From positions 1 to 35,902 of the forward strand of contig CANQYW010000020.1 in assembly GCA_947628185.1 (NCBI GenBank): a stretch of DNA of 35,902 bases, written 5' to 3'. Of this stretch, positions 1-35,902 are shown in pieces. Numbering within the stretch: the first letter of the stretch is position 1; each line of letters opens with the position of its first letter. The translations under genes were made by a program, and so were the position numbers. The notes beneath the pieces are model-generated. The model was not told where the DNA came from. It searched no databases and saw only the letters and a program-made list of their open reading frames with translations. This stretch comes from an uncultured Oscillospiraceae bacterium. GTDB taxonomy: Bacteria > Bacillota > Clostridia > Oscillospirales > Oscillospiraceae.

Positions 1-490
1 CGACGACCACTGCGAGATCTACGCCTACATGGCCGGCGGCGGATGCACGCTCCCCGGCAAGGCCATGGTCCTCATGCCCGGCGCGGGCTACGAGGGTGTC
101 ACCCAGTTCGTCATGGACCAGATGACAAGTTACGGCCTCAACGCCTGCCCCCCGCTTCTCGTGGGCGTGGGCGTGGCCACCAGCGTTGAGACTGCGGCTC
201 TTCTCTCCAAGAAGGCCCTCATGCGGCCTCTCGGAAGCCACAACCCCAACGAGCGGGCTGCCGCCATGGAGAAACTCCTTGAGGACGGCATCAACGCCAT
301 CGGGCTCGGCCCCCAGGGCATGAGCGGCAACTTCTCCGTCATGGGCGTACATATCGAGAACACCGCCCGTCATCCCTCCACCATCGGCGTAGCCGTGAAC
401 GTGGGCTGCTGGTCCCACCGCCGCGGCCACGTGATATTCGACAAGGACCTTAACGCCACTGTAACAACACATTCGGGGGTGCAGCTGTAA
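1..490 (+). CDS. Class I fumarate hydratase (Fe-S hydro-lyase), alpha subunit, 3' part
   Basis: The reading frame is open from base 2, so the gene starts outside the window and about 162 C-terminal residues are visible. The product matches the alpha subunit of the two-subunit, 4Fe-4S class I fumarase/tartrate dehydratase family, which interconverts fumarate and malate in the cytoplasm. Supporting motifs are NACPP followed by a Gly/Val-rich strand, the ALMRPLG segment, and the C-terminal [11 protein letters not shown] segment; the cysteines in NACPP and GCWSH are likely Fe-S ligands by family analogy. The stop codon overlaps the start of the beta subunit by one base (TAATG), so the two are translationally coupled. 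Fumarase and L-tartrate dehydratase alpha subunits cannot be told apart from this fragment; fumarase is the more common role in Clostridia. Confidence 0.9.
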
Positions 491-1122
491 TGGTAGAAAT
501 TCGTGATAACAAAAAGGTACTGGTGACTCCGATCACCGCAGAGGACCTGGCCGACATCAAGATCGGCGACATCGTCTGGCTGGACGGCGACCTCATGACC
601 TGCCGCGACGTGGCCCACCGCCGCCTCGTGGAGGGCGGCCGGGAGCTCCCTTACGACATCCGCGGCAAGGCCATCTTCCACGCCGGCCCCATAGTCCGGC
701 CTATCCCCGGTGAGGAGGACGCCTACGAGATGGTGTCCGTCGGCCCCACCACCTCCATGAGAATGGAGAAGTTCGAGTACGAGTTCACCAAGGCCACGGG
801 TGTCCGCGTAATCGTGGGCAAGGGCGGCATGGGCCCCAACACCGAGCGGGCCTGCCGTGAATTCGGCGCCATCCACTGCGTGTTCCCCGCCGGCTGCGCC
901 GTCGTGGCCGCCACGGAGGTGGAGCGGATAGCCGAGCACCACTGGGATGAGCTGGGCATGCCCGAGACCCTCTGGTGCTGCAAGGTCCACGAGTTCGGCC
1001 CCCTCATCGTCTCCATCGACGCCCAGGGCCGCAACATGTTCGAGGAGAACAAGGTGGTCTTCAATAAGAAGAAGGACGCCGCCGTGGAGGAGATCTGCAA
1101 GCACGTCAGCTTTATAAAGTGA
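490..1122 (+). CDS. Class I fumarate hydratase (Fe-S hydro-lyase), beta subunit
   Basis: This 210-residue protein is the C-terminal half of the bipartite Fe-S hydro-lyase, which provides the second substrate-binding domain. It is the usual length for the stand-alone beta subunit. Family signatures are the early [14 protein letters not shown] segment, HAGPIVRP near residue 60, GPTTSMRM near residue 86 and VGKGGMG near residue 110. The ATG overlaps the stop of the alpha subunit by one base, which fixes both the start and the partner. It probably acts with the upstream subunit to hydrate fumarate to malate. Tartrate dehydratase beta is the alternative name within the same family. Confidence 0.92.
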
Positions 1123-1134
1123 CAAAATGAAAAG

Positions 1135-1168
1135 AGCGGCACATGGGCCCATACCCGTGTGCCGCTTT
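1135..1168 (+). terminator. Hairpin between fumarase beta and the DUF1847 gene
   Basis: Bases 1135-1147 pair with 1154-1166 over 13 positions, with one G-T pair and a six-base loop. The stem starts 12 bases after the fumarase stop. Only three T residues follow on the plus strand before the DUF1847 ribosome binding site, so it may be a weak terminator or a processing/attenuation hairpin that lowers expression of the next gene. The A-rich left flank would supply a broken T-tract on the minus strand, but no minus-strand gene ends here. Confidence 0.6.
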
Positions 1169-1183
1169 AACGGAGGAGTTAAG

Positions 1184-1804
1184 ATGTACACATGCGCTGA
1201 CTGCGCCGTCCGGGCCTGCGGTGTGCGGGACCCCGAAAGCCTCCCCGCGAACTGCCCCATGCGGGAGACGGAGCTCATGGAGGCGGCACTGGGGGAGTAC
1301 GATATCCCCGAGAACCGGGACTTTTACATAACCGCCTCGGAGATAGAGGCCCTGGGGTACTGCCAGTGGCCGAGGGTCCGGGAGACGGTGGAGCTCTGCC
1401 GCCGCATGGGCTATAGTAAAGTGGGCCTCGCCTTCTGCCGGGGTCTCAGCCGGGAGGCGAAGGTCCTGGCGGGGGTCCTCCGCCGGGCGGGACTCAACGT
1501 GGTGTCGGTAATATGTAAGACCGGGGGCGTCGACAAGACCATCTGCGGCATCCCGGAGGAGCACAAGGTACACCCCGGTAATTTTGAGCCCATGTGCAAC
1601 CCCATCGCCCAGGCGATGCTCTTAAACCGCGAGCACACGGAGCTCAATATAGTCCTCGGCCTCTGCGTGGGCCACGACTCCATGTTCTATAAGTACTCCG
1701 AGGCCCTGGTCACCACCATCGCCGTGAAGGACCGGGTCCTCGCCCACAACCCCCTGGGGGCGCTCTACTGCGCGGAGGGATATTTTAAGGATAGAATAAT
1801 CTAA
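1184..1804 (+). CDS. DUF1847 cysteine-rich putative metal-binding protein
   Basis: The 206-residue product matches DUF1847, a family of uncharacterised and probably metal-binding proteins of anaerobes. It opens with a cysteine cluster (C4, C7, C12 and C24 of the chosen start) and has further conserved-looking cysteines in CRG, CKTGG, CGIP, CNP, LCVGHDS and YCAEG contexts. That pattern suggests an Fe-S or zinc site, but no reaction is known. The start at 1184 is chosen because a GGAGGAG site lies six bases upstream; an in-frame ATG at 1127 would begin before the hairpin and has no such site. No signal peptide or membrane segment is seen. It lies downstream of the fumarase genes, but whether it serves them is not shown. 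Confidence 0.85.
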   Translation: MYTCADCAVRACGVRDPESLPANCPMRETELMEAALGEYDIPENRDFYITASEIEALGYCQWPRVRETVELCRRMGYSKVGLAFCRGLSREAKVLAGVLRRAGLNVVSVICKTGGVDKTICGIPEEHKVHPGNFEPMCNPIAQAMLLNREHTELNIVLGLCVGHDSMFYKYSEALVTTIAVKDRVLAHNPLGALYCAEGYFKDRII

Positions 1805-1820
1805 AAAATAGATACACCAA

Positions 1821-1850
1821 GGGCCGCGGTTTTGCTCCGCGGCCCGTAGT
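1821..1850. terminator. Bidirectional terminator between convergent genes
   Basis: A perfect 9-bp GC stem (1821-1829 with 1837-1845) with a seven-base loop is followed by GTAGTTTTTAT on the plus strand. On the minus strand it is followed, after a short gap, by a T-rich run. It lies between the stop of the DUF1847 gene and the stop of the convergent COG2426 gene and can serve both. Confidence 0.85.
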
Positions 1851-1852
1851 TT

Positions 1853-2332
1853 TTATATGAGGTGGATGACTCCAAATGTGACGGCGCTCATTATGGCGGC
1901 GGCGATGAAGAGCCCTAAGAGGATGGCGGGGGCGGCGCGGCGGGGTGGGATGTCCAGCACCGCCGCCACCAGCGCACCTGTCCAGGCGCCGGTGCCGGGG
2001 AGGGGGACGGCCACCAGGAGGCACAGGCCAATGGTGCTGTAGCGCTGGACGAGCCGGCCCTTCAAGTGGGCCTTGCGCTCGAGGCGCGTCACGAATCCGT
2101 CGAGTTTCGGGAGCTTTGCGCGGATAACCGAGAAGACCCGGCCAATGAACACTATAATGAACGGCACCGGCAGGAAGTTGCCGACTATTGCCGCCGCCAG
2201 GGCCAGCGGGTAGTCAAGGCCCAGGGCGATGCCGTAGGGGAGCCCCGCCCGGAGCTCTATCACCGGCACCATGGAGATGAAAAAGGTCGCGAAAAGCTTA
2301 CCCAACGTAGTTTGAGTGAGCCAAGAAATCAT
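1853..2332 (-). CDS. COG2426 small multidrug-export-type membrane protein
   Basis: This 159-residue, strongly hydrophobic protein matches the COG2426 / Sm_multidrug_ex family (PF06695). It has about four membrane segments and the family pattern MVPVIELRAGLPYGIALG near residues 20-38, and a Pro/Gly-rich PLPGTGAWTGA stretch near residue 110. The family name suggests drug export, but transport has not been shown clearly for most members, so the function is uncertain. The ribosome binding site is weak (GGAAGGCGG about 12 bases away), so the start may be further downstream. A likely promoter lies in the 111-bp gap that separates it from the upstream CPBP gene. Confidence 0.85.
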   Translation of the reverse strand: MISWLTQTTLGKLFATFFISMVPVIELRAGLPYGIALGLDYPLALAAAIVGNFLPVPFIIVFIGRVFSVIRAKLPKLDGFVTRLERKAHLKGRLVQRYSTIGLCLLVAVPLPGTGAWTGALVAAVLDIPPRRAAPAILLGLFIAAAIMSAVTFGVIHLI

Positions 2333-2379
2333 GAGGAGTTTTCCGCCTTCCGTATCTTATGCGGGTCTGTGCCCAGTTC

Positions 2380-2408
2380 ATTTTAGTTCATTGGCGGGAG
2401 AAACGCAA
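2380..2408 (-). promoter_or_regulatory. Putative sigma-A promoter for the COG2426 gene
   Basis: Read on the minus strand there is TTGCGT (2408-2403), a 17-base spacer and TAAAAT (2385-2380), about 50 bases before the start of the COG2426 gene. The -35 box is imperfect, so the call is tentative. Confidence 0.45.
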
Positions 2409-2443
2409 GAGGAAAGTATTAAAATGTCACACCGCGGCCATTT

Positions 2444-3154
2444 TTAGCCGATAGTCACTTTTATTGAGATGAAGTTTATCATCATGTGGAGGAACACCGG
2501 CCCCCAGATGTTCCGGGAGTAGCTGTAGCACCAGGCGAGGACTATCCCGGCGGGGATGTACTGGAGCATGTAGAGCAAAAGCTCCGGCGAGAAGGAGAAT
2601 ATGAGCTCCTGCCACAGGTGGTAGAAGGAGAAGAGGAGACAGGAGACAACGTAGGCCAAAAACGCGCTCTTGCGGCGGATGGTCCCGAAGACGACGCCCC
2701 TAAATAGCGTCTCCTCCACCACCGGCGCGAGGAGTACGGCTGTGGCCACCATGGAGTTGGGGTTTAGTTTCGTCACCGCCTCCACCGCCGCCTGGTTGGG
2801 GTTCGTGAGGTCGGAGAGGAACCCGCTGAGCACGAGACTGACAACGCTGGAGAGGAGCACGTTCGCCACGTACCCCAACATCACCGCCACCAGGGTGTTG
2901 AGGAGGTTCCCCCAGAGGTCCGCGAAGGACTCCCGCAGGAAGTGAAAGAGGAATATGAGCAGGAATATGAACCCCACGAAGTACCAGACGAAGTTGAAGA
3001 CGATCTCATTTAGCTGGAACCCAAACATGGGGAATAGGTACGTGTTCATGGCCGCCAGTATGTACACCATGGCGAAGGAGTGGACAAAGACGTATATCCA
3101 GCCGACGACGGCCTCAGTCTTGTTCATGGGGTGGAGAAACGATTGCTTTTTCAT
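2444..3154 (-). CDS. CPBP family intramembrane metalloprotease (CAAX/ABI-like)
   Basis: The 236-residue membrane protein belongs to the CPBP (CAAX protease and bacteriocin-processing) family. The predicted catalytic motifs are all present: EETLFRG near residue 147, a histidine in FSFYHLW near residue 178, and HMMINF near the C-terminus. About seven hydrophobic segments surround them. Family members cleave inside membranes or mediate bacteriocin self-immunity; the substrate here is unknown. Its start codon overlaps the stop of mutS by four bases (ATGA), so it is translated from the miaB-mutS transcript. That link to mismatch repair may be purely positional. Confidence 0.88.
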   Translation of the reverse strand: MKKQSFLHPMNKTEAVVGWIYVFVHSFAMVYILAAMNTYLFPMFGFQLNEIVFNFVWYFVGFIFLLIFLFHFLRESFADLWGNLLNTLVAVMLGYVANVLLSSVVSLVLSGFLSDLTNPNQAAVEAVTKLNPNSMVATAVLLAPVVEETLFRGVVFGTIRRKSAFLAYVVSCLLFSFYHLWQELIFSFSPELLLYMLQYIPAGIVLAWCYSYSRNIWGPVFLHMMINFISIKVTIG

Positions 3155-5748
3155 TCGGATACCTTCTTCTTTAGTTCAAAAAGGAGATTCAGGGCCTCCA
3201 GGGGCGTCATGGTGTTGAGGTCCGTGGAGCGCAGGAGCTCCGTCACCTCGTCGCCCCGCACCGCGTCCATGGAGACCTGCTCCCGGGCGTCCTCCGGCGC
3301 GGCGGAGGGCGCGGCGGCGCCGGCCGTGGCCACGAGGCCCCGGAGGATGGTCTTTGCCCGGCGGATGACGTTCTCCGGCACACCGGCTAAGTGCGCCACC
3401 TCTATGCCGTAACTGTCGTCCGCGCCGCCGGGGACTATCTTCCGCAGGAAGATTATGTCGTTGCCCCGTTTCTTGGCGGAGATGTTGTAATTCTTGACGC
3501 CGGGGACCTCGCTCTCCAGCTCCGTGAGCTCGTGGTAGTGGGTGGCGAACATGGTCTTGGCCCCGAGCCTCCGTTTGTCGGCGCAGTACTCCGCCACAGC
3601 CCTGGCTATGGCCATGCCGTCGTAGGTGGAGGTGCCCCGGCCTATCTCGTCAAGGATTATGAGGCTCCGGGATGTGGCGTTTTTGAGTATCTCGGAGACC
3701 TCGCTCATCTCCACCATGAAGGTGGACTTGCCCCCGGAGAGGTCGTCCGAGGCGCCGATCCTTGTAAAGACCCTGTCAACTATTGAGACGGAGGCGGAGC
3801 GGGCCGGGACGAAGGAGCCCATCTGGGCCATGAGGACTATGAGCGCCGTCTGGCGCATGTAGGTGGACTTGCCGGCCATGTTGGGGCCGGTTATTATTGA
3901 GAGGGAGGAGGCGGCGTTATCGAGGTATGTGTCGTTGGGGACGAAGAGCTCGTCTTTGCGCATGAGCTCCACCACCGGGTGGCGGCCGTCCCGGATGTCC
4001 AGGACCCCGTCCGCCGTTATCTCCGGGCGGACCCAGTTTGAGCTGACGGCGCAGTGGGCGAAGGAGCAGAGGACGTCGAGCTGCGCCACCGCCGAGGCCG
4101 CCGCCTGTACCCGCAGCACCTCCCCGGCCAGCCGTTCCCGGAGCTCACAGTAGAGCTTATACTCCAGCTCCACAAGTTTCTCCCCGGCGGAGAGGAGCTG
4201 CCCCTCCAGCTCCTTGAGCTCCGGCGTTATAAAACGCTCGCAATTTACGAGTGTCTGTTTTCTTATGTAGTCCTCGGGCACGTCGGAGGACTGGGAGCGG
4301 GGGATCTCGATGTAGTAGCCGAAGACCTTATTGAAACCCGTGCGGAGTTTCTTGCCGGTGCGGGCCTTCTCCCGGGCCTCTATCTCGGATAGGAGCGCGC
4401 CGCTGTTGTCCCGGAGTTCCCGGAGCCTGTCCACCTCCTCGCTGAAACCCTCGCGGATGAATCCCCCCTCCCGGACAGAGAAGGGTGGGTCGTCCCGGAT
4501 GGTGGAGGTGATGAGATCCCCCAGATCCTGCAGGGCGTCCATGCCGCGTATCTCGGCGAGGACTTGTGAGCGCTTGCCATCCAGGAGCTCCTGGAGCTTG
4601 GGGAGGGTGTGGATGGAGGAGGCCAGCGCCACGAGGTCCCGGCAGTTCACGGTGCCGTAGACCGCCTTGCCGATTATCCGCTCCATGTCCCCCACGCCCC
4701 GGAGGGCTATCATGAGCTCTGGCCGGGCCACGTTGTCGGTGTATAGCTCCTCCACCGCCGCGAGCCTCCGGCCTATCGCCGCGGGGGAGAGGAGGGGCCG
4801 GGAGACCCAGGACCTTATGAGCCGGGAGCCCATGGGCGTGCGGGTCTTATCGAGGGCCCAGAGGAGACTCCCTTTCTTCTCCCCGGACCGCAGGGAGCCC
4901 AGGAGCTCCAGATTCCTTATGGTGGTGAGGTCCAGCTCCATGTAGCGGCCGTCGGAGCAGAAGTCCAGTTTATTTATGTATGATAGATCCGCCTTCTGGG
5001 TCTCTATGACGTAGGAGAGCAGCGCCCCGATGGCGGAGACCGCCTGGGGCTCGCCGGAGAGGCCCAGTTCATCGACGCTCGCCGCCTTAAACTGCCTGCA
5101 GACGCCCTCGGCGGCCACGGTGTAGTCAAACCGGGGCTCCTGGGTCTCCACGAGAGCCCCGAACTGGTCCCGGAGGAGGCTCACGAGTTCGTTCCAGTCA
5201 CCGGCGGCGGCGTTCAGCACCGCCTCGGCGGGGGTGACGCAGGCCAGCTCATTTAACACCCTGTCCCTCTCGGAGGCGGGGTAGGAGCGGGCCCGGATCT
5301 CACCTGTTGAGATGTCCGCTGAGCATATGGCCGCGGCCTGGGAGTCTAAGTGGATGGCGCAGATGTAGTTTGACTTCCCCTCCTCCAGCATGGAGGACTC
5401 GACGCATGTGCCGGGGGTGACTATCCGCACGATGTCCCTGTCCACCAGACCCTTGGCGAGGGCCGGGTCCTCGAGCTGTTCGCAGATGGCAACCTTGTAG
5501 CCCTTGGCTATTAGCCGGGCTATGTACGCCTCGGAGGAGTGGTAGGGCACGCCGCACATGGGCACCTGATCCTCCCGGGGCTTATTGCGGTCCCGGGTGG
5601 TGAGGGTGAGGTCCAGCTCCTGGGAGACGGTCTTGGCGTCCTCGTCGAACATCTCATAGAAGTCGCCCAGGCGAAAGAAGAGGATGCAGTCGCTGTGCTG
5701 TTCCTTTATGCGTTTATATTGCCTCATCATTGGGGTGGGTTCTGCCAT
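3151..5748 (-). CDS. mutS: DNA mismatch repair protein MutS
   Basis: The 865-residue protein is a full-length MutS. It recognises mismatched bases and recruits MutL. The mismatch-reading Phe-X-Glu triad is in GDFYEMF near residue 30, followed by the connector, the core/clamp and the C-terminal ABC-type ATPase. Walker A GPNMAGKST is near residue 620 and Walker B plus signature regions (DLSGGKSTF, LDEIGRGTS) follow. The C-terminus ends with the usual MTPLEALNLLFELKK helix. The position of the sliding-clamp-binding motif (QLSFF in Bacillus subtilis) holds QVSMD, a poor match. The gene lies 20 bases after miaB with GAGGG seven bases before the ATG, and overlaps the CPBP gene. Confidence 0.98.
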   Translation of the reverse strand: MAEPTPMMRQYKRIKEQHSDCILFFRLGDFYEMFDEDAKTVSQELDLTLTTRDRNKPREDQVPMCGVPYHSSEAYIARLIAKGYKVAICEQLEDPALAKGLVDRDIVRIVTPGTCVESSMLEEGKSNYICAIHLDSQAAAICSADISTGEIRARSYPASERDRVLNELACVTPAEAVLNAAAGDWNELVSLLRDQFGALVETQEPRFDYTVAAEGVCRQFKAASVDELGLSGEPQAVSAIGALLSYVIETQKADLSYINKLDFCSDGRYMELDLTTIRNLELLGSLRSGEKKGSLLWALDKTRTPMGSRLIRSWVSRPLLSPAAIGRRLAAVEELYTDNVARPELMIALRGVGDMERIIGKAVYGTVNCRDLVALASSIHTLPKLQELLDGKRSQVLAEIRGMDALQDLGDLITSTIRDDPPFSVREGGFIREGFSEEVDRLRELRDNSGALLSEIEAREKARTGKKLRTGFNKVFGYYIEIPRSQSSDVPEDYIRKQTLVNCERFITPELKELEGQLLSAGEKLVELEYKLYCELRERLAGEVLRVQAAASAVAQLDVLCSFAHCAVSSNWVRPEITADGVLDIRDGRHPVVELMRKDELFVPNDTYLDNAASSLSIITGPNMAGKSTYMRQTALIVLMAQMGSFVPARSASVSIVDRVFTRIGASDDLSGGKSTFMVEMSEVSEILKNATSRSLIILDEIGRGTSTYDGMAIARAVAEYCADKRRLGAKTMFATHYHELTELESEVPGVKNYNISAKKRGNDIIFLRKIVPGGADDSYGIEVAHLAGVPENVIRRAKTILRGLVATAGAAAPSAAPEDAREQVSMDAVRGDEVTELLRSTDLNTMTPLEALNLLFELKKKVSE

Positions 5749-5768
5749 ATCTTATCCCTCTTGTATCT

Positions 5769-7175
5769 TTATATAAGTTCTCCGTACAGTGCCCAGGTGT
5801 TGCTGCCGGTTATTTTAACGTCCCTGAAGGACCCGATGAGCTGCCGGTCCGCGCCCTCTATCCGCACGAGCCGCCCGCCGCCGGTGCGGGAGGTGAGGCG
5901 CCCCTCCTCCTCGCCGTCGATGAGCACCCGCTGGGTGGTGCCAATGTACTGCCTGTGGCGCTCCTCGGATATGGAGTTCTGGAGGGCGAGGAGCCTGTCA
6001 AAACGCTCCTGTTTCTCCTCCCTTGTGGCGGGGTCCGGCATGGTTGCCGCCGGGGTCCCGGCACGCTTTGAGTAAATGAATGTGAATAGGGCGTCAAATC
6101 CCACCCGGCGCACAAGGTCCATGGTGCCCTCAAAGTCCTCCTCCGTCTCGCCGGGGAACCCCACTATGACGTCGCTGGTGAGCACCACGTCCGGCATGTA
6201 TGAGCGGGCCATGTCCACAAGGGCGAGGTAATCGTCCCTCGTGTAGCGGCGGTTCATCTCCCGTAAAATGCGGTCGCTGCCGGACTGGAAGGGTAGGTGG
6301 ATGTGCCTTGCGGCCTTGCGGCAACGCGCCATGGTGGAGAAGAGTTTCTCACCGGCGTCCTTGGGGTGGCTCGTCATGAACCGAATGAGGAACTCCCCCG
6401 GGATATCGTCTATCCGCTCAATGAGGTCGGAGAAGTCGACGCCGCAAGAGAGGTCCTTCCCGTAGGAGTTGACGTTCTGCCCTAAGAGCGTTATGTCCTT
6501 ATATCCGGCAGCGACGAGCCCCCGGGCCTCGGAGAGCACGTCCTCGGGCATACGGGAGCGCTCCCGCCCCCGCACGTATGGCACGATGCAGTAGGAGCAG
6601 AAGTTATTGCAGCCGTACATCACCGGGAGCCACGCCTTGACGGACCCGTCCCTCGCGGAGGGGAGGCCCTCCGCCACCACGCCCTCGGAGGGGGCGGTCT
6701 CAAATATCCTCTTCTCCCCCCGCAGGAGCCTATCTAAGAACTCCGGGAAACGCCAGAGGACGTGTGGCCCGAAGACGAGGCTCACGTGGCGGTAGGAGTT
6801 TTTTATCCTCGCCGCCATGCCCTCCTCCTGCATCATGCAACCACAAAGGGCAATTATCTGGCTGGGTTTCGCCTTTTTCGTGTGGCTCAGCGCCCCCACG
6901 TTCCCCAGGACCCGCATCTCGGCGTGTTCCCGGACGGCGCAGGTATTTATTACGATGACGTCCGCCTCCGCCTCGGAGGAGGTCATCTCGTAACCCATCC
7001 TCCGCAGCATGCCCCGGAGCTTTTCGCTGTCGGCCTCGTTTTGCTGGCAGCCGTAGGTGTCAACGAGGGCCAGGGGCGGCGAGGGGAGGGCGGCGCTACG
7101 CTCCGCCACCCGCTCCATTATGGCCTCCTCGCGGGCCAGGGCCTCTTTTGAGATCTCGATTCTTTTGTAACTCAC
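5769..7175 (-). CDS. miaB: tRNA-2-methylthio-N6-dimethylallyladenosine synthase MiaB
   Basis: The 468-residue radical-SAM methylthiotransferase converts i6A37 to ms2i6A37 in tRNAs reading U-starting codons. The N-terminal domain has its three cluster cysteines (DTYGCQQN, NTCAVRE and LCGCMM contexts). The radical-SAM cluster motif CNNFCSYC is near residue 170, and a TRAM domain (RVLIDGEEEGRL) closes the protein. I chose the GTG at 7175, because GGAG sits eight bases upstream; a longer frame beginning with TTG at 7193 would contain that site inside the gene. It is the first gene of a miaB-mutS-CPBP transcript, and its i6A-making partner MiaA is encoded 3 kb away on the other strand. Confidence 0.97.
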   Translation of the reverse strand: MSYKRIEISKEALAREEAIMERVAERSAALPSPPLALVDTYGCQQNEADSEKLRGMLRRMGYEMTSSEAEADVIVINTCAVREHAEMRVLGNVGALSHTKKAKPSQIIALCGCMMQEEGMAARIKNSYRHVSLVFGPHVLWRFPEFLDRLLRGEKRIFETAPSEGVVAEGLPSARDGSVKAWLPVMYGCNNFCSYCIVPYVRGRERSRMPEDVLSEARGLVAAGYKDITLLGQNVNSYGKDLSCGVDFSDLIERIDDIPGEFLIRFMTSHPKDAGEKLFSTMARCRKAARHIHLPFQSGSDRILREMNRRYTRDDYLALVDMARSYMPDVVLTSDVIVGFPGETEEDFEGTMDLVRRVGFDALFTFIYSKRAGTPAATMPDPATREEKQERFDRLLALQNSISEERHRQYIGTTQRVLIDGEEEGRLTSRTGGGRLVRIEGADRQLIGSFRDVKITGSNTWALYGELI

Positions 7176-7210
7176 TTTAGAAACTCCAAACAAAAAATAT
7201 ACTCAGCCTT

Positions 7211-7239
7211 ATTTTAACAAATAGTTATAGAATTTACAA
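7211..7239 (-). promoter_or_regulatory. Putative sigma-A promoter for miaB-mutS
   Basis: On the minus strand, TTGTAA (7239-7234), a 17-base spacer and TAAAAT (7216-7211) lie about 36 bases upstream of the chosen miaB start, in an AT-rich island between divergent genes. Confidence 0.6.
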
Positions 7240-7268
7240 TGATAATCGTGTATAATAAGTGCTATAAT
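7228..7268 (+). promoter_or_regulatory. Putative promoter region for the racemase-like gene and mutL
   Basis: Two perfect TATAAT hexamers occur on the plus strand at 7251-7256 and 7263-7268, 22-39 bases before the racemase-like start. Neither has a strong -35 box at the right distance; TAGAAT at 7228-7233 is 17 bases before the first. The region overlaps the minus-strand miaB promoter, so the two transcripts may compete. Confidence 0.45.
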
Positions 7269-7289
7269 TTCTTCCGCGGGGGGTAGGGT

Positions 7290-8345
7290 ATGAAGAGTCT
7301 CGTTATAGATACAAAGGCTGTCAAGGGCAACGTGGCTGCCGTGAAGGCCCGGGTGCGCGGCGCGCAGATCTGGGCGGACCTCACGGGGGACGCCTTCGGC
7401 ATGGGCCTCCTGCCCACGGCGCGGCTCCTGAGGGAGGCGGGCATCAGGACCTTCGCCGTCTCCGACCCCAAGGACGCCGAGACCCTCCGGGGCGCGGGTT
7501 TCACGGAGGAGACGCTGGTGATGCTACGCAGTACGGCGGACGAGGAGGAGCTCTCCCGCCTCATTGACATGAACGTTGTCTGCACCGTGGGCTCCCACGA
7601 CGCCGCCGTGGTGCTAAACTCCCTGGCGGAGAGCCGCAAGACCATCTGCGAGGTGCAGATAAAGGTGGACACCGGCCTTGGCCGCTACGGCTTTTTGAAG
7701 GCGGAGACGGACAAGATAGCCTCAGTCTACAGGTACATGTCGAACCTCGCCGTGGTGGGCGTGTTCTCCACCTTCTCCGAGTCCTGGAAGAATAAGAAGG
7801 TGACGAACGCCCAGTACGAGGAGTTCCGGGACATACTCTCAAAGCTCCACAGCATGGGATTTGAGACGGGCCTCTGCCACATCTGCGACTCCGCCGCGCT
7901 ATTTAAGTACGACTTCGACCTCATGGACGCCGTCCGGGTGGGGACGGCCTTCTCGGGCCGTGTGGCCGGTGGTTCCATCCCCAGCCTCACGAAGGTGGGC
8001 TACATAGAGGCGGGAATAGAGGAGGTGGGCTGGTTCCCCAAGGGGCACGGCGTGGGCACCTCGGTACTGAAGCGCCCGGCGAGGCTCGCGGTGGTGTCCG
8101 TGGGGTACTACCACGGGTTCGGCGTGGAGCGGCAGGAGCTGGGCCAGGGCCTCATGGACAAGATCCGCTCCTGGCGGCGCCGGCCCAGCGTGAAGATAGG
8201 CTCCAAGAAGGTGAAGATAGTGGGGCAGATAGGCATGATGCACACCATTTTGGACGTGACGGACATCGAGTGCCGCGTGGGGGACATCGTCACCATGGAC
8301 GTGGACCCGGTGAACGTGAAGGGACTGCCCCGGGTGTATAGGTGA
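7290..8345 (+). CDS. Alanine-racemase-fold protein lacking the catalytic residues (predicted pseudoenzyme)
   Basis: The 351-residue protein has the alanine racemase layout: a PLP-type barrel (1-230) and a C-terminal beta domain. Fold markers are conserved: KVDTGLGRYGF (125-135, with R132), HICDSAALF (197-205), VRVGTAFSGR (216-224). The residues that make the chemistry are not. The PLP lysine of the KANAYGHG motif aligns with T32 in LTGDAFGMG. The catalytic tyrosine segment (VSYGATY in Bacillus-type enzymes) reads GHGVGTSV (252-259). The GYADGY motif is GYYHGFG and the GRICMDQ motif is GQIGMMHT. It is therefore unlikely to racemise alanine; it may bind a ligand or a partner. The frame is intact and mutL begins three bases after it, so it is not a decaying pseudogene. 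Its ribosome binding site is a G-rich run before the ATG. Confidence 0.85.
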   Translation: MKSLVIDTKAVKGNVAAVKARVRGAQIWADLTGDAFGMGLLPTARLLREAGIRTFAVSDPKDAETLRGAGFTEETLVMLRSTADEEELSRLIDMNVVCTVGSHDAAVVLNSLAESRKTICEVQIKVDTGLGRYGFLKAETDKIASVYRYMSNLAVVGVFSTFSESWKNKKVTNAQYEEFRDILSKLHSMGFETGLCHICDSAALFKYDFDLMDAVRVGTAFSGRVAGGSIPSLTKVGYIEAGIEEVGWFPKGHGVGTSVLKRPARLAVVSVGYYHGFGVERQELGQGLMDKIRSWRRRPSVKIGSKKVKIVGQIGMMHTILDVTDIECRVGDIVTMDVDPVNVKGLPRVYR

Positions 8346-8348
8346 TTT

Positions 8349-10271
8349 ATGGCGAAGATATTTGAGATGCCCCCCCACATGGCGGACCTCATCGCCGCCG
8401 GCGAGGTGGTGGAGAGGCCCGGCTCCGTGGTGAAGGAGCTGGTGGAAAATTCAATAGACGCCGGGGCCCTCAGCGTGACGGTGGAGATAGCAAACGGCGG
8501 CATGTCCATGATCCGCGTGACGGACGACGGCTGCGGCATAGCCTACGAGGACGCGGAGCGGGCCTTTTTGCGCCACGCCACGTCGAAGGTCCGGGAGGAG
8601 CGGGATCTGGAGGCCATCGGCACCCTGGGGTTCAGGGGCGAGGCCCTGGCGGCGATATCCGCCGTCTCCCGGGTGGAGCTCCTCACGCGGGAGAGGGGCG
8701 CTGCGGAGGGGACGCGCCTCCGGCTCGAGGGGGGCGTCACGGTGGAGAAGGGCCCCGCCGGCGTGCCGGAGGGCACCACCATGATAGTGCGGGACCTATT
8801 CTACAACACCCCCGCCCGGCAGAAGTTCATGAAAAACGACAGGGCCGAGGCCTCCAACGTCTCGGCGGCGGTGGTGAGGCTGGCCCTCTCCCACCCGGAG
8901 GTCTCCATAAGGTACATAAGGGACGGCCGCGAGGAGTACCACACCCCGGGGGACGGGCTCCTCAGGTCCTGCGCCTACTGCACCCTGGGCCGGGAGTTCG
9001 CCCGGGAGCTCATCGAGGTCAAAAGCGCCGCGGAGGACATATGCGTCTCCGGCCTCATCTCCACCCCGGCGGCGGCCCGGGGCAACAGGGCCTGGCAGTT
9101 CTTCTTCATAAACGGCAGGTTCGTGAAGTCGAAACTCATACAGGCGGCGCTGGAGCAGGGATATAAGAACTCACTCTTCACGGGTAGGTTCCCCGTCTGC
9201 GTGCTGAACCTCGATATGAGTCTCGCGAGCGTCGACGTGAACGTCCACCCCACGAAGATGGAGGTGCGTTTCACCCGGGAGCGGCAGGTCTTTGACGCGG
9301 TCTACTGGGCCGTGAGGGGCGCTCTCGAGGGGGAGGAGGGCCCTGCGGAGATAACACTCTCGGAGAGCACCGTGAGGGCCCTGGGCGGCGCGCCCGCGAG
9401 AGCCGACGCGCCAAGATCCGGCGCGACCGGTGTCAAAGTTTCCGCGCCGGAGGATAAAAAGCCCAATTCTCCCCAGGGGGCGTTCCTCTCGGGAAAAGCC
9501 GGGGGCGGCGGGAAGGGCGGATTTTTTAAGACCTACTCAGCAGATGAGTATAGGGCGAAGTACGCCGGGGGCGCGGAGCCCCGCCGGGAGACGCCGCCCT
9601 CCAAACCCCGGGAGACCCGGGCGGTACTCCACGATAGCTCCGGTCTTATCTACGAGACCTCCATGCCCATGCCCATCGAGCGGCCCCCCACGGAGGAGCC
9701 CCCGCCGCCGAGGGACGACTTCCGGTACGTGGGCGAGGCGCTCAATACCTACCTCATAGCGGAGTGCGGGGAGAGCATATTCCTAATAGACAAGCACGCC
9801 GCCCACGAACGGATGCTGTTTGATAAGCTGAAGGCGGAGGACTACGTGCCGGAGTCCCAGGAGCTCTTGGCGCCCGTCATATGCCGGGTGAGCGAGGAGA
9901 CCGTCAGCACCATAGTCGAGAACGGGGAGCTCTTGCGGTCCCTGGGGTTCGACATCGACGACTTCGGCGGCGGGAGCGTCGCCATCCGGCGGGTGCCCAT
10001 CGACATGGACCTGAGGGCCCCGGAGTCGCTGGTGGAGGAGATCGCCGGGAAACTGCGCCTGGGAGCGGACCTCCAGGACCGCCGGGACGGGGTGCTCCAC
10101 TCCGCCGCCTGCAAGGCCGCCATAAAGGCCGGCCGCCGCAGCGACCCCCGGGAGGTGCAAGAGCTCATCGCCCGGGTCCTCTCCGGCGAGATACGCTACT
10201 GCCCCCACGGCAGGCCCGTCTCCGTGGAGCTGAGCCGCCGGGAACTTGACAAGATATTCAAGAGGACATAA
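8349..10271 (+). CDS. mutL: DNA mismatch repair protein MutL (endonuclease type)
   Basis: The 640-residue MutL couples MutS mismatch recognition to strand removal. The N-terminal GHKL ATPase shows GEVVERPGSVVKELVENS, DDGCGI and FRGEALAAIS. A low-complexity linker of about 100 residues (roughly 335-435, Pro/Gly/Lys-rich) leads to the dimerisation domain. The metal-binding endonuclease motif DQHA(X)2E(X)4E appears as DKHAAHERMLFD from D481, with Gln to Lys and the last Glu to Asp. ACK and CPHGRP elements are present, so nicking activity is likely. QELLAP at 504-509 fits the position of the clamp-binding QEMIVP motif of Bacillus MutL. AGGTGA overlapping the upstream stop acts as ribosome binding site. 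Confidence 0.97.
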   Translation: MAKIFEMPPHMADLIAAGEVVERPGSVVKELVENSIDAGALSVTVEIANGGMSMIRVTDDGCGIAYEDAERAFLRHATSKVREERDLEAIGTLGFRGEALAAISAVSRVELLTRERGAAEGTRLRLEGGVTVEKGPAGVPEGTTMIVRDLFYNTPARQKFMKNDRAEASNVSAAVVRLALSHPEVSIRYIRDGREEYHTPGDGLLRSCAYCTLGREFARELIEVKSAAEDICVSGLISTPAAARGNRAWQFFFINGRFVKSKLIQAALEQGYKNSLFTGRFPVCVLNLDMSLASVDVNVHPTKMEVRFTRERQVFDAVYWAVRGALEGEEGPAEITLSESTVRALGGAPARADAPRSGATGVKVSAPEDKKPNSPQGAFLSGKAGGGGKGGFFKTYSADEYRAKYAGGAEPRRETPPSKPRETRAVLHDSSGLIYETSMPMPIERPPTEEPPPPRDDFRYVGEALNTYLIAECGESIFLIDKHAAHERMLFDKLKAEDYVPESQELLAPVICRVSEETVSTIVENGELLRSLGFDIDDFGGGSVAIRRVPIDMDLRAPESLVEEIAGKLRLGADLQDRRDGVLHSAACKAAIKAGRRSDPREVQELIARVLSGEIRYCPHGRPVSVELSRRELDKIFKRT

Positions 10272-10294
10272 AGATTCAAAGGACACAAGATCGT

Positions 10295-11215
10295 ATGCTA
10301 AGTCGCGTCTACGTTATAACAGGGCCCACAGCCACCGGCAAGACGGAGCTGGGCGTCAGGCTCGCGGAGAGCCTGGGCGGGGAGGTGGTGTCCGCGGACT
10401 CCATGCAGGTCTACAGGCACATGGACATCGGCACCGCTAAGCCCACAGCCGCCGAGACCCGGGGCGTACCCCACCACATGATAGACGTGGCCTCGCCGCT
10501 GGAGGATTACTCCGTCTCAAGGTATGTGGAGGACGCGGCGGCGTGCTGTGATGATATATTGTCCCGGGGCGCTATACCCCTGATAGTCGGCGGCACGGGG
10601 CTTTATATAGACTCCCTCATCTCCGGGAGGGACTTCTCCCCGAGGCCCCTGGACATGGAGCGCCGGCGTGAGCTGGAGGAGCTCTATGACCGCCTTGGCG
10701 GGGAGGCGATGCTGGAGAAACTGGGTGAGAGCGACCCCGCGCGGGCGGCGGTGCTCCACCCCAACGACAGGAAGAGGATAGTCCGGGCCCTTGAGGTCGC
10801 GGCGGAGGGCGGCAACATATCCAAGCACGACATCCGCACCCGCGCCGCCGAGCCCCGGTACGAGGCGAAATACATCGTCCTGGGGTACGAGGACCGAGGG
10901 GAGCTCTACGGCAGGATAGACGGGAGGGTGGACGACATGCTCTCCCGGGGGCTAATTGAGGAGGTGGAGGCCCTACTGAAAATGGGCGTCACCCGCCGCC
11001 ACACCGCCCTTCAGGCCATAGGCTATAAGGAGGTGGCCGCGGCCCTGGCGGGAGATATGGCGATGGATGAGGCTATAGAGACAGTTAAGAGGGAATCCCG
11101 GCGCTACGCAAAGCGGCAGATATCCTGGTGCAAACGCTACAGCGGGGCGCTCAGGATAAATTGGAAAAACGGGCCGGATTTTGAGGACGCCCTCCGGCGT
11201 TCGACAGCTTTTTGA
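10295..11215 (+). CDS. miaA: tRNA dimethylallyltransferase MiaA
   Basis: This 306-residue enzyme transfers a dimethylallyl group from DMAPP to A37 of tRNAs reading U-starting codons, giving the i6A that MiaB then methylthiolates. The P-loop [10 protein letters not shown] is at residues 10-19, followed by [18 protein letters not shown], the substrate-binding [10 protein letters not shown], and the C-terminal [13 protein letters not shown] segment. It starts 23 bases after mutL with AAAGGA about 12 bases before the ATG. The order mutL-miaA-hfq matches that of Enterobacteria, a widely conserved neighbourhood. Confidence 0.97.
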
Positions 11216-11291
11216 CTGCCAGAGGTTTATGATATACAGGCAAAAATTAGAGCCCCCATATAATTGGGGAGAAAAGAAAGGCGGATTACAA

Positions 11292-11558
11292 ATGTCAAAA
11301 GTACAAAACCTGCAGGATTCCTTCTTGAGAGAGGCGCGCCGCCGCAGGACGCCCCTGACTGTCTTCCTGGTGAACGGTTTCCAGATGCGCGGGACCGTCC
11401 AGGGGTACGACAACTTCACCGTGATACTGGAGAGCGAGGGCAAACAGCAGATGATCTACAAGCACGCCATCTCCACAATTGCCCCGCTGAGACCCGTAAA
11501 TCTCCCGGAGATGGGCGAGAGTGAGGAGGAGACCGAGGAATTTGCTCTGAACTCGTAA
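11292..11558 (+). CDS. hfq: RNA chaperone Hfq
   Basis: The 88-residue protein is a hexameric Sm-like RNA chaperone. Sm1 ([22 protein letters not shown]) and Sm2 (YKHAISTI) are complete, and NLQDSFL is the usual N-terminal helix with Q8 at the uridine-binding face. The rim patch aligned with E. coli RRER (16-19) reads RRRR, and the short C-terminal tail is very acidic (ESEEETEE). Both features are unusual for a Gram-positive Hfq. The start at 11292 is set by homology and an AAAGGCGG site; an ORF extending upstream to 11181 overlaps miaA. It lies 76 bases after miaA and may be co-transcribed. Confidence 0.96.
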
Positions 11559-11564
11559 GTTGGG

Positions 11565-11594
11565 TTGGACAAGCGGTCAAAAGTGTGATACAAT
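11565..11594 (+). promoter_or_regulatory. Putative promoter upstream of the HlyD-like gene
   Basis: TTGGAC (11565-11570), an 18-base spacer and TACAAT (11589-11594) with a TG dinucleotide one base before it (extended -10) lie in the 104-bp gap after hfq. It would drive the HlyD-like, yggS and sepF genes. Confidence 0.6.
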
Positions 11595-11662
11595 ACACTA
11601 ATTAGCAAATACATATTTATCAAGAGGACAAGCTTATTTTTAGCGGGAGGGGGGAGCTTTAA

Positions 11663-12844
11663 GTGGAGAGAAGTGATTCGCTCATAAAACTTGTATCGGT
11701 GCTGGCGTTCATAGCGCTGGCTGTGTACATAGGGGTGTCGCTTTTCACAAGCTGGAACGACCCCCTCCAGACCGTTATAGCCACCGGGGCGGAGCTCCGG
11801 GACGGACTTGAGACCACCGGCCACATAGTGCGGGAGGAGAGCGTCCTCACCGCCACAGGCTCCAACATAGCGGTGACAGCCGTGGAGGGGGCGAAGCTGG
11901 CCTCCGGGGAGACGCTGGCGGTGCAGTACGTGGGCGCCGCCGCCATGGAGCGGGCAAAGGAGATAAACGACATCCAGCAGAGGATACGTCAGCTCACGGA
12001 CCTAAAAAACGGCAGGGACAGCGAGGACATGGCAAAGAAGACCATGCTCCAGCTCTCCGAGGCCGTTATGGGCCGGGACCTCGACGATCTATACTCCATT
12101 GAGGGCGACGCGGACGCCTACATCATCACCGGCAGCGCCCTCGCCACCGGCGGGGAGGACGCGGAGATAGAGCGCCTGAGGGCGGAGCTCACAAGGCTGG
12201 GGGAGGTCTCCGAGGCGGATACGGTGCGCATAACGGCGCCGTTCTCCGGCACCTTCTCAAACACCACCGACGGATATGAGGAGGTGGGCCCCGAGGACCT
12301 TGAGAACCTGACGCCCTCCGGGCTCCGGGAGCTATTTTCCACCTCCAAGAGCGTGGGCGTGGGGGCCGTGGGCAAGATGGTCCGGGGCATACGCTGGTAC
12401 TACGTCACCACATTGAGCGAGGCGGACGCCTCCAAGCTCCGGGTGGGGGGCTACGCGGACGTGCGGTTCTCCCGCACATACAGCGCGGACCTCACAATGT
12501 ACGTCCAGAGCGTCAGCACCCCGGAGAAGGGGGAGTGCGCCGTGGTGCTCTCCTGTGACAGCTACATGCAGGATGTGGCCGCCATAAGGGAGGCCCAGGC
12601 GGAGATAATATTCGGTTCCATCACCGGCGTCAGCGTCCCCAGGGCGGCGGTGCATCTTGACGAGGACAACAACACCTTCGTCTACGTGCTCCGGGGTCTC
12701 CGGGCGATCAGCGTTCCGGTGAAGATCCTGGCGGAGAGCGGGGACTACTACATCATGGAGGAGGCCCGCGACGGGCTCCGGGTGGACGATATCGTCATCC
12801 TCCGGGCCAACAATCTATATGACGGCGCGGTGGTGGAGAGATGA
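11663..12844 (+). CDS. HlyD-like membrane-anchored adaptor protein, no export partner
   Basis: The 393-residue product has a short cytoplasmic N-terminus, one membrane helix (about residues 8-28) and an extracytoplasmic region. A lipoyl/barrel-like part (VTAVEGAKLASGETLAVQY, then RITAPFSGTF near 190) brackets an alpha-helical segment, and the C-terminal half carries barrel strands (VSVPRAAVHLDEDNNTFVYVL). This fits HlyD/RND-type periplasmic adaptor folds, though no transporter or outer-membrane factor lies nearby. The start is GTG at 11663, supported by a GGAGGGGGGAG run. It overlaps yggS by four bases and leads into sepF-divIVA, so a role at the envelope or division site is possible but unproven. 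Confidence 0.75.
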   Translation: MERSDSLIKLVSVLAFIALAVYIGVSLFTSWNDPLQTVIATGAELRDGLETTGHIVREESVLTATGSNIAVTAVEGAKLASGETLAVQYVGAAAMERAKEINDIQQRIRQLTDLKNGRDSEDMAKKTMLQLSEAVMGRDLDDLYSIEGDADAYIITGSALATGGEDAEIERLRAELTRLGEVSEADTVRITAPFSGTFSNTTDGYEEVGPEDLENLTPSGLRELFSTSKSVGVGAVGKMVRGIRWYYVTTLSEADASKLRVGGYADVRFSRTYSADLTMYVQSVSTPEKGECAVVLSCDSYMQDVAAIREAQAEIIFGSITGVSVPRAAVHLDEDNNTFVYVLRGLRAISVPVKILAESGDYYIMEEARDGLRVDDIVILRANNLYDGAVVER

Positions 12845-13551
12845 GCGAGCTGGACATCGCCCGGCGCGCCGGGCAGGTAATCGAGAGGGCCGCTAAGGCG
12901 GCAGTCCGCTCCGGCCGCAAGCCGGAGGACGTTATAGTTTTGGCGGCGTCCAAGATGAACGGCGCCGCGGCGGTGAGAGCCGCTTTCGACGGGGGCATAC
13001 GGGTCTTCGGAGAGAACCGGGCCCAGGAGCTGTTGGAGAAGTCGTCCCAGGGGGCATACGCCGGGGCGCAGCTCCATTTCATAGGACACCTCCAGCGAAA
13101 TAAGGTGAGGAGCCTTGTGGGCAAGGTGGACCTAATTGAGTCCGTGGACAGCCAGGAGCTTTTAAGGCTCATCGGTGAGCGGGCGGGCGCGCTTAGCGTC
13201 ACCCAGGACGTGCTAATTGAGGTGAATATCGGCGGCGAGGCCGCAAAGTCCGGCGTGGAGCCCGGGCGTTTGGGGGAAATTTTGGACTTCGCGGCGGGAA
13301 TTTCCGGCCTTCGGGTCCTGGGACTCATGGCAATACCCCCGGCCGGCACGAAAAAAGACGTTTTAGACCGTTATTTTCAACAGATGCGCAACCTTTTTGT
13401 TGACATGCGGGGAAAAAAATACGATAATATCAGTATGGACCTGCTTTCCATGGGAATGAGCGGAGATTTTGAGGAGGCCATCCTCAACGGCGCGAATCTC
13501 GTTCGCGTGGGCACCGCCATCTTCGGGGAGCGCCAGTACGTTAATAAATAA
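12841..13551 (+). CDS. YggS/PLPBP family pyridoxal 5'-phosphate homeostasis protein
   Basis: The 236-residue protein is a single-domain PLP-binding barrel of the YggS/YlmE family, which controls PLP and amino-acid pools but has no known catalysis. The PLP lysine is present in VLAASKMN (near residue 39), unlike in the racemase-like protein upstream. Other signatures are VFGENRAQEL, HFIGHLQRNK, IEVNIGGEAAKSG, LMAIPP, SMGMSGDFEEAI and VRVGTAIFG. The ATG overlaps the previous stop by four bases. Location directly before sepF is the classic ylmE-ylmF order of Firmicutes; ylmG and ylmH of that cluster are absent here. Confidence 0.95.
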   Translation: MSELDIARRAGQVIERAAKAAVRSGRKPEDVIVLAASKMNGAAAVRAAFDGGIRVFGENRAQELLEKSSQGAYAGAQLHFIGHLQRNKVRSLVGKVDLIESVDSQELLRLIGERAGALSVTQDVLIEVNIGGEAAKSGVEPGRLGEILDFAAGISGLRVLGLMAIPPAGTKKDVLDRYFQQMRNLFVDMRGKKYDNISMDLLSMGMSGDFEEAILNGANLVRVGTAIFGERQYVNK

Positions 13552-13604
13552 ATTTAATCTATAAATCAATCAATCTACACCTATAGAGATTTGGAGGAAC
13601 TTCC

Positions 13605-14075
13605 ATGGGACTGCTTGACGAACTTAAAAAACTTACACGCCCCTATGACGACGAGGACGACGAATTTGAGGATTTCAAACCCCGCGCCCCGGAGAAGATA
13701 CCCGTGACCCCCCGCACGGCCACGCCCACCCGTGTGCCCACCGGCAACTCGCTGGAGGAGCGCCGGGAGCAGAACCGGGTGGTGAACATCCACGCCACCA
13801 CACAGCTCAAAGTGGTCCTGGTGAAACCCGAGCGCTTTGAGACCGCCGCCGAGATAGCGGACCACCTGAGGGAGAAACGCACCGTGGTGCTGAACCTCGA
13901 GCAGACGAACAAGGACGTGGCCCGCCGCCTCATCGACTTCCTCTCCGGCGTCGCCTACGCCCAGGACGGCAAGATAAAGAAGGTCGCCGTGAACACATAC
14001 CTCATAACGCCCTACAACGTGGACCTCATGGGGGACCTCATCGACGAGCTGGAAAATAACGGCCTCTACTTCTGA
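13605..14075 (+). CDS. sepF: Cell division protein SepF
   Basis: The 156-residue SepF bundles FtsZ filaments and ties them to the membrane. It begins with an amphipathic membrane-binding helix (MGLLDELKKLTRP), followed by an acidic and proline-rich linker. The SepF core starts near residue 72 (TTQLKVVLVKPERF) and includes VVLNLEQTNKDVARRLIDFLSG and VAVNTYLITPYNV. A TTGGAGGAAC site lies just before the ATG. The gap from yggS is 53 bases. Its neighbour DivIVA works in the same polar/septal system. Confidence 0.97.
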   Translation: MGLLDELKKLTRPYDDEDDEFEDFKPRAPEKIPVTPRTATPTRVPTGNSLEERREQNRVVNIHATTQLKVVLVKPERFETAAEIADHLREKRTVVLNLEQTNKDVARRLIDFLSGVAYAQDGKIKKVAVNTYLITPYNVDLMGDLIDELENNGLYF

Positions 14076-14138
14076 GTCCGTCTCAAGATAGACCGGCGCA
14101 TAGATCAAAAGAAATTAGCGTAAAGGATGGGAAAAGGT

Positions 14139-15152
14139 ATGATGACACCGCAAGACATACAGGCCATGGAGTTCCCAAAGGCGGTTTTCGGCGGCTACGA
14201 CATGTCGGCCGTGGAGAATTTCCTTGAGAAACTGACTGACGATTACACGGCGCTGTACAAGGACAACGCCGTCCTCAAGAGCAAGATAAAGGTGCTTGTG
14301 GAGAAGGTGGAGGAGTACCGCTCCACCGAGGACGCCATGCGCGCGGCGCTCCTCACCGCCCAGAAGATGAGCGACGAGATGACGGAGGAGACCCGCAAGC
14401 AGTGCGACGCGCAGCTGGCGGACACCGCCAGGCGCTGTGAGGAGATGCTCGCGGAGGCCACCCAGGACACCGAGAGGCGCCGCCGTGAGCTCGACGAGCA
14501 CATCGCCCGGGAGAGCACGAAACTCGACGCCGCCAGGGCCAAGACTGCCGCCTTCGTGGCGGCCTCCCGGCAGATAGTGGGCCAGTACGCAAGTTTCCTC
14601 GATAAGTTGGACTCCGTGACGGCGGACTACACGCCGGAGGAGCCGGTGGAGAGCGACCCTGAGGCGGAGGACGTCCGCTCACCGGAGCCGGAGCCCGTGG
14701 TGAAGGCGGAGCCCACTCCCGAGCCCACCCCGGAACCCACGCCCGCGCCGGAGACGAGTGATGAGCCTGCCCCGGAGCCCGAGCCCGCCCCGGAGCCGAA
14801 GACCGAGGATAACGGGGACGAGGGCGGCAATAATGACAGCGACGGCGAGAGCGGCGAGGACGCCCGGGACACCATCGACTTCAAGGTGGACGAGGACCGC
14901 CTGAGGGAGGACGACGACGTGCGTACCGCCTCCGGGAGGACGGAGAGCGCATCCGACGCCCCCCGCTACGACCCCAGCGCCAGCACCCGCCGCATTGACA
15001 CCGAGTCCGTCCGCCGGTTCTACTCCGGCAACGGCAGTTCCCGGCGTCTTGAGTGGGACGACGACGAGGACGCGCCCCCCAAGCCCCGGTTCGACTTCTC
15101 CGACCTCAAGTTCGGCACAAACTACAGCGACGACGATGACGACAAGAAATAA
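14139..15152 (+). CDS. DivIVA-domain protein with acidic Pro/Glu-rich tail
   Basis: The N-terminal 35 residues (TPQDIQAMEFPKAVFGGYDMSAVENFLEKL) form the DivIVA membrane-curvature domain. A coiled coil continues to about residue 165. The last half is predicted disordered and very acidic, with runs such as PEPTPEPTPEP and many Asp/Glu, ending in DDDDDKK. DivIVA proteins mark poles and septa and recruit division or wall-synthesis partners. The start is ambiguous: ATG at 14127 abuts the AAAGG site with no spacing, so 14139 (giving MMTPQDI, as in other DivIVA proteins) is preferred; 14142 is also possible. Only 15 bases separate it from ileS. Confidence 0.88.
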   Translation: MMTPQDIQAMEFPKAVFGGYDMSAVENFLEKLTDDYTALYKDNAVLKSKIKVLVEKVEEYRSTEDAMRAALLTAQKMSDEMTEETRKQCDAQLADTARRCEEMLAEATQDTERRRRELDEHIARESTKLDAARAKTAAFVAASRQIVGQYASFLDKLDSVTADYTPEEPVESDPEAEDVRSPEPEPVVKAEPTPEPTPEPTPAPETSDEPAPEPEPAPEPKTEDNGDEGGNNDSDGESGEDARDTIDFKVDEDRLREDDDVRTASGRTESASDAPRYDPSASTRRIDTESVRRFYSGNGSSRRLEWDDDEDAPPKPRFDFSDLKFGTNYSDDDDDKK

Positions 15153-15167
15153 GTGAGGAACCCGTAA

Positions 15168-17978
15168 ATGGCACAGGACTACAACTCCACCATAAACCTA
15201 CCTAAGACCGGTTTCCCCATGCGGGCCTCCCTGCCCGCCCGGGAGCCGGGTATGCTCAAGCACTGGGACGACATCGACCTCTATCACCTCATGCTGGAGC
15301 GCAACGCCGGGAAACCAGATTTCATCCTCCACGACGGCCCCCCCTTCTCCAACGGCAACCTGCACATGGGCCACGCCCTCAATAAGGCCATAAAGGACTT
15401 CATAGTCCGCTATAAGAGCATGAGCGGTTTCCGCACCCCCTTCACACCGGGGTGGGACAACCACGGTATGCCCATAGAGTCCGCCATAATAAAGCAGCAG
15501 AAACTAAACCGCAAGGCCATGAGCGTCCCGGAGTTCAGGGACGCCTGCCATGACTTCGCCCGGAAGTTCGTGGACATCCAGCGGGAGGAGTTCCGGCGCC
15601 TCGGATACGTTGGCGACTGGGAGCACCCCTACCTCACCATGGACCCGAAGTTCGAGGCCCAGGAGGTGAAGGTCTTCGGGAAGATGTACGAGAAGGGCTA
15701 CATCTACAAGGGGAAGAAGCCCGTCTACTGGTGCCCCCACGACGAGACGGCCCTGGCGGAGGCGGAGATAGAGTACGCCGAGGACCCGGTCACCACCATC
15801 TTCGTGAAGTTCCGGGTGAAGGACGATCTGGGTAAACTCTCCGGCATAGAGCCCCTTGATAATATCTATTTTGTAATTTGGACCACCACCACCTGGACAC
15901 TCCCGGGGAATCTCGCCATATGCCTCAACCCCGCCTATGACTACACCCTCACCCGCGCCTCCAACGGGGAGGTATATATAATGGCCAAGGAGCTGGCGGG
16001 GCCGGTCCTCAAGAAGGCGGGGCTCGAGGTGAGGGAGGTCCTGGCCACAATGAAGGGCGCGGAGCTGGAGCTCATGACGGCCCAGCACCCACTCTTTGAT
16101 AGGGAGAGCCTTGTGATCCTGGGCGACCACGTGACGCTTGACGCCGGTACCGGCTGCGTGCACACGGCCCCCGCCTACGGCGCGGACGACTTCTTCGTCT
16201 GCCAGAAGTACCCCCAGATACCCTCCGGCCGGGACCTTATTGTGAACGTGGACGACAGCGGCCACTTCACCGCCGAGGCCGGGAAGTACGAGGGCCTTGA
16301 CGTACTGAAGGCCCACGCCCCCATCTACGCCGACCTTGTGGAGCGGGGGGCGCTCCTGGCCTCCGAGGACATAACCCACTCCTACCCCCACTGCTGGCGG
16401 TGCAAGCGGCCCATAATCTTCCGGGCCACCGACCAGTGGTTCTGCTCCGTGGACGCCTTCAAGGAGGAGGCCGTCAGCGCGGCGGAGGGCGTCACATGGA
16501 TGCCCGACTGGGGCCGGGACAGGATAAGCTCCATGATAAGGGAGCGGGCCGACTGGTGCATATCCCGTCAGCGCCACTGGGGACTGCCCATCCCGGTGCT
16601 CTACTGCCAGGACTGCGGCAAGCCCATCTGCACGCCGGAGACGATAGAGCGCATCTCTGAGATATTTAAGGAGCGGGGCTCCAACGCCTGGTTCGAGCTG
16701 GAGGCCGCGGAGCTGGCCCCCGAGGGTTACACCTGCCCCCACTGCGGCGGCAGTCACTTCACCAAGGAGACCGACACCCTGGACGGCTGGTTCGACTCCG
16801 GCTCCACCCACATAGCCTCCATGGAGCTGGACGCCCCCGGCTGCTGGCCCGCCGACCTCTACATGGAGGGCGGGGACCAATATAGGGGCTGGTTCCAGTC
16901 GAGCCTCCTCACCGCCGTGGCGGTGAAGGGCGCCGCGCCCTACAGGACCGTCCTCACCCACGGCTGGACCGTGGACGGCCAGGGCCGCGCCATGCACAAG
17001 TCCCTGGGCAACGGCATATCCCCGGAGGATATAGTTAAGAAGTACGGCGCGGACTTGGTGCGCCTCTGGGCCGCCAGCGCCGACTACAGGCTCGATATGC
17101 GCTGTTCCGAGAACATCTTCAAACAGCTCTCGGATAAGTACCTCAAGATAAGAAATACCGCCAGGTACATTTTAGGGAACCTCGCCGGTTTCGACCCGGC
17201 GGAGGCGGTGCCCTTTGAGGACATGCTGCCCCTTGATAAGTGGGCGCTGGTGCGCCTCGACGAGCTGGTGGAGAAGTGCCTCGCGGCCTACGAGAGGTAC
17301 GAGTTCCACGCGGTGAGTTACGCCGTCCACAACTTCTGCGTGGTGGAGATGTCAAGTTTCTACCTCGATATAATAAAGGACCGGCTCTACTGTGACGGCC
17401 CCGCGAGCCTCTCCCGCAGGAGCGCCCAGAGCGCCATCTACGAGATATTGAGCGCCATGGTGCGGCTCCTGGCGCCGATCCTCGCCTTCACCGCCGATGA
17501 GATCTGGCAGGCGATGCCTCACGGTGAGGGGGACGACATTCGGAACGTGGTCCTCAATGACATGCCCGTCACCCACCCGGAGCGCCGTTTCGACAGCGCC
17601 GAGGAGGAGCGCTGGGGCCTCCTCATAGCCCTGAGGACGGATATCCTGAAGGCCCTGGAGCTCAAGCGGGCCGACAAGTCCATCGGCAAGCCCCTGGACG
17701 CCGCCGTGACGCTCCATGTGAGCCCCGAGGCGGAGGAGAAGGTCGGGAAACTTGCGGGATTCAACCTCGCTGAAATTGCCATAGTCTCCCGCGTGGACGT
17801 CCACCACGGCACGGGCGAAGGATTTGCCGGCGAGGGCATCCCCGGCGTCACGGTGGAAGTCGTCCCCTGCGGCGACCCCAAGTGCTCCCGCTGCTGGACC
17901 CGCAGCGAGACCGTGGGCCAGGACCCCGACCACCCCGAGCTCTGCCACCGCTGCGCGGAGGTAGTGAAGGCGCTCTGA
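15168..17978 (+). CDS. ileS: Isoleucyl-tRNA synthetase
   Basis: The 936-residue class I enzyme charges tRNA-Ile. The HIGH signature is HMGH near residue 66, the editing (CP1) domain includes GTGCVHTAPAYGADDF near 325-340, and the KMSKS loop reads MHKSLGN near residue 608 instead of KMSKS. The anticodon-binding domain (FTADEIWQAMP) precedes a C-terminal zinc knuckle (CSRCW and CHRC near 905-928). No T-box lies upstream; the gene follows divIVA by 15 bases with a GAGGAAC site, so it is expressed from the division operon. Heavy AUA use in this genome makes tRNA-Ile supply a matter of interest. Confidence 0.98.
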   Translation: MAQDYNSTINLPKTGFPMRASLPAREPGMLKHWDDIDLYHLMLERNAGKPDFILHDGPPFSNGNLHMGHALNKAIKDFIVRYKSMSGFRTPFTPGWDNHGMPIESAIIKQQKLNRKAMSVPEFRDACHDFARKFVDIQREEFRRLGYVGDWEHPYLTMDPKFEAQEVKVFGKMYEKGYIYKGKKPVYWCPHDETALAEAEIEYAEDPVTTIFVKFRVKDDLGKLSGIEPLDNIYFVIWTTTTWTLPGNLAICLNPAYDYTLTRASNGEVYIMAKELAGPVLKKAGLEVREVLATMKGAELELMTAQHPLFDRESLVILGDHVTLDAGTGCVHTAPAYGADDFFVCQKYPQIPSGRDLIVNVDDSGHFTAEAGKYEGLDVLKAHAPIYADLVERGALLASEDITHSYPHCWRCKRPIIFRATDQWFCSVDAFKEEAVSAAEGVTWMPDWGRDRISSMIRERADWCISRQRHWGLPIPVLYCQDCGKPICTPETIERISEIFKERGSNAWFELEAAELAPEGYTCPHCGGSHFTKETDTLDGWFDSGSTHIASMELDAPGCWPADLYMEGGDQYRGWFQSSLLTAVAVKGAAPYRTVLTHGWTVDGQGRAMHKSLGNGISPEDIVKKYGADLVRLWAASADYRLDMRCSENIFKQLSDKYLKIRNTARYILGNLAGFDPAEAVPFEDMLPLDKWALVRLDELVEKCLAAYERYEFHAVSYAVHNFCVVEMSSFYLDIIKDRLYCDGPASLSRRSAQSAIYEILSAMVRLLAPILAFTADEIWQAMPHGEGDDIRNVVLNDMPVTHPERRFDSAEEERWGLLIALRTDILKALELKRADKSIGKPLDAAVTLHVSPEAEEKVGKLAGFNLAEIAIVSRVDVHHGTGEGFAGEGIPGVTVEVVPCGDPKCSRCWTRSETVGQDPDHPELCHRCAEVVKAL

Positions 17979-17998
17979 CACATTATAATTGACGCTTT

Positions 17999-18036
17999 AA
18001 AATTGAGGGCGGTGTTTGCTGCCCTCAATTTTTTAG
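17999..18036 (+). terminator. Rho-independent terminator after ileS
   Basis: A perfect 12-bp stem (17999-18010 with 18021-18032) with a 10-base loop runs into six T residues. It begins 20 bases after the ileS stop. The T-run is immediately followed by the AGGAGGAGG site of lspA, so lspA must be reached by read-through or by a promoter before the hairpin (a TATAAT at 17984-17989 has no clear -35 box). Confidence 0.85.
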
Positions 18037-18047
18037 GAGGAGGACAT

Positions 18048-18551
18048 ATGCTGCTCTACTTCACCGCCGCCGTACTTGTCTGCGCGGCGGACCAGGCGCT
18101 AAAATACTATATAGTCTCCCACATACCCCTCTACGGTGACGCGGAGCTCATTCCCGGCGTCATCGGGCTCTCCCACGTGCGGAATACGGGCATGGCCTTC
18201 TCCATGCTCTCTAACGCCACCTGGCTCTTGGCGGCGCTCTCAGTTATCATGACCGTCGCCCTCACGGCTGTCATAATAAAGAGCGGCTTCACACGATGGG
18301 AGAAACTGAGCCTCTCCTTAGTTTTGGGCGGCGCGGCGGGCAACGCCATCGACCGGGTGTTCCTTGGGTACGTGGTGGACATGTTCAGGTTCGAGTTTGT
18401 GGATTTTGCGGTGTTCAACCTGGCGGACACGTTTATAGACGTGGGCGCGGCGCTCTTTTGCGTGCTCTATATAGTCCGCTGTGTCCGGGAGGAGCGGGAG
18501 AAGCGGGCCGCCGGGGGAGAGGGGACAGATGGCGAAGGTCACGATAACTGA
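18048..18551 (+). CDS. lspA: Lipoprotein signal peptidase (signal peptidase II)
   Basis: The 167-residue aspartyl protease removes signal peptides from prolipoproteins such as the sugar-binding protein encoded in this window. It has four membrane helices and the conserved NTGMAFS, GGAAGNAIDR and NLADTFID motifs; the two aspartates in NAIDR and NLAD are the catalytic pair. The start at 18048 follows AGGAGGAGG by six bases; an in-frame ATG at 18003 lies inside the terminator hairpin. The C-terminus overlaps the next gene by 23 bases. Confidence 0.96.
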   Translation: MLLYFTAAVLVCAADQALKYYIVSHIPLYGDAELIPGVIGLSHVRNTGMAFSMLSNATWLLAALSVIMTVALTAVIIKSGFTRWEKLSLSLVLGGAAGNAIDRVFLGYVVDMFRFEFVDFAVFNLADTFIDVGAALFCVLYIVRCVREEREKRAAGGEGTDGEGHDN

Positions 18552-19443
18552 GGAGGGGCGGGCGGACGCCGCTGTCTCCGCCGCCCTGCCGGAGCTCACA
18601 CGCAGCGCCGTCCAGAGACTGATAGCCCAGGGACTGGTGAGCGTCGGGGGGAGGGCCGTCAAGAAAAACGAGCGCCTTGTCCCGGGGCTCGTGGTGGATG
18701 TGGACATCCCGGAGCCGGAGCCCATGGAGGCGGCGCCGGAGGACATACCCCTCGATGTTGTTTACGAGGACGCAGACGTGATCGTGGTGAATAAGCCCCG
18801 GGGGATGGTTGTCCACCCGGCGCCGGGCCACGCCGGGGGCACGCTGGTGAACGCGCTCCTGGCCCACTGCGGGGACTCCCTCTCCGGCATAAACGGCACC
18901 CTCCGGCCAGGGATAGTCCACCGGATAGACAAGGACACCTCCGGCCTTATAATCGCGGCGAAGAACGACCTCGCCCACCAGCGCCTCGCAGAACAGCTAA
19001 AGGACCACAGCCTCGCGAGAACTTATGAGTGCGTGGCCGTGGGCAACTTCCGGGAGCACAGCGGCACGGTGGACGCCCCCATAGGACGCCACCCCACGGA
19101 CAGAAAAAAACAGTGCGTCACCGCGAAGGGCTCTCGGCCCGCGGTAACGCACTGGGAGGTCATAGAGGAATTTAGGGGCTACACATATTTAAGGTGCCGC
19201 CTGGAGACGGGCCGTACCCACCAGATAAGAGTCCACATGGCCCACATAGGTCACCCCATTTTAGGGGACATGGTCTACGGCCACAAAAAACCGGAGCTGG
19301 GCCTCACGGGCCAGTGTTTGCACGCCCGAGCCCTCCGGTTCCTGCACCCCACAACGGGCGAGATAGTTGAGCTCACCTGCCCGCTGCCGGACTACTTTGA
19401 GGAGGTACTGAGAAAACTCCGGGGCAGTTACGCCATAATGTGA
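18529..19443 (+). CDS. RluD-family 23S rRNA pseudouridine synthase
   Basis: The 304-residue protein has an N-terminal S4 RNA-binding domain (SAVQRLIAQGLVSVGGRAVKKNERL, about 25-50) and an RsuA/RluA-type catalytic domain. The catalytic aspartate is in HRIDKDTSGL near residue 137. RTYECVAVG, GRTHQIRVHMAHIGHPI and LHARALRFLHP complete the family pattern. It probably makes pseudouridines in 23S rRNA, as RluD does, but the exact sites cannot be read from sequence. The ATG at 18529 has a GGGGAGAGGGG site and overlaps lspA by 23 bases, a close lspA-rluD pairing common in bacteria. Convergent ribF follows after only 13 bases. Confidence 0.93.
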   Translation: MAKVTITEEGRADAAVSAALPELTRSAVQRLIAQGLVSVGGRAVKKNERLVPGLVVDVDIPEPEPMEAAPEDIPLDVVYEDADVIVVNKPRGMVVHPAPGHAGGTLVNALLAHCGDSLSGINGTLRPGIVHRIDKDTSGLIIAAKNDLAHQRLAEQLKDHSLARTYECVAVGNFREHSGTVDAPIGRHPTDRKKQCVTAKGSRPAVTHWEVIEEFRGYTYLRCRLETGRTHQIRVHMAHIGHPILGDMVYGHKKPELGLTGQCLHARALRFLHPTTGEIVELTCPLPDYFEEVLRKLRGSYAIM

Positions 19444-19456
19444 GAGGCCCCGCCGG

Positions 19457-20395
19457 TCAACTGTGCCAGTCCGGGTAGTCGAAGGGGTCCAGGGGGTGCC
19501 TATCGAAGAAGGCCAGCGTGTCCGCCGCGTCCCGGCGTATCTGGTCCCGCAGTTCCTCGATCTTCTCAAACTTTATCTCGTCCCGGAGGAATTTATAGAA
19601 CTCCACCCGTATCCTCTGGCCGTAGAGGTTGCCGCTAAAGCCCAGAAGGTGGCTCTCCACCGAGACGGCGTCCCGCCCGCCAAGGCTGGGCCGCACGCCC
19701 ACGTTCGTGACGGCGGGATAGCACCGGCCGGAGCTCAGAATGTGGGCCTCCGCTATGTATACGCCGTGGCGGGGGACGAGTACGCCCTCCTCGAAACGCA
19801 TGTTTATGGTGGGGGTGCCCAGGGTCCTGCCGAACCTGTAGCCGTTGCGGACGGTGTCGGTGAGGACGTGCCGGTGTCCCAGGAGTTCCACCGCCCTGCG
19901 GCACTGGCCCTCCAATAGGAGCGCCCGGATCCTCGTGGAGCTCACCGGGGAGCCGTAGAGCTCCACCGCGTCAACGATGTCGCACCCGAGGCCCAGTTCC
20001 CCGCACTTCTGCCGCAGTTTCTCCGCGTTGCCCTGGCCGAGATACCCGAAACGGAAGTCGTACCCGGCCACCAGGTGCACTGCGCCGAAGTCGGACTTCA
20101 GCCACTCCACGAACTTGTCCCAGGGCATGTGCCGGAGAACATCGTCAAAGTGGAGGAATATGAGGTCCGTTATCCCGAAAAGCCGTCCCATGATGTCCGC
20201 CCTGTCGAGGGCGGAATTTATTAGCGGCACGGGCTCGTTATTTATCGTCTTCTCCGGCGGGGTGTCAAATGATATGACAGCGGGCTCCACGCCGAGCCGC
20301 CCCCCCAGTTCCAGCGCCCGGCGCAGGAGCGCCGCGTGGCCTATGTGTACCCCGTCAAAAAAACCCAGGGCTATGACGCGCTTACCAGTCTCCAT
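19457..20395 (-). CDS. ribF: Bifunctional riboflavin kinase / FAD synthetase
   Basis: The 312-residue enzyme phosphorylates riboflavin to FMN and adenylates it to FAD. The N-terminal nucleotidyltransferase shows ALGFFDGVHIGHAALL and, near residue 160, SSTRIR. The C-terminal flavokinase shows GRTLGTPTINM and AVTNVGVRPSLGG. The ATG at 20395 gives a normal short lead (METGKRVIALGFFDGVH). A longer frame opens with TTG at 20446 and would overlap truB by 14 bases; its extra residues do not resemble the family. AAGGA lies 15 bases before the chosen ATG, which is long, so the start is not certain. It is the last gene of the rimP operon. Confidence 0.95.
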   Translation of the reverse strand: METGKRVIALGFFDGVHIGHAALLRRALELGGRLGVEPAVISFDTPPEKTINNEPVPLINSALDRADIMGRLFGITDLIFLHFDDVLRHMPWDKFVEWLKSDFGAVHLVAGYDFRFGYLGQGNAEKLRQKCGELGLGCDIVDAVELYGSPVSSTRIRALLLEGQCRRAVELLGHRHVLTDTVRNGYRFGRTLGTPTINMRFEEGVLVPRHGVYIAEAHILSSGRCYPAVTNVGVRPSLGGRDAVSVESHLLGFSGNLYGQRIRVEFYKFLRDEIKFEKIEELRDQIRRDAADTLAFFDRHPLDPFDYPDWHS

Positions 20396-20432
20396 ATATC
20401 GTAATATCTGTCCTTCTAAGGGCTTTTTTACC

Positions 20433-21308
20433 TTATACAGGGTCAAAAAAGCTCTTTATTGTTTTTATCTCCCCGCCGGCGGCCTCGCCGAGGAGCAAGA
20501 ACTCCCCGCTCTCTGAGTAGACGAGGCACCTGCCGGAGATGCCTACCGGCGCTCTAAAGACGTTCCCGTTCCGGGCCCGGCGCTCCGCCTGGCCGGAAAT
20601 ATTGACTCTCGGTAGCCCCCGGAATAGGCTCTCCGTGGGGAGGAGCGCCCCTTCGAGGCCGCCGGCCTCCGCGAGGGCGCATATCTCCTCAATGGTGTGG
20701 GCGTCCGCCAGGGTGAATATCCCCGCCGCCGTGCGCCGGAGGCCGGACATCGCCGCCCCGCAGCCGAGGCGTTCCCCAATGTCCGCGACGAGCGTCCGCA
20801 CATATGTGCCCTTGGAGCAGCGGACATCGAGGACGTAGTCCTCCCCATCCCGGCCCAGGAGATGGAGAGCATATATCGTGACGGGCCTCGGGGCCCTCTC
20901 CACGCTCTCGCCCCGGCGGGCCAGCTCGTAGAGTTTCCGCCCGCCCACCTTTATGGCGGAGTACATGGGCGGCACCTGGGAGATGTCCCCGGTGAACTCC
21001 CGGAGGACTTCTTCTATTTCATCCCCCGTGACCTCCACGGGCCGCCGGGAGAGGGTGGCGCCGGTTGTGTCCTGGGTGTCGGTGGTTATGCCCAGCCTCA
21101 TGCGGGCGGTGTAGCGCTTTGAGTTGCCCTCCGCGAACTCCACGGCCCTCGTGGCGCGGCCGATGAACACAGTGAGCACCCCCGTGGCCATGGGGTCCAG
21201 GGTGCCGCTGTGGCCCACCCGGCGCACGTGGGTGACGCCCCGGATCTTGGAGCACACGTCCTGGCTCGTCCAGCCGGAGGGTTTATCGACGATGAGTATG
21301 CCGTTCAT
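20433..21308 (-). CDS. truB: tRNA pseudouridine(55) synthase TruB
   Basis: The 291-residue enzyme makes pseudouridine 55 in the T-loop of tRNAs. MNGILIVDKPSGWTSQDV opens the protein; the catalytic aspartate is in HSGTLDPMATG near residue 38. RYTARMRLG, PPMYSAIKVGGRKLYELAR, SKGTYVRTLVADIG and GAAMSGLRRT are typical. The start overlaps the stop of nrnA by four bases. The rbfA-nrnA-truB-ribF order is standard for Firmicutes. Confidence 0.97.
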   Translation of the reverse strand: MNGILIVDKPSGWTSQDVCSKIRGVTHVRRVGHSGTLDPMATGVLTVFIGRATRAVEFAEGNSKRYTARMRLGITTDTQDTTGATLSRRPVEVTGDEIEEVLREFTGDISQVPPMYSAIKVGGRKLYELARRGESVERAPRPVTIYALHLLGRDGEDYVLDVRCSKGTYVRTLVADIGERLGCGAAMSGLRRTAAGIFTLADAHTIEEICALAEAGGLEGALLPTESLFRGLPRVNISGQAERRARNGNVFRAPVGISGRCLVYSESGEFLLLGEAAGGEIKTIKSFFDPV

Positions 21309-22261
21309 TCGCCGCCCACCAGCGCCTCCTCGAGGGCCTGGCGCATTAGCTCCGCCGCCTCCCGGGGGGGACGCTTTATTGTGGCCCCCGCCGCCGCCGC
21401 GTGGCCGCCGCCTCCGAACTTCGCGCAGACGCGGGAGGCGTTCACCTCCTCCGTGGTCCTGAGGGACACCTTGGAGGTGCCGTCCCGGTTCTCCCGGATG
21501 GTCACCGAGGCCGCGCCGCCCCTAAGGCGGCCCGGGAGGGCGGCTATGTCCTCCATGTCGTCCTCCGTCACGCCGAGAGCCGCTAAGGCCGCGTTCGTCA
21601 GGGTGATGATGTTTATCTTGCCGCCGTGGTAGGAGGCCATATTTGAGTAGATGTACCCCTCCAGCGCCAGGCGCTCCCTGGAGCAGGTGCGAAATAGGAG
21701 CTTTGTCAGGCGGGCGCTGTCCGCCCCCCGCTCAATGAGCTCCGCCGCCGCCAAGTGGGTACGGGCGGTGACGTTGGAGTATTGGAAACACCCGGTGTCA
21801 GTGGAGACGGCCACGAAGAGTAGATCCGCCTCCTCTTTGCTGACGGGGCCCGCAAGCAGCCCCACGAGCTCCAAAATTATCTCGCCGCAGGCGGCGCTGG
21901 CGCCGTCCACGTATGTCTCCGCCGCGAAACCGGAGTTTGAGGGGTGGTGGTCTATGGCCAGATCCACCCCGCCGCTAAAACCTTCGGGGAATAGATTGGT
22001 GCTGGCGGTGTCCACCGAGACTATAAACTCCGCCGAAAAATCCGCCGGGGCAAAAAACTTCTCCACGAAGGGGAGGTAGAGATCCGTGACGCCGGGATTT
22101 TTGTAGAGGTACGCCCGCTTCCCCAAGCGGCGGAGGGCGGAGCAGAGGGCCGCAGCGGACCCAAGGGTGTCGCCGTCCGGGCGGATGTGGGTGATGATGA
22201 GAATGTTGTCCCGCCCTCGGAGCCGGGCGGCGGTGTCCTCAAGTGTCAGATTCTTCGTCAT
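21305..22261 (-). CDS. nrnA: DHH-family oligoribonuclease / pAp phosphatase (NrnA type)
   Basis: The 318-residue protein has the DHH phosphoesterase domain with THIRPDGDTLGSAAAL (about 24-39), a VDTA motif, AIDHHPSN (about 107) and a STDTG motif. The DHHA1 substrate-binding domain ends in GGGGHAAAAG. NrnA degrades short RNA oligonucleotides and, in Bacillus, dephosphorylates pAp. It starts inside the end of rbfA (23-base overlap) and its stop overlaps truB, so the three are tightly coupled. A cyclic dinucleotide (pGpG/pApA) hydrolase role is an alternative within the family. Confidence 0.92.
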   Translation of the reverse strand: MTKNLTLEDTAARLRGRDNILIITHIRPDGDTLGSAAALCSALRRLGKRAYLYKNPGVTDLYLPFVEKFFAPADFSAEFIVSVDTASTNLFPEGFSGGVDLAIDHHPSNSGFAAETYVDGASAACGEIILELVGLLAGPVSKEEADLLFVAVSTDTGCFQYSNVTARTHLAAAELIERGADSARLTKLLFRTCSRERLALEGYIYSNMASYHGGKINIITLTNAALAALGVTEDDMEDIAALPGRLRGGAASVTIRENRDGTSKVSLRTTEEVNASRVCAKFGGGGHAAAAGATIKRPPREAAELMRQALEEALVGGE

Positions 22262-22616
22262 CGTCGTCCTCCTCCGGGATGTCCAGCTCCGAGATGAGCC
22301 GGGAGATGTGGGCCCCCTCCTCGATGGAGTGGTCCAGGATGAAGGTGAGCTCCGGGGTGTTGCGGAGGGAGAGCCTGTGGCCCAGTTCCCGGCGCAGCCA
22401 GCCGGCGGCGGACTTTATGCCCCGCTTGAACTCCCGCTCGTCGGTGAGTCCCAGCACGCTCAGGTATATCTTGCAGTATTTAAGGTCCCCCGTCACCGAG
22501 ACGGATGTTATACTGATGAGCCCCTGGTGTATGCGGGGGTCCTTTACCTCCCGCAGAAGTTCGCTCATCACGAGGCGTATGTCCTCGTTTGTCCTGCTTA
22601 GCTTGTTTGACGGCAT
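22239..22616 (-). CDS. rbfA: 30S ribosome-binding factor A
   Basis: The 125-residue KH-like protein helps mature the 30S subunit and 16S rRNA 5' end. Signatures are NKLSRTNEDIRLVMSELLREVKDPRI, ITSVSVTGDLKYCKIYLSV and LRRELGHRLSLRNTPELTFILD. The C-terminal tail is acidic (PEEDDDDEESD). GAGG lies eight bases before the ATG. It follows a perfect 13-bp hairpin between infB and rbfA and overlaps nrnA by 23 bases. Confidence 0.96.
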   Translation of the reverse strand: MPSNKLSRTNEDIRLVMSELLREVKDPRIHQGLISITSVSVTGDLKYCKIYLSVLGLTDEREFKRGIKSAAGWLRRELGHRLSLRNTPELTFILDHSIEEGAHISRLISELDIPEEDDDDEESDT

Positions 22617-22631
22617 TTTCTGTACCTCATT

Positions 22632-22681
22632 CGTATATTATACCGATTCCGTCCCTTGCGGGACGGAATCGGGCGTATATT
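22632..22681. repeat. Perfect 13-bp palindrome flanked by 8-bp direct repeats, infB-rbfA gap
   Basis: Bases 22643-22655 pair perfectly with 22660-22672 around a TTGC loop (plus strand). The same octamer CGTATATT lies on each side, at 22632-22639 and 22674-22681. It fills almost the whole gap between infB (stop at 22683) and rbfA. No T-tract follows in the direction of transcription, so it does not look like an ordinary terminator. It may be an RNA processing, stabilising or pausing hairpin, or a tiny insertion with a target duplication. Confidence 0.8.
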
Positions 22682-22682
22682 C

Positions 22683-25160
22683 TTACACTTTTATCTGTTC
22701 CATGACGTAGCACTCGATGATGTCGCCCACGGCCACGTCGTTGAATTTATCTATCTGCATACCGCACTCGTAGCCGGAGGCCACTTCGCGCACGTCGTCC
22801 TTGAAACGCCTGAGGGACGCGAGATCCCCCTCGAATATGACCACGTTGTCCCTAAGGACTCGGACCTTGCAGCCCCGCTGGATCTTGCCGTCCTGGACGT
22901 AACAGCCGCAGACGGTGCCCACCTTGGAGACCTTGTACGTCTCCCGGACCTCCGCGTGGCCCAGTGCCGCCTCCCGGAACTTGGGAGCCAACATGCCCTT
23001 CATGGCGGCCTCGATCTCGTTTATGCAGTCGTAAATGACGCTGTAGATGCGTATATCCACCTTCGAGCGGGCGGCGCTGTCCCGGGCCACGCTGTCGGGC
23101 CGGACGTTGAATCCCACGATTATGGCGTCCGAGGTGGCGGCCAGCATGACGTCGGACTCGCTTATCGCGCCGACAGCCGAGTGGATGACCTTCACCCGGA
23201 CCTCGTCGTTAGAAAGTTTCTCCAGCGAGGACTTTATGGCCTCGGCGGAGCCGTGGACGTCCGCCTTTACTATTATGGGCAATTCTTTGAGCTCGCCCTC
23301 TTTTATCTGGGCGAAAAGATCTTCCAGTGAGACCTTCTTGGCGGAGGTGGAGGCCCCGGCCTTCTGGGATATCTTCCGCTCTTCGGCAAGATCCCTTGCC
23401 ATCCGCTCGTCCGCCACGGCGTTGAAGATGTCCCCGGCGGAGGGCACCTCGCTCATACCGGCTATCTCCACCGGGACGGAGGGGCCGGCCTTAGTGACCC
23501 GCTCGCCCTTGTCGTTCATCATGGTGCGCACGCGCCCCACGGCTGTACCGGCGATGATGATGTCGCCCAGCTTCAAGGTGCCGTTTTGGACGAGGACCGT
23601 CATGATGGGCCCCCGGCCCTTGTCGAGCCGCGCCTCGATGACGACGCCCCTCGCGGCCCTGTTGGGATTTGCCCGGAGCTCCTGGATCTCCGCCAGGACA
23701 ACCAGGTTCTCAAGAAGTTTCGGTATGCCCTGGCCGGTCTTGGCGCTTATGGGGCAGACTATGGTGTCGCCGCCCCACTCCTCGGGGACGATGTCGTACT
23801 CCGTGAGCTGCTGCTTTATGCGCTCGGGGTTCGCGCCCGGTACGTCCATCTTGTTTATCGCCACGACGATGGGTATCTTCGCGGCCCGGGCGTGGTTTAT
23901 GGACTCTATTGTCTGGGGCATTATGCCGTCGTCCGCCGCTACAACGAGTATGGCGATGTCCGTGGCCATAGCGCCGCGGGCACGCATGGAGGTGAATGCC
24001 TCGTGGCCCGGGGTGTCGAGGAATGTGACGGGGGAGCCGTTCACCATGACCCGGTAGGCGCCGATGTGCTGGGTGATGCCCCCGGCCTCACCGGCCACCA
24101 CGTTGGAGGAGCGGATCTTATCAAGGAGCGATGTCTTGCCGTGGTCCACGTGCCCCATGACGACTACCACCGGGGCCCGGGGGACAAGATCCTCCTCCCG
24201 GTCCTCGCTGACGTCAATAAGGCGCTCCTCGATGGTCACCACCACCTCTTTCTCCACCTTGCAGCCAAACTCCATGGCCACGAGGGCGGCGGTGTCGTAA
24301 TCTATTGTGTCTGAGAGGGAGGCCATGACGCCCATCTTTATGAGCTGTTTTACCACCTCCGCGCCCGTCTTCTTCATCCGGGAGGCAAGTTCGCCGACGG
24401 CGATCTCGTCCGGTATCTGCACCTTTATGGGGGCCTTTTTCGCCACCTCGAACTGGAGGCGGCGGAGCCTATCCCGCTCCTCCTGACGCCTCTTGGCGCT
24501 GTCCTTGACGGGGGAGTTCTGGCGGCCCTGGCCGCCCTTCTTCTTCACCTGCTCCTTGCCGCGCTTCATGTTGTTGGCCCGGTCCCCGGCCATGTTCTCA
24601 AAGCGCTCGTCGTACTTCTCTATGTTTATGGTGACGCCGGAGGTGTCGATGACCCTCTTCTGGGGCGCGGTCTTGGGGCGGAACTGTTTCTGGAGCGCGG
24701 GCTGTGGGGCCTGCTGTCCTTGCTGGGCCTGCTGGGCTGTGGGCGCGGTCTTCGCCGGCTGCGGCGCTGCGGGAGGCGCGGCCTTCTGACCCTGGGCGGG
24801 GCGCTGCTGCCTCTCCCCGGACTTCTCGGCGGGTCTCGGCTCAGCGTTGGAATTTTTCTCCGCGGAATTTCTCTCTGCGGAACTCTTCGCCGCGGGACCC
24901 CTCTCTGCGGGACCCTTCGCCGAGGGGGCTTTCGACGCGGGGGCGGGCTTTGCCGTGTCGTTGAATACGTCGGCGATGCTCTTCATCTGGTTGTGCTGGG
25001 TGAGATACTCGAAGATGACGTCGAGCTCCGCCGTTTCGAGCACCTGCATATGGTTTTTGGGCGTAGTCGCGTATTTTGTAAGTACCTCGGTTATCACCTT
25101 CGAGGTTGTCTTGAAGTCCTTCGCGACCTCATGTACCCTATACTTTACCAGTGTGCCCAT
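22683..25160 (-). CDS. infB: Translation initiation factor IF-2
   Basis: The 825-residue GTPase brings fMet-tRNA to the 30S subunit. It has an N-terminal IF2_N fold ([19 protein letters not shown]), then a long Ala/Pro/Lys/Glu linker with degenerate AERxPAxKSSAE-type repeats (about 70-165), and a second IF2_N module near 225-290. The G domain carries [11 protein letters not shown] near residue 335, DTPGHEAF and NKMD. Domains II, C1 and C2 follow. The ATG at 25160 is chosen because AAAGGA lies eight bases upstream; the ATG at 25169 overlaps that site. It is preceded by ylxQ with a 38-base gap that holds a small GC-rich hairpin. Confidence 0.97.
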
Positions 25161-25198
25161 GTATATCATCCTTTCAGTTTGGAAGGGGAGTCTCCCCC

Positions 25199-25618
25199 TT
25201 ATTTTCGCTTCTTGCCGCGGCGCAGATTGGCCTCGTGACGCTCCCGCTCCTTGCGGCGCTCACCGGCCCGCCGGGCGTCCTCCCGAAGGGCGGCGGCCTC
25301 CGCCGCGTACCCCCCGGTCTCGGCGGAGAGTTTTTCCAAAAAGGCGGCGGCGAAACCGATGTCAGTCAGTGCCGCTACGCCCACGCTCTCCCGCCCCAGC
25401 GCCGCGCCCAGCTCCGACTTTGAGTAGGGCAGGGGGACGTGGGGGCATTTGGCGGCGGCGGCGAAGTTCCCGGCCCGGGTGACGGCGGTGTGACCGGCGT
25501 CGCTGGCGGTGAGGATGACCTTCGCCTTTCCGGCCCGGGCGGCCATGCCGCAGGTGTCCTCCCCGTACTCGAGCCTCCCGGCCCTGCGGGCGAGGCCCAG
25601 AAAAGTTATCGCGCTCAT
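25199..25618 (-). CDS. ylxQ: L7Ae/L30e-like RNA-binding protein YlxQ
   Basis: The 139-residue protein has an L7Ae/L30e-type N-terminal domain ([46 protein letters not shown]) that is expected to bind kink-turn RNA. A basic tail ([24 protein letters not shown] region) is longer than in short YlxQ proteins and should add nucleic-acid affinity. It sits between rnpM and infB, as in Bacillus, and its start overlaps the rnpM stop by four bases. Its target RNA is unknown. Confidence 0.9.
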
Positions 25619-25905
25619 TGTTGGGCCCCCGATTGTGATTTAGATCGTGATTCTAATTGGGCCCTGAGGGTATCATATATGTCCTCGGGCACCTCCACGC
25701 CGAAGGCGCGGCCCAGCGCCCGTGACTTCACGGCCTTTTTAAGGCACCCGGCCTCGGGACACACATAGGCGCCCCGGCCGGACTTCTTGCCGGTGAGGTC
25801 CACCGACACCTCGCCCTCCGGCGAGCGGACCACCCGGACCAGCTCCCGCTTGGGGCGCATCGTCCGGCAGCCCACGCACTGACGCATGGGGACCTTCTTC
25901 TCCAT
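25615..25905 (-). CDS. rnpM: RNase P modulator RnpM (YlxR, DUF448)
   Basis: The 96-residue protein has the YlxR signature: PMRQCVGCRTMRPKRELVRVVR, then GKKSGRGAYVCPEAGCLKKAVK. The paired cysteines (CVGC, and CPEAGC) are typical. Members bind RNA, and the Bacillus subtilis protein modulates RNase P. The start lies three bases after the nusA stop and the gene overlaps ylxQ by four, so it is tightly coupled in the operon. Confidence 0.92.
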   Translation of the reverse strand: MEKKVPMRQCVGCRTMRPKRELVRVVRSPEGEVSVDLTGKKSGRGAYVCPEAGCLKKAVKSRALGRAFGVEVPEDIYDTLRAQLESRSKSQSGAQQ

Positions 25906-25908
25906 GAC

Positions 25909-26964
25909 TTAGCCCCCGTAGCTCTCGGGCTTTATGTCTATCTTGAACCCGGTGAGTTTCGCCGCCAGGCGCACGTTCTGCCCCTCCTTGCCGATGGCGA
26001 GGGAGAGCTGGTTGTCCGGGACTATGACGCGGCAGGTCTTGGGGTCGTCTAAGAAGTCCACCCGCACCACGTCGGAGGGGGCCAGGGCCGCGGCCACAAA
26101 TTTCGCAGGATCGTCGCTATATCTTATTATATCTATCTTCTCGCCCCGGAGTTCTTCCACCACCGCGCCGACGCGCCCGCCCTTGGGGCCGACGCAGGCG
26201 CCCACAGGCTCCACCTGGGGGTCGGAGGACCAGACGGCCATCTTCGTGCGGCTGCCGGCCTCCCGGGCGATGCTCTTTATCTCTACTGTGCCGTCAAATA
26301 TCTCCGGGACCTCCAGCTCGAAGAGGCGCTTCACGAGCCCCGGGTGTGTGCGGGATATGAGGACCTGGGGGCCGCTGCCCACCTTGCGGACCTCCACCAC
26401 GTAGACCTTTATGAGATCCCCCTCCTTGAGCACTTCGCCGGGTATGCGCTCACTGGGGGTGAGCAGTGCCTCGGAGAGCTCGGAGCCGCTGCCCATGCGC
26501 AGCGTCACGCTGCCGCGGGTCGGGTCTATGCGGACCACGGTGCCGGTCAGTATCTCGTGCTCCTTGGAGGTGAACTCCTCGTAGACCATGCTGCGCTCCG
26601 CCTCCCGGATGCCCTGGATTATGACCTGCTTTGCGGCCTGGGCGGCGATGCGGCCGAATTTTTTGGTGTCCACGGGCACGTTCACCGTGTCCCCCACGGC
26701 GGCCCTTCTGGAGTAACGCTGGGCCTCGGGCAGCAGGAGTTCCACGGCGGGGTTCGTAACTTCCTCCACCACGGTCTTCCTTATATACATGTCGATCTTC
26801 TTCTTGGCCTCGTCCACGTCCACCACCACGTTCTCCTCGGCGGTGGGATTGTCCTTGCGCAGGGCCGCCAGCAGCGCCTGGCGGATCTTGTCAATCATGT
26901 ACTCCTTGGGTATGCCCTTCTCGCGCTCTATGTCCGCTATGGCCTCAAAAAATTCCGCGTTCAT
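25909..26964 (-). CDS. nusA: Transcription termination/antitermination factor NusA
   Basis: The 351-residue protein contains the N-terminal RNA-polymerase-binding domain (1-125), an S1 domain (HEILTGTVVRIDPTRGSVTLRMG, about 135-200) and two KH domains (VGACVGPKGGRVGAVVEELRGEKIDI and LSLAIGKEGQNVRLAAKLTG). It lacks the C-terminal acidic repeats of proteobacterial NusA, as is usual in Firmicutes. It affects pausing, hairpin-dependent termination and antitermination. It may act on its own operon, since a terminator-like hairpin lies in the rimP leader. An AGAGGT site precedes the ATG, 52 bases after rimP. Confidence 0.97.
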   Translation of the reverse strand: MNAEFFEAIADIEREKGIPKEYMIDKIRQALLAALRKDNPTAEENVVVDVDEAKKKIDMYIRKTVVEEVTNPAVELLLPEAQRYSRRAAVGDTVNVPVDTKKFGRIAAQAAKQVIIQGIREAERSMVYEEFTSKEHEILTGTVVRIDPTRGSVTLRMGSGSELSEALLTPSERIPGEVLKEGDLIKVYVVEVRKVGSGPQVLISRTHPGLVKRLFELEVPEIFDGTVEIKSIAREAGSRTKMAVWSSDPQVEPVGACVGPKGGRVGAVVEELRGEKIDIIRYSDDPAKFVAAALAPSDVVRVDFLDDPKTCRVIVPDNQLSLAIGKEGQNVRLAAKLTGFKIDIKPESYGG

Positions 26965-27016
26965 ATCAAAATACCTCTTTTGTAGATTGAAAAGTTGTGG
27001 TAAATATATTTAAGGG

Positions 27017-27490
27017 CTACAGCTCCACCCGCAGATGGACGCTCGCCACCTCGTTTTTCTCAAAACGCGCCGCCGCGCCGCCGATATCCACCGTGACGGC
27101 GCCCTCATCGTAACCTGTGAGCGTCCCCACGAACTCCTTGGAGCCCTCCCGGGCCCGGTAGAGCGTCACCGAGACGAGCTCCCCCATGTAGCGCTCAAAG
27201 TCCGAGGGGCGGTAGAGCTTGCGCTCCAGCCCGGCGGAGGACACCTCAAAGACGTAGCTGTCGGGTATGGGGTCCCGCTCGTCGAGGATTGGGTCCAGCG
27301 CCCGGGAGACGGCCTCGCAGTCGTCAATGGAGACGCCCCCGTCCCTATCGATGTAGACGCGCAGATACCACTGCCCGCCCTCTTTGAGGTACTCCACGTC
27401 CCAGAGCTCACAGCCGATGCCCTCCACTATGGGACGGGCCAGCTCCGTCACAAGCTCCGTCACTTTACCGCTTTTGCCCGTGTTTCCCAT
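27017..27490 (-). CDS. rimP: Ribosome maturation factor RimP
   Basis: The 157-residue RimP assists 30S assembly. The N-terminal domain has VTELARPIVEGIGCELWDVEYLKEGGQWYLRVYIDRDGGVSIDDC and DPILDERDPIPDSYVFEVSSAGLERKL; a C-terminal SH3-like domain follows. It heads the nusA-infB operon, as in most bacteria. The start is uncertain: a GGGAG site is 11 bases before the ATG at 27490 and two bases before the one at 27499. A longer frame begins with GTG at 27568 but runs through the terminator-like hairpin, so it is not used. Confidence 0.93.
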   Translation of the reverse strand: MGNTGKSGKVTELVTELARPIVEGIGCELWDVEYLKEGGQWYLRVYIDRDGGVSIDDCEAVSRALDPILDERDPIPDSYVFEVSSAGLERKLYRPSDFERYMGELVSVTLYRAREGSKEFVGTLTGYDEGAVTVDIGGAAARFEKNEVASVHLRVEL

Positions 27491-27527
27491 GGCCGGCATC
27501 ACTCCCGTCACAATGTCTTTTTTTGCA

Positions 27528-27554
27528 GAAAAAAGAGTGGGAGAGAACCCACTC
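27528..27554 (-). terminator. Terminator-like hairpin in the rimP operon leader (putative attenuator)
   Basis: On the minus strand, a perfect 7-bp stem (27554-27548 with 27541-27535, six-base loop) is followed by six T residues. It starts about 20 bases after the predicted transcription start and ends before the rimP start. The T-run could pair instead with an A-run shortly downstream (TCTTTTTT with AAAAAAGA). No gene ends upstream of it, so it can only control rimP and the genes after it. Confidence 0.7.
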
Positions 27555-27581
27555 AAGCAAAGAACCACACTGACAAGGTGA

Positions 27582-27610
27582 ATTATACCACCTTATTCCC
27601 GGTTTTGCAA
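27582..27610 (-). promoter_or_regulatory. Sigma-A promoter of the rimP-nusA-infB operon
   Basis: On the minus strand, TTGCAA (27610-27605), a 17-base spacer and a consensus TATAAT (27587-27582) precede the leader hairpin. It is the only strong promoter-like match before rimP. Confidence 0.75.
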
Positions 27611-27639
27611 GACTTTTTTAATATTATATATAAGCAATC

Positions 27640-27668
27640 TTGACAATATTATTAAGTTGCGCTAAACT
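27640..27668 (+). promoter_or_regulatory. Sigma-A promoter of the MATE gene
   Basis: A consensus TTGACA (27640-27645), a 17-base spacer and TAAACT (27663-27668) lie about 50 bases before the MATE start. Its -35 box faces that of the rimP promoter 29 bases away. Confidence 0.7.
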
Positions 27669-27719
27669 TACCAGTGCGCTCCGGCTCCCGGGGCGTGAGA
27701 CCATCTTTAGGAGAATGAA

Positions 27720-29105
27720 ATGTTCAAGCGCTTTGTGGGGGACCGGAAGTTTTATGCCATGACCATGACGGTGGCCGTCCCCATAATGATCCAGAACCTG
27801 GTCACGAATTTTGTCTCGATGCTGGACAACATCATGGTGGGCCGGGTGGGCACGGCACAGATGAGCGGCGTGGCCATAGTGAATCAGCTCCTATTTGTGC
27901 TGAACCTGTGCATTTTCGGCGCGGTGTCCGGCGCCGGGATATTCACCGCCCAGTACGCGGGCTCCCGGGACCAGGAGGGCGTTCGGAACACCTTCCGCTT
28001 TAAGCTCATAAGCGTCACGGCGCTGGTGGCGGTGGGCATGGGGGTCGTCATCGCCTTCGGCGAGCCCCTGGTGCGGCTCTGGCTCCGGGGCGAGGGCACG
28101 CCGGAGGAGGCGGCGCTCTACCTGCGCTACGGGATGGAGTACCTAAAAGTGATGCTCTGGGGGATACCGCCCTTCGCCCTCGCCAACGTCTACTCCAGCA
28201 CGCTCCGTGAGAACGGGGAGACCGTGGTGCCAATGGCCGCCGGTGTGGCGGCGGTGCTGGTGAACCTGGGCCTCAACTACGTGCTCATCTTCGGCCACTT
28301 CGGCGCGCCGGTGATGGGCGTCCGGGGCGCGGCGTTGGCAACAGTCATTTCAAGGTACATAGAGCTCGCCATAGCCGCCGGCTGGACCCACCTCAACACC
28401 GCCAAGATGCCCTTCGCCCTGGGGCTATACTCCACCCTCAAAGTCCCGAGACGCCTCACCCGGGAGATATTCATAAAGGGTATGCCGCTGCTCCTCAACG
28501 AGGGACTATGGGCCTCGGGCATGACGGTCCTCAACCAGTGCTACTCCATACGCAGTCTCGACGTGGTGGCGGCGGTGAACATAAGCTCCACCATCTGGAA
28601 CGCCATGAGCGTGGCCTTCATGTCCATGGGCAACGCCGTGGGGATAATAATCGGCCAGCGCTTGGGGGAGGGCCGGGACAATGACGACGTGATGGACACG
28701 CTAAATAAGCTCACGGCCTTCACCGTGGTGCTGAACCTGGGGTTCGGCGCGGCTCTGGCGGCGGTGTCCAAGGTGTTCCCGCTCCTATATGAGACAACGG
28801 GCGACGTGCGGAGCCTCGCCACGAAACTCATACTCGTGATGGCCTTCATCATGCCCTTCGCGGCCTACACGAACTGCGTCTACTTCGCTATGCGCTCCGG
28901 CGGGAAGACGCTAATAACGTTCATATTCGATAGCTGCTTTATCTGGCTCGTCTGCGTGCCTCTGGCCTACGGCCTCAGCCGGTTCACGAGCCTCCCGGTG
29001 GTGCCGCTCTATTTCGTGACCCAGGCCACGGAGGTGGTGAAGTGCGTCATAGGGTACGTGATGATAAGGCGCAGAAAGTGGATGAATCGTATAGTCGTGA
29101 CGTAA
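27720..29105 (+). CDS. MATE family multidrug/toxin efflux transporter
   Basis: The 461-residue protein has about 12 membrane helices in two related halves, the MATE layout. Family features are the opening AVPIMIQNLVTNFVSMLDNIMVGRVG, the GAGIFTAQYAGSRD segment after helix 2, and the second-half AVNISSTIWNAMSVAFMSMGNAVGIIIGQRLGEG. MATE proteins expel cationic compounds with Na+ or H+ antiport; the substrate is unknown. An AGGAG site lies six bases before the ATG. The gene is single, flanked by its own promoter and terminator, and diverges from rimP. No regulator gene is adjacent. Confidence 0.93.
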   Translation: MFKRFVGDRKFYAMTMTVAVPIMIQNLVTNFVSMLDNIMVGRVGTAQMSGVAIVNQLLFVLNLCIFGAVSGAGIFTAQYAGSRDQEGVRNTFRFKLISVTALVAVGMGVVIAFGEPLVRLWLRGEGTPEEAALYLRYGMEYLKVMLWGIPPFALANVYSSTLRENGETVVPMAAGVAAVLVNLGLNYVLIFGHFGAPVMGVRGAALATVISRYIELAIAAGWTHLNTAKMPFALGLYSTLKVPRRLTREIFIKGMPLLLNEGLWASGMTVLNQCYSIRSLDVVAAVNISSTIWNAMSVAFMSMGNAVGIIIGQRLGEGRDNDDVMDTLNKLTAFTVVLNLGFGAALAAVSKVFPLLYETTGDVRSLATKLILVMAFIMPFAAYTNCVYFAMRSGGKTLITFIFDSCFIWLVCVPLAYGLSRFTSLPVVPLYFVTQATEVVKCVIGYVMIRRRKWMNRIVVT

Positions 29106-29118
29106 TTTATTTCTAATT

Positions 29119-29160
29119 GCGGGCCGGTCCAATTTCTGGACCGGCCCGCGTAATAATTTT
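29119..29160. terminator. Terminator between convergent MATE and GH42 genes
   Basis: A perfect 13-bp GC-rich stem (29119-29131 with 29137-29149, five-base loop) is followed on the plus strand by TAATAATTTTATT. It lies 13 bases after the MATE stop and just before the stop of the convergent beta-galactosidase gene. The tract on the minus strand is A-rich, so it best fits the MATE transcript. Confidence 0.85.
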
Positions 29161-31165
29161 ATTGTCCTTCAATTATCGCGACGCCCCAGGGCGGGAGGGT
29201 GAGCTCATCCCCGGCGCGGACGTTCGCGTCCTCCAGGAGGGAGAGCCCGGACTCCGGCGAGGGCAGGGAGGCGGGGGAGTTTTGGTAGTTAAAGATGAAT
29301 GTGACGGCCCGCCCATAGAAGTTTACAGCGCGGCTCAGGACTATTGGCCAGCGCTGGTCGGGGAGGGGGATACCGAAACCCGGGAGCGCGCTCTCAAACA
29401 ATGCGTCGAGAGCCCCGTCGCCGATGTAGGAGGCTATGTACATAGCGGAGCCCCGCTCAAAGTCATTTACGGTGACGGCGGGGATGCCGCCCCAGACGGG
29501 GTGGTCGTATTCAATGAGCGTCCTCGCGCCCGCGGGCCTCAGGAGCTCCATCCAGTCCTGGGCGGCGGAACCCTCGGGGAGGGGGATGCTCTCCGAGCGC
29601 AGGGACACGCCCTGGGGCTTTGTGAACCTATCGTAGGTGACGCCGAAGACATCCGTGAGGCCGTGGGGCGCGGCGTCGTGGTAGATTTTCAGGTACTCGT
29701 CGGCGAAGGCCGTCCGGAAGGTGGCCACGATGTGCCCGCCGTTCGCCACATGATCCCGGAGGGCGGCGGTGAGCTCCTCCGTGGCGCTGTAGAGGCAGGG
29801 GAGGACGAGGAGCTTATACTTTGAGAAGTCCCTCAAGGTGTCCGGCACGATGTCGTACTCAACGTTTAGCCTATATAGGCTGTCCGTCACCCAGCGCAGG
29901 TAGTCGCTGTAGTTGCGCGGGGGCGTCTCGCCCATCATGGCGGCGGGGAACCAGCGCTCGCCGCACTGGGCCCGGCGGCTCACCATCACCGCCACGCTGT
30001 TGTTCTTTTTAAGGCCCGCGAGGTGATCTGAAATGCGCGCCAGGGTCCCGCCGATCTCAGAGCACTCCCTGTATGTCTCCCCGGGGGTGAGGTCGTGGCT
30101 CAGAACGCCCTTCCAGTAGCTCTCCACCGCGTTGTGGATGCTGTGCCAGTGCCAGTACTCCACGCACTCCGCCCCGTAGGAGTAGTGGGCCATGGCCTGC
30201 AAAAAGAGCTGGCCGGGGTAGGGGAGATACCCGAAGTTCCCCTGGGCCTGGGTTTCCAGTACGAGATAGTTGTCGTTCTTGAGCCCCCGGGCCACGGCCC
30301 CGCCGAAACTTATCTCCGCCCCGGTGAGTTCCCCCGCGCCCTTGTGGTAGATATCGCACCCCGCTATGGTGACGGCCCTGGCCGCCTCGAACTGGTCCAC
30401 ATCCGGCTGGAGGCCGAAGGACCAGCCCCGCCACTCGTAGTCGAAGTTGTGGGTGATGAACTGGTCGTAAAAACGGTACTCGTCGATTATGGACCGCTGC
30501 CAGAGGAGGAAGTCCGTCACGAGTCCCCGCTGGAATGCGCTGTACTCCGCCCCCAGGCTGCCGTTTATGGTGCCCCGCACGTCCGGCAGATCCGACCAAT
30601 CGGCGATGGAGTTTGACCAGTAGGCGAGGCCCATCCGGCGATTAAGCTCCTCCACCGTCCCGAATTTCCGCTCCAAGTACTCCCGGAACATGGCCTGGGC
30701 CCGGGGGGAGCAGGTGTCGTAGTGTTTCGTCTCGTTGTCTATCTGGTAGCCTATGACGCACTCGTACTGCCGGGCCAGCTCCAGCACCCGGCGCATGATG
30801 CGCTCCGCGTGAAAGCGGTAGCCGGGGTGGGTGATGTCAAAATTCTGCCGGCCGCCGTAGCGGGCCACCCCTGAGTGGGTCTCGGTGAGAATGTCCGGGT
30901 ACTTTTTATAGAGCCAGGCGGGGATGGCGTAGGTGGGCGTGCCCACGATGACTTTGAGGCCGTGGCTGTCGGCGGCGTCCAGCGTCCGGCGGAGGAGGGA
31001 GAGGTCAAACTCCCCGTCCCTGGGCTCCCAGGTGCTCCAGGTGGACTCCGCTACCCTAATAAGGTTGAACCCGGCCCTGCGCATGAGGGACATGTCCTCG
31101 TCCATGCGCTCATAGGGAATGTACTCGGGGTAGTACGCGACGCCGTAAAGCAGGTCATCTAACAT
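29159..31165 (-). CDS. GH42 family beta-galactosidase
   Basis: The 668-residue cytoplasmic protein is a GH42 glycoside hydrolase. The catalytic barrel opens with GVAYYPEYIPYERMDEDMSLMRRAGFN; the acid/base glutamate is E145 in YQIDNE, and the likely nucleophile is E304 in LVLETQAQG. A beta-galactosidase trimerisation-like domain (KYKLLVLPCLYSATEELTAALRDHV) and a small C-terminal beta domain follow. It has no signal peptide, so substrate must be imported. A perfect AGGAGG precedes the ATG. It diverges from a sugar ABC-importer operon, which suggests that imported galactosides or galacto-oligosaccharides are the substrate. GH42 enzymes vary in linkage preference and some act on arabinosides. Confidence 0.93.
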   Translation of the reverse strand: MLDDLLYGVAYYPEYIPYERMDEDMSLMRRAGFNLIRVAESTWSTWEPRDGEFDLSLLRRTLDAADSHGLKVIVGTPTYAIPAWLYKKYPDILTETHSGVARYGGRQNFDITHPGYRFHAERIMRRVLELARQYECVIGYQIDNETKHYDTCSPRAQAMFREYLERKFGTVEELNRRMGLAYWSNSIADWSDLPDVRGTINGSLGAEYSAFQRGLVTDFLLWQRSIIDEYRFYDQFITHNFDYEWRGWSFGLQPDVDQFEAARAVTIAGCDIYHKGAGELTGAEISFGGAVARGLKNDNYLVLETQAQGNFGYLPYPGQLFLQAMAHYSYGAECVEYWHWHSIHNAVESYWKGVLSHDLTPGETYRECSEIGGTLARISDHLAGLKKNNSVAVMVSRRAQCGERWFPAAMMGETPPRNYSDYLRWVTDSLYRLNVEYDIVPDTLRDFSKYKLLVLPCLYSATEELTAALRDHVANGGHIVATFRTAFADEYLKIYHDAAPHGLTDVFGVTYDRFTKPQGVSLRSESIPLPEGSAAQDWMELLRPAGARTLIEYDHPVWGGIPAVTVNDFERGSAMYIASYIGDGALDALFESALPGFGIPLPDQRWPIVLSRAVNFYGRAVTFIFNYQNSPASLPSPESGLSLLEDANVRAGDELTLPPWGVAIIEGQ

Positions 31166-31203
31166 TTTGTATCCTCCTAAGCTTAGAGTTCAAATACACA
31201 GAA

Positions 31204-31232
31204 AGAATAAGACGCTTTTCGCGCAAAATCAA
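31204..31232 (-). promoter_or_regulatory. Putative sigma-A promoter of the GH42 gene
   Basis: On the minus strand, TTGATT (31232-31227), a 17-base spacer and TATTCT (31209-31204) lie about 40 bases before the start codon. The spacer holds the near-palindrome described at 31216-31228. Confidence 0.5.
31216..31228. promoter_or_regulatory. Possible operator in the GH42 promoter spacer
   Basis: TTTTCGCGCAAAA is a near-palindrome centred on CGCG, with matching T and A arms. An overlapping imperfect palindrome CAAAATCAATTTG covers 31224-31236. Central CG palindromes are typical of LacI-family operators, which often control such loci, but the match is only by pattern and no regulator gene is in the window. 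Confidence 0.35.
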
Positions 31233-31281
31233 TTTGGCAAAATAACAAAAATTAGGCGTTTATCTTGTGCAACTTGGCTAA

Positions 31282-31310
31282 TTGACAAAAAAGTGCAAAA
31301 TGAATATAAT
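31282..31310 (+). promoter_or_regulatory. Consensus sigma-A promoter of the sugar-binding protein gene
   Basis: A perfect TTGACA (31282-31287), a 17-base spacer and a perfect TATAAT (31305-31310) precede the binding-protein gene by about 60 bases. A promoter this close to consensus usually drives strong transcription and would need a repressor if it is regulated. Confidence 0.85.
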
Positions 31311-31313
31311 TTC

Positions 31314-31351
31314 TTTGTCAGGTGTGACCGGAGCGCGCCGGTCGAGACAAA
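31314..31351 (+). promoter_or_regulatory. 5' leader hairpin of the sugar-importer mRNA
   Basis: An outer stem TTTGTC/GACAAA (31314-31319 with 31346-31351) encloses a perfect GACCGG/CCGGTC stem (31326-31331 with 31338-31343). It begins at about the expected transcription start and ends just before the AGGAGG site of the binding-protein gene. It could protect the mRNA 5' end or serve as an operator in DNA. Confidence 0.55.
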
Positions 31352-31372
31352 AAATATAGGAGGAGAAAAGTA

Positions 31373-32743
31373 ATGAAAAAGCTCGTAGCACTCGCGCTGT
31401 GCCTGGTGCTGGCCCTGGGCCTTGTGGCCTGCGGCGGCGACAGCAACAGCAACAACAGCAACACAAACACCCCCAGCGACAACAACACCCCCAGCGACAA
31501 TAACCCCCCCGCGGACAACAATCCCCCGGCTGACAATAATCCTCCCGCGGACAACAACCCCCCCGCCAGCGGCGACGCCATAGCCCTGACGGTCTGGGGC
31601 GGCGAAGAGGATCAGGCTCTCCTCGGCGAGCTCGTTGAGGAGTTCAAGGCCGCTCATCCCGACCAGACTTTCAACATCCAGGTGGGCGTTGAGTCCGAGT
31701 CCACCGCGAAGGACACCATCCTCACCGACCCCCAGGCCGCGGCTGATGTCTTCGCCTTTGCCTCCGACCAGCTCGACTCCCTTGTGAACGCCAAGGCCAT
31801 CCAGAGCCTGGATGACATGGACGCCGCCCTCCAGGCGCTGGCGGGTGTCAGCGTAGCTGACGTGAAGACCGCCAACTCCGCCAGCTCCGTCGAGGCCGCC
31901 TCCCGCAACGGCGTGCTCTACGCCTTCCCCATGACCGCCGGCAACAACTACTTCCTGGCCTATGATCCCGACTTCCTCAATGAGGACCAGGTCAAGACTT
32001 GGGACGGCCTTCTCGAGGCCGCCGCTGCCCAGGGCAAGAAGGTCGCCATGACCATCGCCTCCGGTTGGTACAACGCCAGTTTCTTCTACAGCGCCGGGTT
32101 CACCACCGGCCTCAATGAGGACGGCACCACCTCCGCCGACTGGAACGGCACCTCCGCCACGGGCATCAAGGGTGTGGACGTCGTTAAGGCCATGCAGGCC
32201 ATAGCCTCCAGCCCCGCCTTCTTTTCCACCAACGACCTGCCCGCTGCCATCACCGGCGGCGACGTCATCGCCGTTGTGGACGGCTGCTGGGAGGACAAGG
32301 CCCTCAAGGAAGGTTTCGGCGATGACTATGCCGCCACCACCCTGCCCACCTTCACCCTTAACGGCCAGCAGGTCCAGCAGTACTGCGTCTCCGGCTTTAA
32401 GTTCGTGGGCGTCAACCCCTACTCCAAGCAGGCCGGTTGGGCCGTTGCTCTCGCCCAGTTCATCACCAACGAGGAGAGCCAGGTAAAGCGCTTTGAGCAG
32501 CGCAAGCAGGGCCCCACTAACGTGAATGCCGCCGCCAACCCCGCCGTCCAGGAGAACGTCCTCATCGCCGCCTCCTCCGCTCAGGACGCCTACGGTGTCG
32601 TGCAGCTGGTGGGCGACAACTACTGGAGCCCCACCGAGTCCTTCGGCGCTCAGATCGCCCAGGGCACCATCGGTTCCGATGACGCCGCCATCCAGTCCGC
32701 CCTCGACGACCTCATCGCCGGTATCACCGCGCCCCTCGCGTAA
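31373..32743 (+). CDS. Sugar ABC transporter substrate-binding lipoprotein (family 1, MalE-like)
   Basis: The 456-residue protein begins with a lipoprotein signal peptide with lipobox LVAC (Cys20), so it is anchored outside the membrane after LspA processing. A linker of six hexapeptides (two TPSDNN, then PPADNN-type; residues 33-68) precedes the family 1 binding domain (LTVWGGEEDQALLGELVEEFKAAHPD onward). ADVFAFASDQ, RNGVLYAFPMTAGNNYFLAYD and the late QFITNEESQ segment are typical of maltose-type binding proteins. It delivers sugar to the MalFG-like permeases that follow. A strong AGGAGG site and consensus promoter, and little AUA use, fit high expression. The neighbouring GH42 suggests galactosides rather than maltose. 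Confidence 0.93.
   Translation: MKKLVALALCLVLALGLVACGGDSNSNNSNTNTPSDNNTPSDNNPPADNNPPADNNPPADNNPPASGDAIALTVWGGEEDQALLGELVEEFKAAHPDQTFNIQVGVESESTAKDTILTDPQAAADVFAFASDQLDSLVNAKAIQSLDDMDAALQALAGVSVADVKTANSASSVEAASRNGVLYAFPMTAGNNYFLAYDPDFLNEDQVKTWDGLLEAAAAQGKKVAMTIASGWYNASFFYSAGFTTGLNEDGTTSADWNGTSATGIKGVDVVKAMQAIASSPAFFSTNDLPAAITGGDVIAVVDGCWEDKALKEGFGDDYAATTLPTFTLNGQQVQQYCVSGFKFVGVNPYSKQAGWAVALAQFITNEESQVKRFEQRKQGPTNVNAAANPAVQENVLIAASSAQDAYGVVQLVGDNYWSPTESFGAQIAQGTIGSDDAAIQSALDDLIAGITAPLA
31469..31576 (+). repeat. Six tandem 18-bp units coding for a hexapeptide linker
   Basis: Six in-frame 18-bp units encode TPSDNN twice, PPADNN three times and PPASGD. Codons differ between units, so the repeat is partly degenerate. 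It forms the flexible spacer between the lipid anchor and the binding domain. Confidence 0.8.
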
Positions 32744-32772
32744 ACTTACATAGGTAAAGTAAACACTTAACG

Positions 32773-32805
32773 CCCCGGACCCCGGGCCTTCTCCAGGGTC
32801 CGGGG
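32773..32805 (+). other. Hairpin between the binding-protein and permease genes
   Basis: A perfect 10-bp stem (32773-32782 with 32796-32805) with a 13-base loop lies 30 bases after the binding-protein stop. No T-run follows (TCTCACAAAAAG), so it looks like a processing or 3'-end-protecting hairpin rather than a full terminator. The 168-base gap otherwise shows only the permease ribosome binding site; I see no clear promoter in it. Confidence 0.7.
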
Positions 32806-32911
32806 TCTCACAAAAAGACACGGGTTCACTAAGTTAAATCATGGTATTGCAAATCGCGCATTAATTCTCCGGGCATAAAAAATCTTATCTATTTTTCTAA
32901 GGGGGAGCCAA

Positions 32912-34357
32912 ATGAGCAAGATAACCTCAGCCATAGGCGGTTTCTTCGGCTCAATAGGCAGGTTCTTCGCCGATTTCGGGAAGGCATTCGCGAAGGGAGA
33001 CATATTCGTCAAACTTTCCCTTATCTGGTGGGGCGCCGGTTTCATTGCCAGGAAACAGATAGTCAAGGGCATAATTTTGACAGTCCTTGAGGTAGGCATC
33101 ATCCTATTCTCAATTTTCTTTGCTCCGCAGTACGTGAGCAAATTCGGCACGTTGGGCACGGTGAAGTTTGAACAGGTGCTGGACCAGACCACCTGGCAGC
33201 TTGTGCCTAACGACTACGACCACTCGTTCCTCATCCTCCTCTTCTCGCTCTTCTGCTTTGTGGTGTGGCTGGTGGCGTTCATCATCACCATACGCTGCGT
33301 CGTCAACGCCTACAAGCTCCAGCTGCGGGCCCAGAGCGGCAAGCACGTGAACACGTTCCTCGACGACTGCAAGGATTACCTGGACAGCAAGTTCCACGTG
33401 ACCCTGCTCACCCTGCCCATCATCGGCATCGTGCTCTTCACAGTCATCCCCATACTCCTCCTCATCTTCGTGGCCTTCACGAACTACGACCAGTGGCACA
33501 TGCCCCCCGGTGAGCTCTTCACCTGGGTCGGGTTCCAGAACTTCAAGAGCCTCTTCACCTCCGGCGGCCTCACGGTCTCCTTCAGCTACGCCTTCGGGCG
33601 CATCCTGGGGTGGACGCTGGTCTGGGCATTCTTCGCCACATTCTCCACCTACTTTGGCGGCATACTCATGTCCCTGCTCCTAAACTCCAAGAAGACCGTG
33701 GTCCCGAAACTCTGGCGGCTTTTACTCGTCATCACCATCGCGGTGCCCCAGTTCGTATCGCTCCTCCTGGTGCGGTACTTCTTCGCGGATAACGGAATAG
33801 TTAATACCCTCTGCGCCCGAGTCGGCCTCACGGCGCTGCTGCGGGGCTGGGGACTCATCAACACCACCTACATACCGTTCCTCACGGCGCCAATATGGGC
33901 CCACGTGACCATCATCCTCATAAACATCTGGATAGGCGTCCCCTACCAGATGCTCATCGCCACCGGCATCCTCATGAACCTGCCCTCCGACCAGCTTGAG
34001 TCCGCCCGCATCGACGGCGCCAACAAGTTCCAGGTCTTCAGGTACATCACCATGCCCTACATGTTCCAGGTCACGGCGCCAACCCTCGTCACCGACTTTG
34101 TCAAGAACATCAATAACTTCAACGTCATATTCCTCTTGACGGACGGCATGTACTTCACGACGAACCAAATGCTGGCAAACTCCCAGGCGAAGGAGACGGA
34201 CCTCCTCATTACCTGGCTCTTCAACCTGACCCAGAACTATTATAACTACAAGATGGCCGCGGTCATCGGTATAGTGGTATTCATCATCTGCGCCGTGTTT
34301 ACCCTGATCGCGTTCAACTTCCTGATCAGCGGCGACAAGGAAGGGGTGTATAATTGA
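32912..34357 (+). CDS. Sugar ABC transporter permease (MalF-like)
   Basis: The 481-residue protein has an N-terminal extension with three membrane helices (KGDIFVKLSLIWWGAGFIARKQIVKG, then two helices near 50-130) and a six-helix transport core. The ATPase-coupling EAA loop reads ESARIDGANKFQVFRYITMPYM near residue 365. It forms the channel with the next gene product. AGGGGGAG precedes the ATG. The partner ATPase gene is not in the window; in many Firmicutes one shared MsmK-like ATPase serves several such importers. Confidence 0.94.
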   Translation: MSKITSAIGGFFGSIGRFFADFGKAFAKGDIFVKLSLIWWGAGFIARKQIVKGIILTVLEVGIILFSIFFAPQYVSKFGTLGTVKFEQVLDQTTWQLVPNDYDHSFLILLFSLFCFVVWLVAFIITIRCVVNAYKLQLRAQSGKHVNTFLDDCKDYLDSKFHVTLLTLPIIGIVLFTVIPILLLIFVAFTNYDQWHMPPGELFTWVGFQNFKSLFTSGGLTVSFSYAFGRILGWTLVWAFFATFSTYFGGILMSLLLNSKKTVVPKLWRLLLVITIAVPQFVSLLLVRYFFADNGIVNTLCARVGLTALLRGWGLINTTYIPFLTAPIWAHVTIILINIWIGVPYQMLIATGILMNLPSDQLESARIDGANKFQVFRYITMPYMFQVTAPTLVTDFVKNINNFNVIFLLTDGMYFTTNQMLANSQAKETDLLITWLFNLTQNYYNYKMAAVIGIVVFIICAVFTLIAFNFLISGDKEGVYN

Positions 34358-35208
34358 TGAAAAGTCATCACAGGCTCGGCGGCTCCAGAGTGGGCCACAA
34401 CATTCTGATCGCGATCCTCTGCGTAATATGGCTCATACCAATCGTGTGGCTCGTGTGCATGTCCTTCAGCGCCAGTGACAGCATGTACGTGGCGTCCTTC
34501 TTCCCCAAGGAGTGGAGCATCAGCCACTATGTGCGGCTCTTCCAGCCGGACACCGTCAACCAGTTCCCCCGCTGGTTCATGAACACATTCAAGATAGCCA
34601 TATTCAACTGCATCATCCAGACATGTTTCGTGCTGATGGTGGCCTACGCCACCTCCTTCGGCAAGTTTAAGGCCCGCAAGCCCCTGATGAACGTGGCCGT
34701 CATGCTGAACCTCTTCCCCGGCGTCCTCACCATGATAGCCGTGTACTTCCTCCTCCGGGAGTTCGGGCTCACCAACAGCCACTTCGGACTGCTCCTCGTC
34801 TACTCCGCCTCCTCCGGCCTTGGGTACCTCATCTGCAAGGGATTCTTTGACACGGTCCCGAGGGCCCTCTGCGAAGCGGCGCGCATCGACGGCTGCAACG
34901 AGGCCAGGATCTTCACCCGGATAGTCATCCCCACCAGCCGGCCAATCATAGTCTACACCATCATCAACGCATTCCTGGCCCCCTGGATGGACTTCGTCTT
35001 CGCGAAGATGATCCTGAACGCCGGTATCTCCAGCCAGTACACCGTGGCCGTGGGCCTCTACGCCATGCTGGAGAAGAGCCTCATAAATTCCTACTTTACA
35101 ATTTTCTGCTGCGGAGGTATACTTGTCTCCGTGCCCATCGCCATACTCTTCTTCATCATGCAGAAGTTCTATGTTGAGGGCGTCACCGCAGGTTCCGTCA
35201 AGGGCTGA
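34357..35208 (+). CDS. Sugar ABC transporter permease (MalG-like)
   Basis: The 283-residue protein has six membrane helices, the usual MalG length, and an EAA loop CEAARIDGCNEARIFTRIVIPTSRP near residue 180. The C-terminus ends in QKFYVEGVTAGSVKG, as in MalG proteins. The ATG at 34357 shares one base with the stop of the MalF-like gene (TGATG); a TTG one codon earlier is less likely. An AAGGAAGGGG site lies before it, inside the previous gene. Coupled translation fits a one-to-one channel. Confidence 0.95.
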   Translation: MKSHHRLGGSRVGHNILIAILCVIWLIPIVWLVCMSFSASDSMYVASFFPKEWSISHYVRLFQPDTVNQFPRWFMNTFKIAIFNCIIQTCFVLMVAYATSFGKFKARKPLMNVAVMLNLFPGVLTMIAVYFLLREFGLTNSHFGLLLVYSASSGLGYLICKGFFDTVPRALCEAARIDGCNEARIFTRIVIPTSRPIIVYTIINAFLAPWMDFVFAKMILNAGISSQYTVAVGLYAMLEKSLINSYFTIFCCGGILVSVPIAILFFIMQKFYVEGVTAGSVKG

Positions 35209-35247
35209 GCCCTGAGGCGAGTTTCAGCGGGAAAACTTAACACCGAC

Positions 35248-35307
35248 CATTACTCCGGCGATTATTTTGATCGCCGGAGTAATGATGACAGGAGAAATAA
35301 TCTGTCA
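35248..35307 (+). other. Perfect 15-bp hairpin plus a second small hairpin after the permease genes
   Basis: Bases 35248-35262 pair perfectly with 35270-35284 around a seven-base loop. A second 6-bp stem (TGACAG 35286-35291 with CTGTCA 35302-35307) follows directly. No T-run follows the large stem, and the next gene begins 48 bases later. Together they fill most of the 123-base gap and may set relative expression of the permeases and the next gene. Confidence 0.7.
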
Positions 35308-35331
35308 GAAAAATTTAGAAGGGAAATTTTA

Positions 35332-35902
35332 ATGGATCAGTTTGTGGTAAACATCATCCACCGCCCGGAGATGGTCCCGGAGTACGCGGAGAAGGTCACG
35401 GGCCACGGCAAGGCGGAGGATATCGGGCGCAAGGCTCTCCTGACGGAGAGTCTCGACATCTTTAAGACCCAGCAGCGCTGCGCCCACGAGAACGGCCTCA
35501 AGACCACGATTCAGATGACCTACGCCAGCCTCTTCAACGACGAGGCGGTGGCGCTGGCGAAGGAGCACCACGAGAAGTACGGGGACGAGATCGCCCTCAC
35601 GCTCTTAGGGCTCCCCTGCAAGGAGTTCAGGGAGAAATATAAGACAAAGGACTTCTGCATCTGGATGTTCTCCATGGAGGACAAGATGGCCATCGTGGAC
35701 GACGTCTTCGGGAAGTTCCATGAGCGCTTTGGTTTCTACCCGGAGTCCACCGGCTCCTACTACATGGACGCGGAGCTAATAAACTACATAAAATCGAAGT
35801 ACCCCTCAGTCAAGTGCGCCGTGGCCACCTGCTGGGAGGAGGGCCCCAAGGCGTACCACACCTGCAATAACTCCTGGTACACCTTCATGGACGGCGGCCC
35901 CT
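35332..35902 (+). CDS. Unrecognised protein downstream of the sugar importer, 5' part
   Basis: The frame opens with ATG at 35332, preceded by a GAAGGGA site, and stays open to the window edge (190 residues). The protein starts MDQFVVNIIHRPEMVPEYAEK with no signal peptide and reads as a soluble alpha/beta protein. It has segments such as GFYPESTGSYYMDAELINYI and CAVATCWEEGPKAYHTCNNSWYT. The layout (helix-strand periodicity, an STGSYYMD turn, a tryptophan-rich WEEG stretch) recalls barrel-type carbohydrate-active or deacetylase-like proteins and possibly DUF3863, but I cannot confirm a family. It is likely part of the importer transcript and so may act on the imported sugar. Confidence 0.6.
   Translation, partial: MDQFVVNIIHRPEMVPEYAEKVTGHGKAEDIGRKALLTESLDIFKTQQRCAHENGLKTTIQMTYASLFNDEAVALAKEHHEKYGDEIALTLLGLPCKEFREKYKTKDFCIWMFSMEDKMAIVDDVFGKFHERFGFYPESTGSYYMDAELINYIKSKYPSVKCAVATCWEEGPKAYHTCNNSWYTFMDGGP

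Follow-up and report, generated by a model that had tools for sequence, protein, structure and literature searches.

The pseudo-racemase gene and its locus

The window is the whole stretch of DNA that was analysed, 35,902 nucleotides from an uncultured Oscillospiraceae bacterium, and it carries between miaB and mutL a gene for a protein resembling alanine racemase (Alr), here called the pseudo-racemase. The initial annotation described an intact frame nearly abutting mutL, and this is the case: the open reading frame starts with an ATG at 7290, ends with a stop codon at 8343-8345 and contains no internal stops. The features of the locus are as follows.

3151..5748, minus strand: mutS
5769..7193, minus strand: miaB, the divergent neighbour (listed from a TTG, the true start possibly further in)
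7239..7268, plus strand: promoter-like site, ATGATA-18-TATAAT with TG ahead of the second hexamer (a consensus match only)
7290..8345, plus strand: pseudo-racemase gene, 351 aa, alanine racemase N and C domains
8349..10271, plus strand: mutL, its ATG 3 nt past the pseudo-racemase stop
10295..11215, plus strand: miaA

The promoter-like site lies 21 nt 5′ of the pseudo-racemase start codon, and no terminator-like site was found in 7100-8500. The 3-nt spacing, together with the presence of a promoter-like site upstream only, suggests that the pseudo-racemase and mutL form an operon in the window. On the 3′ side of miaA, the segment 11181-14075 holds open reading frames that look by eye like Hfq, HlyD, YggS (12841-13551) and SepF.

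Pfam recognises both alanine racemase domains above their cut-offs (Ala_racemase_N at 1.3e-40 and Ala_racemase_C at 2e-8), and the two span residues 6-336 of the 351, predicting an Alr fold. The NCBIfam matches are to VanT-G and alr models, every one below its curated cut-off. Fold motifs said to be kept are indeed common with Alr (KxDTGxGR and VRVG). The genome also encodes, at another locus, a canonical Alr with 28% identity to the window protein.

Residues at the former cofactor site

Residue columns were read in MAFFT alignments with the canonical Alr that this genome encodes (L002, 1243-2379, with standard motifs), and the Alr residue numbers and roles follow the G. stearothermophilus enzyme. 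The positions discussed below are these.

7377..7379, plus strand: Asp30, an acidic residue gained two positions N-terminal to the PLP-lysine site
7383..7385, plus strand: Thr32, at the PLP-lysine (Lys39) position
7662..7664, plus strand: Lys125, equivalent to Lys129 of Alr, retained
7668..7670, plus strand: Asp127, equivalent to Asp131 of Alr, present in 195 of 200 rows
7770..7772, plus strand: Thr161, at the His166 position
7887..7892, plus strand: Asp200-Ser201, at the Asn203-Ser204 positions
8058..8060, plus strand: Thr257, at the catalytic Tyr265 position (an alignment gap in some alignments)

Replacement of the PLP lysine by T32, proposed from inspection by eye, is borne out by phmmer against Alr chains of solved structure, T32 occupying the lysine column in all five alignments printed, and by the MAFFT alignments with the genome's own Alr. 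The catalytic tyrosine is likewise missing as described, the Tyr265 column holding T257, and the GYADGY and GRICMDQ motifs are altered in the way reported (GYADG to GYYHG, GRICMD to GQIGMM). Read against the same Alr, the Tyr43 column holds F36 and the Asp313 column M317, the Arg136, His200 and Arg219 columns hold R132, H197 and R216, and the C-terminal stretch with Tyr354 is missing from the window protein. No other lysine stands out as taking over the PLP site, as judged by alignment rather than by coordinate distances. Two candidates were considered and rejected: Lys125, which as the Lys129 equivalent is found in only 46 of the 54 rows of the window protein's own group (group a, below), and Lys251, which sits in a C-domain loop.

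Relatives and the history of the lysine loss

Scanning the GTDB species genomes gave 26 loci, 54-77% identical and all full-length and stop-free. They come from Sporobacter termitidis and from MAGs whose titles read Oscillospiraceae, Ruminococcaceae or Clostridiales. Profile searches matched 136 of 200 sampled genomes in the window's own family (at E 1e-20, canonical Alr included), 128 of 394 in the order sample (at 1e-40) and 60 of 391 in the class sample (at 1e-36), the weakest of these last being perhaps ordinary Alr; class-level matches near the threshold (about 127-137 bits), possibly ordinary Alr too, were left out of the fetched loci. The analysis set comprises 200 distinct rows of the family, each 200 aa or longer, from the fetched loci, the canonical Alr L002 and a 75-aa fragment (L168, a second hit) being left out of the group counts. 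The triad of Lys, Tyr and His is entirely present in 106 of these rows, entirely absent from 79 and mixed in 15.

Removing rows more than 62% identical left 104 for tree building, and removing eight long-branch rows left 96 for a careful maximum-likelihood tree, computed after the segments around the three diagnostic columns had been taken out. Every row lacking the lysine falls in one 28-row clade (support 100/98), which is nested among Lys-bearing relatives. This eroded clade divides into three branches. Branch a contains the window protein and has 11 tree rows (support 100/94). Branch b has 12 (100/99), of which only L103 retains Lys, and branch f2 has 5 (100/98), of which four retain Lys and none Tyr265. 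All 200 rows were then assigned to the group of the nearest tree row. The lysine position of the 54 group-a rows holds Ser in 36, Thr in 17 and Asn in 1, and Lys in none; that of the 30 group-b rows holds Thr in 19, Ser in 7, Ala in 2, Met in 1 and Lys in 1; and that of the nine f2 rows holds Lys in 8 and Ala in 1, with Tyr265 in 0/9. The remaining 107 rows all have Lys and Tyr, and 106 have His, giving a full triad in 106/107. Tyr alone is lost in 7 of the 9 f2 rows, and Lys, Tyr and His are lost together in 52 of 54 group-a and 26 of 30 group-b rows. L103 (G037, 318 onward) has kept the lysine and lost Tyr265 and His166; an open reading frame 241 nt further on looks ATP-grasp-like by eye and has no Pfam match.

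The absence of Lys from 54 of 54 group-a rows excludes chance and rejects a recent mutation or an assembly error, and by this comparison branch a lost the residue long ago, its members sharing the loss. Lys-bearing homologues, f2 and L103 excepted, sit on other, deeper branches, so a recent point mutation in the window, a concern raised at the outset, does not account for the threonine. Among the mutL-linked homologues Lys is uniformly absent, and Thr itself is found in 17 of the 54 rows.

The number of changes in Lys state differs between trees. A quick tree unites a and b, with three changes of Lys state, and the careful tree places f2 beside b, with four. A single loss, with the 22 non-Lys rows of a and b as one clade without L103, was rejected (p-AU 0.003); a clade of a and b that includes L103 is not rejected (p-AU 0.295), and the placement of L103 inside b is weakly supported. 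Provided that the lysine was never regained, there must have been at least three losses, in branch a, in branch b and in L201 within f2.

Selection and a proposed remodelled pocket

Nei-Gojobori dN/dS lies between 0.02 and 0.32 for 15 non-Lys pairs (one pair with saturated dS aside), between 0.02 and 0.26 for the 12 group-a pairs with finite dS, and between 0.03 and 0.08 for three Lys pairs. Close pairs are under purifying selection, and many columns are invariant among 18 relatives. The maintained pseudoenzyme of the initial annotation thus stands as far as sequence can carry it, with the lysine lost in 54/54 rows, 26 open frames and dN/dS of 0.02-0.26 in group a; that the protein is inactive is what we infer. 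The gene is nevertheless dispensable, since in G181, a same-genus genome of 98% completeness, miaB and mutL are direct neighbours, with no racemase-like gene between them and no match anywhere in the genome. The mutL loci of G064, G003 and G066 gave no match to the pseudo-racemase either.

A hydroxyl residue occupies the lysine position in 79 of the 84 rows of groups a and b, and because it is encoded by AGY, TCN and ACN codons alike this suggests that a hydroxyl at position 32 is selected. Around it, Asp30 is found in 94% of group a, the Lys-bearing group having Val in 93%, and Asp200 is specific to group a (98%), the Lys-bearing group having Asn in 90%. Both positions adjoin the cofactor site in Alr structures, and from the gain of two aspartates beside that site we propose a remodelled ligand pocket. 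At the barrel mouth, the 54 group-a rows retain K125 in 46, D127 in 53, R132 in 43, H197 in 42, D200 in 53 and S201 in 53; K125, R132, H197 and R216 are thus not universal in the group. Group b mostly shows Q at the Lys129 site, F at the Arg136 site and G at the Asn203 site. Its pocket differs, and Asp30 and Asp200 are restricted to group a, so one common ligand is not implied.

Gene neighbourhoods

Each of the 54 group-a rows has at least one of mutS, mutL and miaB within reach. A mutL gene lies downstream on the same strand in 52, the two others being L014 (482 nt of downstream sequence) and L044 (1500 nt), and miaB is divergent and upstream in 41, with the opposite arrangement in one (L026), in both counts with some neighbours hidden by short flanks. 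Beyond mutS, miaB, mutL and miaA, the group-a neighbourhoods revealed no metabolic gene that stands out by its conservation. Half of the 30 group-b rows (15) have a divergent miaB, nine of these with mutS too, and MutL was within reach in none of the 30. A radical-SAM gene follows in nine group-b rows. A gene for D-Tyr-tRNA deacylase lies within about 40 nt 3′ of the lysine-free gene in nine branch-b rows (L057, L058, L060, L061, L064, L075, L083, L085 and L096), and some other neighbours look by eye like HolB, DarA and PSP1.

The link to mutL is weak, because branch b lacks it, because anything from 0 to about 680 nt separates the pseudo-racemase from mutL across group a, and because G181 has the miaB-mutL pair without the gene. 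A new role in a mismatch-repair and tRNA-modification locus, as first suggested, is not borne out: the sister group has miaB or mutS without mutL, G181 has the pair without the gene, and the Lys-bearing relatives usually adjoin a FemAB ligase gene instead. The ligand-sensing and scaffold roles raised in the initial annotation are conjectural.

Probable ancestry beside a FemAB ligase

We scored a row as FemAB-adjacent when the FemAB profile matched a same-strand gene less than 700 nt upstream. By this definition a FemAB gene precedes 93 of the 107 Lys-bearing rows (PF02388 at 3e-67 in a representative) and none of the 93 rows of a, b or f2; in eight of these the available upstream sequence is shorter than 600 nt, and a FemAB gene could be hidden beyond it. 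A gene for an Orn/Lys/Arg decarboxylase follows in 17 of the 107 Lys-bearing rows; f2 has retained the decarboxylase (confirmed with Pfam in an f2 representative) in 8 of 9 rows and lacks FemAB. Nested as it is inside this family, in a clade with 100/98 support, the window protein is on phylogenetic grounds a relative by descent of the FemAB-adjacent Alr-like proteins. This ancestry in a FemAB-partnered clostridial family is new in the present analysis.

A similar picture emerges when FemAB is sought anywhere in the genome. It is found in 25 of 25 Lys-bearing genomes of the window's family, these being taken from 29 own-family genomes with a fetched Lys-bearing copy, of which four that also have an eroded copy were tested separately, and in 9 of 9 Lys-bearing genomes of f7, f13 and f15. 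The rule is imperfect, as five of seven Lys-bearing genomes picked because their racemase-like gene had no FemAB alongside have none at all and two have one. Among eroded-clade genomes FemAB occurs in only 3 of 46 (3/26, 0/12 for f2, 0/1 for G037 and 0/7), G134, G242, G274 and G336 being counted in the clade by genus or family with their own copy unread. The genomes of the 3/26, 0/12 and 0/1 counts, like those of f7, f13 and f15, were selected by the state of their Alr-like copy. The three are G000 (the window's own genome), G020 (of the same genus) and G072 (a weak match). G013, G063, G076 and G199 have an eroded copy together with a divergent copy with intact triad, and lack FemAB. The FemAB gene of the window's genome (L220, 5015-6106, minus strand, contig C15) stands alone on a contig other than the window's and adjoins no Alr; its best match among the FemAB neighbours, 47% identical, comes from another family of the class (f80). 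As the loss of FemAB and the erosion of the racemase sit in one deep clade, and would come close to a single evolutionary event, we regard the link as an association with no proven cause.

Interpretation

The window protein and its clade are best described, from their sequences, as a pseudoenzyme branch of the Alr fold, and the pseudo-racemase probably does a different job from alanine racemase. The reading that we favour, with somewhat better than even confidence, is that of a maintained, PLP-free protein derived from a FemAB-partnered racemase, its pocket remodelled, which would act by binding a ligand non-covalently. The ancestor would have been a clostridial racemase-like protein encoded beside a FemAB-type ligase. 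Loss of this partner in one lineage of Oscillospirales may have left the racemase chemistry superfluous, after which the active site would have eroded piecemeal, by Tyr265 alone in most of f2 and by Lys39, Tyr265 and His166 together in most of a and b. The protein would have been retained for another job as its gene came to adjoin divergent miaB or mutS (in branch a and half of the b rows) and, in branch a, to stand upstream of mutL. The two-domain Alr barrel fold is predicted to be retained, and presumably dimerisation with it, the old cofactor site now offering the hydroxyl at the lysine position with Asp30, Asp127, Asp200 and Ser201. Most likely the protein would serve as a sensor or carrier, binding a small ligand of polar or cationic character non-covalently and catalysing no racemisation.

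A broader proposal, which we put forward tentatively, is that after the loss of FemAB the Alr fold gave up PLP chemistry across a whole lineage and became a ligand receptor or an enzyme that needs no cofactor, with the lysine replaced by a selected Ser or Thr and two aspartates gained, founding a new functional family across many genera of the window's family.

Conserved polar residues at the barrel mouth of group a and the hydroxyl retained at position 32 would also fit a new PLP-independent enzyme, with the mouth rebuilt into an active site of Asp, Ser, Thr, Lys and Arg. We consider this unlikely, given that K125, R132, H197 and R216 vary within group a, that group b mostly has other residues, and that the group-a neighbourhood offers no conserved metabolic gene. 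Since Alr active sites sit at the dimer interface, regulation of the canonical Alr through a heterodimer is conceivable, and the complete Alr fold with its C domain and the canonical Alr encoded elsewhere in the genome agree with it; the 28% identity between the two proteins and the absence of the gene from G181 make it a rather doubtful alternative. An accessory role in mismatch repair or tRNA modification, without catalysis, would account for the tie to mutL (52/54) and divergent miaB (41/54) and for the suggested operon, but it is improbable in view of the missing MutL in group b, the variable gap and the miaB-mutL pair of G181. Decay of a functionless gene, which its absence from G181 and from three other mutL loci might suggest, is contradicted by intact frames in all 26 loci, dN/dS well below 1 and many invariant columns, and is very improbable indeed.

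Returning to the favoured PLP-free ligand-binding protein, Pfam domains alone would label the eroded clade as alanine racemase, the target of D-cycloserine, despite the missing lysine that holds PLP. The lysine-free branch, intermediates that kept Lys and lost Tyr, and the likely ancestral partner FemAB make up a natural series from a cofactor enzyme to something else. The Lys/Tyr/His-intact family found mostly downstream of FemAB in Clostridia (107 rows, including L065, L108, L118, L143 and L150) is uncharacterised and may be a racemase tied to the synthesis of peptidoglycan bridges, on which its study may bear. A literature search of partial coverage returned nothing recognisable on a lysine-free alanine racemase family or on FemAB-linked Alr-like proteins.

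Comparison with known systems

The window protein shares with Alr (TIGR00492, PF01168 and PF00842) the whole fold, with N-terminal barrel, C-terminal beta domain and the KxDTGxGR and VRVG motifs, but lacks the PLP lysine, the catalytic tyrosine, His166 and the end with Tyr354, and scores 129.9 bits against a TIGR00492 cut-off of 168. Its nearest relatives in the tree are the FemAB-adjacent clostridial Alr-like proteins (for instance L108 and L143), which have a similarly shortened C terminus and, in most rows, Gly at the Cys311 column. These differ in keeping Lys, Tyr and His, in scoring above the TIGR00492 cut-off (both representatives scanned) and in being mostly preceded by FemAB, where the window protein has a divergent miaB upstream. 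The catalytic domain of the VanT serine racemase (NF033131, PDB ID: 4ecl) is the top NCBIfam match by E-value and is structurally close; the window protein, however, reaches only 137.2 bits against a cut-off of 460 and lacks the catalytic residues. VanT also has an N-terminal membrane domain, for which the 351 residues of the window protein, filled by two Alr domains, leave no room. Lastly, YggS/PLPBP is a single-domain fold-III PLP protein with a barrel of the Ala_racemase_N type, from which the window protein differs by its additional PF00842 domain and by the Thr at the lysine site.
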